From positions 62,001 to 126,000 of the forward strand of contig CALXYO010000005.1 in the NCBI GenBank assembly GCA_944393005.1: a stretch of DNA of 64,000 nucleotides, read 5' to 3'. Under the pieces are notes generated by a model. That model was not told the DNA's origin, made no database searches, and saw nothing but the letters and a program-made list of their open reading frames with translations. Origin of the DNA: an uncultured Spirochaetales bacterium. GTDB taxonomy: Bacteria; Spirochaetota; Spirochaetia; Sphaerochaetales; Sphaerochaetaceae. A program made the position numbers and the translations under genes. Shown one piece after another: positions 1-64,000 of this stretch (position 1 is the first letter of the stretch; every line of letters starts with the position of its first letter).

Positions 1-150
1 CCGCTTGTCAGCTTCATGGAAAAGATCGTGGAAGAAGGACTGATGAGCAGCGAGGTGATGAGCTCACTGATTGTCGTATCCTCTCTTGATGAACTTATGG
101 AGAAGATAAGTCAGGATGAGATCGACCTTCCCGGGAAAATAAGGGATTGA
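1..150 (+). CDS. LOG-family protein, 3' end (partial)
   Basis: The frame is open from base 1 to a TGA at 148-150 and gives about 49 C-terminal residues. The pattern PLVSFMEKIVEEG, then a short helix, then LIVVSSLDELMEKI resembles the C-terminus of LOG/TIGR00730 proteins (cytokinin riboside 5'-monophosphate phosphoribohydrolase-like, Rossmann fold), where a final helix and a short strand carry this spacing. The catalytic motifs lie outside the window, so the family call is tentative. It is followed after 12 bp by the YitT gene and may be co-transcribed with it. Confidence 0.5.
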   Translation, partial: PLVSFMEKIVEEGLMSSEVMSSLIVVSSLDELMEKISQDEIDLPGKIRD

Positions 151-162
151 CGGAACTGATCT

Positions 163-1077
163 ATGGAAAAACAGCTTAAACGGACAATAATAGATTATGG
201 ATATATAACTGCGGGAAGCGCAGTCACAGCACTGAGCATCGCTTTATTCACGAACCCGGCACAGATAGCACCGGGCGGGGTCAGCGGCATCGGAACGCTG
301 CTGTACCACACACTCGGTCTTGATGTCGGTCTCTCGATTTTCATTCTCTCCCTCCCAATATTCATTCTGGGAATAAAGCTCTTCGGGAAGATGTACGGAG
401 TGAAGAGTCTGGTTGGCACCCTCCTTCTCTCTCTTTTCACATCCATGTGGTGTCAGATCTTCGGCTATAACGGAATTCTGGACTACTCAAAGGACATGTC
501 ACTGTGGCTGAGCTGTCTTTACGGCGGAGTGCTTGCCGGATTCGGCATCGGACTTGTGATGAAGTCAGGCTCCAACACAGGCGGAACTGACATTCTTGCG
601 CTAATAATCTCCCGCTATGCCCACATCTCGCCCGGCACAAGCCTGATGATAGTCGATGCCGTAATAATTGTCGCATCCGCCTTCATATTCAGTATTGAAA
701 GCGCTCTGTATGCAATCGTCGTCGTCTTCATAACATCGGTCGTCATTGACAAGGTCGTGCTCTCAATGGGAACCGGATACGCCAAGACTGTCTATATAAT
801 CAGCTCTAAGACAAAGGAGATCGGAGATTTCATCATCAATGAGATGGACAGAAGCGGAACCGTGATCTCTGCAAAGGGACTGTACACGAATGAGGACAGA
901 CCCATGCTGATGACAGTTGTGCCGAACCAGAGCATCTCAAAACTGACACGTACGATCCATGAGCTTGATGACAAGGCTTTCCTCATCATACAGGACACAC
1001 ATCACGTCCTGGGTGAAGGCTTCACGCCGATTGAGAAGATTGTCGCAGAAGGGCACAACGATGTGACACAGTCCTGA
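163..1077 (+). CDS. YitT family membrane protein (DUF2179 C-terminus)
   Basis: This 304-residue protein has the YitT/DUF161 layout. About five or six hydrophobic segments fill residues 12-200, with glycine-rich loops including NPAQIAPGGVSGIG and SGSNTGGTDILALI. A soluble DUF2179 domain follows (about 205-295: YIISSKTKEIGDFI, then LMTVVPNQSISKL). Family members are inner-membrane proteins without a settled transport function. The ATG at 163 lies 12 bp after the preceding stop; the ribosome site is weak. There is no clear terminator before mglB, but the 142-bp gap and a separate palindrome suggest mglB starts a new unit. Confidence 0.85.
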   Translation: MEKQLKRTIIDYGYITAGSAVTALSIALFTNPAQIAPGGVSGIGTLLYHTLGLDVGLSIFILSLPIFILGIKLFGKMYGVKSLVGTLLLSLFTSMWCQIFGYNGILDYSKDMSLWLSCLYGGVLAGFGIGLVMKSGSNTGGTDILALIISRYAHISPGTSLMIVDAVIIVASAFIFSIESALYAIVVVFITSVVIDKVVLSMGTGYAKTVYIISSKTKEIGDFIINEMDRSGTVISAKGLYTNEDRPMLMTVVPNQSISKLTRTIHELDDKAFLIIQDTHHVLGEGFTPIEKIVAEGHNDVTQS

Positions 1078-1168
1078 GTTCTGTCTTTTTCTCACAAACT
1101 TCCGGCTCAATCATCAAAACTTCATAAAAAAATATTTGATTTCTCTCCTTTTCCATGGTGCAATATAA

Positions 1169-2428
<1,260 letters not shown>

Positions 2429-2463
2429 TGAGATCTTTCTCACATAATTGATCAGAAGTAATG

Positions 2464-2500
2464 AGCATGTGGAAGGTCCTTCCTTTCACATGCTTGTTTT
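2464..2500 (+). terminator. Intercistronic hairpin between mglB and mglA
   Basis: An 8-bp perfect stem, AGCATGTG (2464-2471) with CACATGCT (2487-2494), encloses a smaller GAA/TTC stem and is followed by TGTTTT. The T-run is short, so it may be a partial terminator or a 3'-end stabiliser for the mglB message. That would fit the usual excess of binding protein over ATPase and permease. Confidence 0.5.
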
Positions 2501-2535
2501 AATACAGCATATATTACACGGAAAGAAAGAAGCTT

Positions 2536-4029
2536 ATGGATAACACAATTCTGGAAATAAAGAATCTTTCCAAGTCTTTTGCAAAAAACAAGGTTCTGGA
2601 CGGCATCAATCTCACGCTGGAAAAAGGTTCGGTACTCGGACTGATGGGTGAGAACGGTGCAGGCAAATCCACGATGATGAAATGCCTGTTCGGAATCTAT
2701 GCAAAGGATGAAGGTCAGTTTATTTTCGACGGACGGCAGATCAACTTCAAGAGTCCGAAGGAGGCTCTTGAAAACGGAGTTGCCATGGTTCATCAGGAAC
2801 TGAACCAGTGTCTGGACAGATCTGTCACCGACAATCTGTTCCTTGGCCGCTACCCCACCCGCGGCGGTATTGTTGATGAAAACAAGATGCTCAGCGAGGC
2901 GAACAAACTGTTCGCATCCCTGAATATGAACGTAAACCCCAGCACCATCATGAGGACGATGTCGGTATCACAGCGCCAGATGGTCGAAATCGCGAAAGCT
3001 GTGAGCTACAATGCAAAGATAATCGTACTTGATGAGCCCACCTCATCCCTGACTGAAAGAGAAGTCAAGAAACTCTTCTCGATCGTCAATGATCTCAAGG
3101 CAAAGGGAGTATCCTTCATGTACATCTCCCACAAGATGGATGAGGTGTTTGAAATCTGCGATGCCGTATCAGTTCTCAGGGACGGAAAGCTCATCATGAC
3201 CAAGAACACGAAAGAGACGAACATGAATGAGCTGATCTCGGCAATGGTCGGACGCTCGCTTGACAACCGCTTTCCTCCAGTCGACAACGTTCCCGGCAAG
3301 GACTATCTGGAAGTGAGCCATCTGACCACGAAGTTCGATCCGAAACTTGAAGACATTTCCTTCACCGTGCGCAAGGGTGAGATATTCGGACTGTACGGGC
3401 TTGTCGGTGCGGGCCGCAGCGAACTGCTTGAATCGATGTTCGGCATACGCACAATCGCATCAGGACGTCTCATACTTGACGGCAGGCCTTTGAGATTCAG
3501 ATCCTCAAAGGATGCGATGGATTATGATTTCGCTCTTGTCACTGAAGAGAGAAAGCTCAACGGAATGTTCGGCAAGGACACCATCAAGTTCAACACGGTG
3601 ATCACGAACCTTCCCAGCTACAGACAGCGCGGTGTTCTTAATATGAAGCTGATGACCGACGCGGCAAACCGGCAGATCAGGACAATGAGAACAAAATGCG
3701 TCTCATGCGATGAGCTGATCACTGCGCTCTCCGGCGGAAACCAGCAGAAAGTCATCATCGGCAAATGGCTGGAAAGGGAACCGAACGTATTCCTGCTCGA
3801 CGAACCCACCAGAGGTATCGATGTAGGTGCCAAGTACGAAATATACCAGCTCATCATAGAGATGGCAAAAAACGGAAAGACAATAATAGTGGTAAGTTCC
3901 GAGATGCCGGAAATCCTCGGCATAACGAACAGAATAGCTGTCATGTCTAACCACAGGCTGGCAGGAATTGTCGAGACAAAGAATACAAACCAGGAAGAAC
4001 TGCTTCGTCTTTCTGCTATGTATCTGTAA
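2536..4029 (+). CDS. mglA: Galactose/methyl-galactoside importer ATP-binding protein
   Basis: This is a tandem-domain sugar ABC ATPase (497 residues). The N-terminal half has Walker A GENGAGKST (~37-45), a Q-loop region MVHQELNQ, signature SVSQRQMVEIA and Walker B IIVLDEPTSSL. The C-terminal half has the degenerate P-loop GLVGAGRSE, signature LSGGNQQKVIIGKWL and Walker B VFLLDEPTRGID, as is normal for the MglA/RbsA/AraG group. It powers uptake through MglC with MglB delivering sugar. The start follows GGAAAGAAAGAAG; mglC begins 17 bp after the stop. Confidence 0.95.
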   Translation: MDNTILEIKNLSKSFAKNKVLDGINLTLEKGSVLGLMGENGAGKSTMMKCLFGIYAKDEGQFIFDGRQINFKSPKEALENGVAMVHQELNQCLDRSVTDNLFLGRYPTRGGIVDENKMLSEANKLFASLNMNVNPSTIMRTMSVSQRQMVEIAKAVSYNAKIIVLDEPTSSLTEREVKKLFSIVNDLKAKGVSFMYISHKMDEVFEICDAVSVLRDGKLIMTKNTKETNMNELISAMVGRSLDNRFPPVDNVPGKDYLEVSHLTTKFDPKLEDISFTVRKGEIFGLYGLVGAGRSELLESMFGIRTIASGRLILDGRPLRFRSSKDAMDYDFALVTEERKLNGMFGKDTIKFNTVITNLPSYRQRGVLNMKLMTDAANRQIRTMRTKCVSCDELITALSGGNQQKVIIGKWLEREPNVFLLDEPTRGIDVGAKYEIYQLIIEMAKNGKTIIVVSSEMPEILGITNRIAVMSNHRLAGIVETKNTNQEELLRLSAMYL

Positions 4030-4046
4030 AAAAAGAGGAGTAAATA

Positions 4047-5720
4047 ATGGCTAACAATATGACAAATATTCCGGCATCTCTGGAAGAGGACGTAAAAGTC
4101 CAGAACTATATTTCCAGACTTGCAGACCTGCGCAGTACCGGAGTCACCAGGATCTCGGATCTCAAACAGCAGATTCACTCTGCAAAAAAGAGCAAGATGA
4201 TGGCTCAGGAGACAAAAGCCAAGCTGGTTGAGGACTGCAAGAAACAAATCGATGCAGCTAAGGCGGATGCAGCACAGCACAAGAGTGAGATCGATGCGCT
4301 GACAAAGGAAGCGGTAAGCTACGTCAACAGTGTCAGTGCTGAAATCGAAAAGAAGGTGAATGAGAGTGAGAATGCAAACATTGCAAGATACAAAAGAGAG
4401 TATCAGGAAAAAGCAGCAGCCATAAAGGTTGAGACTGCAAAGAAAATCGCAGCGCTCACTGTCAGCGATCCCAAAGAACGCAAAGCAGAAATCGAACAGA
4501 TCAGATACGAGGAGAAATCTTCCCTCTTCGATGCGAAAAGCCACTGCACCACCCTATGTGACCGGGCGAAAGCCGCAAAGAACCAGGCTTATGTCGACCA
4601 TGTGCAGACAAACAGGACTCTGAGAAACGGAAAGACAAACTTCAGGGAAGACTGGACGCTGAAATGGAAGGACTATGTCAACCGATTCAAAGTATCGACA
4701 TTCCTTCTCAACAACGGTCTGTATCTTGCGGTCCTCATATTCTTCATCGTATGTGTCATAGTCGCACCTCTGCAGGGAAGAGGAACACTGCTGTCTCTGC
4801 CTAATATCCTGACGATCCTAGAACAGTGCTCAACCAGAATGTTCTATGCACTCGGTGTAGCTGGGCTCATCCTCCTTGCCGGAACCGACCTTTCAGTCGG
4901 ACGCATGGTCGCCCTTGGTTCAGTAACGACAGGACTCCTGCTTCACAGGGGAATGAACATCGTGCAGGTGTTTGGAATGGGACCATGGGACTTCAGCAGC
5001 ATTCCCATGGGGGCAAGAGTTGTGATCGCCCTTCTCCTGTCAGTCATTTTCTGTGTGGCATTCAGCAGCTTCGCAGGTGTTTTCACGGCAAAGCTGAAGA
5101 TACACCCGTTCATCTCCACGCTGTCAACACAGCTGATCATCTACGGTCTGCTCTTCTTCGGAACCAGCGGTACTCCGGTCGGTTCAATTGATTCAAGCAT
5201 AAAAGATCTTCTGGGCGGACGCTGGACGCTGGGTGTACTCAACGGACAGATCATAACCTTCCCCAAGCTCATAATTCCGGCGGCAGTTGCCTGTGTTGTA
5301 GCATGGTTCATATGGAACAAGACAATCTTCGGAAAGAACATGTATGCAGTCGGCGGCAACAGCGAAGCGGCAGCGGTATCAGGTATTTCGGTATTCAAGG
5401 TCACAATGGGAGTGTTCATCATGGCCGGTATCTTCTACGGCTGCGGTGCATTCCTTGAAGCTTTCCGTGCAAACGCATCTGCCGGTACAGGACAGGGCTA
5501 TGAGACTGATGCGATCGCAGCCTGTGTTGTCGGCGGTATCTCATTCAACGGCGGTATCGGAAAGATCGGAGGCGCCATCATCGGTGTCATCATTTTCACA
5601 GGCCTTACCTACTGCCTCACCTTCCTCGGCATCGATACGAACCTGCAGTTCGTGTTCAAGGGTGCCATCATCATCGCAGCTGTCGCACTCGACAGTATCA
5701 AGTACCTTAAAAAGAAATGA
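4047..5720 (+). CDS. mglC: Galactose/methyl-galactoside permease with long coiled-coil N-terminus
   Basis: The C-terminal ~340 residues (from ~219, FLLNNGLYLAVLIFF) are an ordinary MglC/RbsC-type permease with about ten membrane segments and the loops AGTDLSVGRMVALG and YAVGGNSEAAAVSGI. About 215 residues precede it, rich in Lys, Glu and Ala with heptad-like spacing (~35-190) and no hydrophobic segment, predicting a cytoplasmic coiled coil. Typical MglC is near 335 residues, so 557 is unusual. The start has GAGGAG upstream of ATG at 4047. The extension is in the same uninterrupted frame, not a separate gene. It ends the operon at a strong hairpin. Confidence 0.92.
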   Translation: MANNMTNIPASLEEDVKVQNYISRLADLRSTGVTRISDLKQQIHSAKKSKMMAQETKAKLVEDCKKQIDAAKADAAQHKSEIDALTKEAVSYVNSVSAEIEKKVNESENANIARYKREYQEKAAAIKVETAKKIAALTVSDPKERKAEIEQIRYEEKSSLFDAKSHCTTLCDRAKAAKNQAYVDHVQTNRTLRNGKTNFREDWTLKWKDYVNRFKVSTFLLNNGLYLAVLIFFIVCVIVAPLQGRGTLLSLPNILTILEQCSTRMFYALGVAGLILLAGTDLSVGRMVALGSVTTGLLLHRGMNIVQVFGMGPWDFSSIPMGARVVIALLLSVIFCVAFSSFAGVFTAKLKIHPFISTLSTQLIIYGLLFFGTSGTPVGSIDSSIKDLLGGRWTLGVLNGQIITFPKLIIPAAVACVVAWFIWNKTIFGKNMYAVGGNSEAAAVSGISVFKVTMGVFIMAGIFYGCGAFLEAFRANASAGTGQGYETDAIAACVVGGISFNGGIGKIGGAIIGVIIFTGLTYCLTFLGIDTNLQFVFKGAIIIAAVALDSIKYLKKK

Positions 5721-5745
5721 TGTTGTCATAAGCTTCCATCATTCT

Positions 5746-5775
5746 GGAGACTGCCGCCCGGCAGTCTCCTCTTTC
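5746..5775 (+). terminator. Terminator after mglC (convergent)
   Basis: A perfect 10-bp GC-rich stem, GGAGACTGCC with GGCAGTCTCC, has a GCCC loop and is followed by TCTTTC. It lies between two convergent genes and could act on both strands; the T-tract is modest in both directions. Confidence 0.8.
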
Positions 5776-5776
5776 A

Positions 5777-6394
5777 TCAGATGAGCTTGACGAAAATACC
5801 CCACCCGTCATAACCCTCATACGTCGGATATAACGGAGTCTGATAAAAGAATCCTATTTCCATATTCCACCTTCCGATCCAGTTCCATCCTATGGATGCT
5901 TCGGGCCTGAGCATGAGCCCGTTGTGAACCATGTTGTACGTGTTGTCGCTTGAGACATACATCAGCCACTGCTGATACCATCCCGAATTTATTCCAAGAT
6001 TCACGTTGAACCGTCCGAGCTCGTAAATCCTGACTTTGAAGGAAAGTCCTATCTCGCTCATCTCCTCGGCAATGTAGAGATTGCCTGTACCGGATCCCAG
6101 CGGCTGGAAAAAATGATTATACCTGAGGTATGCCGCAATCGTCACGGTATCTACCCCTATGCCGAAATCCCATACAGCCCCCAGCGTGGGAAAACCGTAA
6201 AGCATACTGGTCTCAAGATACAGATGTGATGCGAAATGTATATCAAGATCCTTCACAGGTATGAGGCCAAAAGTGTAATCATGTTTTCCCGAATCATAGC
6301 AGCTTATATTCTCAGCTCCGGCATCTTTGCTGTAAAGAGAAACAAGAGATGCAGAAAGGATTATGAACAGAAGAAGGCATTTGATTTTTCTCAT
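5777..6394 (-). CDS. Exported beta-barrel-like outer-membrane protein (unknown)
   Basis: The 205-residue protein starts with a signal peptide (MRKIKCLLLFIILSAS, cleavage near ~22). The rest alternates aromatic and polar residues in strand-like stretches (FGIGVDTVTIAAYLRYN; RPEASIGWNW; WNMEIGFFYQTPLYP) and ends in a hydrophobic WGIFVKLI strand, typical of small outer-membrane barrels. I do not recognise a named family. It is the last gene of a minus-strand operon with three lipoproteins and lies 11 bp after the small lipoprotein gene, suggesting a joint envelope role. Confidence 0.65.
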   Translation of the reverse strand: MRKIKCLLLFIILSASLVSLYSKDAGAENISCYDSGKHDYTFGLIPVKDLDIHFASHLYLETSMLYGFPTLGAVWDFGIGVDTVTIAAYLRYNHFFQPLGSGTGNLYIAEEMSEIGLSFKVRIYELGRFNVNLGINSGWYQQWLMYVSSDNTYNMVHNGLMLRPEASIGWNWIGRWNMEIGFFYQTPLYPTYEGYDGWGIFVKLI

Positions 6395-6405
6395 AGCATG
6401 ATCCC

Positions 6406-6846
6406 TCAGTATTCATACAGATACAGCATGTCTGTATCATTCTGCCTCAGCGTAATTGAAACAGGACCGTCTGTCGCACTTGCCTGATACAGAAAACCGT
6501 ATGTGACATTATCACCATCATCATAATGCAGCGTCAGATAGCCGCTGCACTGCGTTATGTTGAACTCATTATATGAATATGAGAATGTCCCTTTGCGTGC
6601 AGCTTCTCCTGCCGCATTCCTTATGAATGTGTTTTCCAGATTGTCGAATTCCAGAAGCTCTGTATACCTTTTCGCCTCTTCATCATCTTCATTCTCATAA
6701 TATGCATACCGTCCGCTGAATATATTCGGCAGCCGGGTGTCGAATGAAGGCATGAGCTGCGGTATCGCACTTATGTAATCACAGCCGGCAAGGCATAAGA
6801 CCGACAGAGTGAGCAAGACTGCTGAAACAAGCGATCTCATTCTCAT
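6406..6846 (-). CDS. Small lipoprotein (unknown)
   Basis: The N-terminus carries a basic start, a hydrophobic core and the lipobox LAGC, predicting a diacylated lipoprotein of about 125 mature residues. The body is acidic with beta-rich segments (GTFSYSYNEFNI; GYLTLHYDDGDNVTYGF) that recall a lipocalin-like scaffold, but I cannot name a family. ATG at 6846 is preferred over an upstream GTG because GGAG lies seven bases before it. It starts two bases after the stop of the large fibronectin-III lipoprotein, so the two are probably translationally coupled. Confidence 0.7.
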   Translation of the reverse strand: MRMRSLVSAVLLTLSVLCLAGCDYISAIPQLMPSFDTRLPNIFSGRYAYYENEDDEEAKRYTELLEFDNLENTFIRNAAGEAARKGTFSYSYNEFNITQCSGYLTLHYDDGDNVTYGFLYQASATDGPVSITLRQNDTDMLYLYEY

Positions 6847-6848
6847 AA

Positions 6849-9032
6849 TCACACTCCGACCTTCCCGCTGTTCTGGGAACCGTCACTGTAAACATATGTG
6901 ACATTATACATTCCGGTGAATCTCTTTGAATTCACCCTTATATCTTCCAGACCGAAATGCCCCGGATACATACCGCCAACGTCAAAACCTCCTGAAGAAG
7001 ATGATGCTGTTCCGGTTCCTCCTGCATCCACATCCATCGTGTATGAACCGTCAATCCAGAAATTGGCGTTTTCACCGAAGCCTGTGTATGTGAAGGAAAT
7101 CAGGCCGCCTATACCATTCTGCCTTGCATTGTAATCAACCCTTCCGCCACGGTAATGGTCCGAAGCGGAAGCGCTCCCGAGAGCTTCCATCTGGGTTGTC
7201 AGAGACGAGGAGTTCCCCTTCTCGATCTTCTTCGCAAGTTCTGTGTTCTTCCACCAGCTCCGGTACTCTAAGGGTACATAATCCTGAACCTCCCACGGTT
7301 TCAGCGAGATGGATTCAAACATCACCTTGTACACTTCAAGGGGAACCGCTCCATAGGCATCGGTGAAATGGGGTTCCCCGTGAGTCCTTCCAAGTTCATC
7401 ACGGTTGTCAATCCAGTACTCGTATCTCACCAGGGGAAGTGTGGATGTATCTGTATAGGAAGTACCGGTGACACTGAAAGTTGCAGTATTTCCATCCTCA
7501 TCCTTCCTGCATAACGTATAGTTACCGGATCCTGCATCAGTAAGAACCCATGAGATATGAACGGGATATACTCCGGATGCATTGGGAACATCTCCCTCAA
7601 GAGGTGCATCATTGCTGGTCGCATTTACGGATGCGATTGCAGAAGGGAGCCGGGCAATGCTGTTCGTTGATGAAGAAGAGGAGACAAGTGTACCGCAGCT
7701 CACGCTCATCGTAATCTTCTGAAGCTCCTTGAGCTCTGAAGCCTCATCCACATCTTTATCAAACTCATAGAAAGTGCGTATTCCGTCAACCGCACTTTCT
7801 GGATAGTCCGCCTCATTGATGACACTGCCGTCCTTGGCGTACGCCGTCACATGGTAAACATACTCTTCAGCTCTGCTGCTGTCACCGTGTCCGGCAGGGA
7901 AATCATAAGAGAATACATAGCCGAAAAGGCTGCCGTCATTTACAGGGCTGAGCTTCATATTTGTCACAGGAGACAGCAGATACCCTGTAACTTCAGATGC
8001 AGGAGAAAGTCCCTTGTCATTCTTTGCGATAATTGAATAGGAATATTCCACATTGCTTATGACCATGCTGTCCGTAAAAGAATACTCACCGTCTTCGTAT
8101 GCAAGCTTGTCCATTCCCTGCACTTCGGTATCAAGCACAACTTCCTCGCTTCCGCCCGGATAATACTTCCTGATGATATAATCAACATCGGAGGACTGGG
8201 CTTCAAAAGCAATCGTTATCGAAGAAGTGGAATCACCTTTGGTGACTGATGTGCATACAGGCTGTAAAGGAGCTCCAGGGACTTTGGTGTACCCGATACG
8301 CGGAAGACTTATCTGCGCTTTATTTCCGATCTCACTCACACTCTGCACGGCAAATGAGAGCTCCACCCCGGCCTGGGTATCCTGATCGATTGCATATGTA
8401 TAGGCATTTGTACTGCCGGTCCTTGCTGCAACTGTTGCGACAACCTCGCTCTCGACACCCGAAATCGTGGAATAACGCGACATATAAATACGGTATGAAT
8501 CCACATAAGGCATCTCGTTCCATGTGATGTCAATGGAAGTCTCGCTTGTCCCCTGGGACACATTTATTGTCCGGGGAGAGGCAAGGACAGTACCGCTTGC
8601 GGTATCAGAAGCACTGCTGCTCACACCTTCAAGGGTATGGGCAGTAACCCTGTAACTGTAGAACATGCCGCTCTGAAGTGAATCAGTATCGCTATAGGAA
8701 GTTGCAAAAACAGACATCTGGAGAGGAACCCACTCTTCTGTTCCGGTAAGTGTTTCCTGGGTGTGTGCACACTTTTCCAGCGTATAATAATCTGCACCGC
8801 TCACCGGAGACCAGATCACATTGATCGTATCGCTGTAATAGGATTTCGTCGCATTGACAGAACGTGGAGGATCAAGGGACACCGGATCGCCTTCACCAGG
8901 TTTGCCATCAATAGTGCCGCTATTTCCATAATCGGGAACCGTTACATCCCCGTTATTCATGAGAATGGCGGCATTGCATGATGACAGCAGAAGGATCACG
9001 GAAACAACCGAATAAAGAATGACCTTTTTCAT
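6849..9032 (-). CDS. Fibronectin type III repeat lipoprotein
   Basis: This 727-residue protein has a lipobox (LLLSSC) and then several tandem fibronectin-III-like units starting near residue 55 (SVNATKSYYSDTINVIW, then SGADYYTLEK; NVSQGTSETSIDITW, then VDSYRIYMS; further copies near 250, 350 and 480). The C-terminal ~170 residues form a different, glycine- and serine-rich beta domain. A strong GGGGAGG precedes the ATG. It is anchored in an envelope membrane and probably surface or periplasmic, with repeats acting as spacers or binding modules. The neighbouring interrupted gene (restored from 14050 to 9047) is a paralogue with the same plan. Confidence 0.8.
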   Translation of the reverse strand: MKKVILYSVVSVILLLSSCNAAILMNNGDVTVPDYGNSGTIDGKPGEGDPVSLDPPRSVNATKSYYSDTINVIWSPVSGADYYTLEKCAHTQETLTGTEEWVPLQMSVFATSYSDTDSLQSGMFYSYRVTAHTLEGVSSSASDTASGTVLASPRTINVSQGTSETSIDITWNEMPYVDSYRIYMSRYSTISGVESEVVATVAARTGSTNAYTYAIDQDTQAGVELSFAVQSVSEIGNKAQISLPRIGYTKVPGAPLQPVCTSVTKGDSTSSITIAFEAQSSDVDYIIRKYYPGGSEEVVLDTEVQGMDKLAYEDGEYSFTDSMVISNVEYSYSIIAKNDKGLSPASEVTGYLLSPVTNMKLSPVNDGSLFGYVFSYDFPAGHGDSSRAEEYVYHVTAYAKDGSVINEADYPESAVDGIRTFYEFDKDVDEASELKELQKITMSVSCGTLVSSSSSTNSIARLPSAIASVNATSNDAPLEGDVPNASGVYPVHISWVLTDAGSGNYTLCRKDEDGNTATFSVTGTSYTDTSTLPLVRYEYWIDNRDELGRTHGEPHFTDAYGAVPLEVYKVMFESISLKPWEVQDYVPLEYRSWWKNTELAKKIEKGNSSSLTTQMEALGSASASDHYRGGRVDYNARQNGIGGLISFTYTGFGENANFWIDGSYTMDVDAGGTGTASSSSGGFDVGGMYPGHFGLEDIRVNSKRFTGMYNVTYVYSDGSQNSGKVGV

Positions 9033-9046
9033 CTCATGTTCCTCCC

Positions 9047-9268
9047 CTAAAGCAGTGACGGTACTGATGTGACACCGCTGATGACAGAACCGTTTTTTGT
9101 AATCGTCAACTGTCCCGAATCCGTACTTGTGACAGGATGTTCTGAAAACGATATGCTGAATGATGGATAGTTATAAGGAAGGACAATTGTAAGCGTACCG
9201 CTGATCCTCTGCAACGGATCGGAATTCAGAAAACCGTCAGTCTGGTCTGATTTCACAAAGCAGGTCAA
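9047..9268 (-). pseudogene. 3' fragment of the IS-interrupted fibronectin-III lipoprotein
   Basis: The 73 codons left of the insertion sequence carry the original C-terminus (from TCFVKSDQTDGFLNSD to SVPSLL and TAG). They are in the same frame as the 5' part when the IS and one CAA copy are removed: TTG (Leu) is directly followed by ACC TGC TTT. Without its own start the fragment is probably not translated as a lipoprotein. The stop lies 14 bp before the next fibronectin-III gene, whose ribosome site remains intact. Confidence 0.85.
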
Positions 9269-9294
9269 TGATCTGCACCCCATTTAGGTAACAC
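9269..9294 (+). repeat. IS left terminal inverted repeat
   Basis: It starts TGATCTGCACCC and ends GGTAACAC. It pairs with the complement of 10785-10810; the outer 12 bases differ at one position and the inner eight are identical. Confidence 0.9.
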
Positions 9295-9341
9295 AAAATG
9301 ATCCTCCGCTCCGGAAGCTGGTGACAGAAGGAGAGATGAGG

Positions 9342-9728
9342 ATGGGAAAACATCGTACGTTGGAAGAGAAGATTGAGATCATCCGCTTCAAGGAACAAGG
9401 TCATTCAATTTCGCAGGTCGCAAAGGAATTCGGGATCTCGCATTCAACAGTCAGCGAATTCTACAAGAACAGAGACGAAATCCGTGCAAGGTATTATGCT
9501 GGCAAGAGGAGGCAGGATGGCTGCTACGTCACAGCAGATGTGGAGGTCATCCCGGAGGAGCTGATGCCCAGGAAAGTGAGCGCTGAGGACCTCAAGAAGG
9601 AGAACAAGGCGCTGAGGGAGGAGAACGAGTACCTCAAAGACAAGGTCGCCTATCTTGAGGCCCTCTATGAGGTCATCAGGCAGGATCCTGCCAGCGTGGT
9701 GAAAAAAAAAGGTTTTCCGCAATCGTGA
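9342..9728 (+). CDS. IS3-family OrfA (helix-turn-helix)
   Basis: OrfA has an N-terminal helix-turn-helix (HRTLEEKIEIIRFKEQGHS, then VAKEFGISHSTVSEFYK) that binds the IS ends. A leucine-zipper-like coiled coil follows (LKKENKALREENEYLKDKVAYLEAL, about residues 85-110). ATG at 9342 is preferred because AAGGAG is eight bases upstream; the frame is open from a GTG at 9321. It ends just past the A9 run, where a -1 slip would join it to OrfB. Confidence 0.9.
   Translation: MGKHRTLEEKIEIIRFKEQGHSISQVAKEFGISHSTVSEFYKNRDEIRARYYAGKRRQDGCYVTADVEVIPEELMPRKVSAEDLKKENKALREENEYLKDKVAYLEALYEVIRQDPASVVKKKGFPQS
9704..9710 (+). promoter_or_regulatory. Programmed -1 frameshift site (A AAA AAA) of the IS
   Basis: Nine adenines (9702-9710) are followed by GG. 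OrfA reads AAA AAA AAA GGT; a one-base backward slip gives AGG TTT TCC GCA ATC GTG, entering the OrfB frame and producing the OrfAB transposase. This is the standard expression mode of IS3 elements. The OrfA stop and the OrfB GTG (9725) also overlap, allowing separate OrfB synthesis. Confidence 0.8.
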
Positions 9729-10642
9729 AGGCCCTGGAGTCGGGCAGAAAGAACGTCAGGAGGCTGTGCGGGATCGCTGGCGTGTCACCGAAGTGCTACT
9801 ACCAGAGCCTCAAGCCGAAGAGGAAAGACGTAGAGGATGCGGTCCTGCTCGAGGAGATTGCAGGGATGCAGGCGGACCATGGACAATGCCTTGGCTACAG
9901 GAAGATGGCGATGGAGCTGTCGAAAAAGCTTGGCACCGCTGTAAATGAGAAGCGTGTGGAGCGCATGATGCGTGACAATGGCCTCCTTTCGAATGTCAGG
10001 AGGAAGAAGTACAGCGAGGAGGTCTACGCCGCTAGGAGGGACCTGAGAAGCCTCAGGATACCTGACCTTATCGGCAGGCGGTTCTTCTCCTTCCACCCGC
10101 GTACCAGGTTTGTCGAGGACATCACATACCTGCCAGCCATTGAGGGGAACCTGTACCTCAATACGATAGAGGACATGTTCAACGGGGAGATTGTCGCCTG
10201 GAAGATCTCGGACCATCCTGATACGAGGCTCTGCCTGGACACTGTGGACATGCTGGCCTCTGAGCTTGGCCCCTCCATCTCGGATGTCATCCTGCACAGC
10301 GACTGCGGCTCCACATACATGTCTTACGCATACAGGGAGAGGCTTGAAGAGCTGGGCATCAGGATCAGCATGGGAAGCAAGGGGTCATGCTATGACAACG
10401 CCGCCATGGAATCCCTCAACGGCATCATCAAGACCGAGGCCCTGTACTCCCAGTTCGGGAAGGCCGCTGTCAATGGGAAGAGGATCCCGAGGGCAGACAT
10501 AGCGAGGAAGGTCGAGTGGTTCATCGGCTACTACAACAACCAGCGGTGCAAGAAGTGCCTCGGCAAGCTGCCTCCCGTGGCTTTCAGGGAACAGAACCCG
10601 CATGGGACCTGCCTGGCTGTGGTTGAAACACCAGCACGTTGA
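9725..10642 (+). CDS. IS3-family OrfB (DDE integrase-core transposase)
   Basis: The 305-residue OrfB has an N-terminal HTH_21-type region (YRKMAMELSKKLG) and an rve integrase core. The catalytic triad is visible: D132 (FVEDITYLP), D193 (ILHSDCGSTY) and E229 (DNAAMESLNG), with exactly 35 residues between the last two, the IS3 DD(35)E signature. The C-terminus has the usual YYNNQRCKKCLGKLPPVAFR motif. No stop or frameshift interrupts it, so the transposase is probably active. It is mostly made as an OrfAB fusion. Confidence 0.95.
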   Translation: MKALESGRKNVRRLCGIAGVSPKCYYQSLKPKRKDVEDAVLLEEIAGMQADHGQCLGYRKMAMELSKKLGTAVNEKRVERMMRDNGLLSNVRRKKYSEEVYAARRDLRSLRIPDLIGRRFFSFHPRTRFVEDITYLPAIEGNLYLNTIEDMFNGEIVAWKISDHPDTRLCLDTVDMLASELGPSISDVILHSDCGSTYMSYAYRERLEELGIRISMGSKGSCYDNAAMESLNGIIKTEALYSQFGKAAVNGKRIPRADIARKVEWFIGYYNNQRCKKCLGKLPPVAFREQNPHGTCLAVVETPAR

Positions 10643-10683
10643 CAGAAACAGGATCTGGAGGGATTATTCCCCTGTAGATATCG

Positions 10684-10706
10684 AAGTGTCACCTCTTCTA
10701 GGGGCA
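10684..10706 (+). repeat. Subterminal copy of the IS right end
   Basis: A 23-bp segment beginning AAGTGTCACCT matches the right terminus at 10783-10805 at 18 of 23 positions, in the same orientation. Two shorter relatives of its core (TGTTACC) lie between them, near 10720 and 10752. These look like additional transposase-binding sites in the 168-bp non-coding right arm. Confidence 0.6.
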
Positions 10707-10784
10707 GTGGGAAGAAAGCTGTTACCAATACGGCTTCACTGAGTAGGAAACGTGTTACCTATTCAATCCCACAGGGAACAGAAA

Positions 10785-10810
10785 GTGTTACCTTTTATGG
10801 GTGCATATCA
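10785..10810 (+). repeat. IS right terminal inverted repeat
   Basis: It starts GTGTTACC and ends GGGTGCATATCA. The complement matches the left end at 20 of 26 positions. The last three bases, read on the minus strand, are TGA and supply the stop codon of the interrupted host gene. Confidence 0.9.
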
Positions 10811-13800
10811 CAAACTTCCGGAATAATCAATTTCATTTGATTTCTCATTATTCAGATTTATGTAACCGTTATTTTTTGGGTTATAGTAGAAAAATCCCTG
10901 AGTTCCCCAGCAAGAACTTGCATCTATGTTTCCATAGCTGTACTGTACTCTTGAGTCTTGCCACCAGTCACTGGAGAAACTGCTGTCAATATCAGAAATC
11001 ATGTCATGCAGATTGTTGAAAATCACATTTATGTAATCAGCATCTGTAAGGCTGTTTTCATTGTAAAGTTTGGTAAGGGAAACCGGCTCCGTGCTGTTTT
11101 TATCATCATAGGCGGCATTGTCATTGACCGCAGATATGAATACATCCCACGTAAGTTTTCTCTCAGGACTTATCTTCGCCACATACAGCCATACCATACC
11201 CGAGGAATCAACAGTCACCGTCCCGTCAGAATAGCCGGATACCGACTGCGGCGCCTCTGCTATCTGGGAATCCGTCACGGTATAAACATTACCTTCAATA
11301 TCGACCTTGTAACTGGTAGCACCTTTCACCTGGGAAAAATAGATCTGGAACAGATCATTACCATAGTCAGATGCTCCGGCACGCGCCGGTTTCATAAGCG
11401 GATAACCGTAATTGGAGTCTTTCTCAAAATATGTCTGAACAGGCCCCTGAATGCCATTTCTGACTGATGCAACCGAGAAATCATACTCTTCCGTAGTTGT
11501 CAGATATGAATAGCTGGTGCCGCTTGTATATTCAACAAAACTCCATGCACTGTCACTGCCGTGTTCCTTTCTGTAAACAACATATGAATAATCATCACCG
11601 GCACTCTCCCAGCTTATCTCAATGATGTCACGGTAATCAGCCTTGCTTGCCATTATATTCCTGGGAGGCATTATCCAGCTGCCTTCCGTAAGCACATACT
11701 CTGAAATCTCGAGATTTCCCGGAATAACCGCAAAGCTGTATTCTGTTGAAAGAGGATATTCCATCTCCATTATTTTCTCTGGAAGATCATCAGCCTCAAG
11801 CACGTATGAAGTCACGCCATGGGAAGCCTGTGTTCTGCAAATTTCATTACCCTCTTCATCAAATATCAGGATAACGTACATATTCACATTTTCAGCCTCA
11901 TCCCAGCTGATTCGGATATAATCTTCACCGTTTTCCACATTCAGCGGAAGACAGCCGAGCATGCATCCCCTTGCAACAGGACCTGGAACAGAATAGCGCC
12001 TTTCCTCTTCACCCTCACTGTAACCGTCAAAGCTCTGTATGATGAATTCATATACATGACCGGCCTTTATCATGCCACCATCTGCCGGGACTGATGATGA
12101 GGAAACATCAGGAGCATAAGTTTCAAGCAGCATGTTTTCATCCCCGCTTCCAGCTTCCCTGAACATGACCCGGTACCCGGCAGCGCCTTCAACAGGATCC
12201 CATGACAAATCTATGGAAGTACTGCTTGTGTTCATTGACGCAGTGAAATTTTCAGGAGCATCCAGCCTGATTCCGTGAGAAGAAAGAGTGTGCGTCTGTC
12301 CGTCATGAATATCTCCGCTGCTGATGTACTGTGCACTCAGAAGATATTCATACTCGACTCCGGGTTCGGCGGAAGCATCATCATAGGAACCTTCCATGCT
12401 TTGCGGACTGTCAAAAGTTTTTATGACTGTCGCCTCTACAGATGTTATCTCGCGCCTTGAGAGACTTAACCTGATATTATCAATGCTGTGTTCCCCATCA
12501 GGCAGAACGGATATATCATTCAGTGACCATTCAAGGCGGACTTTATCGGCGTAAGGAGGTTTGCCATCATCCATTCCTGTTGCCGAAAAGGATTTCACAT
12601 ACTCGACTTTTTCAAGAGTTCCCGGCACAGTATGGAAGAAAGGAAGCCCGTCACTGCCAGCTGCGCTGATTTCACTCTCAAGCGCAGTATTGTCATAAAC
12701 ATATTCAATCGTATAGTAATAAGTCAGGTCAGAAGGATGCTGTGAGGCTTCAAGCGCTATGGTGTCGGTAAACGTGAGTGTACTGGCTGGAATACTGAAT
12801 ACCTCTGCATCCTGGCTGCCGCTCAGGTGCCTTTTTATCCTGTAAGTGAAAGAATCTCCGGCACTGCATATATCCTCATGAAACGCTGTCCATTCAAGTT
12901 TCACTTCTGCCTTGTACAGGCCGTCTTCTGAGGTGTCTGCATTTATTATTTCAGCGGTGAATGACGCTGGTTTTGTATCAAGTCTGTGGCAGTTCTCAGC
13001 AGATAATGCCTCTTTGCTGTTCTGGACAATCATTGTTCCGTCACTGTCAAGCACATAGACTGAAAGGATCCTGTAGTCATAGCTTTCATTCGCAGCTGCC
13101 GTATAATCCTCGAACACACAGCCTTCAAGAAGCAGGATCGCATCACCCTCTTCATTCATCACATACTGCCAGTCATCACTTTGCGAAGGTTTTCTCTCAA
13201 CAGCATAGAAAACAGAGGCATCAACACCGCCGGCAGCATGAACAGGAGACCATGTGAGACGGATACAGTCCCTGAGATTATTTTCAGCTGCAAGATCAGA
13301 GACCGCAGGAGGGTCATACACCACATCCGCACTGGCTTCAATTCCCGTAAGGGCGGTAAGCACTCCATCTGCATATAGTGCAGCCGTGAATGAATAAGTC
13401 TGTCCAGACTCCAGATGAAAACCATTGATGGACTCTATTTCATCTGCACTGTCCACACTTGTCATGCCAGGATAATAAGGTTCATCAAAATACCTTACAT
13501 CAAGAGAAGCCAGCTGCCTGTCTTCAAGAATTGATGCAACTTTGGATGCTGTGTCAAACACAGTCAGGGTATTGTCCTGCTTTATGTAGGTTACTGTCAG
13601 ATAGTCTGCAATGACACCTTCAAAATGACGGCTGTAACTGGAATCAATCGTATTTGTGACATTGCCTGCTGCATCTCTTTCAACATAGGTTGCCTTTATG
13701 CGGAAAATATAGCGCTTGTCCCTCTTTGAACTGACATCGCTTCCCTCCGGCACTCTTATATCGACAGAATTCGTATGGACAATCAGTTCCAGCGGAGACT

Positions 13801-14050
13801 TGTTTTCCAGATAGTCGCTGACCTTCTGATACTCAACTGTGTAATACGATGCATTCTCAACAGGATCCCATGTCACCGATATCGTATCAGAAAGATGATT
13901 GTTCACGACATTTATGTTTGAAGGAGTATCTATATGAGTCAGTTTGGCAGCAAGATCACCGACAAGCTTATCCTGAGGTGTGAGGGTACAGGCGCTCAGC
14001 ATGAAAGCTGCTGAAAAAACGCCAAGAAGATATTTTATGGCCTTCAACAT
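10811..14050 (-). pseudogene. Fibronectin-III lipoprotein, 5' part, interrupted by the IS
   Basis: The protein starts MLKAIKYLLGVFSAAF with lipobox LSAC and GGAG six bases before ATG 14050; a longer upstream frame exists but lacks a ribosome site. It has about ten fibronectin-III-like units (recurring TISVTWDPVENASYYTV, IDLSWDPVEGAAGYRV, IRISWDEAENVNMYVI). It runs 1080 codons to the IS, where TGA from the IS terminus stops it; 73 codons of the C-terminus are lost. The restored protein would be about 1152 residues. The truncated lipoprotein may still be exported. It was the first gene of the four-gene envelope operon. Confidence 0.88.
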
Positions 14051-14249
14051 CGGCACTCCATAAATATTTCCATATATTTTCATTGTCATAAAACAAAAGA
14101 TGGGTGAGAGCGTAACAATTTTAAATGGCTGTGTAAATATTTTTTTCGAACACAGGCCCATTATTTTGTCTGTTATTTTTACGGAAAGAGGATTCATATG
14201 AGGGAAAAACACATGAGAAAATCCCCTTTTCGCTCTGAGGCTAATTACA

Positions 14250-14255
14250 TATAAT
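14250..14255 (+). promoter_or_regulatory. Candidate -10 box for hslO
   Basis: A perfect TATAAT lies 14 bp before the hslO ATG, with a poor -35 (TTTTCG) 17 bp upstream. Transcription would begin about eight bases before the start codon, and no ribosome site is visible, so hslO may be read from an almost leaderless message. Confidence 0.45.
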
Positions 14256-14269
14256 TCATCTGTAAAACT

Positions 14270-15238
14270 ATGATTAAGACGAAAATTGAAAATCAGGAAC
14301 TTCTGAAACATCTGGAAATGGTCTGTGAAGACTCAAAGGACGTATTCCTTCTCCATGACGGAGAAGCAAGGCTTACGGTGATCAACGCGACACACCTTGT
14401 CAACCAGATGAGGGCAAACCACAGGCTCGGTCTTCTCGAGACATATGTGCTTGGACAGGCCTACATCGCGGGACTTCTGCTTTCTTCAACTGTAAAAGGC
14501 AATGACAGGGTTCAGCTTATGATAGAATGCGGAGGCCCGATAAAGGGAATCAGCGTAGAAGCATGGGCAGCAGGAGCTGTCAGGGGTTATCTTCTTGAAA
14601 ACCCGATCAGACTCTCAAAGCCTCTCGAAAGCCTCGACACTTCCCCTCTTTTCGGACCCGGCTTCCTCACGGTCAGCAAAATACTTGAAGGCAGCAAGGA
14701 ACCGGTAAGCGGCACAGTGATGCTGCAATACGGAAACATAGCAAAGGATCTGGCTCTCTATTTCAATGAAAGCGAGCAGACCCCCACTCTTTTCTATATC
14801 TCAATCCACTTTGACAGAAGCGGTGACGTGACAGGTGCCGGAGGTCTGTTCATTCAGGCAATGCCGCAGTGCAGCAGCACTCTGCTTGACAGTCTGAGCG
14901 AAAAAGCGGGACACTTCACAAACCTCGGAGAGGCCCTCAGCCGCGGGATGAGCGGCAAGGATTATGTGGATGCTGAATTCAGGGATTACAAGCCGCAGCA
15001 TCTTGCAAACAGCTTCGTTGCATTCTCATGCCCCTGCTCCAAAAAGGGCTTTGAGGATTATCTTGCAAATCTGCCGCAGAAAGAAAAAGATGAGATTCTC
15101 TCAGGTACCTTCCCATTGAATCTCGAATGCTTTAACTGCGGAACAATATATTCATTTACGGAAAGCGAAACGGAAGCGCTTTTCAAGAAGGAGAAAACTG
15201 ATGATATTCTTTGCACAGACAGCAGCGAACCAGAGTGA
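14270..15238 (+). CDS. hslO: Hsp33 redox-activated chaperone
   Basis: This cytoplasmic holdase is switched on by oxidation and heat. The 322 residues carry the Hsp33 core (HRLGLLETYVLGQAYIAGLLL near 44; GNDRVQLMIECGGPIKGISVEA). The C-terminal zinc switch has the four cysteines as C-x-C (FSCPCSKKG, ~260) and C-x2-C (LECFNCGTIYSF, ~293), the canonical arrangement. The start is ATG 14270 with no clear Shine-Dalgarno. The 3' end overlaps rlmKL by 38 bp. Confidence 0.96.
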   Translation: MIKTKIENQELLKHLEMVCEDSKDVFLLHDGEARLTVINATHLVNQMRANHRLGLLETYVLGQAYIAGLLLSSTVKGNDRVQLMIECGGPIKGISVEAWAAGAVRGYLLENPIRLSKPLESLDTSPLFGPGFLTVSKILEGSKEPVSGTVMLQYGNIAKDLALYFNESEQTPTLFYISIHFDRSGDVTGAGGLFIQAMPQCSSTLLDSLSEKAGHFTNLGEALSRGMSGKDYVDAEFRDYKPQHLANSFVAFSCPCSKKGFEDYLANLPQKEKDEILSGTFPLNLECFNCGTIYSFTESETEALFKKEKTDDILCTDSSEPE

Positions 15239-17420
15239 TCTGGTTGTGAAGGAAGCCCTCAGGGCAGGAGCGGAAAATGTCAGGGCGACAGCCTCTGGCG
15301 TACAGTTCTCCGCCTCCCTTGAGACAGGCTACAGATTCACCATGACGACCCGCATCGCAAGCAGGGTCCTTCTCGCTCTTTATTTTGATGACAATATCGA
15401 CAGTCCGGAAAAACTCTATGAATCATGCATGCAGGTTCCATGGCATGAGTATCTCACACCTGAGATGACATTTCAGGTCACACAGACGGTGCAGGCCTGC
15501 AACTGGCTGAAAAACAGCCATTTTGCGGCACTCAAGCTCAAGGATGCCATTGTGGACAGGATCAAGGAGGAAACAGGAGGCAGCCGTCCGGATGTCGACA
15601 AGGAAAACGGTGACTGCACTTTCCACCTTCACATAAAGGGAAAGAATGCCATCATCTATGCTGATTTCTCCGGCGAGGGCCTTTACAGAAGAGGATACCG
15701 CTCAGGCGACAATGAGGCTGTGCTCAAAGAACATCTCGCATCCGCAGTGCTTTACAGAAGCGAGTGGTATAAAAGCGTGCTTGACGGATCCCCTGCCCCT
15801 CTGCTTGACCCATTCTGCGGACTTGGAACAATTCCCGTGGAGGCTGCCCAGATCGCAGCCGATATCGCACCGGGTCTTACAAGAAAGGAACCATATGCCT
15901 TTGAGAAGCTGTTCAACTTCGATGAAGAGGCATACAACAAAGTGCTTGACGAACTGAGCGACAAGGCGGAAGCTGCCCGTTCAAGGGACATCAGGATATA
16001 CGCATCAGACATAAGCAGGAAGTGTGTTGAAAGCGCGAAGGCAGCGGCTCTCAAGGCCGGTGTCTATGACTATATAACATTCAGCGTGAAAGATTTCACC
16101 AAAACGACGGAAGAGGATGTTCCTCAGGGCCCGGGCTTCATCGTCACGGATCCGCCCTACGGCGTGAGGATGAAGGAGACTGACTGCCAGAAGCTTTACA
16201 GCAGAACCGGTGAAATACTTCAGACCTTCTTCAAAGGATGGAAGGTTTCCCTCCTGTGTGCAGACAGCAATCTTCTCAGCTATATCGACATGAAACCGGA
16301 GCGGACCAACAGTCTTTACAACGGAGGGCTTCTCTGTCAGCTTGCCCACTACTCCGTATATACGGATGAGGAAAAGCAGGCACTCATCGAAAGAGCCATC
16401 AGGAAAAAAGAAGAAAGGCTTGCTTCCCCGCTTTCAGCAGGAGCACAGATGGCATACAACAGGCTGGTCAAGAATCTTGAAGCCCTGAAAAAACCGATGG
16501 AGGAACAGGGTGTCACCTGCTACCGCATATATGATGCCGACATGCCCGAGTATTCAGCCGCAATCGACATGTATGACGGCAGGTTCATAAATCTTGCGGA
16601 ATATGCACCTCCTGCAACGGTCGACAGGGAAGCTGCGGCGAAGAGGCTTGAGGAGCTCGTGCTTGCCACAGAGCGTGCAACCGGCATCGACATGGAAAAC
16701 ATCTTCGTGAAGCAGAGAAAGGAACAGAAAGGAAGCGACCAGTACAACAAGCTGGACAACAAGGGCAAATTCTATGTCGCCCATGAAAACGGAGTGGACT
16801 TCCTTGTCAACTTCACGGATTACCTCGACACCGGCATATTCCTTGATCACAGACCGGTGAGGGCCCTCATTCAGGAAAACGCAAAGGGAAAGAGATTCCT
16901 CAATCTTTTCTGCTACACGGCAACCGCATCGCTCAATGCAGTGAAGGGAGGAGCCGTCAGCACGACCAATATCGACACGTCAACCACCTATCTTGACTGG
17001 GCAATGGAAAACTTCAAGCTTAACGGCTATCCGACAAGCATTGAGAATTTCTTCTATAAAAGCGACGCGATCGAATACCTGTGGGATACCTTTGACCGCT
17101 ATGATCTCATCTTCTGCGATCCTCCGACATTCTCCAACAGCAAGGGACGCCGCCCGTTTGATGTGCAGAAAGATCATGCAAGGCTCATTGATGCGGCAAT
17201 GATGCATCTTGAGAAAGACGGTCTTATGATCTTCAGCAACAATTTCAGACGTTTCAAAATGGATGACTATATTCTTGACAAGTATTCTGTTGAAGATATA
17301 AGCGAGAGGACGATCGGTGACGACTTTGCCAGAGATCCGAAAATCCACAAGTGCTATCTCATCAGGCACAAGATAAAAGTGCGTCCTGAAAAACGTAAGG
17401 TGATCAGAGTTAAGAAATGA
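15201..17420 (+). CDS. rlmL: Bifunctional 23S rRNA methyltransferase RlmKL
   Basis: The 739-residue fusion modifies 23S rRNA at G2445 (N2, RlmL part) and G2069 (N7, RlmK part; E. coli numbering). An N-terminal ferredoxin-like/THUMP region (~1-160) is followed by the RlmL methyltransferase with DPFCGLGTIPVEAAQ (~196) and catalytic DPPYGVRM (~315). The C-terminal RlmK half has FLNLFCYTATASLNAV (~567) and FCDPPTFSNS (~638). Length and order match the E. coli fusion. AAGGAG lies before ATG 15201, inside hslO. The stop overlaps the next start by 4 bp (ATGA). Confidence 0.95.
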   Translation: MIFFAQTAANQSDLVVKEALRAGAENVRATASGVQFSASLETGYRFTMTTRIASRVLLALYFDDNIDSPEKLYESCMQVPWHEYLTPEMTFQVTQTVQACNWLKNSHFAALKLKDAIVDRIKEETGGSRPDVDKENGDCTFHLHIKGKNAIIYADFSGEGLYRRGYRSGDNEAVLKEHLASAVLYRSEWYKSVLDGSPAPLLDPFCGLGTIPVEAAQIAADIAPGLTRKEPYAFEKLFNFDEEAYNKVLDELSDKAEAARSRDIRIYASDISRKCVESAKAAALKAGVYDYITFSVKDFTKTTEEDVPQGPGFIVTDPPYGVRMKETDCQKLYSRTGEILQTFFKGWKVSLLCADSNLLSYIDMKPERTNSLYNGGLLCQLAHYSVYTDEEKQALIERAIRKKEERLASPLSAGAQMAYNRLVKNLEALKKPMEEQGVTCYRIYDADMPEYSAAIDMYDGRFINLAEYAPPATVDREAAAKRLEELVLATERATGIDMENIFVKQRKEQKGSDQYNKLDNKGKFYVAHENGVDFLVNFTDYLDTGIFLDHRPVRALIQENAKGKRFLNLFCYTATASLNAVKGGAVSTTNIDTSTTYLDWAMENFKLNGYPTSIENFFYKSDAIEYLWDTFDRYDLIFCDPPTFSNSKGRRPFDVQKDHARLIDAAMMHLEKDGLMIFSNNFRRFKMDDYILDKYSVEDISERTIGDDFARDPKIHKCYLIRHKIKVRPEKRKVIRVKK

Positions 17421-18607
17421 GAGTTGGAAAAATATTCTTATGGCTGTTGCTGCTGCCGGCAATGAATCTGGCAGCGGCCTCGTCGTTCTCGGCTCTTGCA
17501 GGCATGGGCTATCTGTCAGACTTCGCAGGAGGCAGCACCACATCATTCCCCTCTTCCGCAAGAATACAGCAGGGAGTGAATGATCTCGGCTGGTTTGATA
17601 ATGTCGATACGTCAATGTTCATGGACATAAACTTCGGACTGACGGAAAGAAGAGTCGTACAGGATCCGGTTACCGGTGCATATCTTGACGGCAGCGAGAT
17701 GACGAAGAGCATGTACTACTATTCAAGCTTCTATTCGGGAATCAGCTATATTTTCCGCAACAGCCTGATCTACAACCACAGGACCGACAGGAACCTGCTG
17801 ACTCTGGATGCTGGAATAAACGTCCGTTTCGAGCAGGCTTTCGATTCTTTCAGCAATATACGAAGCGGAAAGACATTCCTTGAGGGGTATCTTCCTGAAG
17901 GAGAAAAATACTGGGACGCACAGTCCAGAAACTATATAGCCCTTCCCGACATCAACGGAAGCGCATATCTCCTTGCAAACTCGATAAGCTTTTCCGCCGC
18001 ATTCGACAACATGTATCAGGAGAAAAACAAAATCTACAGGGAAGGAATCAGCGGCAATGCATCCATCACCCTGGCTCCATGGTTCCTTGCCAACAAGCTT
18101 CCCAAGTTCTTCGATACCAAAGTCGACTACTACAAGCTGGCGGCCGATGTCACATATGCAAAGGTTATCTACAACAAGGAGGACTGGAAGAGATGGAACA
18201 GGCTTTCACTTGTGATCGAAGACCGGCTTTACGCACAGCTGCTGCTCGGAGATGCCGTTCCGAAACTTGCCGACACCATTTCGTTCCCGGGACTGGGTTA
18301 TACAAACCTTCCATTTGTCATACAGAATCAGTTCAAATTCTATGTCTACGGACCGAACTTCCTTTCCGACAACACGATTCCCTACGGATACCTGTTCATA
18401 GATCTCGGTCTTGCCTCGGGAAGGCCCAGCAACAGCAATTCCAATGTGGAGTGGGAGAACTTCCTTTATATGGAAATCGGAGTGAATCTGCACTTCGAAT
18501 TGCTCGGAGCACTGCATGTTTTCGGAGAAGTCAGTTACACACTCAGCAACATTGTGAATTACGGAAACTTCTTTGACTGGAATATTGGTGCTTATTTCTC
18601 AATTTAG
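17417..18607 (+). CDS. Outer-membrane beta-barrel protein (unknown)
   Basis: The 396 residues begin with a signal peptide (MRVGKIFLWLLLLPAM, cleavage near AAAS, ~22). They continue with many amphipathic strand-like stretches rich in Tyr, Phe and Asn (MYYYSSFYSGISYIFRN; LTLDAGINVRFEQAF; FLYMEIGVNLHFELL) and end with NIGAYFSI, a typical barrel-terminal strand. It has no lipobox. I cannot assign a named porin family. It is translationally coupled to rlmKL through ATGA, though the functions look unrelated. Confidence 0.7.
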   Translation: MRVGKIFLWLLLLPAMNLAAASSFSALAGMGYLSDFAGGSTTSFPSSARIQQGVNDLGWFDNVDTSMFMDINFGLTERRVVQDPVTGAYLDGSEMTKSMYYYSSFYSGISYIFRNSLIYNHRTDRNLLTLDAGINVRFEQAFDSFSNIRSGKTFLEGYLPEGEKYWDAQSRNYIALPDINGSAYLLANSISFSAAFDNMYQEKNKIYREGISGNASITLAPWFLANKLPKFFDTKVDYYKLAADVTYAKVIYNKEDWKRWNRLSLVIEDRLYAQLLLGDAVPKLADTISFPGLGYTNLPFVIQNQFKFYVYGPNFLSDNTIPYGYLFIDLGLASGRPSNSNSNVEWENFLYMEIGVNLHFELLGALHVFGEVSYTLSNIVNYGNFFDWNIGAYFSI

Positions 18608-18610
18608 AGG

Positions 18611-18639
18611 TTGACATAAACGGCAAAGATAAAGAGAAT
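18611..18639 (+). promoter_or_regulatory. Promoter of tRNA-Pro
   Basis: A perfect -35 TTGACA (18611-18616), a 17-bp spacer and GAGAAT (18634-18639) place transcription start about eight bases before the mature tRNA. Confidence 0.65.
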
Positions 18640-18653
18640 AGATAAGTCACAAA

Positions 18654-18726
18654 CGGGTAGTAGCGCAGGGGCTAGCGCACTTGGTTCGGGACCAAGGGGT
18701 CGGAGGTTCAAATCCTCTCTGCCCGA
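18654..18726 (+). tRNA. tRNA-Pro (anticodon CGG)
   Basis: A full cloverleaf is visible: acceptor CGGGTAG with CTGCCCG (one G-T pair), D-stem GCGC/GCGC, anticodon stem CTTGG/CCAAG around loop TTCGGGA (anticodon CGG, followed by G37 as in tRNA-Pro), and T-arm GGAGG-TTCAAAT-CCTCT. A is the discriminator at 18726. CCA is not encoded. Confidence 0.96.
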
Positions 18727-18763
18727 TTAAATTAAAAATCGAATTAAATGAAAAGTAAGAAGG

Positions 18764-18796
18764 AAACCCCAGACCATGCAATGGAATGGGGTTTTT
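18764..18796 (+). terminator. Terminator after tRNA-Pro
   Basis: AAACCCCA (18764-18771) pairs with TGGGGTTT (18787-18794), with an inner CCAT/ATGG stem, and the T-run reaches 18796. It is a clean intrinsic terminator. Confidence 0.85.
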
Positions 18797-18835
18797 GCTA
18801 AATTTTCTAGATTTAATTTTTCATTTCAGGGATAA

Positions 18836-19618
18836 TCAGGAAATCACACCGAAGTGCCTGAGTGCGTTCAGAATACCGTCCTCATCAATATGGCTTGTCA
18901 CAAAGCTTGCAGCTTCCCTGACTTCATCGCGGGCATTTCCCATTGCAACTGAATTGCTGAATGCTCTGAGCATCGGGATGTCATTACCACCGTCTCCGAA
19001 GACAATGCAGTTCTCATCACTGTATGAGAATCTGTCAAGGATAGCTTTCACTCCCCTGTCCTTCCCGGCCAGCGGACTCGTGGCATCAACGGCGCTGTCA
19101 TTCCAGCGGCTGAGGACACAGCCTTCCAGAGCATTGGCAATAAGGTCTTCCCTGTCACGGTCTATGAAAAATATAAGCTGGAAAATGTCTTCATCTGTTG
19201 TCTTTCCGACAGGCGGAAGCAACGGGGTGCCGAACTGTTTCTGTGTCTCATACACACCATCATCATAGAAATTCGCATACATCCGTTTTCTTTCAACAAC
19301 TACAAAAGGTATCCTGCATTCATCAAAAAGCCTGCAGGCATTCTCCCTCGCCTTTCCCGTGATTGGAAACGAACTTATGGTATTAAGATCCTTATCAAGG
19401 TTTATGGCTCCGTTCAGCGTGACGAAACCGTCAAACAAAGACCATTCGACAGGAAGCGTCTTCATATCCTCATACTGCCGTCCGGTTGCTATGAAGAGTT
19501 TCATCCCTTTCTCTTTCAATTCAACAAGCGTTTTCCATACTGCCGGTGGAACGCAGTTCTGAGAATGGGAGAACAATGTGTGATCAATGTCGAAAAAGAG
19601 AGCTTTTATATCTGACAT
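18836..19618 (-). CDS. HAD-superfamily (Cof-type) sugar phosphatase
   Basis: About 260 residues carry all HAD motifs: motif I ALFFDIDHTLF (nucleophile Asp and second Asp), motif II FIATGRQYED, Lys of motif III in the GKDRGVKAIL segment and motif IV VFGDGGNDIPML. A type C2 cap lies between them (about 75-185). Such proteins dephosphorylate sugar phosphates or flavin-type phosphates; the substrate cannot be read from sequence. ATG 19618 is chosen because motif I follows directly; an upstream TTG at 19633 is possible, and neither has a strong ribosome site. Confidence 0.88.
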   Translation of the reverse strand: MSDIKALFFDIDHTLFSHSQNCVPPAVWKTLVELKEKGMKLFIATGRQYEDMKTLPVEWSLFDGFVTLNGAINLDKDLNTISSFPITGKARENACRLFDECRIPFVVVERKRMYANFYDDGVYETQKQFGTPLLPPVGKTTDEDIFQLIFFIDRDREDLIANALEGCVLSRWNDSAVDATSPLAGKDRGVKAILDRFSYSDENCIVFGDGGNDIPMLRAFSNSVAMGNARDEVREAASFVTSHIDEDGILNALRHFGVIS

Positions 19619-19639
19619 GTTCAGATTGTACAAAAGAAA

Positions 19640-19673
19640 AATGCAAAAATAAAGACAGCCGCGAAGGGCTGTC
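19640..19673 (-). terminator. Terminator for the small barrel-protein gene
   Basis: Read on the minus strand, GACAGCC-CTTCGC-GGCTGTC is followed by TTTATTTTT. The 7-bp perfect stem and U-rich tail lie 24 bp after the stop at 19697. Confidence 0.88.
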
Positions 19674-19696
19674 CCATGAACTGAGCATCAATGCAA

Positions 19697-20206
19697 TCAG
19701 AAATTCCAGAGTGCTCCGAGATAGAAAGCGAAATCGAAAGAAGGATCCCACTTGTTAGCCTCAAGCATCTGCATGCCGGGAGCAAGACGGAGATACATCG
19801 TTATAGGAACATCGCTGATCTGATTGAAGTTATATTCAATTCCGACAGGTACGATCACGCTAAGATCCGTCTTCACACCGTCATTGAAGGAAATCGCAGT
19901 ATTGACGCCGACACCGACTGTGAGCGGGAACTCAAGACCGCGTCCGCCGTCAATTGTATAGAAATTCCATGATGCTGCGGCATCTCCTGCAAGAGTGAAA
20001 TCACCGTTGAATATATTGAGCATATCGAAACCGAGATTTGCAAGCACGTCAAAATCTCCAAGCCCGAAGCGGAGAGCCACACCAGTATTCGTACCGAGGT
20101 TAAGGCCTACTCCCATTGAATTGTCCTCGCTTACCCCGCCGGCTGCGAATACCGGTGTCATGATAAGTGCGAAAATAACAGCTATAAGCGCAATTTTTTT
20201 CTTCAT
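19697..20206 (-). CDS. Small outer-membrane beta-barrel protein (unknown)
   Basis: A signal peptide (MKKKIALIAVIFALIMTPVFA, predicted cut before AGG) is followed by about 145 residues of glycine-rich alternating strands (MGVGLNLGTNTGVALRFGL; LAGDAAASWNFYTID; FDFAFYLGALWNF). The last strand ends in Phe as in autonomous barrels. ATG 20206 is preferred over 20215 because AAGGAG then lies nine bases away. It is monocistronic, with its own terminator. The family is not identified. Confidence 0.7.
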   Translation of the reverse strand: MKKKIALIAVIFALIMTPVFAAGGVSEDNSMGVGLNLGTNTGVALRFGLGDFDVLANLGFDMLNIFNGDFTLAGDAAASWNFYTIDGGRGLEFPLTVGVGVNTAISFNDGVKTDLSVIVPVGIEYNFNQISDVPITMYLRLAPGMQMLEANKWDPSFDFAFYLGALWNF

Positions 20207-20365
20207 CTGCGTCATCTCCTTGAATAAGATATATATTTAAATATAACCATAATTCTGAGGAAAGTTACATAAATTCTGTGAAACTTTGTCCACTTATGCG
20301 TGAAATCGGTTTGCCGTCCGCAATACCGCCAAAATATGAAGCCTGACTGCTCATCACAAAGCACC

Positions 20366-20395
20366 TTACAAAAAACCGCACCTTCCTGCTATAAT
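20366..20395 (+). promoter_or_regulatory. Promoter of rlmN
   Basis: TTACAA (20366-20371), an 18-bp spacer and an extended -10, TGC-TATAAT (20387-20395), lie 22 bp before the chosen rlmN start. Confidence 0.65.
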
Positions 20396-20417
20396 TCCTT
20401 TGATAAGGAAAGAGCGG

Positions 20418-21440
20418 ATGCCGAGTCTATATGTGAAAAGCGAAGAAGAACTCATGAAGGAACTGAAACTGGAAAAACCGTTTCAGGCAAAACAGATCAT
20501 CTCATGGCTCATGAAAGGAGTCTCAAGCTGGGATGAGATGAGCAATCTGCCTCTCAGTCTGAGAAACAGGCTGAAGGATGAGAACATTCAGATAATCTCA
20601 TCCAGAATAGCGGAAAGGCATGATGACAGAAGCGCCGTAAAACTCCTCATAGAACTTGAGGACAAGTGCCTCATAGAATGCGTGATGCTCTCGGACGGGG
20701 AAGGACGGAAAACCGCATGCATATCATCACAGGTCGGCTGCGCAATGGGATGTGCATTCTGCAAGACCGGCACAATGGGGCTTGTGAGGAACCTGAAAGA
20801 TTACGAGATAGTCGAGCAGATGATCCACCTGCACACCCTTGATCCCCATATAGGACATATCGTCTTCATGGGCATGGGGGAACCTCTTCACAATTTCGCC
20901 TCCCTGATGAGTGCGATAACGTATTTCCACAACCCGGCAACCTTCAATATCTCATACAGGAAGATGACCGTTTCCACCTGCGGTCTTGTCCCTGGTATCA
21001 GACAGCTTGCAGAACTCAATCTCGGCGTGCGTCTTGCCGTCTCGCTGGTAAGCGCGGAAGACGGGACCAGAAGCCGGATAATGAAAGTGAACCGCCGTTA
21101 TCCGCTATCTGAACTGAAAAAGGCTCTCATCTCTTTCCAGCACACCTGTGACAAGAGAATCACGCTGGAATACTGTCTGCTCAGCGGAGTGAACACCACG
21201 AGAGACAGTGCAAAGGCGCTTTTCAACTTCACACAGGGACTTTCTGTGAATGTGAATCTCATCCCATGGAACAGGATTGACGGACTGGAATGGGACACGC
21301 CTTCACGTGATGAGATCAGGGCATTCACCCGCATGCTTGACACATATCACATAAGCTACACGCTGAGACTTCCGAAAGGAAGGGGAATAAGCGGTGCCTG
21401 CGGCCAGCTTGCGACCAGCACGAGGAGAAACGAGGACTGA
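20418..21440 (+). CDS. rlmN: Dual-specificity RNA methyltransferase RlmN
   Basis: This radical-SAM enzyme adds C2-methyl groups to A2503 of 23S rRNA and A37 of tRNAs. The 340 residues show the N-terminal KPFQAKQIISWLMKG segment, the CxxxCxxC cluster motif (CAMGCAFC), GMGEPLHNF, and the C-terminal resolving cysteine in GRGISGACGQLAT. The catalytic cysteine pair and overall length favour RlmN over Cfr. ATG 20418 follows AAGGAA; a TTG at 20400 would add six residues. It converges with the next gene with a two-base gap. Confidence 0.92.
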   Translation: MPSLYVKSEEELMKELKLEKPFQAKQIISWLMKGVSSWDEMSNLPLSLRNRLKDENIQIISSRIAERHDDRSAVKLLIELEDKCLIECVMLSDGEGRKTACISSQVGCAMGCAFCKTGTMGLVRNLKDYEIVEQMIHLHTLDPHIGHIVFMGMGEPLHNFASLMSAITYFHNPATFNISYRKMTVSTCGLVPGIRQLAELNLGVRLAVSLVSAEDGTRSRIMKVNRRYPLSELKKALISFQHTCDKRITLEYCLLSGVNTTRDSAKALFNFTQGLSVNVNLIPWNRIDGLEWDTPSRDEIRAFTRMLDTYHISYTLRLPKGRGISGACGQLATSTRRNED

Positions 21441-21442
21441 CT

Positions 21443-22591
21443 TCATTTCCTTTCCAGCAGCACGGCACTTTCCTCATGACTTGAGGATGGGTAGAAGTCG
21501 AACACCTGTGCCTTTACGATTCTGTAACGCCGGGTCAGCTCCCTCAGATCTGATGCAAGCGTCACACTGTTGCACGAAACATATATGATCCTTTCAGCAT
21601 TCCATGATGCGATGAGCTCAGAGGTATCTTTTCCAAGTCCGGTACGGGGAGGATCCACTATGACTGTATCAACGCTTTTCCTGACTTTTCTGGCCCACGA
21701 TGAAACATCATCGGTATAGAAGGCTGCAGATGGTGCATTCCTGCGGGCAAGCGAGAGACAGTACCGGTCCCTTTCAACCGCGGTGACATCTTTTCCCTCG
21801 TTCTCGAAAAGGGCCGAGAATGTCCCAACCCCGCTGTAGAGATCCATTATCGCATGGCCTTCCGCATTCTCCCTGACAAACCTGAAAAGCTCAGGCAGAA
21901 GATGCGGATTGGACTGGAAAAACACATTGGCGGAAAGATTGAAAACATAAGGACCTATTGTCCTTATCCCCTCATCCTTTTCAATAAGCACCCTGTCATC
22001 CGCATCGAAAAGTGACAGTTCGATGAAACCGGTCTTCGGATTCACTCCTTTGCTGAAAAGGTAGCTCTGCGCACGGGTAAACACCAGTGACGGGTTTGAC
22101 AGGATTTCATTGAGCCTCACGGTGAGAAGCGGACAAGACGACACTTCAACAAGCGAATTTGATTTCTTTGACAGGAAACCCAGCTTCCTGTCCCTGAGTG
22201 ATACATGGATGCGGCAGCGTGCCCTGTAGCCCTCCTTTCTGCCCCATACCGGAGGCAGCATCACAGAAGATATGTCTTCCCCGGTGCTCCTTCTGACCGT
22301 GTTTATGACAATATCCTTCTTGAGGAATGCAGAAGACTCCTCACTGACATAGTCAAAGTCACAGCCGCCGCAGCTGCCCGAATAAGGGCAGGAAGGTTTT
22401 ATCCTCAGCGGACTGTCCTCAAGACGGTGCGCCTCCACAACTTCAATATGGTTCTTCTTCTCTCTTGAGGAAATGATCTCAGCTTCCTCTCCCGGCAGGA
22501 GGGAGGGCACATAAGCAGTCTTTCCATCAATCCGGCAGACTCCGCTTCCTCCTGCCTTCAGGTATTCACATCTTACGCGCAAAGTCTTCAA
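21443..22591 (-). CDS. TrmA/RlmD-family RNA uridine-C5 methyltransferase
   Basis: The 382 residues start with a TRAM domain (~1-55: GGSGVCRIDGKTAYVPSLLPGE). Cysteines for a 4Fe-4S cluster follow (CPYSGSCGGC, then CPL near 155). The SAM domain has MDLYSGVGTFSALF, VIVDPPRTGL and the catalytic YVSCNSVTLASDL. Which of RlmC, RlmD or TrmA activities it has cannot be decided. The start is uncertain: TTG at 22591 lies close to GAGAGG, and TTG 22582 is an alternative. It overlaps the upstream peptidase by 26 bp. Confidence 0.88.
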   Translation of the reverse strand: MKTLRVRCEYLKAGGSGVCRIDGKTAYVPSLLPGEEAEIISSREKKNHIEVVEAHRLEDSPLRIKPSCPYSGSCGGCDFDYVSEESSAFLKKDIVINTVRRSTGEDISSVMLPPVWGRKEGYRARCRIHVSLRDRKLGFLSKKSNSLVEVSSCPLLTVRLNEILSNPSLVFTRAQSYLFSKGVNPKTGFIELSLFDADDRVLIEKDEGIRTIGPYVFNLSANVFFQSNPHLLPELFRFVRENAEGHAIMDLYSGVGTFSALFENEGKDVTAVERDRYCLSLARRNAPSAAFYTDDVSSWARKVRKSVDTVIVDPPRTGLGKDTSELIASWNAERIIYVSCNSVTLASDLRELTRRYRIVKAQVFDFYPSSSHEESAVLLERK

Positions 22592-24290
22592 GCCTCTCTA
22601 CATATTTCCCAATAAGCTCAATGCCCTCCATCCAGAACGATACATCACTGATGTCGCATCCTATGCTCAGTGCCGCATCATCGGCACTGCACATTCCGGT
22701 TATGGAAAGGAGTTTTTCATATTCTGACGCAAAAGCCGCGTCACTGCAGCTGCGGCTGAAGAGAGAAAGAGCAAACAGCTGACCGAAGGCGTATGGATAA
22801 TTGTAATAGCTGAAATCAGCAGAGTAATAATGACTCTTGACTGCCCACATGAGTTCATGCTTGCCTCTCACGGCATCGCCGTAGCTCCTGTCCTGAGCAT
22901 CCTTCATAAGAAGCGACAGCTCATCGGCACTCACCTCACCTTCCCTTCTTTTCTCAAAAAGGCTCTTCTCGAAATAGAAGCGTGACAGGATGTCCACGCA
23001 GACCTGTGCGGCATCCGATACAAATGTCTCGATAATGCTCACCGCTTCCCTTTCATCACTCTCTTTCAGTATTTCACGGAAAACGATCTGCTCGGCAAAT
23101 ATGCTGGCAGTCTCTGCAAGCGTCATCGGATAAGAAGAAAGCAGGGACGGTTTTGACATCACAAGCGAATCATGGTATGCATGGCCGAGTTCATGCGCAA
23201 GAGTAGAGACAGACGAATAGTCGAATGAGAAATTGGTGAACACCCGGCTTTCCTTCACAAGAGGAAATGCACTGTCATATGCACCTCCGCTCTTTCCGCT
23301 GTGCGGAGGGGCATCAATCCATCTGCGCTCAAAGGCTTTCCCTGCAAAATCCCCCATCGCGGAAGAAAAGGATGAATAGCACCTGATTATTATCTCCCTT
23401 GCATCGGCAAATGAATATTCCCTGTGTTCATCCCCTGCCTCAAGCGGAGCAAAAAGATCATACCACTCAAGCACATCAAGTCCGAGGAGAGCCGCTTTTG
23501 CCCTGAAATACCGTCTGAAAACCGGAAGTCCTCTCTCAAGGGCTTCAAGGAGAGCATCGAAGGCCTTCCTTGACAGTCTTGAGATGAAAAGACTGTGCTC
23601 AAGAGGATCTGACCATCCCTGTCTCTTTTCAATCGTCAGGCACGTCCCCTTTATTCCGTTGAGAGCTGCGGCCAGAGCAGTCCTGTTCTCATGAAGGATC
23701 TTTTTCTCCCTTTCATAAGAAGACTTCCTGACATTCCTGTCAGGGCTGTATGCATCGCTGCGCAGCTGTGTCAGCGTGCGCCCGTCATCATTCATGCTGC
23801 TGGTCAGGGCATCAAAAAGACGCGAGAAGGCAGAAGATCCGCTTCTTGCAAGATCAGCGGCAAGGCTTTCCTCTGCAATGCTCATCCTGTGCCGTCCATC
23901 CTCAATCATATGGGAAAGGACATATGCGTAGTCTTTCAGTTCAGGAGAGTTTATCTCATCTTTTCTTTCCATCAGAAAGGAAAGAAAAAGATTCTCGCAT
24001 TCGCTCACTTCAGTACTGTGAGCCTCGACATTGCCTATGGCCCGCACGTATTCCGGATTCGAAGTGTCAGTCGTATAAAGCGCGCCGGTATAAGAGCCAA
24101 GAGTCTCATAAACCGCCAGCAGCCTGTTATAGACATCAATCACTTCGCTCAGAGGACGGGCATCCTCAATCATTTTCCTCACACTGCTGCACAGGGAAGA
24201 GACAGAGGAAAGAGCGGCTTTGAAATCATCACCGTGTACTGATGAGAATATGGTACTGAGATCCCATTCGGGGAGTGTTCTGTCAATCAT
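22566..24290 (-). CDS. M3-family oligoendopeptidase (PepF-like)
   Basis: This cytoplasmic zinc metallopeptidase degrades short peptides. The N-terminal Oligopeptidase_F domain (~65-190) precedes a peptidase M3 domain with the zinc motif HELGHAYHDS and the downstream glutamate region (PMTLAETASIFAEQI). A late SYYNYPYAFGQLFALSL matches the family substrate-binding end. About 574 residues is the usual length. ATG 24290 is chosen because the conserved PEWDLSTIF start follows; a GTG at 24335 overlapping the previous stop is an alternative. It sits downstream of a NitT/TauT-type importer without obvious link. Confidence 0.9.
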   Translation of the reverse strand: MIDRTLPEWDLSTIFSSVHGDDFKAALSSVSSLCSSVRKMIEDARPLSEVIDVYNRLLAVYETLGSYTGALYTTDTSNPEYVRAIGNVEAHSTEVSECENLFLSFLMERKDEINSPELKDYAYVLSHMIEDGRHRMSIAEESLAADLARSGSSAFSRLFDALTSSMNDDGRTLTQLRSDAYSPDRNVRKSSYEREKKILHENRTALAAALNGIKGTCLTIEKRQGWSDPLEHSLFISRLSRKAFDALLEALERGLPVFRRYFRAKAALLGLDVLEWYDLFAPLEAGDEHREYSFADAREIIIRCYSSFSSAMGDFAGKAFERRWIDAPPHSGKSGGAYDSAFPLVKESRVFTNFSFDYSSVSTLAHELGHAYHDSLVMSKPSLLSSYPMTLAETASIFAEQIVFREILKESDEREAVSIIETFVSDAAQVCVDILSRFYFEKSLFEKRREGEVSADELSLLMKDAQDRSYGDAVRGKHELMWAVKSHYYSADFSYYNYPYAFGQLFALSLFSRSCSDAAFASEYEKLLSITGMCSADDAALSIGCDISDVSFWMEGIELIGKYVERLEDFARKM

Positions 24291-24331
24291 GCTCTGAAGT
24301 CTATCAGAAAGATGGATGAAAGTGAAATGAT

Positions 24332-24886
24332 TCACAGCTCAATACAGCCATCCGCAGGAAGAGGAGCGTTTTCATGCGTGACAAGTATTATAGTTCTTCC
24401 ATTCTGGTGCGCTTTGATGAAGCTGCAGGCAAGAAAGATGCTTCTGGCGTCCAGACCTGTGAAAGGTTCATCAAGAAGCACCATGTCGCTGTCGGCCAGC
24501 ATAGCGCGGATCAGGCTCACACGCCTCTTCATGCCTCCCGAGTATTCCCTTATCTTCTTGTAAGGCTCATCAAGGCCCAGATCATTGAAAGCCTCAATGA
24601 TTGCGGCTTTATCACAGCTGCCGCCAAGTGCGTAATACACATTGCTGTATGCACTCATAGTACTGCTGAGCCTGTCCTCCTGAAACACCCATGAGAATTT
24701 AAGAGAGGAAAAATCCCCATTGTCTCCCGCTTCATTCTCCTCAAGAGCCGATATCATGCGCAACAGCGTTGTCTTTCCCCTTCCCGATGGCCCCTGAAGC
24801 ACATATATCTTCCCATTTTCGAGTTCAAGGGAATAATTCTCAAATATTGTCCTTCCGTCAAAATGTTTGGTGAAAACAGCTTTCAT
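24332..24886 (-). CDS. ABC importer ATPase, NitT/TauT type
   Basis: The ATPase is short (184 residues) but complete in motifs: Walker A GPSGRGKTTLL (~33), Q-loop VFQEDRLSS, signature EYSGGMKRRVSLIRAM, Walker B MVLLDEPFTGLD and H-loop ILVTHE. It lacks the C-terminal tail usual in SsuB/TauB proteins. It energises the adjacent permease, whose stop overlaps its start by 4 bp. Substrate unknown. Confidence 0.88.
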   Translation of the reverse strand: MKAVFTKHFDGRTIFENYSLELENGKIYVLQGPSGRGKTTLLRMISALEENEAGDNGDFSSLKFSWVFQEDRLSSTMSAYSNVYYALGGSCDKAAIIEAFNDLGLDEPYKKIREYSGGMKRRVSLIRAMLADSDMVLLDEPFTGLDARSIFLACSFIKAHQNGRTIILVTHENAPLPADGCIEL

Positions 24887-25680
24887 ACAGCCTCCAGACG
24901 ACGCCCCACAGCCCTGATCAGACTCTTCATGACAAACTCAAAACCGACGGAAAGCATGACTATGAGAAGTGTGTATGCAAAGACATCGGCAGTGGCGAAG
25001 AATACCTTCGCCTCATACAGAAGATCACCCATGCTGCCGGAAGGAATCCCTATGACCTCAGCTGCAACCCCGCTTTTCCAGGCAAGGCCGAGTGAAAGGG
25101 ATGAGGATGAGAGAAAGTAAGGATATACCTGCGGAAGATATACAAGACGGAACTTTCTGTATCTTGAAAGGCGGAAGACCCGGCTCATCTCAAGCATGTC
25201 CCTGTCCGTCGAGTCTATGGCACTGAGCAGATTGGTATAGAGAACGGGAAAGACCATCATGAATGAGATTATCACCGAAAGATTCCTCGAGGAGACCCAG
25301 ATGAGGACGACAATGACAATCGACGCGACAGGCACAACCTTGAATGCCTGCACAAGCGGCTCCAGCGCGATTCTCACCCACCTGATGCATGAGGCTGCGG
25401 CAGCCAGGATCACGGCAAGGACAAGGGAGAGAAGAAAACCGCAGCATATCCTCAGTGTGGAGAAAGCCGCGGCATGCCAGACTTCTGCATCCCTCAGAAG
25501 TTCAAGAAGACGTGCAACAACTGTAACAGGAGATACAAGAAGTATCCTCTCCCCGATCACTACGGCGGCAATATGCCAGATAAGAAGCCAGAAAAGTATT
25601 GCCGCCGCTTTGACAACTTTAGAACTGATAGTAGAAATCCTCACCCGGCAGAGCGCCGCCGACAGACGCCGGATTTGCAT
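24883..25680 (-). CDS. ABC importer permease, NitT/TauT (SsuC) type
   Basis: About 265 residues form six hydrophobic segments, with the BPD_transp_1 region including the EAA-like loop DSTDRDMLEMSRVFRLS and then LGLAWKSGVAAEVIGIPSGSMG, hallmarks of SsuC/TauC/ThiX permeases. ATG 25680 is preferred because GAGGTG lies seven bases upstream. This makes a 62-bp overlap with the binding-protein gene; a GTG at 25644 would shorten the overlap. Works with 24332-24886 and 25619-26599. Confidence 0.85.
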   Translation of the reverse strand: MQIRRLSAALCRVRISTISSKVVKAAAILFWLLIWHIAAVVIGERILLVSPVTVVARLLELLRDAEVWHAAAFSTLRICCGFLLSLVLAVILAAAASCIRWVRIALEPLVQAFKVVPVASIVIVVLIWVSSRNLSVIISFMMVFPVLYTNLLSAIDSTDRDMLEMSRVFRLSRYRKFRLVYLPQVYPYFLSSSSLSLGLAWKSGVAAEVIGIPSGSMGDLLYEAKVFFATADVFAYTLLIVMLSVGFEFVMKSLIRAVGRRLEAV

Positions 25681-26599
25681 TGTAAAGCACCTCAAGATAA
25701 AGCGAGAGATCATTCTTCATCTCATCACCCGTTATGCATACTATGTTGCATTCGGGAAGTGCCTTGAGAGCCACAGCTTCCGGTACAATGTCATACTTTC
25801 CCACAAGAGCCGCAGCTTCCTCCAGATTGGCGGAGGTGAACTCAGTGGACTCCTTGTAATCGGCAAGGAAGGCATCGACAGCATCACCGTGCTCTTCGAT
25901 GAAATCCTTGCGTGCGACAATGACACCTGTTATGAGACTTGACTCAGGACTTACCTCGTCCCATGCGTCGTTGAGATCGATGGCGACCCTTATGTCAGGA
26001 TTCTGCATTATGGCAGTGGTGACAAACGGCTGCGGAAGAAGAGCCGCAGAGTTGTCATCATTGACAAGAGCGGCGACACATTCGCTGTGCTCGCTCATCC
26101 ATTCGACCGAGACACTGTCCTTGAGCCCTGCCTGTGTGAGTATGTAGTCAAGGGAGAATTCGGGAGTGGATCCCTTCCCGCTTGCATAAACAGTCTTTCC
26201 GGCAAGATCTTCAAGCGAATGGATGTCATCTCCATTCTCGACAATGTAAAGCACACCCAGTGTGTTTATGGCAAGGACTTCCACATCACCGTCGGTATTG
26301 TTGTATATCACGCTTGCCAGATTGGCGGGAAGCGCCGCGATGTCAACATCTCCCCTGACAAGCAGCGGAGTGATCTCAGTCGGACTTCCGACAATTGTGA
26401 AACTGTAGTCATTTCCGTTCACAGCCGAATTCTCTGCTCTGTCCATAAGCCGGACAAGCCCCATTGCGGTCGGGCCTTTGAGGGCTGCGACATTCACGGC
26501 AGTATTGCCGTCAGCAGAAGTCACTTCATCCACACTCTGTGCACAGAGAGTGAATGAGACACATAATACAAGCAATGCCAGACAAATACGTTTAAGCAT
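25619..26599 (-). CDS. ABC importer substrate-binding protein, NitT/TauT type
   Basis: A signal peptide (MLKRICLALLVLCVSFTLCAQ) is followed by a type II periplasmic binding fold. Recognisable segments are VAALKGPTAMGLVRLM, GSPTEITPLLVRGDVDIAALPANLA and LEDLAGKTVYASGKGSTPEF, the NMT1/SsuA-like pattern. The ligand (anion, sulfonate, pyrimidine or other) cannot be told from sequence. A Cys occurs before the cut site but a standard lipobox is not convincing. ATG 26599 has GAGGAGG upstream and overlaps the Crp-type gene end by 8 bp, so the two are coupled. Confidence 0.87.
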   Translation of the reverse strand: MLKRICLALLVLCVSFTLCAQSVDEVTSADGNTAVNVAALKGPTAMGLVRLMDRAENSAVNGNDYSFTIVGSPTEITPLLVRGDVDIAALPANLASVIYNNTDGDVEVLAINTLGVLYIVENGDDIHSLEDLAGKTVYASGKGSTPEFSLDYILTQAGLKDSVSVEWMSEHSECVAALVNDDNSAALLPQPFVTTAIMQNPDIRVAIDLNDAWDEVSPESSLITGVIVARKDFIEEHGDAVDAFLADYKESTEFTSANLEEAAALVGKYDIVPEAVALKALPECNIVCITGDEMKNDLSLYLEVLYNANPASVGGALPGEDFYYQF

Positions 26600-27206
26600 C
26601 AAGCACCTCCTCAAGTCTGGATCTGTCCAGAACTCTTATTTCATGATTATTCCATTCGACGGCACCGCAATCGCTGAGGAATCTCAGCTCCCTGAAAAGC
26701 GCCGACTTGCCAAGACAGAGATAAGAGGCCATTTCCTCCCGTGAGGAAAATGACAAGCTCTCGTCACCCAGAAGAAAAGCCGCCACCCTCTTCCTGTTCG
26801 ATTTTATCGAAAGAAGGCTTACCCTTGACAGGAGAAAAGCGAGTTTACGGTTGACTGTCGCACAATACGCATGGTAAAGACCGACATGCGCATCCATAAG
26901 AGCCTTCACGGCACTTTTCGGCAGAAGGGTAAGACGGCAGATGCTTCTGGCAATGAGTCTCGTTTTCAGATTGTCATCACAGAACAGGTTTGAAATACCG
27001 AAGGCATCGCCTTCATGAAGAATATTCACAAGACCACCGCTGCGGCTTCTGACCTCAAGAGTTCCGCTTTCTATGATGACAATCATCCTTCCATCTGAAT
27101 ACACATCATCAGCCCTCCTGCCTTTCTGGAGAGTGATGCTTGTCTTTCCATCTATGGGATAAGTCAACAGACGCTCTAAGAATTCCTGCATGGCAGGAAT
27201 GAGCAT
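26592..27206 (-). CDS. Crp/Fnr-family transcriptional regulator
   Basis: The 204 residues have a cyclic-nucleotide-binding-like beta roll (~20-110: GRMIVIIESGTLEVRS, then ILHEGDAFGISNLF) and a C-terminal winged helix (SREEMASYLCLGKSALFRELRFL). It lacks the cysteine set of FNR, and the phosphate-binding Arg-Ser motif of CRP is not obvious, so the effector is unknown. Position and overlap suggest control of the following importer. The start is uncertain between ATG 27206 and ATG 27191. Confidence 0.85.
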   Translation of the reverse strand: MLIPAMQEFLERLLTYPIDGKTSITLQKGRRADDVYSDGRMIVIIESGTLEVRSRSGGLVNILHEGDAFGISNLFCDDNLKTRLIARSICRLTLLPKSAVKALMDAHVGLYHAYCATVNRKLAFLLSRVSLLSIKSNRKRVAAFLLGDESLSFSSREEMASYLCLGKSALFRELRFLSDCGAVEWNNHEIRVLDRSRLEEVLDA

Positions 27207-27244
27207 AACACAAACAAAATCCTCATTTCAAGCGATTATTCCGG

Positions 27245-27256
27245 TCCCATATGGGA
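27245..27256. promoter_or_regulatory. 12-bp perfect palindrome upstream of the Crp-type gene
   Basis: TCCCATATGGGA lies in the 52-bp gap between the NtrC-type gene and the Crp-type gene, 39 bp before the latter. It is not followed by a T-run on either strand, so it is more likely a protein site than a terminator. The binding factor is unknown. Confidence 0.35.
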
Positions 27257-27258
27257 TT

Positions 27259-28611
27259 TCACATCTGAATGCCGTACTCCGCGATCTTGGTTATGAGCGT
27301 TCTGCGGCTTATTCCCAGTTCCTCTGCGGCATGAGTGCGGTTGCCTTCCCACCTCTGGAGCGAGCGGATTATGGCACTCTTCTCTATATCCTTCAGCGTG
27401 ACTGCATCCTCATGTGACTCATCATGATGACTCGCCCTCTCTTCCCCGGGACGGGAGACAGAGAAACGCAGATCAAGATCCTCAACTCTTATTATGCTGC
27501 CCTCGGCGAAGATCATGGTGCGCTCAAGAATATTCTCAAGTTCCCTGACATTGCCGTAGAAGCTGTGCTTTTTCAGCATGTCAAGCGCTTCGGGAGTGAA
27601 GCCTGTGATCCTCGTTCCCATCGTCCTGTTGTAGCGGGAGATTATGTTTGCCGCAAGCAGAGGAATATCCTCACTCCTCTCTCTCAGCGGAGGAAGCTCT
27701 ATCCTGACGACATTGAGACGGTAGAACAGATCTTCCCTGAACGTGCCTTGTCTGACCATTTTCTCGAGGTTCTTGTTTGTCGCAGCTATTATGCGGGCAT
27801 TTATAGGCATCGGTGTCGTTCCGCCGAGCCTGGTTATCTTGCGGTCCTGAAGGACACGCAGTATCTTGACCTGGAGAGAAAGCGGCATATCTCCGATCTC
27901 ATCCAGAAACAGTGTTCCTCCTCCCGCAAGCTCGAACATGCCGTTCTTTCTTCCGGTTGCACCGGTGAAGGCACCCTTCTCGTAACCGAAGAGCTCAGAC
28001 TCAAGCAGGTTTTCCGGAACCCCGCCTATGTTGATGGCGACAAAAGGCCCGGATGACACTGATGAGAATGAATGTATTTCCCGGGCGACGACTTCCTTTC
28101 CCGTCCCCGATTCTCCTGTGATCAGGACAGTGGCGGAGGAAGGAGCGATCTTCCTGATCAGCTCCTTTATATGGGTGATCTGGGGGCTTTCGCCGATGAA
28201 CGAACTCTTGTCCTCCTCACTGGCTTTGGCGTTCTCAACGATACTGCGCAGATTTGAGGACTCAACAAGGCTTTTTATCTTGATGCACAGCTCCTCCGGG
28301 TCGAAAGGCTTGACAATGTAATCCTGTGCACCTTCCTTGAGAGCCGTGACGGCATCCGCGATTTCACCGTGCGCGCTTATCATTATGACAGGCATGCGGA
28401 AACCTTCGCTCCTGATCCAGCGGATCAGAGTCAGTCCGTCCATTCCGGGCATTCTGAGATCAACCAGAACGGCATCGTATGGATTCTCTCCCAGCATGCG
28501 CTGGGCTGAAAAACCATTCTCAGCACCATCTGAGTCAATGTTCTCGATTGCAAAGAACTTCTGCATGGTCACCCGGATATTTATCTCGTCATCAACAATA
28601 AGTACTTTCAA
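27259..28611 (-). CDS. NtrC-family sigma-54-dependent response regulator
   Basis: The 450 residues have three domains. A receiver has phospho-acceptor D51 ([12 protein letters not shown]) and K101. A sigma-54 AAA+ domain has Walker A GESGTGKE (~166), the RNA-polymerase contact loop GAFTGA (~213) and Walker [15 protein letters not shown] Fis-type helix-turn-helix ([19 protein letters not shown]) closes the protein. It should activate sigma-54 promoters after phosphorylation by the kinase just upstream, whose stop overlaps its start by 4 bp. No convincing -24/-12 promoter was found nearby by eye. Confidence 0.94.
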
Positions 28612-29966
28612 TTTCTGCCTCTCTTACCCTTGCTTCTGCCGGCTCCGCTCACGACCAGCTCCTGAACATAGGAATAGCGTGCGACAATGAGCTCCACAAC
28701 TGTTCCACCGCCAGACCTGCTGTATATCCTTATGTCCCCGCCGCGGGCACGCAGGAACTGCCTTGATATTGAAAGACCTATACCCGAGCCGTGGATCTTC
28801 GTCGTATAGAACGGATCGAACAGTTTCTCCACGTCTCCCTGTATTCCGTCTCCCCTGTCTCTCACGTAGATATGATACATTCCTCTGCGTCCGAGCACAA
28901 CTTCCACCTCAACCTGAGGATCCCTGCCGCTGCAGCTTTCAACTGCATTCTTCAGTATATTCTCCACAACTGACCTCAGTCTGTCAGGATCAAAGAGTAT
29001 GTATGCCTGCTTCTCACTGGATTCGAGAACCTTTATCGGGTACGCGAAAAGCGGAATCAGACTGTTTATCATGGCGGCAACATCAATCAGTTCCGGCTGT
29101 CCTTCGGGATTGCGGAGGAAATCAGAGACACGGTTTGTGAGATTTATGAGGCGCTGGCACTCGCCTTCGATAAGAGCGACCTCATCAAGGTATTCGCTGT
29201 CCCTGAGCTGACGCTTGAGAAGCGCGATCTGAATTGTTATCGCGCTGAGAGGGTTCTTTATCTCATGAGTCAGAGTACGTGCGGCCTGACCGAGATTCAC
29301 AAGGTTGCCCTGCTTAGCCATCTGATCCTTATAATCACGATTCTGCTTCATAAGCTTCATTACGAAAAGATAAAGCAGGATTATTCCGATCAGCACAAGG
29401 AATGCAATGAAATATATCGCCTTCTGCCGGTCCATGTAATGAGAGCCGTCAAAAGCCATGTACATTATCAGGGAACCATCTGAAAATGCAGGACCGCCGC
29501 TCAGGAAGCTGATTGAATTCAGGGCAAGCGGCTGACGCAGGAAACGGATATACTCAAGGACATCCGTCGAAGGATTATATGAAATGAGGGTATCGCTGCC
29601 GCCTTCTGTCGAACGGCTGGCTATGGAAGATACCGGAAGCATGTTGTACACACTGCCCCAGCTCTGGATGAGACTGCCTGATGCATCATAAAGACCGACA
29701 CCGACGACATCATCTGTGAATGAAGGTGAATAGCCTGTATATGAATTCTGCTGAAGGGCGAAGACAACATCATTGAACCTTCTCTCAACCATATTCTCAA
29801 ACTGGAGACGCTCAGTCCTGCCCATGACGGATGCTATGAGTATCACCAATGCAGAAAGAATGAGAAAGGCAAGGATTATCATGATGTTCACAAGATAGCT
29901 TTCCCTTTTCTCCTGAGAAAGCCAGCCTGTGAATCTCTTTTTTGCCTTGCCTCTGCTCCTGTTCAC
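28608..29966 (-). CDS. Membrane sensor histidine kinase (NtrB/AtoS-like)
   Basis: Two membrane segments (~26-48 and ~183-204) flank a ~135-residue extracytoplasmic sensor. The kinase core follows: H-box LTHEIKNPLSAI with H234, N-box region SVVENILKNAVESC, and G-boxes VRDRGDGIQGDV and GSGIGLSIS. No clear HAMP or PAS domain is visible. It starts with GTG at 29966, ten bases after the MacB-like gene, so the exporter and this two-component pair are probably one operon and the sensor may monitor the exporter substrate or envelope stress. Confidence 0.92.
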   Translation of the reverse strand: MNRSRGKAKKRFTGWLSQEKRESYLVNIMIILAFLILSALVILIASVMGRTERLQFENMVERRFNDVVFALQQNSYTGYSPSFTDDVVGVGLYDASGSLIQSWGSVYNMLPVSSIASRSTEGGSDTLISYNPSTDVLEYIRFLRQPLALNSISFLSGGPAFSDGSLIMYMAFDGSHYMDRQKAIYFIAFLVLIGIILLYLFVMKLMKQNRDYKDQMAKQGNLVNLGQAARTLTHEIKNPLSAITIQIALLKRQLRDSEYLDEVALIEGECQRLINLTNRVSDFLRNPEGQPELIDVAAMINSLIPLFAYPIKVLESSEKQAYILFDPDRLRSVVENILKNAVESCSGRDPQVEVEVVLGRRGMYHIYVRDRGDGIQGDVEKLFDPFYTTKIHGSGIGLSISRQFLRARGGDIRIYSRSGGGTVVELIVARYSYVQELVVSGAGRSKGKRGRN

Positions 29967-29975
29967 TTTACACCA

Positions 29976-31157
29976 CTACTCGTAACTCAAAGATTCGATA
30001 GGATCCAGCCTGGAAGCTTTTGCCGCCGGATACCATCCGAAGAACACTCCGACGAACATGCTGAAACCAAGCGAGATCACAATCGCAGCATAACTGAAAT
30101 ATAATTTCCATCCCACCAGATTGACAATGGCAAAACTGATAAGGGATCCGATAAGTATTCCTATCAGGCCTCCGATCACGGTCAGCGTCAGTGCTTCTAT
30201 GAGGAACTGCAACATTATGACATGCGGCGATGCACCCAGAGCCTTTCTTATACCGATCTCCCTTGTTCTCTCGGCAACAGAGACCAGCATTATGTTCATG
30301 ATGCCGATTCCGCCTACCAGCAGCGATATCGCCGCGATGGCCGCAAGGAAACTTGAGAAGGTGTTCGTAACCTCACTCGCCATCTCGACAATCGAGGCTG
30401 CGGAGAAAACAGTGAAGTAATCACTTCCGATCAGTTCCGTAAGATAATCCTCAATGTTGTCTCCGACAGTGATGGCATCATAGCCTTCAGCGACCTTGCA
30501 GGTATAGCTGGACATTGTGGCCACTTTTCTGAAACGCTGGTCATACGTGTTGAGAGGCATGAATATAGTACTGTCGAAGCTGTTGCCCAGTGTTGCCTCC
30601 TTCTCGTCAAGGACACCCACGACAAGGTAGCGCTTGGATGACTGGCGGAAAATCGAGACATAGGACCCGACTGCATTGCCGACAGGGAAAAGCTCGTCCG
30701 CAACATCCTTGCCAAGAACGACAACCTGCCTTCTGTTTATATTGTCCAGTGCAGTGAAATAGTCTCCGTAAAGCAGCTCTGCGTTGTTGACGTCAAAGAA
30801 ATCGGAAGTGACACCGTTGATGGTCACTGCCAGAATATCCTGTCCGCTTCTGACCCTGCTGGAGGAAGAGGCCGTAGGCAGTACAGCATCAATGCCATCC
30901 ACATTGGCCATCAGTGTATCTCCGAATGATTCGTCAAAGACATTCAGCTCTCTTGAAGAGCCTGTCGGGAAAATATTGACCATGTCGATACCGCCGACAT
31001 TCATGCTTTCTGTGATGGATTCGGTTACGGACTGTCCGAGATTCAGGATTGCGACAACGGAAGCGACACCGATGATTATGCCAAGCAGGGAGAGAAGAGT
31101 CCTCAGCTTGTTGTGCACCATCGAGGTAAGCGCGATTTTAATGTTTTCCCAGATCAT
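29976..31157 (-). CDS. MacB-like (FtsX/MacB fold) ABC permease
   Basis: The 393 residues have the MacB layout: a first membrane segment (~18-40, LLSLLGIIIGVASVVAIL), a large periplasmic domain and three C-terminal membrane segments with FSSFLAAIAAISLLVGGIGI and REIGIRKALGAS. The ATPase domain is a separate gene, as in many bacteria outside the proteobacteria. It is a mechanotransmission exporter subunit acting with the membrane-fusion and TolC-like proteins encoded upstream. One base separates it from the ATPase gene. Confidence 0.92.
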   Translation of the reverse strand: MIWENIKIALTSMVHNKLRTLLSLLGIIIGVASVVAILNLGQSVTESITESMNVGGIDMVNIFPTGSSRELNVFDESFGDTLMANVDGIDAVLPTASSSSRVRSGQDILAVTINGVTSDFFDVNNAELLYGDYFTALDNINRRQVVVLGKDVADELFPVGNAVGSYVSIFRQSSKRYLVVGVLDEKEATLGNSFDSTIFMPLNTYDQRFRKVATMSSYTCKVAEGYDAITVGDNIEDYLTELIGSDYFTVFSAASIVEMASEVTNTFSSFLAAIAAISLLVGGIGIMNIMLVSVAERTREIGIRKALGASPHVIMLQFLIEALTLTVIGGLIGILIGSLISFAIVNLVGWKLYFSYAAIVISLGFSMFVGVFFGWYPAAKASRLDPIESLSYE

Positions 31158-31158
31158 C

Positions 31159-31839
31159 TCAATAGCCCTCCACTATCTTGCCGTCATGGATGTATATCTG
31201 ATCCTTGCATCTCATTCCCAGCCCCCTGTCATGTGTGACGAAGACAACTGTCCTTCCCTCATCGTTTATATCCTGGAAAAGCTCCATGATCTGATCGCCG
31301 GTCTTGCTGTCGAGCGCACCTGTTGGCTCATCAGCCAGAAGGATATCGGGATTGTTCACAAGGGCACGGGCAATGGCGACTCTCTGTTTCTGTCCGCCTG
31401 AAAGCTCGCTGGGAAGATGTTTCATCCTGTCCTTGAGTCCGACGCGCTCAAGCAGTGCCTCTGCCCTTTCGCGTCTTTCCCTTCCGCTGACTCCGGCGTA
31501 AAGCAGCGGTGTCATGACATTCTCAAGCGCATTCTGCTTGCCCAGCAGGTTGAACTGCTGGAAGACAAAGCCAACTCTCCTGTTGCGGATATCGGCAAGT
31601 TCCTTCTCATTCAGGTTGTTGGTGTACTCGCCGCCTATCTTTATGAAACCGCTTGTCGGCGTATCCAGACAGCCGATGAGGTTCATCATCGTACTCTTTC
31701 CGGATCCCGAAGGTCCCATGATTGCAGTGAACGAGCCTTTCCTTATTGAGCATGAAACACCGTCAAGCGCCTTGACGCAGAAATCACCGACAATGTAATA
31801 ACGGCGGACGTTCACAAGTTCGATAACATTCTCACTCAT
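31159..31839 (-). CDS. MacB/LolD-type ABC exporter ATPase
   Basis: The 226-residue ATPase has Walker A GPSGSGKSTMMNLIG, Q-loop FVFQQFNLL, signature LSGGQKQRVAIARALV, Walker B ILLADEPTGALDSKTG and H-loop VFVTHDRGL. The Asn-Leu-Leu after the Q-loop and the ADEPTGALD string are typical of the LolD/MacB/FtsE group. It drives the adjacent permease, and the three exporter genes are spaced by one to four bases. Confidence 0.93.
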   Translation of the reverse strand: MSENVIELVNVRRYYIVGDFCVKALDGVSCSIRKGSFTAIMGPSGSGKSTMMNLIGCLDTPTSGFIKIGGEYTNNLNEKELADIRNRRVGFVFQQFNLLGKQNALENVMTPLLYAGVSGRERRERAEALLERVGLKDRMKHLPSELSGGQKQRVAIARALVNNPDILLADEPTGALDSKTGDQIMELFQDINDEGRTVVFVTHDRGLGMRCKDQIYIHDGKIVEGY

Positions 31840-31842
31840 ACA

Positions 31843-32955
31843 TCAGAACCTCATCATACCCATCATGCCGCCTGAGCTTCTTTCATAGACAAGAGTATCA
31901 CCCTCAGCGAGGTTGCCGGAGACAAGCTGGCATGTACCCTCTCCAAGGTATTTGACCATGACATTGACTGTCTCGGTTGTGCCGTCGGCATTGAGTTTCT
32001 GCACCGATGTCGCACCGCCGCGTCCTGTTGTCACCGCAGCCTGCGGGATGAGAAGCATCTCGACTTCTCCGTCAGATGCGATGGTACCCTCGAAACTGTA
32101 GCCGGGCTTAAGGCTGGCTGGAGGATTGTCTATGGTCAGCTCAACCTCAACCACACCGATACCCTGGCTGGAATATGTTCCAAGAGTCGGAATGTATGAG
32201 ACATATGCTTCAATGGTCTGGCCGGGAATTGAGTCAAATGTGAGATATGCCTTCTGACCCAGTGTCACATACTGCATGTCGATCTCATCGATCTCAACTG
32301 TTGCCTTGAGCCTTGAGAGGTCTGCGATTGTAACGGCGGCATCAGTTGCACCGGCTTCAAAATAATCACCTTCCGTGATGTTCACATCGGCGACTGTGCC
32401 GTCGAAATTGGCCACGAGGTTTGTATACTCGAGATTGTTCTCCGCCGTTGTCAGCTGGAGATTGAGAAGCTCGAGCTGAGACGGGGTTCCGTTGAGCTCA
32501 GCCTCCCTTATCTGTTTCTTGAGGCTCTCCACAGTGTATGTCTGGCTGGTATTGTCGATTGTCGCAAGGATATCGCCCTGCTTCACACTGTCACCTTCCT
32601 CGACATTCACTGATGTGATAGGACCAGTGGCCCTGAAACGTGCTTCCTGGATATCATAAGCCTCAACATAACCAGACAGGTCAATTGTTGCAGTGTAGAC
32701 ATTGCGTGTGACCTGAACCTCAACCCTTCTGTTCTGGTTCATCATGGCTTCCTGCTGTGCCTGCAGCTCGGCCCTGTAGTTCGCATACAGCGTATACCCG
32801 ACAACAATCACGGCAATCACGACAATCCATGTTATGATCTTCCTGATTCTCTTCTTTCTTTTCTTTGCCTTGAACTGTTCTCTCAGGATTTTCTCCTGCT
32901 TCTCGCTTTCAGTCATGACGACTTCATCATTGATCTTATTTCCGTTATCGCTCAT
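31843..32955 (-). CDS. Periplasmic membrane-fusion protein (MacA/HlyD type)
   Basis: A basic cytoplasmic start and one membrane segment (~38-60, IITWIVVIAVIVVGYTLY) precede a lipoyl/barrel-sandwich domain (TGPITSVNVEEGDSVKQGDILATID), a short coiled-coil hairpin (~140-170), a beta barrel (KATVEIDEIDMQYVTLGQ) and a C-terminal membrane-proximal domain. It bridges the MacB-like permease and the TolC-like channel. The C-terminus ends in an unusual Gly-Met-rich tail (SSGGMMGMMRF), a possible metal-binding or merely flexible end. Confidence 0.92.
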   Translation of the reverse strand: MSDNGNKINDEVVMTESEKQEKILREQFKAKKRKKRIRKIITWIVVIAVIVVGYTLYANYRAELQAQQEAMMNQNRRVEVQVTRNVYTATIDLSGYVEAYDIQEARFRATGPITSVNVEEGDSVKQGDILATIDNTSQTYTVESLKKQIREAELNGTPSQLELLNLQLTTAENNLEYTNLVANFDGTVADVNITEGDYFEAGATDAAVTIADLSRLKATVEIDEIDMQYVTLGQKAYLTFDSIPGQTIEAYVSYIPTLGTYSSQGIGVVEVELTIDNPPASLKPGYSFEGTIASDGEVEMLLIPQAAVTTGRGGATSVQKLNADGTTETVNVMVKYLGEGTCQLVSGNLAEGDTLVYERSSGGMMGMMRF

Positions 32956-32967
32956 ATGTTCCTCTCT

Positions 32968-34386
32968 TTATATGTTCAGCTGTGCAATCTTGTTTTCGAG
33001 TATAAGTCCGTCAATTATATTGATCGTATTATCGTATTCAGCCCATTCAAGTTCCTTCTGTGCATCCTCGATGTCATCAAGGGAACACAGTCCCGCTTCA
33101 TAAAGCTGGTTGAGATACTCAAGGTTGGAAGAAAGATAGCTGTTCTGAGCTTCCTGATTCTGAAGTGTGTATGTGTAGTTGAGAATCTCAAGCTGGAGAT
33201 TCTGTGCGCTCTGCACATATTCTGTTCTGGCATCCGTCAGGTCATTCTGTGCGCTGATCAGATCATTGTTAAGTTTCTGAAGCTCAAGATCATCACTTCT
33301 CTTCGTTGTCTTGTTTGTCCATGAACCGGCGAAAGTGAGAGATGGATTAAGATCATTGCTGCCTTGAGCCTTAGATGCACTGAAACCTGTACCGATCGAC
33401 CAGTTGCCGGCATTATAAGTAACTCCGGCATTACCTCCAACAGCTTTTCCCGATGAACTGATCTGGCCATTTACTCCACCATTGACAACAATGGCAGAAG
33501 GACTGACAGATGCATTTTTCGCTTCTATGTTCTGAGTGGCAATCTCAACATCAATACCCGCAATGACCACATTTGTATTGCCGCTGGGTAATATGTTAAG
33601 CGTCAGATCCGGCGAAGTGAGATCCTCAACACCATCCCATGTGAGTCCTGTAAGCGTCGTATACTGCTCGCTTGCCGTCGCAATCTGCTTTTCAAGTGCG
33701 GCGATGCTGTTTTTCTGGAGATTGATCTGGTTCACAGTCTGAAGATATGAGACAGAACCTTCACTCATGTTGCCAAGCTCAAGGGAATCAGAGAGAGTCT
33801 TCTCTGCCTTTGAAAGATTCCACTTAGCCTCATCAAGCTGCTGCTCAGCCTGAAGAATCGCCTTGATTGAGCTGAGAACCTGGCTTTCAAAGGAAAGATG
33901 GGCCATCATGTAGGTCATCTCGCTCTGCAGTGCGGTCTTTGAATTGTTCAGTGATACGGCTAAGTCCGAATCATAACCGGTCAGATCGAAAGTGTGTTTT
34001 GCGGAAACAGAAGGTGAAACGCTGTAATAATCCTTATCTCCATATTCAAAACCAAGACCGGTTGATGCCGTAATGGTGGTCTGCCCGTCATTCGGGAGGA
34101 CAATTTCCACGCTTGGCTCAATGGAAAAATCAGGATTCACTCCCATAGTAAGATTATTATCTGCAGGAAGCACCGACACGGTTCCGCTTGAAACTGTAAC
34201 CTGCACCACATCATCAAGATCATTCTGCTGCTGGGTGAGAAGGCTGTTCTGGTAAGTCAGCTCGGCATTCTGCATCTGCGGACTGTTGGCTTTCGCATTT
34301 GAAAGGATCGTGCTGTATGCCGTTGCAGCAGAAAGGAAACTGCCACATGCAAGCAGCACAATCAGTATAGTCAGTTTTTTATTCAT
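32968..34386 (-). CDS. TolC-like outer-membrane efflux protein
   Basis: After a signal peptide (MNKKLTILIVLLACGSFLSA) come about 450 residues with two long helical hairpins separated by strand-rich parts, as in OEP/TolC proteins (LTYQNSLLTQQQNDLDDVV; LDEAKWNLSKAEKTLSDSLE; ARTEYVQSAQNLQLEILNYT). ATG 34386 is chosen over an upstream start because AAGGAG lies six bases before it and the signal peptide begins there. It is the first gene of the exporter operon and supplies the outer-membrane exit. Confidence 0.88.
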   Translation of the reverse strand: MNKKLTILIVLLACGSFLSAATAYSTILSNAKANSPQMQNAELTYQNSLLTQQQNDLDDVVQVTVSSGTVSVLPADNNLTMGVNPDFSIEPSVEIVLPNDGQTTITASTGLGFEYGDKDYYSVSPSVSAKHTFDLTGYDSDLAVSLNNSKTALQSEMTYMMAHLSFESQVLSSIKAILQAEQQLDEAKWNLSKAEKTLSDSLELGNMSEGSVSYLQTVNQINLQKNSIAALEKQIATASEQYTTLTGLTWDGVEDLTSPDLTLNILPSGNTNVVIAGIDVEIATQNIEAKNASVSPSAIVVNGGVNGQISSSGKAVGGNAGVTYNAGNWSIGTGFSASKAQGSNDLNPSLTFAGSWTNKTTKRSDDLELQKLNNDLISAQNDLTDARTEYVQSAQNLQLEILNYTYTLQNQEAQNSYLSSNLEYLNQLYEAGLCSLDDIEDAQKELEWAEYDNTINIIDGLILENKIAQLNI

Positions 34387-34605
34387 AAAATCTCCTTTTG
34401 CAATACCGCATGAGGTATCAGGAATTTCACGTGACGGGACCGTTTTCCAAATAAAACACAATAATGTGACAAAATGAAAATCAAATCCTCATTTAATTTA
34501 CAATTTCATCTGACAAAAGGGCAATTGAAAAATTTGTATTTTATGTGATGTTTTTGTTTTTCCCCGTCTGAAGTGCATGAATAACCCATGCGGGAAAGTT
34601 TTTCC

Positions 34606-34633
34606 TTGACTCTTGCAGGTACCCTTGTAATCT
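34606..34633 (+). promoter_or_regulatory. Candidate promoter of ftsH
   Basis: TTGACT (34606-34611), a 16-bp spacer and TG-TAATCT (-10 at 34628-34633) lie 35 bp before the ftsH start. The region between tolC-like and ftsH genes is AT-rich and must hold divergent promoters. Confidence 0.5.
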
Positions 34634-34668
34634 TATCTTAGTGAAAGTTTTTATGCGAGGTAAATCCC

Positions 34669-36666
34669 ATGAGCACGAACAATGAAGAGAATAAAAACGT
34701 CATGCTTGAGTCGCACAGGAAAGATGATCCCGACAAAAAGCCCGGCGTTCACAATAACAGCAGCGGTGGCATGAACCCAAACACGAAGAAGAAATGGCAG
34801 TTCTCCATACTCTACTTCGTGATCATGCTTCTCATAATATTGTTTATAAACTCCATGCTGTTCACGAGCAATATCGAGCCGGTTGAAGTTGAATACAGCA
34901 CCTTCAAGGACATGATATCGAACGGACAGATACAGCAGGTCGCATTCACTGAGGATCAGTATATCGGCTATTCAGTGACAAGAGAGGAAGCGACTAGCCT
35001 TCTGCAGGAGTATGCCAAGACAAGACAGATTCCGCACGACATAGACACGAGCATGGTCATACCCTATTCTACATATATCATCAATGATCCTTCATTCGTC
35101 CCTCTTCTTGATGAGAACAATGTCGAGTATTACGCAACGGCACCGGCCCAGCCGTCAGTGCTGCTCTCACTGCTTTACACGTTCCTTCCACTCATAATTT
35201 TCATCTTCTTCTTCCGCTGGATGAGCAAGAGACTCAATGCAGGAGGAAACGGCGTTCTCTCATTCAACCAGAACAAAAGCCAGATCATAGCGGAAGGAGA
35301 CACAGGTGTGCATTTTTCCGATGTTGCCGGATGCGATGAAAGCAAGATGGAACTTGAGGAGGTTGTCGACTTTCTCAAAAACAGCGGGAAATACACGGCA
35401 ATCGGTGCAAAGATCCCGAAAGGCGTGCTGCTCGTAGGACCTCCGGGAACAGGTAAGACACTGCTTGCACGTGCTGTTGCAGGAGAAGCGGGAGTGCCGT
35501 TCTTCAAGATGTCGGGTGCCGACTTTGTCGAAATGTTCGTAGGTGTCGGTGCTGCACGTGTGAGAGATCTTTTCAAGCAGGCAAGGGAGAAAGCCCCGTG
35601 CATCATATTCATTGATGAAATCGATGCCATAGGACGGCAGCGTTCCTCTGCGGGAATCGGAGGCAATGATGAAAGGGAGCAGACGCTCAACCAGCTGCTT
35701 GTCGAGATGGACGGATTTGACTCCAGAAGCGGTGTCATCATACTGGCGGCGACCAACAGGGCCGAAATCCTTGACCCTGCCCTTCTCAGACCGGGCCGCT
35801 TCGACAGACAGGTGCTTGTGGACAAGCCGGATCTGAACGGCCGTTATGAAATCCTCAAGATCCATTCAAAGAACCTCAAAATGGACAACTCGGTTGACCT
35901 GAGGAAGATCGCGCAGGCGAGCGCCGGTCTTGCCGGTGCCGACCTTGCGAACATCTGCAATGAAGCGGCACTGCTCGCAGTAAGGGAAGGCAGGACAAAA
36001 GTCACACAGCAGGATTTTGAGGAGGCAATTGAGAAATCAATCGCAGGTCTTGAAAGGAAAAGCCGCGTGATGAATGAAAAGGAGAGAACACGTGTTGCCT
36101 ATCATGAGACAGGGCATGCGCTTACTGCCTATATGACAAAAGGTTCATCTCCTGTCAGCAAGATAAGCATCGTTCCCCGCGGGTTCGGGGCACTTGGCTA
36201 TACACTGCAGTATCCGACAGAAGACAGATTCCTGCTTTCACAGGATGAGCTGATCGGAGAGATCGATGTGCTGCTTGGCGGACGTGCTGCGGAAGAAGTC
36301 ACATTCAACAGCATTTCAACCGGGGCCTCCAATGATATATCCCGTGCATCTGATGAGGTCAGAAAGATGATATGCGAATACGGTATGTCAGAGAAATTCA
36401 GGAACCTGACCCTTCCCCGTCAGGATTCAGGAATTGACGGTATCGGCGGAAGCAGGAACTATTCCGAGGAAACTCAGAAATACATTGATGAGGAAGCTGA
36501 GAAGATCATCAATGAACGGTATGAACATGTACTTGGAAATCTGAAAAAGAACTGGAAAGCCCTTGATGAGATCGCAAAGAAACTGCTTAAGGAAGAAGTC
36601 ATTGAAGGTGATGACTTTGCAAAAATGGCAGATGAACTCGTCATCAGGGAAATCGAACAGGACTGA
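34669..36666 (+). CDS. ftsH: ATP-dependent zinc metalloprotease FtsH
   Basis: This is the membrane-anchored quality-control protease (665 residues). Two membrane segments (~46-66 and ~165-185) flank a small periplasmic domain. The AAA+ domain has GPPGTGKT (~263), [14 protein letters not shown], the pore loop [16 protein letters not shown] and the second-region-of-homology [21 protein letters not shown]. The peptidase zinc site is HETGH (~480). The start follows GAGG with eight-base spacing. It ends at a strong terminator and appears monocistronic. Confidence 0.97.
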
Positions 36667-36683
36667 TTTTTCCGCCACAATAT

Positions 36684-36728
36684 GAAGAGAGACTGCTTCA
36701 GCTATGCTGAGGGCAGTCTCTTCATTTT
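36684..36728 (+). terminator. Terminator after ftsH
   Basis: GAGACTGC (36689-36696) pairs with GCAGTCTC (36713-36720), with further AAGA/TCTT pairing, and ATTTTTC follows. It sits just before the convergent MFS gene stop. Confidence 0.85.
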
Positions 36729-36733
36729 TCTGA

Positions 36734-37924
36734 TTACTTCTGACGGTTTTTTATCACCACATGTACGGCAATCTGTATCACAAGCAGGACAGACGCAAGA
36801 GCGGCAAGGAAAACAAGAACATTTGAATATCCCATCTTCTGATATATTCCGCCTCCGAAGGATGCACCTATTACCTGCCCTACAGTGAGGACACACTCAT
36901 GAATCACCATTCTTCTTCCCCTGTCAAGCGCACCTGCCGCACTATGGAAGATGGAAAAACTGTAGCACTGTGCGAAAAGGACTCCGAAAAGAATGAAGAA
37001 AATCGCAATTGAGAAGACGCTTCTGCCTGCAGAGAAGACAAGTGCGAGTACTACGAAAAGTACCTGACAAAGATAAATATACCAGGCCTTGAACTGCCAG
37101 AAACGCACTCTTCCCAGCGCCATGAAGGCAAAACAGGTTGCAAGTCCGCGCAGGAGAAGCAGGAAACCGCTTGTCGTCTCTGTCAGATAAAGCTCTTCCT
37201 GTGCATACATCGGGAAAATATTCAGGACAACGGAAAGTGCCGAATAGACGATGAAAACCGCAATCCACGAATCATAGCGCAGCGGTGTACTGTGATCGCT
37301 TTTCTCTTCGTTTTTTTCCTTCGTCCTTATGTATTCCCTCTCCGGCACAAGCGCTCTTACAGAGGGGCAGGATGCAGCCAGAAGCTGGAAAACAAGGGCA
37401 ATGACCACAAAAAGCACCACGGCACCAGCAAGTGCGGCAGAAGGTGAATAAGTCACAAGAAATGCTGTCACATAAGGGGATATACCGGTGCCGAAAGACC
37501 ATGAGAAATTGAATGCGCTTGTAAGCCTGTTCAGCCGGCTTCCTTCCGCACCCCTTGTAATCCAGGCTTCGACCTGAGGCCACAGCATGCTCATGAAAAA
37601 CCCGTAAAGGATGAGAGAGGAGAAGACAAGGATAATGCTTGAAGTCCTTGTGACCAGAAAAGATGAAAGCGCCATGCCGAGAACTGAAACAGTCACGACC
37701 TTATACGGTCTGAATCTCTGATAGAAGCCGCCCAGTGCAAGACAGCAGATCAGATACACACTTGTATATGTGCTTGCAGCTGCACCGACAACGGCTGCGG
37801 ACGCCTCAAGCGTATAACGCAGATAATAAACAAGCGCAAGATTCACCATGCTTATGGTCAGCTGGCCCAGCAGCGACGCGGCGTTCAGCGCCCAGAACTG
37901 AGCCTTCTCTTCTCTTTCTTTCAT
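36734..37924 (-). CDS. Major facilitator superfamily transporter
   Basis: The 396 residues show twelve hydrophobic segments in two bundles with the inter-bundle loop near 190-215 (basic and acidic, REYIRTKEKNEEKSDHS). The motif-A-like loop after segment 2 is LGGFYQRFRPYK, and GALDRGRRMVIHE occupies the equivalent place in the second half. The substrate is unknown; the pattern recalls sugar or drug antiporters. Unusually, a 19-bp palindrome separates the Shine-Dalgarno AAAGGAG from the ATG. Confidence 0.82.
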   Translation of the reverse strand: MKEREEKAQFWALNAASLLGQLTISMVNLALVYYLRYTLEASAAVVGAAASTYTSVYLICCLALGGFYQRFRPYKVVTVSVLGMALSSFLVTRTSSIILVFSSLILYGFFMSMLWPQVEAWITRGAEGSRLNRLTSAFNFSWSFGTGISPYVTAFLVTYSPSAALAGAVVLFVVIALVFQLLAASCPSVRALVPEREYIRTKEKNEEKSDHSTPLRYDSWIAVFIVYSALSVVLNIFPMYAQEELYLTETTSGFLLLLRGLATCFAFMALGRVRFWQFKAWYIYLCQVLFVVLALVFSAGRSVFSIAIFFILFGVLFAQCYSFSIFHSAAGALDRGRRMVIHECVLTVGQVIGASFGGGIYQKMGYSNVLVFLAALASVLLVIQIAVHVVIKNRQK

Positions 37925-37943
37925 AAAGCGTACTGTACGCTTT
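37925..37943. promoter_or_regulatory. Perfect 19-bp palindrome abutting the MFS start codon
   Basis: AAAGCGTAC-T-GTACGCTTT touches the ATG of the MFS gene. The only good ribosome site (AAAGGAG) lies on its far side, about 21 bases from the ATG. As DNA it could be an operator; as RNA the hairpin would bring ribosome site and start codon to within a few bases. Confidence 0.55.
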
Positions 37944-37970
37944 TCTCCTTTCTTATGCTAGAATGAAACA

Positions 37971-38204
37971 ATGACGAATATTGAGAAAATTGCCGAGGAT
38001 GTAGTTAAGAACCATCTTGATGTCATAGAGACCGCTCTGGAGAATGCCGTCGATCCCGTGCTGCTTGAATACCATACCGCTCTTCTGGAAGGTGACAAGG
38101 GAAAAGCGGACAGGCTGAAAGCGGCAATCGGAAAAAGAGAAAACGACAGAAAGGAACTGGAAGCAGAACTGATGAGACTGCATCAGGAAGTCAGGGGAAA
38201 ATAA
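37971..38204 (+). CDS. Small charged helical protein (unknown)
   Basis: This 77-residue soluble protein is almost entirely predicted helix, with Lys/Glu/Leu-rich stretches ending in a likely coiled coil (GKRENDRKELEAELMRLHQEV). It has no signal or membrane segment. The frame is open with coding-like composition and is followed by an intrinsic terminator, which supports a real gene; the minus-strand frame over it looks like a shadow. It is divergent from the MFS gene and shares the short regulatory gap with it. No family recognised. Confidence 0.6.
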   Translation: MTNIEKIAEDVVKNHLDVIETALENAVDPVLLEYHTALLEGDKGKADRLKAAIGKRENDRKELEAELMRLHQEVRGK

Positions 38205-38215
38205 AAACAAGGAAG

Positions 38216-38250
38216 AACAGGTCTTTTTCTATTCTACAAAACCTGTTTTT
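38216..38250 (+). terminator. Terminator after the small helical protein
   Basis: AACAGGT (38216-38222) pairs with ACCTGTT (38241-38247) across an 18-base loop, and the T-run continues to 38250. Confidence 0.65.
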
Positions 38251-38290
38251 CAATGTAAGATAAACAGACAGGAAACCAGAAGAATGTTTT

Positions 38291-39508
38291 ATGAAGATAC
38301 TTCTATGTACTGACCGTTATTACCCTGCAATAAGCGGAGTCGTCACCTCAGTAATGACACTCAAGAAATATCTTGAGGCGGCAGGGCATGAAACACGCAT
38401 CCTCACTCTTTCCGATACCATAGCCTCCCATGTGAGCGGCGACATCGTGTACATCGGCAGTTTCGATGCGGAGAAAATATATCCCGATGTCAGGATAAAG
38501 CATCCGGTGAACAAAGCCTATCTCGACTCACTCATACAGTGGTCTCCCGACATAATCCACTGCCATACGGAATTCTCGACATTCTTTCTGGCAAAGCACA
38601 TATACAGGGCGTGCCGCTGTCCGATGGTTCTCACCTATCATACGGATTATGAAGACTATGTCCATTATGTCGCACTGAGCCGCAAATTCGGCCGCAAGCT
38701 TGTCATGCATTACATACGCTATGTCTGCAAGTACATGACACGTGTGATCTCCCCGACACAGAAAACGGCCGAAATACTTAGGAACTACAATATTCCTTCC
38801 CCTATCAGGGTAATTCCAACAGGTCTGGACCTTGAACGTTTCACCCCGGTGAGAAAAGATGAGGAGATTGACAGGATAAGACACCTTCACGGCATAAAAA
38901 AAGATGTACCGACCCTGATTTATGTGGGAAGGCTCGGAAAGGAAAAGAACCTGACTGAAATCGTGGACTTCCTCTCGCGCTATGAAGAGAAGAATTTCCA
39001 GTTCATCATTGTCGGAGACGGTCCCGACAGAGCTGAAATAGAAGCTCATGTCAGAAACAGCAGGATTGCTGCAAAGACCATCTTCACCGGCATGATAAGA
39101 CAGGAGGAAATCGGAATATACTACCAGCTCGGCAATCTTTTCCTCTCTGCATCGACAAGCGAGACACAGGGGCTTACCTACATAGAGGCGATGGCCTCCG
39201 GAACCCCTCTTCTGTGCAGAAGGGACAAGTGTCTTGACGGTGTGGTTGAAGACGGGGAGAACGGTTTCCTTTTTGAAAGCGGTGATGAATTCTGCTCCAA
39301 GATCGAATACTTCTTCAGTCACAGGGAAGAATGGCCGTCACTGAAAAAGAAGGCACAGGACAAAGTCATAGAGAAATTCGGTGCCGTGAAATTCGCATCC
39401 GACATGCACTCTCTTTATGAAGAGGCGGTAAGGGATTTCAGGCCCTACAAACCCAGCCTTCTCCATTTCCTTTACATCAAGTTCGCAGAGACGCTTCCCT
39501 GGGTCTAA
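38291..39508 (+). CDS. GT4 glycosyltransferase, diacylglycerol glucosyltransferase-like
   Basis: The 405-residue GT-B enzyme has the N-terminal donor-side motif YYPAISGVVTSVMTL (glycine loop), HCHTEFSTFFLAKH and HTDYEDYVHY. The C-terminal nucleotide-sugar site includes IYVGRLGKEKNL, VGDGPDR and the E-x7-E-like SETQGLTYIEAMASGTPLL. This combination is typical of lipid glucosyltransferases that make monoglycosyl-diacylglycerol. A membrane-associated, basic N-domain fits. The call to glycolipid synthesis is by family resemblance; the exact sugar is not known. Confidence 0.85.
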   Translation: MKILLCTDRYYPAISGVVTSVMTLKKYLEAAGHETRILTLSDTIASHVSGDIVYIGSFDAEKIYPDVRIKHPVNKAYLDSLIQWSPDIIHCHTEFSTFFLAKHIYRACRCPMVLTYHTDYEDYVHYVALSRKFGRKLVMHYIRYVCKYMTRVISPTQKTAEILRNYNIPSPIRVIPTGLDLERFTPVRKDEEIDRIRHLHGIKKDVPTLIYVGRLGKEKNLTEIVDFLSRYEEKNFQFIIVGDGPDRAEIEAHVRNSRIAAKTIFTGMIRQEEIGIYYQLGNLFLSASTSETQGLTYIEAMASGTPLLCRRDKCLDGVVEDGENGFLFESGDEFCSKIEYFFSHREEWPSLKKKAQDKVIEKFGAVKFASDMHSLYEEAVRDFRPYKPSLLHFLYIKFAETLPWV

Positions 39509-39960
39509 TCAAGAGGAACGACATCATCAGCACAGTCAAGAGCATCAAGCAGGAAATCCATCATGTATGGAAGAACGTATTCATCCCTGAGCTCAATTGA
39601 AAGCCCTTCCATCTCCTCTTTCTCCCCGTTGCCGTAAATGACAAGGTGTGCCGGTGCCAGGAAGCCTCTTGTTCCGTATTCCCTCTGGATCTCCTTGACT
39701 GACTCGCCAAGCGATGAGGCAAGAGAGCGAAGATCAAGCGATTCGACCGACACGACGCATACGGTATCATCCCCTGATTTTGCAATGAGGGAATAATGGA
39801 TATACACAAGATCCTCCCCTGAGTCCGAAGGAGGGTTTTTCTCGAAAATGATCTCAATGCCGCCGGCAGTGAAACGTTTCACGACATTCACGCCTTCTTT
39901 CGGAAGGGATGAGAAATCATGACGGGTCAGCGGAATGCAGGATGAAATGTCGATAAGCAT
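39505..39960 (-). CDS. Conserved-looking hypothetical protein
   Basis: The 151-residue soluble acidic protein has no signal peptide or membrane segment. Two beta-rich stretches (GGIEIIFEKNP; EDLVYIHYSLIAKSGDDTVCVVSV) flank a helix (LRSLASSLGESVKEIQREYG). I do not recognise it. ATG 39960 lies one base after the YihY-type gene stop, so translation is coupled. Its stop overlaps the convergent glycosyltransferase stop by 4 bp. Confidence 0.6.
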   Translation of the reverse strand: MLIDISSCIPLTRHDFSSLPKEGVNVVKRFTAGGIEIIFEKNPPSDSGEDLVYIHYSLIAKSGDDTVCVVSVESLDLRSLASSLGESVKEIQREYGTRGFLAPAHLVIYGNGEKEEMEGLSIELRDEYVLPYMMDFLLDALDCADDVVPLD

Positions 39961-39961
39961 A

Positions 39962-41257
39962 TTACACACGCTCCAGAAGGTTTTCCAGCGTAAGGGAAGC
40001 GAATGCCTCCTCAGAGCAGGTCTTCACCTGCTCGGCCACCGCCTGCCCGGCAGTGGTTATATCGCTGTGTTCGTCAAAGCCGTATATGGCCTCGAATATT
40101 TCCTTAAGATAAATCTGGTCAAGCGGACGGGCCGGCACATAGCTTGCACTCTTTCCCTTGCTGATTTCTATGATAAGATGTTTTTCGCTCAGCAGCCCTA
40201 TATACCCGCCGAGCACGGACGGAGTCACCGCAAGCTTCCTTGAAAGGTTCTTCCGCGTTATCGCACCCTCTCCCTTTTTGTAGCTGTTTCCTATGACCAT
40301 CATCATGTTCACGGCATCGGTAAGCTGTCTTGAGGGAGTCTCGGCCTCGCCTGACAGCTGGCTTGACTCAGGCTTGAACTGATGAACGTAAATAACCTCG
40401 GCACTCACAAGAATGATGTACCAGCAGGCGTAAAGGAAGACAAGCAGGAAAAGGACAGCGGCCAGGGAGCCGTAAATCACTGAATACCCGACAGTCCGCG
40501 ATACTATGGTCTTGAACACCGCGAAAAGGACTACAAGACATATACTGCCCGTCACAGAGCCAAGCAGGGCTGAGCGTGTGCGTATCTTGGTGTTTGGAAC
40601 GAAGTAATACAGAAGAAATAGAACTGCGGTTATTCCAATGAAGCTCACGAATGATGAGAGCATATCCTTGAGCACATTCGCAGGCCTGCTGCCGTCATCG
40701 TAGATTATGCTTGTCGCATAGCTCATGAAAGAAGTGTTGAATGAGATTATAAGGGCAAGGAACACCACGCCGACAAGCAGGAACGTCAGGAAGGTGGCGA
40801 AACGTCTGAAGTTTCCGTTGCTCGGCTCTGTCCTGAAGATCTGATTGATCACCATATAGACTTTGTTGACGAGGAACGTCGCCGTTATTATGAATGAGAC
40901 AAGGCCGAAGACTCCAAGACCCATGGCGTTGTTCGAGAACTGCTGGATGAGAACCATCAGCTGATCACCGACGGTTGAGCCGAAAATATCCTCAAGCAGT
41001 GCCCCAAGCACCGCCATGAATGGCTGGAGAAGGTCAAAAACCGTCAGAAAAGCCACAAAGAAAGTGATGCACGGAACGATTGCGACCAGAGTGGAATAGA
41101 CAAGGCCCGATGCCATTATCGTGACATTGCTCTGACCGATGCCCTGCACGGCCCTTATTATTACGAATCCGACGTCCTCCATCAGGTCCATGAACCTTCC
41201 TTTAGGTTCACTCCTGTGTTCATTTTCACCGTGAACGGTGCCTGTATTGTCATTCAT
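39962..41257 (-). CDS. YihY/BrkB-family inner-membrane protein with winged-helix C-terminus
   Basis: This 431-residue protein has about six membrane segments (first near ~45, VTIMASGLVYSTLVAIVPCI) in the Virul_fac_BrkB pattern (LLYYFVPNTKIRTRSALLGS, then YGSLAAVLFLLVFLYACWYIILVSAEV). A ~130-residue cytoplasmic tail resembles an Rrf2-type winged helix (ITRKNLSRKLAVTPSVLGGYIGLLSEKHLI). Family function is unsettled; early RNase BN assignments were wrong. ATG 41257 overlaps the hydrolase stop by 8 bp; a TTG at 41275 is possible. Confidence 0.88.
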   Translation of the reverse strand: MNDNTGTVHGENEHRSEPKGRFMDLMEDVGFVIIRAVQGIGQSNVTIMASGLVYSTLVAIVPCITFFVAFLTVFDLLQPFMAVLGALLEDIFGSTVGDQLMVLIQQFSNNAMGLGVFGLVSFIITATFLVNKVYMVINQIFRTEPSNGNFRRFATFLTFLLVGVVFLALIISFNTSFMSYATSIIYDDGSRPANVLKDMLSSFVSFIGITAVLFLLYYFVPNTKIRTRSALLGSVTGSICLVVLFAVFKTIVSRTVGYSVIYGSLAAVLFLLVFLYACWYIILVSAEVIYVHQFKPESSQLSGEAETPSRQLTDAVNMMMVIGNSYKKGEGAITRKNLSRKLAVTPSVLGGYIGLLSEKHLIIEISKGKSASYVPARPLDQIYLKEIFEAIYGFDEHSDITTAGQAVAEQVKTCSEEAFASLTLENLLERV

Positions 41258-42182
41258 GATCGTATCTTTGTGCAATTCCGGAAAGATAGGAGCCTATGCA
41301 TTCGTAGACATCCTTCCTGTCCAGTTCATTGAGAATTTCATGACGGTCATCCTTGAAAAGTCTGACTTTCACTTCCCTCACCCCGGCCTTGCGGTACATG
41401 GCAGCGACCTTCATCACCCCTTTGCCGTATCCGCCGACAGGATCGGCATCGCCGGAAACGATCAGCATCGGGAGATCAGAGCCTATTTTTCCTGCCGCAT
41501 CTTTGTCATTGGCATTCTCGATGAGGGTTATAAGGTCGATGAAGAACTGTGAGGAGCATACAAAACCGCACAGCGGGTCATCAATGTACTTCCTTACTTC
41601 AGCCTCATCACGGGAAAGCCATTCAAAGCCTGTTCTGGCCGGAGAGAATCGCTTATTGTATGAACCGAAACTGAGTTTATTGAGGAGATGATCCGGCATC
41701 TTCTGTCCGTTCTTCACTGCATTCCGGTGTGCCAGTGCCTTGCCGAGTGTGCCAGCGATTCCCTTTCCCGCTCCCGTTCCCATGATGACAGCGGCGGAAA
41801 AATAATCCGGAACACGGGTTATCTCACAGCGGGTGATGAATGATCCCATCGAATGGCCAAGAATGAAATGAGGAAGCGCCTCATTCTCATTCATGATGAA
41901 CTGATCAACGGCTATCGAGTCCTTCACGACGATATCCCAGCCGCCGGATGATGCGAACCAGCCTCTCTCCTCCTCTTCCATCGTGAAGCCGTGTCCCCTG
42001 TGGTCCTGTGCGTAGACGATGAAGCCAAGGGAATTCATGTACCGGGCAAAATCATCATAGCGGAGCGAATGCTCGGCCATGCCGTGATTTATATGCAGAG
42101 TGCCGGCAGGCTTTTCAACATCATTCCAGATCCTGACAAAAAGACGGTGTCCGTCCTTCATTTCCAAATAGCGCTCAAGCAT
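41250..42182 (-). CDS. Alpha/beta hydrolase (lysophospholipase/monoacylglycerol lipase-like)
   Basis: The 310 residues have the Hydrolase_4 fold: oxyanion region INHGMAEHSLRYDDFA, DHRGHG, nucleophile elbow GHSMGS (Ser ~115), and late acid and base residues in VSGDADPVGG and DDRHEILNE. This is the pattern of bacterial PldB/monoacylglycerol lipase proteins. It is cytoplasmic with no signal. It is the first gene of a three-gene minus-strand operon with the YihY-type and hypothetical genes, which hints at membrane-lipid turnover. Confidence 0.88.
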   Translation of the reverse strand: MLERYLEMKDGHRLFVRIWNDVEKPAGTLHINHGMAEHSLRYDDFARYMNSLGFIVYAQDHRGHGFTMEEEERGWFASSGGWDIVVKDSIAVDQFIMNENEALPHFILGHSMGSFITRCEITRVPDYFSAAVIMGTGAGKGIAGTLGKALAHRNAVKNGQKMPDHLLNKLSFGSYNKRFSPARTGFEWLSRDEAEVRKYIDDPLCGFVCSSQFFIDLITLIENANDKDAAGKIGSDLPMLIVSGDADPVGGYGKGVMKVAAMYRKAGVREVKVRLFKDDRHEILNELDRKDVYECIGSYLSGIAQRYDHE

Positions 42183-42239
42183 ATGAAAACCCCTTGAATT
42201 CTGATATAATTATAATATCGGAAAAACAGAGGACGGGCA

Positions 42240-42776
42240 ATGGAGAATTTCACATATTTTGCCGCATCGGACATACATGGAAACATTGAGGCGCTTGATG
42301 AAATAATCCGCCTTGCTGAAAAGGAAAAAGCCGACAGGCTTTTCATTGCAGGGGATCTCTGCCCCGGGTATCCGGCTTTCGCGCTGAGGCTTCACAATGC
42401 CTCTTTTCCATATATCGCAGTCAAGGGCAACTGCGACAGTCTGTGGGATTACAGGGACAGCGGACTGGCTGTCCCGAAGGAAAGCATCTATTTTGAAATG
42501 CCGGATGGACGGCACATAGGCATGACACACGGTCACAGCATTTTCTCTCCCGATGATTTTCCCTTCCCGCTGGAAAAAGGAGACATTTTCATACAGGGAC
42601 ATTCCCATGTCCCATCCCTTTTCAAAGATGACAGAGGCATAATCCACCTCAATCCGGGTTCTCCCTCACGTCCGCGCAGCATGGACGGTGCGACATGCGC
42701 CGTAATCAGGAAAGATGAAATCGGGATACACAGGATAAAAGACTGGAAGAAAATCTTCAGTCTCAGCATTCACTGA
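42240..42776 (+). CDS. yfcE: YfcE-type metallophosphodiesterase
   Basis: The 178-residue calcineurin-like phosphoesterase shows the full metal-binding set: SDIHGN, AGDLCPG, KGNCDS, THGH and GHSH, then HLNPGSPSRPR. Length and order match the MJ0936/YfcE family, which hydrolyses phosphodiesters and depends on manganese. It is monocistronic; the 57-bp divergent gap holds repeated TATAAT-like boxes. Its stop overlaps the convergent glf stop by 7 bp. Confidence 0.92.
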   Translation: MENFTYFAASDIHGNIEALDEIIRLAEKEKADRLFIAGDLCPGYPAFALRLHNASFPYIAVKGNCDSLWDYRDSGLAVPKESIYFEMPDGRHIGMTHGHSIFSPDDFPFPLEKGDIFIQGHSHVPSLFKDDRGIIHLNPGSPSRPRSMDGATCAVIRKDEIGIHRIKDWKKIFSLSIH

Positions 42777-43864
42777 ATGCATCTTGAGGCAAGAGTCAGG
42801 GCTTCCTTCACAGTCTTGTCCATATCGAAATAAGCATACTGGGCCAGACGGCCGCCGATGAGGAGGCCTTCTTTTCCGGCAAGAGCCCTGTAGGAAGCAT
42901 AAAGGCTCCCGTTCACACTGTCATTTACAGGATAGTAAGGCTCCCCCGTCTCCTTGTAATCCACAGGATATTCACGGCTTATCCATGTGACCGGAGATGA
43001 GTTTCCCTTCTCAAAATGCTTGTGCTCAATGATGCGGGTATACGGCGTTTCCCTGTCCGTATAGTTGACAACCGCATTGCCCTGCCAGTTGTCACATCCG
43101 ATTCTCTCATTCTCAAAACGCAGGCTCCTGTATTGCAGATGACCGAGAGAGAAATCGAAATACTCATCAAGAGCACCGGTATAAAGCACATTGCGTGCAA
43201 TGCTTCTGTAGTGATCCCTGTCTTTGTTGAAATCACAGGAAAGCTCCACATCACAGCCTTCAAGCATCTTCTGTGCTATCTGCGTATAGCCACCTTCCGG
43301 TATCCCCTGATACGTGTCATTGAAGTAATTATTGTCATAAGTATAGCGTACAGGCAGTCTTCTGATTATTTCAGGCGGCAGCTGGCTGCAGTCCCTTCCC
43401 CATTGTTTCTCAGTATAGCCCTTTACAAGTTTGTTGAAGATATCACGGCCGACAAGAGAAACAGCCTGTTTTTCAAGATTGTCGATGGGAGGCTCCACAT
43501 CCTTTCTCTGTTCTTCTATTATCGCCTTCGCCTGGGCTGGAGTGCTTATGCCCCACATCCTTGAGAATGTATTCATGTTGAATGGCATGTTGTAGATCTC
43601 GCCTTTGTATGAGGCTATGGGTGCATTGATGAAGTTGTTGAAACGGGCAAACTGTCTGACATAATCCCATACGGCCTTGTCCGATGTATGGAATATATGT
43701 GCCCCGTATTTATGGATGTTTATACCATCTTCCTCATATGTGAATATATTCCCGCCGATATGATCACGTCTTTCAATGACAAGACACTTCTTCCCTTTCT
43801 TCACCGCTTCATGGGCAAAGACACAAGCAAACAATCCGGAACCTGCTATCACATAATCATACAT
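42770..43864 (-). CDS. glf: UDP-galactopyranose mutase
   Basis: This flavoenzyme converts UDP-galactopyranose to UDP-galactofuranose for surface glycans. The 364 residues start with the FAD motif IAGSGLFACVFAHEA and VIERRDHIGGN, continue with KYGAHIFHTSD, GYTEKQWGRDCSQLPPEIIRRLPVR and the conserved PIPEGGYT-like IPEGGYTQ, and end with GGRLAQYAYFDMD. Length is standard. It follows the aldehyde oxidoreductase-like gene by five bases, so they are co-transcribed. Confidence 0.96.
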   Translation of the reverse strand: MYDYVIAGSGLFACVFAHEAVKKGKKCLVIERRDHIGGNIFTYEEDGINIHKYGAHIFHTSDKAVWDYVRQFARFNNFINAPIASYKGEIYNMPFNMNTFSRMWGISTPAQAKAIIEEQRKDVEPPIDNLEKQAVSLVGRDIFNKLVKGYTEKQWGRDCSQLPPEIIRRLPVRYTYDNNYFNDTYQGIPEGGYTQIAQKMLEGCDVELSCDFNKDRDHYRSIARNVLYTGALDEYFDFSLGHLQYRSLRFENERIGCDNWQGNAVVNYTDRETPYTRIIEHKHFEKGNSSPVTWISREYPVDYKETGEPYYPVNDSVNGSLYASYRALAGKEGLLIGGRLAQYAYFDMDKTVKEALTLASRCIQ

Positions 43865-43869
43865 GAGAC

Positions 43870-45516
43870 TTATTTACCTGCCTTTCTTTTAATATACTCC
43901 ATTTCCGAAAGGTATCCACCCATAAGTTTCACCATGTTCACTTCATCGGTGTACCCGCATCTTCCCGGAATCAGGAAAATGGATGGAAGAGAGGCGGCTT
44001 CCCCGTGCAGGCTGTCAAAAAGCTGCACTGATTCAAGTCCGCTTTCAAGCAGTTCACTGTTCTTTATCTTTCCAACTGAAAAACTTCTCATGATCAGTCT
44101 CACAGTGAAAATGTTTCCAGCAAAAACAAGAGGAACGGTATCGAAATGAAGAGGAAGCATGAAGAATGCGGGAATGCCCATATTTTCCATCGCGTGGGTG
44201 TATATCCTCACATATGCGGCTGCACGTCCTGTAAGCTCTGCAGGCAGCTTCCCTTTGAGGTTCCTGACAAGATCCACATAGCACGGTGTGTTCTCCCCGT
44301 ATACAGAGAAAAGAGCCTGTGCATGAGCACCGCGCAGATCATAGATGCATGCACCTCCGTCAATTGAAGGTGCCCCGGCAAGTGCATCAAAGCCTCCTGA
44401 CACGATCTCGCCTGCCCCCTTTCTGGATGCGATGAGCGTAAGTATCCTGCATTTCTCATCAAGTGACGTATTCTTCACACTGGCAATCGTATAGTCAGGG
44501 TTATCAAGAGTGTTCAGGTATGAAAGCATCTCCCCGGCCCCGCATGGATCAAGCCCGAGGGAAAGGCACTGATGCAGCAGACGGGTGACCTTGCCTGTTG
44601 AGAATATTCCAAGATTGCTTCCAAGGCACATGGCCTCCATCCAGGATGGCAGTCTCATCTGCGTTGCTGTGTCGACAAGTGAACAGGGAACAGGACAGAG
44701 AGGACAGCCGCTCTTCTCCACTCTGTACTCCCTGCTCTGGCTTCTGCCGTCAAGGGCCTTGAGCCGCGGATCATAATAAGGACTGAATTCGTTTTTAGGA
44801 GCCCATCCGTATGAAGCACCGTAGTCAAGAAGGACGGCCGAACCGTAAAGGGACATATCGCTCACAAGAGCTGTCCTGTTCTTTCTTCTTATTGCATACT
44901 GAAGCTTCTCATCATCTTCAAGCACGGTATGTGAGATGATCCCCTTGAAATTCATCTTCCCCATAAGAGAAGCAAGCCCGCCACGGCCTGTCGTTATGCC
45001 GCTGTCACAGCAGCAGATTGAAAGAGGACTGAGTTTCTCACCCGCTTCTCCTATTGCGATAAACCCGTCATCAGGAGAAGAAAGCAGAACCTCGGCAAAG
45101 CGGTATGGGGAGCAGAACCTTATGTTCTCGCAGTGATACACACCAATGTTATCGTCGCTCATATAAAGATATGAGAGTTTTGAGGCAACTCCGCTCACCA
45201 CAACAGCTTTTACACCTGCTTTCTTCATATGGCGGGAAAGAACCGGCTGTGCATAGTCGCGGCAGATTTTCCCTTTTGCGTTTTTATATATGGCAACCAT
45301 GCCGCAGAGATTGAAATCATTGCATGGGAAGGCAAGAACAAAAGATGAGTCTCCCGCAAGGGTGTAAAGCGATGGTATGGAGAAGTCTTCACCTGCTTTC
45401 TCTTCCCTTATGGTCTCATCACTGAGTGAAATGTAAACAATCCTGCCATCCATAATGGAAAAGATACTCAATAAGCGGCGCCGATAGCAATAATCCACAT
45501 GAAATATTTCATTCAT
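43870..45516 (-). CDS. Divergent aldehyde ferredoxin oxidoreductase (AOR) family protein
   Basis: AOR enzymes are tungsten-pterin proteins. The match here is clear in the middle: IAIGEAGEKLS, TTGRGGLASLMGKMNFKGI and CPLCPVPCSLV (C-x2-C-x3-C), followed by EAMCLGSNLGIFSTGKV and LGLDPCGAGEM. The fourth cluster cysteine, normally in a D-x-L-x-x-C motif near the end, is not evident (DSLHGEAAS, then a later GRCGY). At 548 residues (527 if it starts at ATG 45453, where family homology begins) it is shorter than typical enzymes. It is encoded directly before glf. Activity is uncertain. Confidence 0.75.
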   Translation of the reverse strand: MNEIFHVDYCYRRRLLSIFSIMDGRIVYISLSDETIREEKAGEDFSIPSLYTLAGDSSFVLAFPCNDFNLCGMVAIYKNAKGKICRDYAQPVLSRHMKKAGVKAVVVSGVASKLSYLYMSDDNIGVYHCENIRFCSPYRFAEVLLSSPDDGFIAIGEAGEKLSPLSICCCDSGITTGRGGLASLMGKMNFKGIISHTVLEDDEKLQYAIRRKNRTALVSDMSLYGSAVLLDYGASYGWAPKNEFSPYYDPRLKALDGRSQSREYRVEKSGCPLCPVPCSLVDTATQMRLPSWMEAMCLGSNLGIFSTGKVTRLLHQCLSLGLDPCGAGEMLSYLNTLDNPDYTIASVKNTSLDEKCRILTLIASRKGAGEIVSGGFDALAGAPSIDGGACIYDLRGAHAQALFSVYGENTPCYVDLVRNLKGKLPAELTGRAAAYVRIYTHAMENMGIPAFFMLPLHFDTVPLVFAGNIFTVRLIMRSFSVGKIKNSELLESGLESVQLFDSLHGEAASLPSIFLIPGRCGYTDEVNMVKLMGGYLSEMEYIKRKAGK

Positions 45517-45693
45517 CCCGTTTTAGCCTGTTTTAAACATTTCTGATGCACCCGGAATGTTTTGACTAACGGTGAATACAAGGAGTATTTTACAAGAGAA
45601 CAGTTTTTAATCATGGAAACATCAAGAAAAAAATCAAACGGAAATGGACAGCTGAAAAGAAGCTGCGCCAGATGAAAATCAAGGAGGACTGAA

Positions 45694-45933
45694 ATGGAAA
45701 AGAATCTGGAATACTACATGGCACTTCCATACAAGATTGAGCTGGAAAGAGATGCAGACACAAATGGATACACAGCCAGCATACCCCAGCTTAAGGGGTG
45801 CCTGACATGCGGCGATGACATGATTCAGGCACTCGCCAATCTTGAAGACGCGAAAAGAGAATGGATCACTGCAGCTATGACACGGGGAATCGAAATACCG
45901 GAACCGGATGATGAGCTGGAAAACCAGCCGTAG
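45694..45933 (+). CDS. HicB-like (UPF0150) small protein
   Basis: The 79 residues fit the HicB_lk fold: LPYKIELERDADTNGYTASIPQLKGCLTCGDDMIQALANLEDAKREWI is the diagnostic core. It has an acidic tail and no DNA-binding C-terminus. A strong AAGGAGG precedes the ATG. No intact HicA toxin gene is adjacent; the 170 bp upstream contain a short lysine-rich open stretch (about 45627-45692, ending KLRQMKIKED) whose start I cannot find. It may be an orphan antitoxin or a solitary regulator. Confidence 0.78.
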   Translation: MEKNLEYYMALPYKIELERDADTNGYTASIPQLKGCLTCGDDMIQALANLEDAKREWITAAMTRGIEIPEPDDELENQP

Positions 45934-46006
45934 TGTTTCCATGTGAATCATGAAATCCTTCACAAACTCATTTCCATCCTCTATGATTAAGGAGAAACGT
46001 AAAAGG

Positions 46007-47740
46007 ATGGTCTGGTTTATGAAAAAAAGGTTTCTGCTGCTTCTGATTCTCGCGGCAATTCTTGCTTCAGCTTTAAGTGCAAGCCATGATATGGAAATCA
46101 TTCCTCTGTCATCGCCTGTATACGAATATATGGAAAGCCTGTATGTGCTTGAAGGAAAGGCCGCCCCTCAGGGCGCAAAACCATGGACTGTCGCGGATGT
46201 GAAACAGCAGCTTGACAGAATCACACCGACCAGTGTTCCGGCTCAGAACCTGTATGACATACTCAGTGAATACACAGACAGTGAAGATGAGAAAAATGTC
46301 AAAGTAGATGTTGACATGTCACTCACCCCCTCCCTCGCCCTTCATCTCAACAACACAGATTTTGACGAAAGCGGCAAATGGCGCTCACAGGTACTTAACG
46401 ATAAACTTCTACACCTCAACGGATCTCTTTACGTCTATGATTATTTCGCGGCGAATATGGGACTTTCCGTAGGTCTCATGAACTCTGTCCAGGCATATGA
46501 TACAGGAAGAAACCCGGAACATGATGATGAATGGTATAAATCACTGCATGAGGACCGTTTCTCAGAACGGATGGCATCAAATATTCCCTTCCTTTCAGCA
46601 GGTGACATAGATGTTGATGTCACAGACAATTCCTATATATCAGTCGGCGTACCATACATCTCCCTTTCACTCGGAAGAGGCCAGTTGTCACTCGGCAACG
46701 GGAAAATGGGCAACCTGATACTCGGCAACACTCTGCCATACCATGACTACCTGAGCATATCGGCATCAAACAACACATGGTTCGACTATACGATGCTGAT
46801 GAGTTTCTTCACTCATCCGATGAATTACATTGAACACAGATCCAGTGGAAAGGAATCCGACATCAACGGAATACAGATGTTCATTGCACACCGCTTTGAA
46901 ATGAGGATGTTCAGTGACAAGCTGCGTCTTTCAATAAACGAAGCCACAATGTATCAGTCTGAAGACAACACCATTGATTTCAGAGTGTTCAATCCCCTTC
47001 TCATCATGCATGGATTCTATATTTCCGCCAATGCAAATTCGCTTGCTTCCATTGAACTGGAATTCGCTCCTGTGAAAAATCTCCAGCTGTACGCCTCCTT
47101 CGTAATTGACGATTTGTCTGTTTTCGGAGAACCGAAAGTCCCTGAGAACAGATCAACTCTGAACATGTGGGGTGTCATGGGAGGGATGAGAGTATCTGTT
47201 CCGGCAAGGAAAGGTTATTTCACACTGGGCCTTGAAGCTGTGTACACAAGCCCGTTCATGTATCATAAGGAGACCTACAACTATGCAGCAAAGCATTCAC
47301 TTGATTTCATAGGATCCATACGCCATAACATGGGAGAATCATACAACAGACAGTATCTGAGTTTCCCGTTCGGCTCGGATGCCCTGGCGGCTCTGCTTGA
47401 TGTCACATACACAAACCCGATGAAGTGGTCGCTCGGCATGAACATATTCGCAATGATGCACGGAACAACCGATATCGACAGCACAGCCAGGAGATATGAC
47501 GGAACAATGACAGAAGTTCCCGGCTGGATCTCAGACAAGAATCCGTTTGATGCCAAGGATAAGAAAAATTCCATTTCTTATACCTTTGACATAGGCTTCA
47601 ATGCAGGGTGTTATCTTACGAGAAATCTCTCACTCAACGCTGCTGTTGATTTCATCTATGTAGCCAATATGGACAACATAGCAGGAAACAGCAGACAGGA
47701 CATCCAGTTCACCCTGGCAGTGGAATACAATATCTTCTGA
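46007..47740 (+). CDS. Wzi-like capsule-assembly outer-membrane protein
   Basis: About 577 residues: signal peptide (MKKRFLLLLILAAILASALSA) followed by SSPVYEYMESLYVLEGKAAPQGAKPWTVADV, a short helical lead-in like that of Wzi/Caps_assemb_Wzi proteins, then a large barrel with repeated strand patterns (ISLSLGRGQLSLGNGKMGNLI; FRVFNPLLIMHGFY; LTLGLEAVYTSPF-type). It is paralogous to the gene at 59317-61098 (shared GNG-GN and NP-LMxHx-W/Y segments). The likely role is surface retention or handling of polysaccharide. Start 46007 or 46019; earlier in-frame ATGs lack a signal-like start. Confidence 0.72.
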   Translation: MVWFMKKRFLLLLILAAILASALSASHDMEIIPLSSPVYEYMESLYVLEGKAAPQGAKPWTVADVKQQLDRITPTSVPAQNLYDILSEYTDSEDEKNVKVDVDMSLTPSLALHLNNTDFDESGKWRSQVLNDKLLHLNGSLYVYDYFAANMGLSVGLMNSVQAYDTGRNPEHDDEWYKSLHEDRFSERMASNIPFLSAGDIDVDVTDNSYISVGVPYISLSLGRGQLSLGNGKMGNLILGNTLPYHDYLSISASNNTWFDYTMLMSFFTHPMNYIEHRSSGKESDINGIQMFIAHRFEMRMFSDKLRLSINEATMYQSEDNTIDFRVFNPLLIMHGFYISANANSLASIELEFAPVKNLQLYASFVIDDLSVFGEPKVPENRSTLNMWGVMGGMRVSVPARKGYFTLGLEAVYTSPFMYHKETYNYAAKHSLDFIGSIRHNMGESYNRQYLSFPFGSDALAALLDVTYTNPMKWSLGMNIFAMMHGTTDIDSTARRYDGTMTEVPGWISDKNPFDAKDKKNSISYTFDIGFNAGCYLTRNLSLNAAVDFIYVANMDNIAGNSRQDIQFTLAVEYNIF

Positions 47741-47780
47741 CAAGCTGTAACTGCCGTAAGACAAAATAGTTATATATAAT

Positions 47781-48101
47781 ATGCTGAGGACAGTCGCAGA
47801 AGATATCAGAGGTGTAAAACCATACCGGCAGCCAGATGAGTCTGTCATGTCCTCTGCAATACTTTTTCTGCTGTCTGCCTGTTCCATAACAATAGTCTGT
47901 TTAGCGGTGAATACTGGAGGTTTAAGGCCTTACATCTCCTATGGAGCCATTGTATCCTTGTTTTTCTGTATGTCAGTTTCCATTATGATTCATCACATCA
48001 TGATCGTTTTCAATAAAATAAAATTTTACTTCTGTTATAAATTCGGGAAAACAGATATAATGAGACAACGCACTGGGAGCGGGAAGAAAAAACTGACATG
48101 A
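47781..48101 (+). CDS. Small membrane protein coupled to a glycosyltransferase (unknown)
   Basis: The 106-residue protein has two hydrophobic segments (~25-43, SAILFLLSACSITIVCLAV; ~52-72, ISYGAIVSLFFCMSVSIMI) and a basic C-terminal tail (KTDIMRQRTGSGKKK). Its stop overlaps the next glycosyltransferase start (ATGA), which supports it being translated. There is no strong ribosome site before ATG 47781, so the start is uncertain. A possible accessory or anchoring peptide for glycolipid synthesis; no family recognised. Confidence 0.5.
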   Translation: MLRTVAEDIRGVKPYRQPDESVMSSAILFLLSACSITIVCLAVNTGGLRPYISYGAIVSLFFCMSVSIMIHHIMIVFNKIKFYFCYKFGKTDIMRQRTGSGKKKLT

Positions 48102-49366
48102 GAATAGCCTTTGGTTTTGATATATTCTACCCTGAAAGCAACGGGGTCATAACTACAACAATAAACTTGGCAAACAACCTCATTGAGATGGGACATGAAG
48201 TTTATTTCTTCGTTCCGGCAGACAGAGGTTTCAGGGAAACAACAATCGAAAAAGGCATTCACATAATAAGGGTAAAGGCCCTTCCCTCTTTCATATACAA
48301 GGGAATAAAACTTCTTCCCATACAGAGCTGGTACCTCAGAAAGTATTTCATGAAATACAAGTTCGATGTGATTCACGACACATCACCATGGCTTATCTGT
48401 CAGGCAATGAATCATGCTGCAAGGAAAATGCATATTCCTGTTCTTGCAACTCATCACACTCTCATCGACAATCCGATTTACATAAAATACGCACTCAAGA
48501 GCAAAACACTTGCAGAAGCAGCCCAGAAGCCTATCTGGTCAATTGTCTTTAACCCTTTCTTCCGCCTTGTATGGATGGTCACAGCTCCCAACAAGGAGAC
48601 ATGCAAAACAGTGAAGGAGCATGTGAGCGGTATTGATGTGCGTTATGTCTCAAACGGAATCGACATAGAACAGTTCAGGAAACAGACAACATCGGAGCCG
48701 ATAAAGCAGATACCGGAGTCATGGATCAACCGCAACTCTTTCCTCTTCATCGGACGTCTGGGTTTCGAGAAAGCAATAGACATAACACTTGAAGGCTTTG
48801 CAAAGGCACTGCAGCTGAGACCGGAGATGAGACTCATCATCATAGGTGACGGCCCTGCCCATAAGGAACTCATAGGCATCGCCCACAGGCTTGGCATCGC
48901 AGATAAAGTTCTTTTCACCGGAAAGATCGACAACCATATACTGATGAGAAGCGGCATACTCAAGAAAGTGAATTCATTCGTGACTTCCTCGCTTTCCGAA
49001 AATCAGGCGATCACCGTTATTGAGGCCATCTGTTCCGGCTGTCCTGTAATCTGCCCGGATGTCTTCAACATGAAGGAAATCGTGAAAGATGATGCCGGAT
49101 GGTTCTTTGAAGGCCAGAATCCTGACAGTCTTGCGAAAACCCTTGTACACGTTTTCGACAATGAGGCGGAAAGAAACGAGAAAGGGAACAACGCGCTTAA
49201 ATACATGGAGCTGTATGACGGCAAGAAAATTGCGAAGCAGTTCGAGTCCATCTACTATGAACTGCTTGAAATGAAGAAAAACGGCTTCTACGTATATGAA
49301 GGTGAGAGGAAAGCCTACAAGTTTGAGAGAGAATTGAAGAGCTATTACGATAAGACCAAGGACTGA
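48098..49366 (+). CDS. GT4 glycosyltransferase, glycolipid-type
   Basis: The 422-residue GT-B enzyme has the donor loop FDIFYPESNGVITTTINL, HDTSPWLICQAM, HHTLIDNPIYIKY and the C-terminal LFIGRLGFEKAID, IIGDGPAHKEL, SLSENQAITVIEAICSGCPVI (E-x7-E). It resembles the gene at 38291 and the 1,2-diacylglycerol 3-glucosyltransferase group, and is immediately followed by an MGDG-synthase-like gene. This suggests successive steps of glycolipid synthesis. Cytoplasmic face of the membrane. Confidence 0.83.
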   Translation: MRIAFGFDIFYPESNGVITTTINLANNLIEMGHEVYFFVPADRGFRETTIEKGIHIIRVKALPSFIYKGIKLLPIQSWYLRKYFMKYKFDVIHDTSPWLICQAMNHAARKMHIPVLATHHTLIDNPIYIKYALKSKTLAEAAQKPIWSIVFNPFFRLVWMVTAPNKETCKTVKEHVSGIDVRYVSNGIDIEQFRKQTTSEPIKQIPESWINRNSFLFIGRLGFEKAIDITLEGFAKALQLRPEMRLIIIGDGPAHKELIGIAHRLGIADKVLFTGKIDNHILMRSGILKKVNSFVTSSLSENQAITVIEAICSGCPVICPDVFNMKEIVKDDAGWFFEGQNPDSLAKTLVHVFDNEAERNEKGNNALKYMELYDGKKIAKQFESIYYELLEMKKNGFYVYEGERKAYKFERELKSYYDKTKD

Positions 49367-49377
49367 GAGGTGAAAGG

Positions 49378-50505
49378 GTGAACATACTCTGTGTCTACGT
49401 GGATGGCGGCAAAGGACATTACATTCCGGCACGTGCTGTACAGGAACAGCTCATGGAGATGGGACATAATGCGATCCTTGTAGATTTCTTTGAATTCCTC
49501 AACATAAAGTTCATAGGAAAGGTCAACAAGTATGTATGGAGAAAGCTCCTCGAGCATTCCTCCATTGAAATGAAATTCTCAAAGAAAAACGACCAGAATA
49601 CAAAGGAAATTGAAAGTGTTGCACGTATTCTGAACGTGACAAGGAAGAAACGTTTCCTCAGGATGATCGAAAAATACCAGCCTGACATGATCTTCACAAC
49701 CCACCCATATCCTGATTACTTTCTCTCATCCCTTGCGGTGGAAACCGGATCATCCGTTCCTGTGACCTATTACGCGACTGACGTCTTCACAGTGCCGATG
49801 TCAGCTGTCAGCAATAACCTTAAAAGGCTTTATGTCGCAACACAGGAAGGTTATGACTCTGCACTTGAGAGAGGACAGAAGAAGGAAACCCTCAGGCTGT
49901 GCCCCTTCCCCCTTCAGAAAAGCTGCATGAACAGCAGGAAGCTTACAAAAAAAGAAGCCCGTTCACTGCTTGGTCTTAAAGAAGACCTCTTCACTCTTCA
50001 GATAAATTTCGGCGGAGAAGGCGTCGGTGCCACATCTCTCCTGAAAAGCCTGAAGGACATTCCAAGCCGGATGCAGGTTGTGATCATAGGCGGCATTGAA
50101 GATAAAACAAGGAGGGAACTTGATAAAATAACAGAGAGTCTTCCTTCAAACATAGAAGTCCACATTGCAGGATATGTCACAAACGTCAATGACTATATCC
50201 TGGCATCCGACATAATAGCAGGGCGCAGCGGCATAAACACACTTGTCGAGGCTTTCTACCTCCGCCGCCCGTTCCTCATCACGGAACTTGTGTATACCGT
50301 AATATCTTCTGCGGACTATGTGGAAAAATACAAGGTAGGCTGGAATGCCGACCATGATATCGAAAAGCAGCTCAGCATAGTAGCCCAATACGCAAAAACC
50401 CCTTCCCTTCTTGATGAAATCGACAGGAACTTCGATGACATTCCGATAAAATACAGCGCAAGGGAACTTGCTCAGATGATCACTGAAGATGCCGCTGAGG
50501 AGTGA
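49378..50505 (+). CDS. MGDG synthase/UgtP-like processive glycosyltransferase (GT28)
   Basis: The 375 residues match the MurG-like GT28 lipid glycosyltransferases. The N-terminus VDGGKGHYIPARAVQEQL corresponds to the GGGHxxAA loop. FTTHPYPDYFLSSLA and YYATDVFTVP are the MGDG_synth region, and the C-terminal glucosyl-binding part has INFGGEGVGATSLLKSL, IAGYVTNVNDYILASDIIAGRSGINTLVEAFY. It should add a galactose or glucose to diacylglycerol or its glycoside. It starts with GTG 49378 after GAGAGGTGAAAGG, 11 bp beyond the preceding gene. Confidence 0.85.
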   Translation: MNILCVYVDGGKGHYIPARAVQEQLMEMGHNAILVDFFEFLNIKFIGKVNKYVWRKLLEHSSIEMKFSKKNDQNTKEIESVARILNVTRKKRFLRMIEKYQPDMIFTTHPYPDYFLSSLAVETGSSVPVTYYATDVFTVPMSAVSNNLKRLYVATQEGYDSALERGQKKETLRLCPFPLQKSCMNSRKLTKKEARSLLGLKEDLFTLQINFGGEGVGATSLLKSLKDIPSRMQVVIIGGIEDKTRRELDKITESLPSNIEVHIAGYVTNVNDYILASDIIAGRSGINTLVEAFYLRRPFLITELVYTVISSADYVEKYKVGWNADHDIEKQLSIVAQYAKTPSLLDEIDRNFDDIPIKYSARELAQMITEDAAEE

Positions 50506-50551
50506 AACATGATTTATTCACTTAGCGTTTTTTTCATGCTATGATGGGGAT

Positions 50552-51808
50552 ATGAAGAAAATTGCAGTAGCAGGTACAGGGTATGTCGGCCTTTCGCTGG
50601 CAGTGCTTCTTTCCCAGCATAACGAAGTGACCGCTGTTGACATAATTGAAGACAAGGTCAGGAAAATAAACTCTCTCATATCTCCGATTCAGGATGAATA
50701 TATAGAAAAATATTTTAAGGAGGCAGAAGAAGGCAAAAGGAAACTCAGCCTGAAAGCCACTCTTGACGGAGAGTCTGCCTACAAAGATGCTGACTACATA
50801 ATCATAGCAACCCCGACAAATTATGATTCAAAACAGAATTTCTTTGACACCAGTGCAGTCGAAGCCGCACTTGAACAGATATTATCCGTAAACAGAAACG
50901 GAATCATAGTGATCAAGAGTACAATTCCTGTAGGTTACACCGGATCAATAAGAAAAAAATACAGCTGCGACAGGATTCTCTTCAGTCCTGAATTTCTCAG
51001 GGAGTCGAAGGCATTATATGACAACCTCTACCCCAGCCGCATAATTGTCGGAACGGATCCGGATGATCCTGATCTTATGAAAAGCGCACAAGAATTCGCA
51101 TCTCTCTTAAAAGAAGGAGCCGTAAAGGAAAATATAGACACGCTGTTCATGGGTTTTACCGAGGCTGAAGCCGTAAAGCTTTTTGCGAACACATACCTTG
51201 CACTCAGAGTTTCTTTCTTCAATGAACTTGACACATATGCGGAAATGAAAGGTCTTGACACACAATCCATAATAAAAGGCGTATGTCTGGATCCGAGGAT
51301 CGGAGACTTCTACAACAATCCTTCTTTCGGCTACGGCGGTTACTGCCTGCCAAAAGATACAAAGCAGCTGCTTGCAAATTATAAGGATGTTCCGGAGAAC
51401 CTCATAGAAGCCATAGTGGAGTCGAACAGGACAAGAAAGGACTTCATCGCAGACAGGGTCCTCACACTTGCAGGTTATTACAACTACTACAACAGAGGCG
51501 ACTACAGTGCGTCACAGGAAAGGGAATGTGTCATCGGTGTATATCGTCTGACAATGAAAAGCAACAGCGACAATTTCCGTCAGTCTTCCATTCAGGGAGT
51601 GATGAAGAGAATAAAGGCAAAGGGTGCTACTGTAATAATCTATGAACCATCTCTTGAAGACGGATCAACCTTCTTCGGAAGCAAGGTCGTGAATGATCTT
51701 GATAAATTCAAGTCACACAGTCAGGCCATAATAGCAAACAGATACAGCAGTGTTCTTGACGATGTGAAGGACAAAGTATACACAAGAGATCTGTTCGGAA
51801 AGGATTGA
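50552..51808 (+). CDS. ugd: UDP-glucose/nucleotide-sugar 6-dehydrogenase
   Basis: This NAD-dependent enzyme makes a UDP-uronic acid for surface polysaccharide. The 418 residues have the N-terminal Rossmann [52 protein letters not shown], the central helix region [24 protein letters not shown] and the catalytic cysteine in [14 protein letters not shown], then the UDP-binding C-domain. The length and FNELD type match Ugd/Udg proteins. A TATGAT box lies at 50534-50539. The stop is close to the next GT2 start. Confidence 0.93.
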
Positions 51809-51813
51809 GGCAG

Positions 51814-52803
51814 ATGGCAGACAGCAAACCGCTGATTTCAGTAGTAGTACCGGTATATAAAGTTGAGAAATACATTGCCCAATGCATAGAAAGCATAACC
51901 TGTCAGAGTTACCGTGAGATTGAAATTCTCCTGGTTGATGACGGCAGCCCTGACAGCAGCGGTGCAATATGTGATGAATATGCAAAAAAAGATCCGCGTA
52001 TAAAAGTGTTCCACTGCCCCAACAGAGGTGTCAGCTGTGCACGCAATACCGGCCTGTCAAACGCATCGGGAAGTCTTGTCTCATTTATCGACCCGGATGA
52101 TTTCATCGACAGCGATTTTCTGGATTATCTTTACACTGTCATGGCAAGCAGTGCTGAGAGTGCGGATATCGCATACTGCGGTTTCAGAAGAGTTGATGAA
52201 GAGGGAAAGTTCCTTTCAGAACCCAGAGACACAAACGCCTCTCATATTGAAACCTTCTCCACAGAAGAAGCCCTGATCAACTGTCTGAGAGCAAGGAAAG
52301 ACTTTCAGATGTTTATCTGGAACGGCCTTTTCAGAAAAGAAGCACTTCCCCGGTTCATTGAAGGCCGCACGATAGGACAGGATCAGGATTTCACCATAGC
52401 GGCATTAATCAGAGCCGGAAAAGTAAACCGGGGCTGGGGTGTGAAATACAGCTACAGAGTGAGGAGCACCGGCTCCAAAAGCCTGAATCTGAGAGACAGG
52501 ATGCATTACCAGTATCTTGCGCTTGATGACATCAGACATCATCTTGAAAATGCCAATGCAGATTATGAAGTCATGGATGCATACTGTGAACGCTGTTTCA
52601 GAATGGATCTCGGCCTGATGGAGCGTTATGCAACCGGTACTGAAAAAGACAGAGAACTGTTCAGATCCCTGCAGTCACGGCTGAAAGACAACGCCAGAAA
52701 AACATATAAAGGATTAAAAGGACAGATGCTTGCTTTCCTACTGGGAGCGGGAGAACCTTTTTACCGCATTATTTTCACCACAATAAGAAAACACAGAAAA
52801 TGA
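51814..52803 (+). CDS. GT2-family glycosyltransferase
   Basis: About 329 residues. The GT-A domain starts ISVVVPVYKVEKYIAQCIESI, has LLVDDGSPDSSG, RGVSCARNTGLSNASGSLVSFIDPDDFID (the DxD) and a downstream GQDQDFTIAALIRAG acceptor-side motif. It transfers an activated sugar during polysaccharide or glycan synthesis; donor and acceptor are unknown. ATG 51814 has GAGG four bases upstream; a TTG at 51805 overlapping the ugd stop is an alternative. The stop overlaps the next start by 4 bp. Confidence 0.9.
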   Translation: MADSKPLISVVVPVYKVEKYIAQCIESITCQSYREIEILLVDDGSPDSSGAICDEYAKKDPRIKVFHCPNRGVSCARNTGLSNASGSLVSFIDPDDFIDSDFLDYLYTVMASSAESADIAYCGFRRVDEEGKFLSEPRDTNASHIETFSTEEALINCLRARKDFQMFIWNGLFRKEALPRFIEGRTIGQDQDFTIAALIRAGKVNRGWGVKYSYRVRSTGSKSLNLRDRMHYQYLALDDIRHHLENANADYEVMDAYCERCFRMDLGLMERYATGTEKDRELFRSLQSRLKDNARKTYKGLKGQMLAFLLGAGEPFYRIIFTTIRKHRK

Positions 52804-53636
52804 AAAGGACCATTCAGGAAATATTCACACCGGTACTGGACTTTCTGGTTAAATACTGTACACCACTCAGTCTGCTTTATACGAATATAAGTTTCCGCCT
52901 CACAAAGCCGGATCCACGTTTTTCCGCACTCAAGGACAAGTACAAAGGAAGACGGTGCTTCATCGTAGGTCTGGGCCCCAGCCTGACAACTGCAGATCTG
53001 GATCTGCTTGCCAGGAACAGAGAATACACATTCTCGATGAACAGATGCTATCAGCTTTTCGACAGGACAGAATGGCGTCCTGACTGCTACTTCATTTCAG
53101 ACGGAAAAGCATGTACTCCGCCAACCATGAAAGCAATTGATGAAATGCTGAAAAACGGCACGCAAGTCATTTACAGCCGCCTTCAGATAAGGAAGATGCC
53201 GAAAGAAGCAATATATTATAAAGCCAGATACAATCACTTCATAATGATGAATTCGGCATACAAACATTATCAGAAGAAAGGTCATTACTGTAAAATGAGT
53301 CCGGACGCAGGCTCTTTCATATATGACGGTCACACCTGTGTCCATTCAATAATACAGGCGGCATATTACATGGGCTTTTCTGAAGTGTATCTCATAGGAA
53401 CAGACTGCACCTACTCAAAAAATGCACGGCATGCACAGGGAATAGAAACAGCGAAAAGTGCCCTGAAACCGAATGATGACATGGAAAAATTCATAATCGA
53501 CTACGAAAGCATGGCCGAGGACATAAAGAAAAAGAATCTTGATTTCAGGATCTATAACTGCACCAGAGGCGGTGCCCTTGAAGTATTTGAGAGAAAGAAT
53601 CTTGAAGATGTATTGCAAAACCAGCCGGCAAGATGA
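52800..53636 (+). CDS. DUF115/MptE-like protein, possible glycan-linked transferase
   Basis: The 278 residues contain a Rossmann-like core: KGRRCFIVGLGPSLTTADLDLL, FSMNRCYQLF, PDCYFISDGKA and TCVHSIIQAAYYMGFSEVYLIGTDCTYS. This fits the DUF115 (6-hydroxymethylpterin diphosphokinase MptE-like) family and also resembles the nucleotide-binding layout of bacterial GT42 sialyltransferases. The nearby NeuB/NeuA cassette makes a nonulosonate-related role plausible, but this is inference. It is translationally coupled to the GT2 gene. Confidence 0.7.
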   Translation: MKRTIQEIFTPVLDFLVKYCTPLSLLYTNISFRLTKPDPRFSALKDKYKGRRCFIVGLGPSLTTADLDLLARNREYTFSMNRCYQLFDRTEWRPDCYFISDGKACTPPTMKAIDEMLKNGTQVIYSRLQIRKMPKEAIYYKARYNHFIMMNSAYKHYQKKGHYCKMSPDAGSFIYDGHTCVHSIIQAAYYMGFSEVYLIGTDCTYSKNARHAQGIETAKSALKPNDDMEKFIIDYESMAEDIKKKNLDFRIYNCTRGGALEVFERKNLEDVLQNQPAR

Positions 53637-53734
53637 ATCTCACAAACACATGATGTAATGTTTAATTGACACTGATAATTTTAAATAAGCAAATATGTGC
53701 TATTTTGCTTAAACTGAATTATCAAATACTCCAA

Positions 53735-53959
53735 TCAGCATTCCCTGTCTGCTGTATCATTACAGTGATTACACTTCTGCCTGGCATTTATTTCGGGAAG
53801 GCTTCTTTTTCTGGAAAAAGTCCTTGCATTTGCACTGTCTCTTTCATATACAATGACTTCCTTGAGTCCTTCTTCAATGCCACTGAAAAAGTCAACATTC
53901 TTAAAATTGCTCTCAATTTTCTCAACGCTGTATCCTGATTTGAAAACATGTTCGCTCAT
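53735..53959 (-). pseudogene. Decayed toxin-antitoxin antitoxin (XRE type), N-terminal fragment
   Basis: From ATG 53959 the frame gives about 50 residues in which FFSGIEEGLKEVIVYERDSANARTFSRKRSLPEIN resembles the dimerisation end of HigA-like XRE antitoxins. These normally continue into a helix-turn-helix. Here the frame runs into unrelated Cys/His-rich codons and TGA. In another frame just downstream a faint helix-turn-helix-like remnant (IQQTGNADWSI) is seen. It is probably a frameshifted relic. No toxin gene is adjacent. Confidence 0.45.
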
Positions 53960-54127
53960 ATCATTCCTATTGCTGCATAGTAAGTAATGCATGATCTATC
54001 ATATTCTATAATCTGCATTTTTGCACATCTCCAGAAAGGTTCATCTGACGACCACGATGCCGAGCACAGCAAACTCATACCGTGTCCTACGTGTTATATG
54101 TTCGATGCGACGACGCGACGCGCGCGA
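53960..54127. other. Non-coding stretch ending in CG-rich simple sequence
   Basis: No supported gene is seen here. The last ~30 bases (54097-54127) are a low-complexity run of GCGAC and CGCG units quite unlike the surrounding AT-rich DNA, ending directly at the promoter of the DUF3800-linked RNA. Confidence 0.5.
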
Positions 54128-54157
54128 TTGACGAAATCACTCCTCCCTGTTTATTAT
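54128..54157 (+). promoter_or_regulatory. Strong promoter of the RNA upstream of the DUF3800 gene
   Basis: TTGACG (54128-54133), an 18-bp spacer and TATTAT (54152-54157) match the sigma-70 consensus at ten of twelve positions. Transcription is expected to start near 54164. Confidence 0.7.
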
Positions 54158-54163
54158 AGTAGC

Positions 54164-54277
54164 GCAGGCATATGTTTCTATATGGACTGCTCACCGGCGG
54201 GATGCCAACTTTTTGTTTAAGCGTGCTGTTCTGTACGTGGCCCCGTTGGGAACCTCCCTGTGTGGAGGTTTTTTTTT
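54164..54277 (+). ncRNA. Candidate DUF3800-associated structured RNA
   Basis: A promoter and a perfect intrinsic terminator bracket about 114 non-coding bases ending four bases before the ribosome site of the DUF3800 gene. Possible stems are GGCAT (54167) with ATGCC (54202), GCGTGC (54221) with GTACGT (54233), and a GC-rich CCGGCGGG that could pair with CCCCG (54241) as a pseudoknot. Structured DUF3800 RNA motifs upstream of such genes have been described from comparative genomics. Which class this belongs to, if any, cannot be judged by eye. The start is inferred. Confidence 0.6.
54251..54277 (+). terminator. Terminator between the RNA and the DUF3800 gene
   Basis: AACCTCC-CTGTGT-GGAGGTT is a perfect 7-bp stem followed by a run of T to 54277. 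It ends the short RNA; only read-through would reach the gene that starts at 54291. Confidence 0.92.
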
Positions 54278-54290
54278 GACAAAGGAGATG

Positions 54291-55016
54291 ATGTTTTCTG
54301 TGGATATTTACGTTTATTCTGATGAATCCGGAGTATTTGATTATAAACATAGAAAATACTTTGTCTATGGAGGTTTGCTGTTCATTGACAAAATGACCAG
54401 AGATGAAGCTATCAGACGATACAGGTCCGCCGAACAGAATTTCCGCAAGAAGGCAAAATACAAGAATCTTCCGGAACTGAAAGCAAGCAAGCTTGCACCA
54501 GATGACAGAAGGGACTTATTTAAACTTACATCCTGCTATGACAGATTTGTTTTTGTAATAAACATGAATGCTCTGGATAAACGCAAGACATTTGCTGATA
54601 AGCATTCAAAAAACAGATATTTGGATTGGGCCTATAAAGTCGGATTAAAAAAGGTTTTCCAATCTCTGATTGAACGAGGCAGTATTTTACGAGGAGAACC
54701 TGTAACACTTCATTGTTTTATTGATGAACACTCCACTGCAACAAATGGAATATATGATTTGAAAAATGCAATTTATCATGAGTTTCACGAAGGTACATTA
54801 AATTATCGCTACGATGTATTCCATAAACCAATTCTGCATGATTCCGAACTTGAGGTTACCGTAAAATATGTCAATTCAGAATGTAACGAGTTAATCAGAG
54901 CGGCAGACATTATTGCAAACAGAGCTTTATTTGAAGCGGAAAACAACGCATTGTATAAAATTGCAAGTGATACCATGTGTTTTCGTCTGTTCCCAACCGA
55001 TAAGGAAATCTTTTGA
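54291..55016 (+). CDS. DUF3800 domain protein
   Basis: The 241-residue protein starts with the family signature VYSDESG and continues with YGGLLF, a basic helix, a second acidic site (LHCFIDEHS) and the late ELIRAADIIANRALFE. The aspartates at the start and near residue 215 suggest a metal-dependent RNase H-like fold. DUF3800 proteins are found near mobile DNA and have been suggested to be nuclease-like; function unproven. AAAGGAG precedes ATG 54291. Its AT-rich codons differ from the flanking glycan genes, indicating acquisition. Confidence 0.85.
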   Translation: MFSVDIYVYSDESGVFDYKHRKYFVYGGLLFIDKMTRDEAIRRYRSAEQNFRKKAKYKNLPELKASKLAPDDRRDLFKLTSCYDRFVFVINMNALDKRKTFADKHSKNRYLDWAYKVGLKKVFQSLIERGSILRGEPVTLHCFIDEHSTATNGIYDLKNAIYHEFHEGTLNYRYDVFHKPILHDSELEVTVKYVNSECNELIRAADIIANRALFEAENNALYKIASDTMCFRLFPTDKEIF

Positions 55017-55109
55017 TTCATGTCTCTTTACATGTTGCATCTTTTATTTTTCTAATTCACGTCAGCACGGCAAAGCACCCGTAGAACAACATGGCCTTGC
55101 TTTTTATAC

Positions 55110-55124
55110 AAGTCTGACAGACTT
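55110..55124. repeat. Perfect inverted repeat upstream of the nonulosonate cassette
   Basis: AAGTCTG-A-CAGACTT lies 125 bp before the neuB-like start. It has no T-run and could be an operator; function unknown. Confidence 0.35.
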
Positions 55125-55188
55125 AGAAAGACTCAACACACAGCAAAATTCATACTTCTTTAAACATCACTCTTCATGTTATAGTCAA

Positions 55189-55217
55189 AACAGAAGGGAT
55201 GCCTTCTGTTTATTTTA
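55189..55217 (+). terminator. Terminator/attenuator-like hairpin before neuB
   Basis: AACAGAAGG-GATG-CCTTCTGTT is a perfect 9-bp stem followed by TATTTTATTT. It lies 170 bp after the DUF3800 stop and 32 bp before the neuB-like ATG. It may end the DUF3800 transcript or attenuate the glycan operon. Confidence 0.75.
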
Positions 55218-55248
55218 TTTCTCTTTAATCAGGAAAAGGATTGAAAAG

Positions 55249-56121
55249 ATGGAATACAGGAAACCATTCGTCATAGCTGAAGCCGGGTGCAACCATAAAG
55301 GTGAAATGGAAATTGCACATGAACTCATAAACACAGCCGCGATATACTGCAAGGCTGATGCGATTAAATTTCAGAAAAGATGTCCGAAGGAACTGCTGAC
55401 TCCGGAGCAGTACAACGCACCGCACCCCCATCCGGAAAACTCATATGGAAAGACATATGGAGAACACAGGGAGGCTCTTGAATTCACAGTAGACCAGCAT
55501 GCCCAGCTCAAGGAATGGTGCGAACAGGTCGGAATAATCTACTCCACTTCCGTCTGGGATATGACAAGTGCAAAGGAAATCGCATCTCTCAAGCCGCAGT
55601 TCATTAAAATCCCATCAGCCTGCAACACTCATTATGAGATGCTGCAGTGGCTTTGTGACAACTATAAAGGAGAGATCCAGCTTTCATTCGGGATGACCAC
55701 ACATGAGGAAGAAGAGAAGATTGTCTCTCTCTTTGAAGCCAACGGAAGGGCAAAGGATCTTGTCATATTCGACTGCACATCAGGCTATCCTGTCCCCTAT
55801 CAGGACATATGTCTGCTTGAAATTGGCAGGTTGAGGGAGAAGTATGAATCCAGAGTAAAGGCGATAGGATTCTCCGGCCATCACCTCGGCATTGCAGTTG
55901 ATGTTGCAGCATACACGCTGGGTGCACATATAATAGAGCGTCACTACACACTGGACAGGACATGGAAAGGCACTGACCATGCGGCATCTCTTGAACCGTA
56001 CGGAATCAAGAGTCTGGTCAGGGATCTCAACAATGTGTATGAAGCGCTGACCTACAAAAAAGAGGAAATCCTTCCCATTGAACAGGTACAGAGAGACAAG
56101 CTGAAATACAGAAAGCACTGA
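55249..56121 (+). CDS. NeuB-family nonulosonate synthase lacking the SAF domain
   Basis: The enzyme condenses phosphoenolpyruvate with a six-carbon sugar to give a nine-carbon acid. The 290 residues form only the TIM barrel: VIAEAGCNHKGEMEIAHELI, ADAIKFQKR, LTPEQYNAPHPHPENSYGKTYGEHREALEF, FIKIPSACNTHYEMLQ, CTSGYPVPYQD and the C-terminal FSGHHLGIAVDVAAYTLGAHIIERHYTLDRTWKGTDHAASLEP. Canonical NeuB proteins have about 340-350 residues with a C-terminal antifreeze-like SAF domain, absent here. ATG 55249 has AAGGA upstream; the longer frame upstream is non-coding in character. Six bases separate it from the next gene. Confidence 0.88.
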   Translation: MEYRKPFVIAEAGCNHKGEMEIAHELINTAAIYCKADAIKFQKRCPKELLTPEQYNAPHPHPENSYGKTYGEHREALEFTVDQHAQLKEWCEQVGIIYSTSVWDMTSAKEIASLKPQFIKIPSACNTHYEMLQWLCDNYKGEIQLSFGMTTHEEEEKIVSLFEANGRAKDLVIFDCTSGYPVPYQDICLLEIGRLREKYESRVKAIGFSGHHLGIAVDVAAYTLGAHIIERHYTLDRTWKGTDHAASLEPYGIKSLVRDLNNVYEALTYKKEEILPIEQVQRDKLKYRKH

Positions 56122-56126
56122 AACAA

Positions 56127-56885
56127 ATGAGAGAAAACCTTGTACCATTCACCATAGGCAAAGAGACAGAGATTTCACAGGCCCTGCATAAGATAGACAG
56201 AAACAAACAGGGCTTTCTCATCGTTGTCGATGAGGAAGAACATGTTGCAGGTGTTCTCACGGACGGTGATGTCCGTCGTGCCCTGCTTGCCGGCCATCAG
56301 CTTTCTGATAAGGTCATGAATATCTGCACTCAAAACGCAAAGGCTGTCAATGTAACAGATACTTTTGACATTGTCAGCGGGCTTTTCAAAAGCCAGGCGA
56401 TAAAGTTTCTTCCCATCCTTGGAGATGACGGGAAACTGGAAAACATAATAACAAAAGCCCAGTTCCATACCATGCTTCTTCAGGATATTCCGGCTGATCT
56501 CTGCTTCGATTTTCTCACCCTTGATACAAGTATCATCGACAGCGAGATATTCATGCGCCCCTGGGGCTTTTACAAAACCACGGTGCTGAACAAATATTAT
56601 CAGTCAAAAGTGATAAGCGTAAAACCGGAAGAGGAGCTGAGTCTGCAGTCTCATGAACACAGGGAGGAGTACTGGATAGTAGTCCACGGCAGAGGCCGTG
56701 TCCAGCTTGAAGATGATGTCAGGGAAATCAGCTGCGGCAGCTATATCTACATCCCCAAAGGCGCAAAACACCGACTCATCAATACAGATGAAAATCAGTC
56801 GCTCATCATCACAGAAGTGCAGATCGGAGAATATCTGGGTGAAGATGATATAATCCGCTATGAAGACAAATATGGGAGAATATGA
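56127..56885 (+). CDS. CBS-pair/cupin protein of the nonulosonate operon
   Basis: The 252 residues combine two modules. An N-terminal CBS pair (~1-125: GFLIVVDEEEHVAGVLTDGDVRRALLAG; FLPILGDDGKLENIITKAQ) is followed by a C-terminal cupin (~140-250: MRPWGFYKT, LQSHEHREEYWIVVHGRGRVQ, IYIPKGAKHRLIN) of the mannose-6-phosphate isomerase type II kind, with the metal-binding HEHREE set intact. It could isomerise or epimerise the hexose phosphate feeding the synthase, with CBS-mediated nucleotide control; this is inference from context. Confidence 0.82.
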   Translation: MRENLVPFTIGKETEISQALHKIDRNKQGFLIVVDEEEHVAGVLTDGDVRRALLAGHQLSDKVMNICTQNAKAVNVTDTFDIVSGLFKSQAIKFLPILGDDGKLENIITKAQFHTMLLQDIPADLCFDFLTLDTSIIDSEIFMRPWGFYKTTVLNKYYQSKVISVKPEEELSLQSHEHREEYWIVVHGRGRVQLEDDVREISCGSYIYIPKGAKHRLINTDENQSLIITEVQIGEYLGEDDIIRYEDKYGRI

Positions 56886-56886
56886 A

Positions 56887-58050
56887 ATGAATGTAGCTTT
56901 CATTCCGGTACGCGGAGGAAGTAAGTCAATTCCGCTTAAAAACATAAAGCCTATCTGCGGGAAACCGCTTGTCTACTGGACAGTAAAGGCCGCATGCGAG
57001 TGCAGATACATTGACACCGTCTATGTGGCTACAGACAGTGAGGCAATAAAGGAAACAGCAGAAAAATTTAAAGCTGAAGCGCCATGCTTCTCAAAACTCA
57101 CTGTTATCGGAAGATCTGCAGAGTCAGCATCAGACACGGCATCAACAGAATCTGCAATGCTTGAATTCGCACCATCATACGAATTCGACAATATCGCACT
57201 GGTGCAGGCAACATCTCCCCTGCTGAGGGCAGACGATCTTGATAAAGGCTTTGAGCTTTTCTCTCAGCCAGGTACTGACAGCGTGCTGTCTGTAGTCCGT
57301 CAGAAACGTTTCAACTGGGCCTATGATGAAAATGGCATTGTACATCCTACAAACTATGATGTGTTCCACCGCCCAAGACGGCAGGAATTTGACGGATATC
57401 TGGTGGAAAACGGAGCATTCTACATCACATCAAAAGCTGCTCTTCTGGAAACAAAGAACAGAGTGAGCGGGAATATCAGGGCTGTAGAAATGGATGAAGA
57501 TTCTTTCTTTGAAATTGATGAGCCGTCCGACTGGGTGATCATCGAAATGCTCATGAAAAAGAAAGGTCTTGCAGGACAGAAAGACTTCAGAAACATAAAA
57601 ATGGTGCTAACCGACTGTGACGGCTGTCTTACGGACGGAGGCATGTATTACTCCGAAAAAGGAGATGAGCTCAAGAAATTCAATACCAAAGACGGCAAAG
57701 GCTTCGCACTGCTCAGGGAAAAAGGATTCCTCACCGGAATAGTGACTGGCGAAAACGTGGATCTCAACCGCAGGAGAGTTGAGAAACTCAGACTTGATTT
57801 CTACAAGCCGGGATGCAATGACAAGCTTTCATACGTGAAGGAACTGTGCAAGGCGGAAGACATGACACTGGACAATGTGCTCTATATCGGAGATGACCTG
57901 ATCGATCTGCCATTGCTCAAGGCTGCCGGTTACAGCTGCTGTCCGGCAGATGCGGTTGAGGCTGTGCGTTCAGTTGTGGATTATATTTCACCATATGAAG
58001 GCGGGCATGGCGTGCTCAGAGATGTAGCCGACAAGCTGCTTGGCATCTGA
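56887..58050 (+). CDS. CMP-nonulosonate synthetase fused to a HAD phosphatase
   Basis: The 387 residues have an N-terminal cytidylyltransferase (~1-225: FIPVRGGSKSIPLKNIKPICGKPLVYWT; VQATSPLLRADDL; RPRRQEFDGYLVENGAFY) and a C-terminal KdsC-like HAD phosphatase (~240-387: VLTDCDGCLTDGGMYYSEKG, KFNTKDGKGFALL, GIVTGEN, YIGDDLIDLPLL). The fusion suggests that a 9-phosphate is removed before or with CMP activation. ATG 56887 follows GGGAG and lies one base after the previous stop; an in-frame ATG at 56860 overlaps it. Confidence 0.9.
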   Translation: MNVAFIPVRGGSKSIPLKNIKPICGKPLVYWTVKAACECRYIDTVYVATDSEAIKETAEKFKAEAPCFSKLTVIGRSAESASDTASTESAMLEFAPSYEFDNIALVQATSPLLRADDLDKGFELFSQPGTDSVLSVVRQKRFNWAYDENGIVHPTNYDVFHRPRRQEFDGYLVENGAFYITSKAALLETKNRVSGNIRAVEMDEDSFFEIDEPSDWVIIEMLMKKKGLAGQKDFRNIKMVLTDCDGCLTDGGMYYSEKGDELKKFNTKDGKGFALLREKGFLTGIVTGENVDLNRRRVEKLRLDFYKPGCNDKLSYVKELCKAEDMTLDNVLYIGDDLIDLPLLKAAGYSCCPADAVEAVRSVVDYISPYEGGHGVLRDVADKLLGI

Positions 58051-58054
58051 ACAA

Positions 58055-59290
58055 TTACAGAATACTTCTGGAATACAAAGCAAGCGACTCCTTCTCTTCC
58101 TTTTCCCTGCCGGAATAGAAGGAGATGATTTCTCTTGCTATCTGGCTGAAAGATTTTCCATCCTGCAACTCTTTTGCCATCGCACACTTGAATTCAAAAC
58201 TGTCGGCAATTCTGGATGCAAATGAGAAGAGAGTCGGATCCTGCTCATAAAACTCTCTGACTGAAGCGGTATCAGGCACTTTATCCAGGTGAACAACACC
58301 GGGATCCACAACATTCTCCATGGTTTTCCGCTCTGTCGAATACAGACTCTGTATTCTCACATCAAGCATTGTACAGTAATTCACAACAACCGCACCATCA
58401 TAGAACATGCTGTTGCCGGTATCAAATATCGGAGCAGGACCGATACACTGAAGCGTATTTGAATCTCTCAGCAGACCGAAATTTGCCAGATGCCGGTCTT
58501 TGTTGGTCATAAGGAAATCTGTCATTGCCTGATAATCCAGAAAATTCCGGATGCAGGAAGGATCGGCTCCTTCCTCAGCACAATGCAAAACATACTGCTC
58601 CATATAGGAACTGTTTTTGTCATATCCGTATTTATCAAATATCTCCCAGGCGGGGACAAACTCGACATCATCGCTTGTGAAACACGGCGATATGCAGCCA
58701 ATGGTACCGTCCTTCAGTTTTATCAGCTTATACTCAACATGATTTTCAAATTTCTGTTTCCTGTGAAGCAATGATGCAAACACTTCATTAAGCGACTGCT
58801 GGAAAGAGTTGCCGGGCATGTTTCCCTTGACGAGGAACATCCTGCCTTTCTTTTTTATCCAGCGTTTATCGAGATCACCGCCAAGTGAAGCAGAAGGATT
58901 GTATGATGATCCTACAAAAATGTCAGAACTGTTTCCAGTACTGCTGAAAGGAAGATCATCTTTGAATTCATTCTTATGAAAAGAAATGCTGTCCCATTCA
59001 ATATTGCAGGCCTGAGGACATATCCAGTAACAGTCAGTGACACTCAATGCAAGGTTCTCAAGCAGGAACTGATGCACAGAAGAAATATGATTCTCTCTCA
59101 GAAGCTGCCTTATACCCGACCGTGAAGCCGGTACAGCCCTTCTCTTCCACCAGTGCTCTATATTTGATATATCATGCTGGGCACAAAGTGGAAGCAGTTG
59201 ATGGTTCACTATCTCATTGATCCTGATACCGGACGCGTCACTGCCAGTGATATCTATTACAGCAACTGTGTCATCCTTGTGCTTCAGCAA
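58055..59290 (-). CDS. HipA-like kinase domain protein
   Basis: The 411 residues contain a HipA_C-type kinase fold: the ATP-lysine region RMFLVKGNMPGNSF, the catalytic loop TNKDRHLANFG (N-x-D-R-H-x-x-N) and the metal-binding FDTG. It lacks the usual HipA N-terminal subdomain and has no HipB-like gene beside it. It starts at TTG 59290 with only a distant AGAGG, 26 bp after the Wzi-like gene stop. It may phosphorylate a protein target; toxin or regulatory role unknown. Confidence 0.78.
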   Translation of the reverse strand: MLKHKDDTVAVIDITGSDASGIRINEIVNHQLLPLCAQHDISNIEHWWKRRAVPASRSGIRQLLRENHISSVHQFLLENLALSVTDCYWICPQACNIEWDSISFHKNEFKDDLPFSSTGNSSDIFVGSSYNPSASLGGDLDKRWIKKKGRMFLVKGNMPGNSFQQSLNEVFASLLHRKQKFENHVEYKLIKLKDGTIGCISPCFTSDDVEFVPAWEIFDKYGYDKNSSYMEQYVLHCAEEGADPSCIRNFLDYQAMTDFLMTNKDRHLANFGLLRDSNTLQCIGPAPIFDTGNSMFYDGAVVVNYCTMLDVRIQSLYSTERKTMENVVDPGVVHLDKVPDTASVREFYEQDPTLFSFASRIADSFEFKCAMAKELQDGKSFSQIAREIISFYSGREKEEKESLALYSRSIL

Positions 59291-59316
59291 TACATATCCG
59301 TGCCTCTGGGAAAACC

Positions 59317-61098
59317 CTAAATAATGGTCCAGGACAGTCCTATGGCAGCCTGCACATCTCCCCTGTTTATACCTTTTTCATTGTGATAGTTCCATTTATA
59401 GGAAGCATAGAGTGCACCGGTCAGTTCAAGATTATCAAGAATATGATAAGAGCCATCAACAGTCAGTGACAGCGTATGCTCGACAACACCGGAAGGAGTT
59501 GACGGATCTGCTTTATCCATATTGTTCAATCCACTTTCATACTTATCTTTATCTTTTTCCGGATCCAGATAACTCTTATATCCGTATTCGCCATGTGCCA
59601 TGTATAAAAGCTTTCCGCCGACCGTCCATGAATCAAAAGAAGCATATTCACTTCCTGCTGCCAGCACGATTGCATCAGGGCCGTAAATGTATCCCGTGTA
59701 GCTTTCTTCACCCGGAACATTGCTTCCATAGCTGTAACCGACAATGTGATCAAGCATATACATAGGGATATGATTACCTTCTTTGTCTGTAATATATTTA
59801 TAATTCAGATACAGATACGGAGATGTATATGCCGCTTCAAACCATGACTCAAGGTAGCCATCTCCTACCTTTGCAACATGTTTCAAGTTGCCGAGGACAC
59901 CGAACGCGGATGGAACCTGTGAATCTTTCTCAACTGAAAGGCGGAACTGATCAATCACAATCTGAAGAGAAGCGATAAATCCCGGATAGAAAGCATATTC
60001 AAATTCAAAGCCGAGGATATTATTCAGCTCATCCTGCTTTGAGGGATCCCATTCGGTTGCTTCCTTATTATTCCGCCAGTTATGAACAAGCATCATGGGA
60101 TTCAGCATCCTGAAATCGAATGGTGAATCTGTAAGCATATGAGCTCCGACATTCACTGCTATTCGGAACTTGTTGAAGAGGTTTATGTCAAATCTGTGGA
60201 TAAGCCTGTTCTGGTGAAAACCGTTAAAGGAAAAAGGCTGATCATTTTCAACATTATCGAAATGAGTAAGGGAAATGTAGTATGAGAATATATCAGAGAA
60301 GAATGAAAGCTTCACCATCTCCTGGAATGAGAAATTATCTCCAATGACCATATTGCCGGTAATTCCGTTTCCGAATGCCTGCCTGTCACGGCCGATGAAC
60401 AGATTCATGAATTCATTACCGAAAGAACCACCGGCCTTGACCGGCTGGAAACTCTGAATCCCGTAATTGGCACCGTCTTTTGAGTTTAGGAAAGACCATC
60501 CCCCACCATATACAGGGCTCATAAGGAAGCTGAAATTCGAGAAATTATAAAAATTGCCATCAGGAACAGTAATAACATTTCCCTTTTCATCAAGTTCAAA
60601 ACTTCTCAGACCGTCCTTATATAATGCCTGCATGTTGATATAAGCCAAATCTCCGAAATATGAATCGATACCGGCATAGAATAATGGAATCCTGTCACGG
60701 TAAGGAATGAAAAATTCATCGACTGGAGTATCCTTCAGATTATTGAAAGCATATCCTTCAATTCCGATGAACAGCTGAGGATCGAATATTATGTTCTTAC
60801 CTGTGAAAGCCACTCCTTCCGCGGGATTGGAAAGCCTGGAAACAAGGTAATCATATTCTTCCTTCTGCCATGCGGAAAGACTTGAGTAATCCAGACGTTC
60901 AAGTGCGTTCAGTATTTCAGCTCCACTGATGGGAGAAACAGGAGCCGGCCCGAGATACCCCGCAGACACACAAAGTCTGTTTGCCCTCACCCATACTTCA
61001 TCACTCATCTGATATGTCTTCTGATAATTGACTGCCCAAACAAATGAGGCGGACAGGATTAACAGCATGAAAAACACTAAAGCCTTCTTCAATTTCAT
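59317..61098 (-). CDS. Wzi-like capsule-assembly outer-membrane protein
   Basis: About 593 residues: signal peptide (MKLKKALVFFMLLILSASFVWA), a helical lead-in (SDEVWVRANRLCVSAGYLGPAP, then GAEILNALERLDY) and a large barrel with GRDRQAFGNGITGNMVIGDNF and FRMLNPMMLVHNW, which match the Caps_assemb_Wzi pattern and the paralogue at 46007. It ends with AIGLSWTII, a barrel-closing strand. ATG 61098 is preferred because GGGGAT lies about six bases before it. It is divergent from the capsular-type glycosyltransferase, consistent with a surface-glycan role. Confidence 0.72.
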   Translation of the reverse strand: MKLKKALVFFMLLILSASFVWAVNYQKTYQMSDEVWVRANRLCVSAGYLGPAPVSPISGAEILNALERLDYSSLSAWQKEEYDYLVSRLSNPAEGVAFTGKNIIFDPQLFIGIEGYAFNNLKDTPVDEFFIPYRDRIPLFYAGIDSYFGDLAYINMQALYKDGLRSFELDEKGNVITVPDGNFYNFSNFSFLMSPVYGGGWSFLNSKDGANYGIQSFQPVKAGGSFGNEFMNLFIGRDRQAFGNGITGNMVIGDNFSFQEMVKLSFFSDIFSYYISLTHFDNVENDQPFSFNGFHQNRLIHRFDINLFNKFRIAVNVGAHMLTDSPFDFRMLNPMMLVHNWRNNKEATEWDPSKQDELNNILGFEFEYAFYPGFIASLQIVIDQFRLSVEKDSQVPSAFGVLGNLKHVAKVGDGYLESWFEAAYTSPYLYLNYKYITDKEGNHIPMYMLDHIVGYSYGSNVPGEESYTGYIYGPDAIVLAAGSEYASFDSWTVGGKLLYMAHGEYGYKSYLDPEKDKDKYESGLNNMDKADPSTPSGVVEHTLSLTVDGSYHILDNLELTGALYASYKWNYHNEKGINRGDVQAAIGLSWTII

Positions 61099-61218
61099 AT
61101 GAATCCCCATAATTACCTGACTAGGCAAGTTACAGACATCATAACACAGGCAATTTATAAAAGGCAAATTCATCGCTTTCCCTTTTCTCTCACAATTGCA
61201 CCTGCACTATATTCAATC

Positions 61219-61247
61219 TTGTACTAATGGAACAAGTAATACATAAT
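61219..61247 (+). promoter_or_regulatory. Candidate promoter of the capsular glycosyltransferase
   Basis: TTGTAC (61219-61224), a 17-bp spacer and CATAAT (61242-61247) lie 28 bp before the ATG at 61276. Confidence 0.5.
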
Positions 61248-61275
61248 ATATGGACTAAAGATTTGGGAGCAATCA

Positions 61276-62193
61276 ATGAAAGGTATCTACTATTTATACA
61301 AATCAACAGTAGTTTTCAAAGCCTTACGCAATTGCTTTGGTTTCAAATCTATTTTTTTCAAAGTTGATAAGTTAAAAACCGCATGCGCAATGAAAATCAT
61401 AGATAAAGTTGTAAAAAAAAGCGGTCTTGATAAAAAGTATAGAGATGTAGATTTAACAAAACCCAATCCAATAGGGAATCGTGTATGGATATATTGGTAT
61501 ACCGGATTTGAAACAGCACCACCATTGATAAAAAAATGCGTGGAAGAAGCAAAGAAAGTAAAAGATATTGATTTAATACTTCTGGATAAGAATAACTTTG
61601 AAAAATATTTTACTTTTGATGAGAACTTAAAAAAACTAGTTGATGAAGGGAAAGTTCCCCGTGAAAAGCTTGCCAATATAGTAAGGACCCAGCTTATTTC
61701 CAGGCATGGTGGGACATGGTGTGATGCTACCTTATTTATCATTGATAAAAATTTGATTTCCAATATAAAAGATATGTCTTTCTATAGCGCAAAACACCCA
61801 AAAGACTGGCATTTTGCAGAAGGCAAATGGACAACATTTTTCTTAGCTGGCGGGATTGGAAATCCTATCACATCGTTTATATACGACACTCTTATTGAAT
61901 ATTACAAATACTATGACTGGCACTTTGACTATTTCCAGTTCGATTATATATGGCTATATGCTTACAGGAACTTTGACTGGGCAAGAAAAATAATCGATGC
62001 ATTACCGGAAAACAACAAGGATTTGAATTATATACAACGGAACTGGGATAAACCGTTTAACAAGTATGAATGGGATACAATGATGGCTAATAACGAAATA
62101 CAAAAACTAAACTGGAAAGCTGCAAAACTTCCCAATGATGAGACTGTTGAAACTGTCGGATTGCATTTTCTTAATTGCCAATTCAATAGATAA
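61276..62193 (+). CDS. Capsular polysaccharide synthesis glycosyltransferase (GT32-like)
   Basis: The 305 residues match the Caps_synth family: VWIYWYTGFETAPPLIKKCVEEAK, LDKNNFEKYF, LANIVRTQLISRHGGTWCDATLFI (with the D-containing DxD-like site WCDAT) and a TTFFLAGGIGNP segment. It is a cytoplasmic sugar transferase for polysaccharide. GGGAG lies six bases before the ATG. Codons are strikingly AT-rich relative to genes before 61 kb, suggesting horizontal origin. Confidence 0.87.
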   Translation: MKGIYYLYKSTVVFKALRNCFGFKSIFFKVDKLKTACAMKIIDKVVKKSGLDKKYRDVDLTKPNPIGNRVWIYWYTGFETAPPLIKKCVEEAKKVKDIDLILLDKNNFEKYFTFDENLKKLVDEGKVPREKLANIVRTQLISRHGGTWCDATLFIIDKNLISNIKDMSFYSAKHPKDWHFAEGKWTTFFLAGGIGNPITSFIYDTLIEYYKYYDWHFDYFQFDYIWLYAYRNFDWARKIIDALPENNKDLNYIQRNWDKPFNKYEWDTMMANNEIQKLNWKAAKLPNDETVETVGLHFLNCQFNR

Positions 62194-62205
62194 ATGATAT
62201 CAGCA

Positions 62206-63183
62206 CTAATCCTTGTCAGATATCACGTATGTTCTATCGCTGATTATAAACCGTGGTCTAGCTTTAACTTCTAAATATGTTTTACCAATATACTCGCCAA
62301 TTACACCAAGACAAACCAGTTGAATTCCTCCAATAAAGCATACAACGCAAATTGTACTCGCCCATCCATCAATCGAATTACCCAGCAAAAAAGAAATAAT
62401 AGCCCAGATAATACCCAAGAAGCTCAGAAAGGAAACAAAAAATCCAAGTCTAAGGACATATTTTAATGGCTTAGTTGACAAACTGGTAATTCCTTCAATT
62501 GCTAAAGCTAGCATCTTGCTAAATGGATAATGGCTTTCCCCTCCCATCCTCTCATGCCGTTCATAATAAACACATGTACTTTTAAATCCAACAAGAGGGA
62601 TCAAGCCTCTAAGGAATAAATTCACTTCTTTGTAAGAAGCCAGCTCTTTCAATACTCGAGAAGATAGCAACCTGTAATCTGCGTGATTATATACAACGTC
62701 AGCTCCCATAGCCGAAAGAAACTTATAAAATGATTCAGCAGTAAACCTCTTGAAAAAACTATCCTTTTTTCTGGAAGAACGAACACCATATACGACATCA
62801 GCCCCATCTAAATAAGCTTTGACCATTTCTGTCATAGTAGAAATATCATCCTGACCATCAGCATCAATAGATATTGATATGTCACACAAAGATTTTGCTT
62901 CCATAAGACCTGCTAACAAAGCATTCTGATGGCCTCTGTTTCTACTAAGCGATATGCCCTGAATATATGAATCTGCGTTTGAATACTTGGAAATCAAATC
63001 CCAAGTACCATCTTTGCTGCCGTCATTAACTAAAAGCAATTTACTATCACTTGATATGATTCCGAGATCAATCATCTCAAAAATTTGTTTTTTAAAAAGA
63101 GGAACAGTTATTGGAAGTACTTTTTCTTCGTTATAACATGGCACTACAATATATAAAATTGGTTTATCATTTTTTCTATCCAT
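62206..63183 (-). CDS. GtrB-like polyprenyl-phosphate glycosyltransferase (GT2)
   Basis: About 325 residues: a GT-A domain (LYIVVPCYNEEKVLPITVPLFK; LLVNDGSKDGTWDLI; SLSRNRGHQNALLAGL; ISIDADGQDD with the catalytic DxD) and two C-terminal membrane segments (~240-300), as in bactoprenol glucosyltransferase GtrB and dolichol-phosphate mannose synthases. It loads a sugar on the lipid carrier for flipping, usually by GtrA, encoded divergently next door. ATG 63183 follows GAGGAG. Confidence 0.9.
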   Translation of the reverse strand: MDRKNDKPILYIVVPCYNEEKVLPITVPLFKKQIFEMIDLGIISSDSKLLLVNDGSKDGTWDLISKYSNADSYIQGISLSRNRGHQNALLAGLMEAKSLCDISISIDADGQDDISTMTEMVKAYLDGADVVYGVRSSRKKDSFFKRFTAESFYKFLSAMGADVVYNHADYRLLSSRVLKELASYKEVNLFLRGLIPLVGFKSTCVYYERHERMGGESHYPFSKMLALAIEGITSLSTKPLKYVLRLGFFVSFLSFLGIIWAIISFLLGNSIDGWASTICVVCFIGGIQLVCLGVIGEYIGKTYLEVKARPRFIISDRTYVISDKD

Positions 63184-63363
63184 ATCATCAAGTCTCCTCA
63201 GACTTCTAATATTTATCACACTTATTACGCTTGTTGTAAATTTTAATTTAGATAAGCGCAAATTTATATTATAATCGTAACTATAACATAAGGTTTGTTC
63301 TCCTAGAATATGATATCATGGTTTTCATGATCTTGGAGAAAAATAAAGAATTTGGTAAAAGCA

Positions 63364-63768
63364 ATGAATAAACAAACAAAAGAATTATTTGCTTATCTTT
63401 TTTTTGGTGGATTAACAACACTTATTAATATTGTATCCTATGGAATACTCAATGTTTTATTTGATTTACCAGTAGCTATATCAAATATAATAGCTTGGTT
63501 TTTATCAGTATTATTTGCATATGCAACTAATAGGAAATATGTATTTCACTCTGAAAAGGTAACACATAAAGAAATACTCAAAGAATGTGTAAATTTCTTT
63601 GCAGGAAGAATATCAACAGGTATTTTTGATACAATATTCATGATAATCACTGTCACTCTATTAAATCTGCCAAATTTCATCATGAAAATTGCATCCAATA
63701 TTATTGTTATTATTCTTAATTACATAATAAGTAAATTAATAGTATTCAAGAAAAAAAACGAAAATTGA
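63364..63768 (+). CDS. GtrA-family membrane protein
   Basis: The 134-residue protein has four membrane segments (starting LFAYLFFGGLTTLINIVSYGIL and ending IILNYIISKLIVF), and the family motif ATNRKYVF after segment 2. GtrA proteins are proposed flippases for polyprenyl-phosphate sugars made by GtrB. ATG 63364 is chosen; the ribosome site is weak. The gene is divergent from the gtrB-like gene and strongly AT-rich. Confidence 0.9.
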   Translation: MNKQTKELFAYLFFGGLTTLINIVSYGILNVLFDLPVAISNIIAWFLSVLFAYATNRKYVFHSEKVTHKEILKECVNFFAGRISTGIFDTIFMIITVTLLNLPNFIMKIASNIIVIILNYIISKLIVFKKKNEN

Positions 63769-63836
63769 GCTTGTATGTTGTTTTACTGCTAATCATCTCA
63801 CAAAAAGATTCATATAATGGAAACAAAGGAAAAACC

Positions 63837-64000
63837 ATGTGGAATTTCGAAAAAATACCTTTAAGGCTAAGAATTCAAGATACAATTGAAAATACATTTG
63901 ATGGTCTCTGCCAAAGGATCGACACACCATTTACACGTTCGATTTTCGGCTTCTTTAAGAACGCATATCACGAGTCGATAATAAAAATTTTATATTCCAA
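63837..64000 (+). CDS. Unidentified protein, 5' part (runs off the window)
   Basis: ATG 63837 has AAAGGA about seven bases upstream and opens 54 codons without a stop up to the window end (MWNFEKIPLRLRI..., then DTPFTRSIFGFFKNAY). No membrane segment or motif is visible yet. Its position after gtrA makes a glycan-related role likely but unproven. Confidence 0.5.
   Translation, partial: MWNFEKIPLRLRIQDTIENTFDGLCQRIDTPFTRSIFGFFKNAYHESIIKILYS

Follow-up and report, generated by a model that had tools for sequence, protein, structure and literature searches.

An RNA–DUF3800 unit in an uncultured spirochaete belongs to a mobile family that may act as an RNA-restrained defence or addiction module

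The genome of an uncultured spirochaete (G000; 2.26 Mb, 20 contigs) contains a new member of a named RNA–protein class without explained function. In the window, i.e., the whole 64,000-nucleotide stretch of DNA that was analysed, this unit occupies positions 54128-55016 and consists of a promoter, a structured RNA of the DUF3800-I family, an intrinsic terminator and a gene for a DUF3800 protein (Table 1). Its relatives, when compared, point to a defence or addiction module carried by phages, with the RNA probably holding the protein in check.

Table 1. Coordinates of the RNA–DUF3800 unit, counted from the first nucleotide of the window.
Feature	Position	Strand	Description
Promoter of the RNA	54128..54157	+	-35 TTGACG 54128-54133, 18-nt spacer, -10 TATTAT 54152-54157
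DUF3800-I RNA	54157..54281	+	RF02969 match; predicted transcript ~54164-54279 (about 115 nt)
5' hairpin P1 of the RNA	54164..54190	+	Predicted fold; covariation in relatives (helix 1)
Branched RNA domain	54194..54249	+	Predicted fold; covariation in helices 2-4; conserved core GUUUAAGCG at 54215-54223
Intrinsic terminator	54250..54277	+	8-bp stem 54250-54271; T9 run 54269-54277
Shine-Dalgarno sequence AAGGAG of the DUF3800 gene	54282..54287	+	Read directly from the sequence
DUF3800 gene, 238 aa, RNase H fold	54300..55016	+	PF12686; start GTG 54300 agrees with homologues

In a covariance-model scan with the Rfam DUF3800 RNA families, a check that the earlier note on this DNA had proposed, RF02969 (DUF3800-I RNA) scored 53.0 bits against a curated gathering cut-off of 44.2, and this is the sole non-tRNA RNA match in the 64-kb window. 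The locus resembles the class in sequence, structure, position before a DUF3800 gene and possession of its own terminator, and no difference was found. Our own covariance model, R1, gives the window RNA 63.6 bits. The predicted fold has -44.1 kcal/mol versus -31.0 in shuffles (z -3.8). Among 40 RNAs, standard pairs fill 96.3% of the pair cells and 21 of the 28 pairs are altered on both sides; 0 of 500 shuffles reach the observed values. The core GUUUAAGCG is near-invariant across the relatives. Thus, the structured-looking RNA of ~114 nt and its link to DUF3800-associated RNA motifs, both put forward in the earlier note, are borne out by the fold, the family match and the covariation in homologous loci. 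These data support a discrete RNA of ~115 nt that has a conserved, branched fold and is predicted to end at the terminator. A repeat search found no tandem repeats inside the window RNA, as had been said before. The RNAs contain no long variable unpaired stretch that would resemble a guide segment, and proteins that are >80% alike have RNAs differing at scattered sites. Another RNA class, DUF3800-XI, is found in the same genus or family (L026 2081-2130; L015 321-369, the latter match lying just under the cut-off), and L015 additionally has a DUF3800-I RNA.

The terminator lies directly 5' of the Shine-Dalgarno sequence at the window locus, as the earlier note described, and in most relatives. 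A simple terminator scan of the region overlooked it, the likely cause being that stem and T-run overlap. The gap between the RNA end and the DUF3800 start is 18 nt, which cannot fit a promoter. The proposal that the protein is made only by read-through therefore suits this locus, but it fails as a family rule, because one lineage places the gene first. The type III-like layout of RNA, terminator and then gene is likewise present in the window. An ATG at 54291 is a possible in-frame alternative start of the DUF3800 gene. In four relatives (L057 3001, L099 1237, L109 3001 and L113 2983) the start codon stands right behind the T-run, so that the Shine-Dalgarno sequence forms part of the terminator hairpin's 3' arm, and at these loci translation may be coupled to termination.

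The surroundings of the unit are only partly as the earlier note had it. The unit does lie between glycan operons, with glycosyltransferase/MptE-like genes on one side and a NeuB sialic-acid-type operon on the other. Its supposed AT-richness applies to the gene body (GC ~0.35 versus 0.45-0.48 in the flanking operons) but not to the RNA (~50% GC). The "antitoxin relic" beside it is not supported: the likely candidate, an 85-aa ORF at 53735-53992 (-), has zero accepted Pfam or NCBIfam matches. A short GC-rich CGACGCGA-like repeat just 5' of the -35 element (54103-54124) is mostly absent from the sister-species alignment. A HipA_C-like protein is encoded at 58055-59290 (-), 3 kb away from the unit and beyond the sialic-acid-type operon; its match (E 2e-4) is under the Pfam cut-off, and it is possibly a kinase toxin relative.

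The association between RNA and gene was examined in 80 loci of DUF3800 relatives, which were picked from public genomes by protein alone. RF02969 is found above the cut-off directly upstream of DUF3800 in 78 of the 78 loci with enough upstream DNA; the remaining two, L079 and L126, have only 32 and 11 nt of upstream sequence. The two-part unit of RNA and DUF3800 gene, as first proposed, is thereby confirmed. Measured in 77 loci, the RNA ends a median of 12 nt before the start codon. Among viral contigs, the RNA is present in 35 of the 36 loci tested, weakly so in L164 (26.7 bits), and the one locus without it, L154, contains no upstream sequence. Wherever neighbouring DNA was present, each DUF3800 gene of this clade was seen with the RNA, and RNA distances correlate with protein distances (Mantel r 0.74). 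By name, the nearest DUF3800 relatives of the window protein come from uncultured Spirochaetaceae and Spirochaetales.

The promoter belongs to this conserved arrangement. The window promoter matches 10 of 12 consensus positions, and promoter-like sites in the region (4 observed versus 6.0 +/- 2.2 in shuffles) are, taken alone, not beyond chance. Across 78 loci, the mean best promoter score is 9.99/12 versus 7.78 in shuffles, and a score of at least 10 is reached in 53 of them versus 3% of shuffles. In most loci, the -35 element begins 28 nt upstream of the RNA model, whose first base is also the last of the -10 element, and this fixed register predicts a transcription start at the base of the first hairpin. 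The near-consensus promoter of the earlier note thus stands, with its position kept across relatives. Promoter and RNA form one fixed cassette. Tandem DUF3800-I RNAs, the older and decayed one first, are found at L043 1051-1328, L013 1430-1630 and L113 2237-2988, the new promoter and RNA following directly after the terminator of the old RNA (L043, L013) or after the decayed gene (L113). In these three loci, the units seem to accumulate at a single site.

The product of the DUF3800 gene matches PF12686 (E 2.1e-10), the only Pfam family above the cut-off. Its AlphaFold2 model is confident (pLDDT 93.6, pTM 0.90), and the best PDB fold match is RNase HII (1eke; E 3e-6, TM ~0.45-0.5), with which it shares a D-E motif near the N-terminus. 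A profile comparison of DUF3800 and RNase HII revealed no sequence relation (hhalign probability 0.3%); sequence homology is therefore not supported and the fold alone is in common. Residues D8, E9, D109, D142 and D203 are invariant among 64 relatives. With this predicted RNase H fold, the protein is probably a metal-dependent nuclease. An RNase H fold of DUF3800 was earlier reported for a CRISPR-linked relative (PMC10910872). A search by sequence for a solved structure of a relative gave none (best E 0.32), and in PADLOC the window protein matches 0 families and its relatives give weak matches only (best E 5e-4). The window protein has no Abi_2 (AbiD/F) match in Pfam, and homology to ToxN, CptN, TenpN or AbiQ is absent, DUF3800 being the sole Pfam match and the fold that of RNase H.

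A separate DUF3800 lineage has the reverse order, gene and then RNA, and occurs in streptococcal phages, Enterococcus, Exiguobacterium and Oscillospirales. In the streptococcal phages Javan73 and Javan110, a Cro/CI-type regulator, DUF3800, the RNA and an IrrE-type peptidase follow each other. The same order is present in prophage plasmids of Enterococcus faecium and Exiguobacterium, in Fructilactobacillus (with a weaker RNA), in further viral contigs and in RNA-found loci of Lactobacillales and Oscillospirales. The gene-first RNAs have their own terminator and their own covariation, and a promoter-like pair is mostly found at the same register, with scores of 7-12/12 (weakest in L267, L222 and L221). 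In the protein tree, a quick version rather than a careful search, all 4 gene-first proteins included group on the same side of one branch (support 100). A second, weak RNA match in L222 (5227-5347, 21 bits) overlaps a cold-shock gene and was taken as chance. An RNA located downstream of the gene, mostly with its own promoter, is a gene of its own and not just a leader, and a leader or attenuator as its sole role is ruled out by this lineage. The gene-first lineage also implies that the RNA must be able to act in trans.

Dependence between the two partners looks one-sided, in that the protein appears to need the RNA and not the reverse. Forty RNA copies were classed from the RNA searches, with search-centre loci excluded: 22 from spirochaetes, 6 from the order of a Blautia genome, 10 from the order of a Lactobacillus genome (including 2 additional copies from an Aerococcus genome that had initially been found through the protein) and 2 from the order of an Oscillospiraceae genome. 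An adjacent DUF3800 gene is intact in 18 of the 40 and broken or absent in 22, a count that is biased upward in part because the gene is ~6 times longer than the RNA, the search demanded good RNAs and some frameshifts are possibly assembly errors. Orphan RNAs that retain all or nearly all of their pairs are common, and of the 17 spirochaete genomes with the RNA, 4 lack any DUF3800 match genome-wide. At the same locus in the sister species G338, the promoter, RNA and terminator are kept and the DUF3800 gene is lost, as indicated by an alignment to the window that stops at 54292 and restarts at 55131; the orphan RNA is 93.8% conserved versus 90.7% for the flanks, and hence hardly better conserved than flanking DNA. 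This one-sided pattern would be expected of a toxin unable to live without its antidote, but it is not proof of one.

The window genome contains a second RNA copy (L002, G000:C4:154297-154418; 49.1 bits) beside a decayed DUF3800 gene. The orthologous site in the sister species (L023, G338:C41) likewise carries a DUF3800-I RNA, with a damaged -35 element, and the gene is deleted there. The Aerococcus genome (G426) has two orphan DUF3800-I RNAs, L278 and L279 (89 and 82 bits with R1), with no DUF3800 nearby, and additionally a third, complete unit. In two Enterococcus prophages (L266, L269) the DUF3800 gene is apparently interrupted and the downstream RNA kept.

A single protein tree mixes Bacillota, Actinomycetota, Sutterella (Pseudomonadota) and spirochaetes, with phage copies scattered among them, and in several related pairs similarity is confined to about the promoter-to-stop unit. 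Phage copies have integrases, endolysins and regulators as neighbours. The unit comes after the lysin or its equivalent in elements of E. faecium, Exiguobacterium and Fructilactobacillus, which is a usual position of phage cargo. In bacterial loci, phage integrase is the commonest neighbour family (9 of 119 scanned). From this distribution, the unit is best described as one that moves between phyla and occupies prophage cargo sites. Only ~14% of the units could share an operon with the next gene, and no clear signal of defence-island enrichment was found beside the relatives. Syntrophomonas wolfei (L060) and Pelotomaculum terephthalicicum (L061) have identical DUF3800 proteins; here the whole 6.6 kb is 95% alike, and a recent transfer of a larger piece is thus possible.

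With regard to layout, the nearest proven analogue is AbiF-Cd/RCd22 of the Clostridioides difficile prophage phi027 (PMC12373285), which combines a sigma-A promoter, an ncRNA of ~100-132 nt, a Rho-independent terminator and read-through with neutralisation in cis and trans (PMC12373285). The DUF3800 unit shares with it the order of promoter, RNA, terminator and read-through gene as well as the phage cargo position. In contrast, AbiF belongs to the Cas13-related Abi_2 family, two repeated motifs occur in its RNA and neutralisation has been demonstrated (PMC12373285), whereas the DUF3800 unit has an RNase H fold and a single branched RNA and is known here from sequence. Membership in AbiF/RCd22-type systems was rejected because the Abi_2 protein is absent. 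ToxIN follows the same logic as AbiF/RCd22 (PMC5772629), and the type III toxin-antitoxins in general (ToxIN, CptIN, TenpIN, AbiQ; PMC5772629) resemble the DUF3800 unit in the order of RNA, terminator and nuclease gene and in the expected RNA excess. Unlike them, the DUF3800 unit lacks RNA repeats and a ToxN-type protein, and its order is reversed in one lineage; despite the terminator between RNA and gene, membership in this group was therefore also rejected. DUF3800 accessories of Cas12a2 (V-A2) and VI-F loci share the DUF3800 domain and the RNase H fold (PMC10910872, PMC12669027), but the Cas12a2-linked proteins have TPR domains and stand beside CRISPR effectors, whereas the window unit is stand-alone with its own RNA. 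A guide-RNA nuclease (OMEGA, CRISPR-like) was rejected, as the RNAs contain no variable guide segment or array. For DUF3800-associated RNAs, PMC10910872 refers to its ref. 59. In the literature searched, which took in neither the 2017 source paper nor preprints, a gene-first order of DUF3800 RNAs was not found, nor was a functional test of DUF3800 in the papers examined that mention it.

An RNA-restrained nuclease, working like the type III toxin-antitoxins or AbiF/RCd22 with an unrelated protein fold and RNA, is the best explanation and is given about an even chance. The fixed promoter would drive a discrete RNA of ~115 nt that is stopped at the terminator, and occasional read-through at the window locus would provide little DUF3800 mRNA, keeping the RNA in excess over the protein. 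The RNA would bind the DUF3800 protein and hold the nuclease inactive, until transcription shut-off or RNA titration, most plausibly on phage infection, frees it. The freed protein would then cut nucleic acid, by which infection would be aborted or loss of the element punished. Such a defence or addiction role is helped by the prophage location, the one-sided dependence and the RNase H fold. The strict linkage, the covariation, the promoter–RNA cassette, the gene-first lineage and the correlated distances likewise favour the model; the lack of a PADLOC family for the window protein, the lack of a clear defence-island signal and the weak conservation advantage of the orphan RNA in G338 count against it. 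The obligate linkage in 78 of 78 loci and the RNase H fold can also be cited for the RNA as a required cofactor or scaffold, RNA and protein together forming an active nuclease particle that lacks a programmable guide, as can the accessory DUF3800 proteins of some Cas12a2 and type VI-F loci. This reading is considered unlikely: an RNA that has lost its protein would then have no use, yet orphans with all or nearly all pairs are common; a guide-like segment is missing, and the RNAs of near-identical proteins differ at scattered sites only.

Orphan RNAs in genomes without any DUF3800 match, together with the nuclease fold, would also agree with a DUF3800 maturase that processes the RNA, the latter being the effector as a regulatory RNA. 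However, promoter and terminator already set the RNA ends, a variable or target-like segment is absent, and patchy occurrence and a phage cargo position are ill-suited to a housekeeping regulator, making this improbable. Slightly more doubtful still is a cis leader only, i.e., an attenuator or a switch of the riboswitch type by which read-through into DUF3800 is adjusted. Although the terminator stands directly before the Shine-Dalgarno sequence in the window and most relatives, and even encloses it in some loci, an entire lineage places the RNA downstream of the gene, where it has a terminator of its own and, in most cases, a promoter at the usual register; the RNA also persists where the gene is gone. 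A selfish or mobile element spread by phages without host benefit is the least probable of all. Its spread over Bacillota, Actinomycetota, Pseudomonadota and Spirochaetota in one tree, the loci that are similar only within the unit and the frequent decay argue for it, whereas the unit contains no internal transposase or integrase and the conserved D/E residues suggest an enzyme under selection for activity.

DUF3800 RNAs comprise several Rfam families without known function, and DUF3800 proteins also occur beside CRISPR effectors. At the level of the family, interest lies in the gene-first lineage, the fixed promoter–RNA cassette and the one-sided dependence, which lead to a specific prediction: the protein is toxic and the RNA is its antidote in trans. 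Tentatively, and with a likelihood somewhat short of even, the family may represent an RNA-antidote class of toxin-antitoxin or abortive-infection systems, with an RNase H-fold nuclease unrelated to ToxN or AbiF and with two gene orders, in which orphan RNAs may protect their hosts against incoming DUF3800-bearing phages or plasmids. If true, RNA-controlled nucleases would have arisen independently in phage conflict yet another time.
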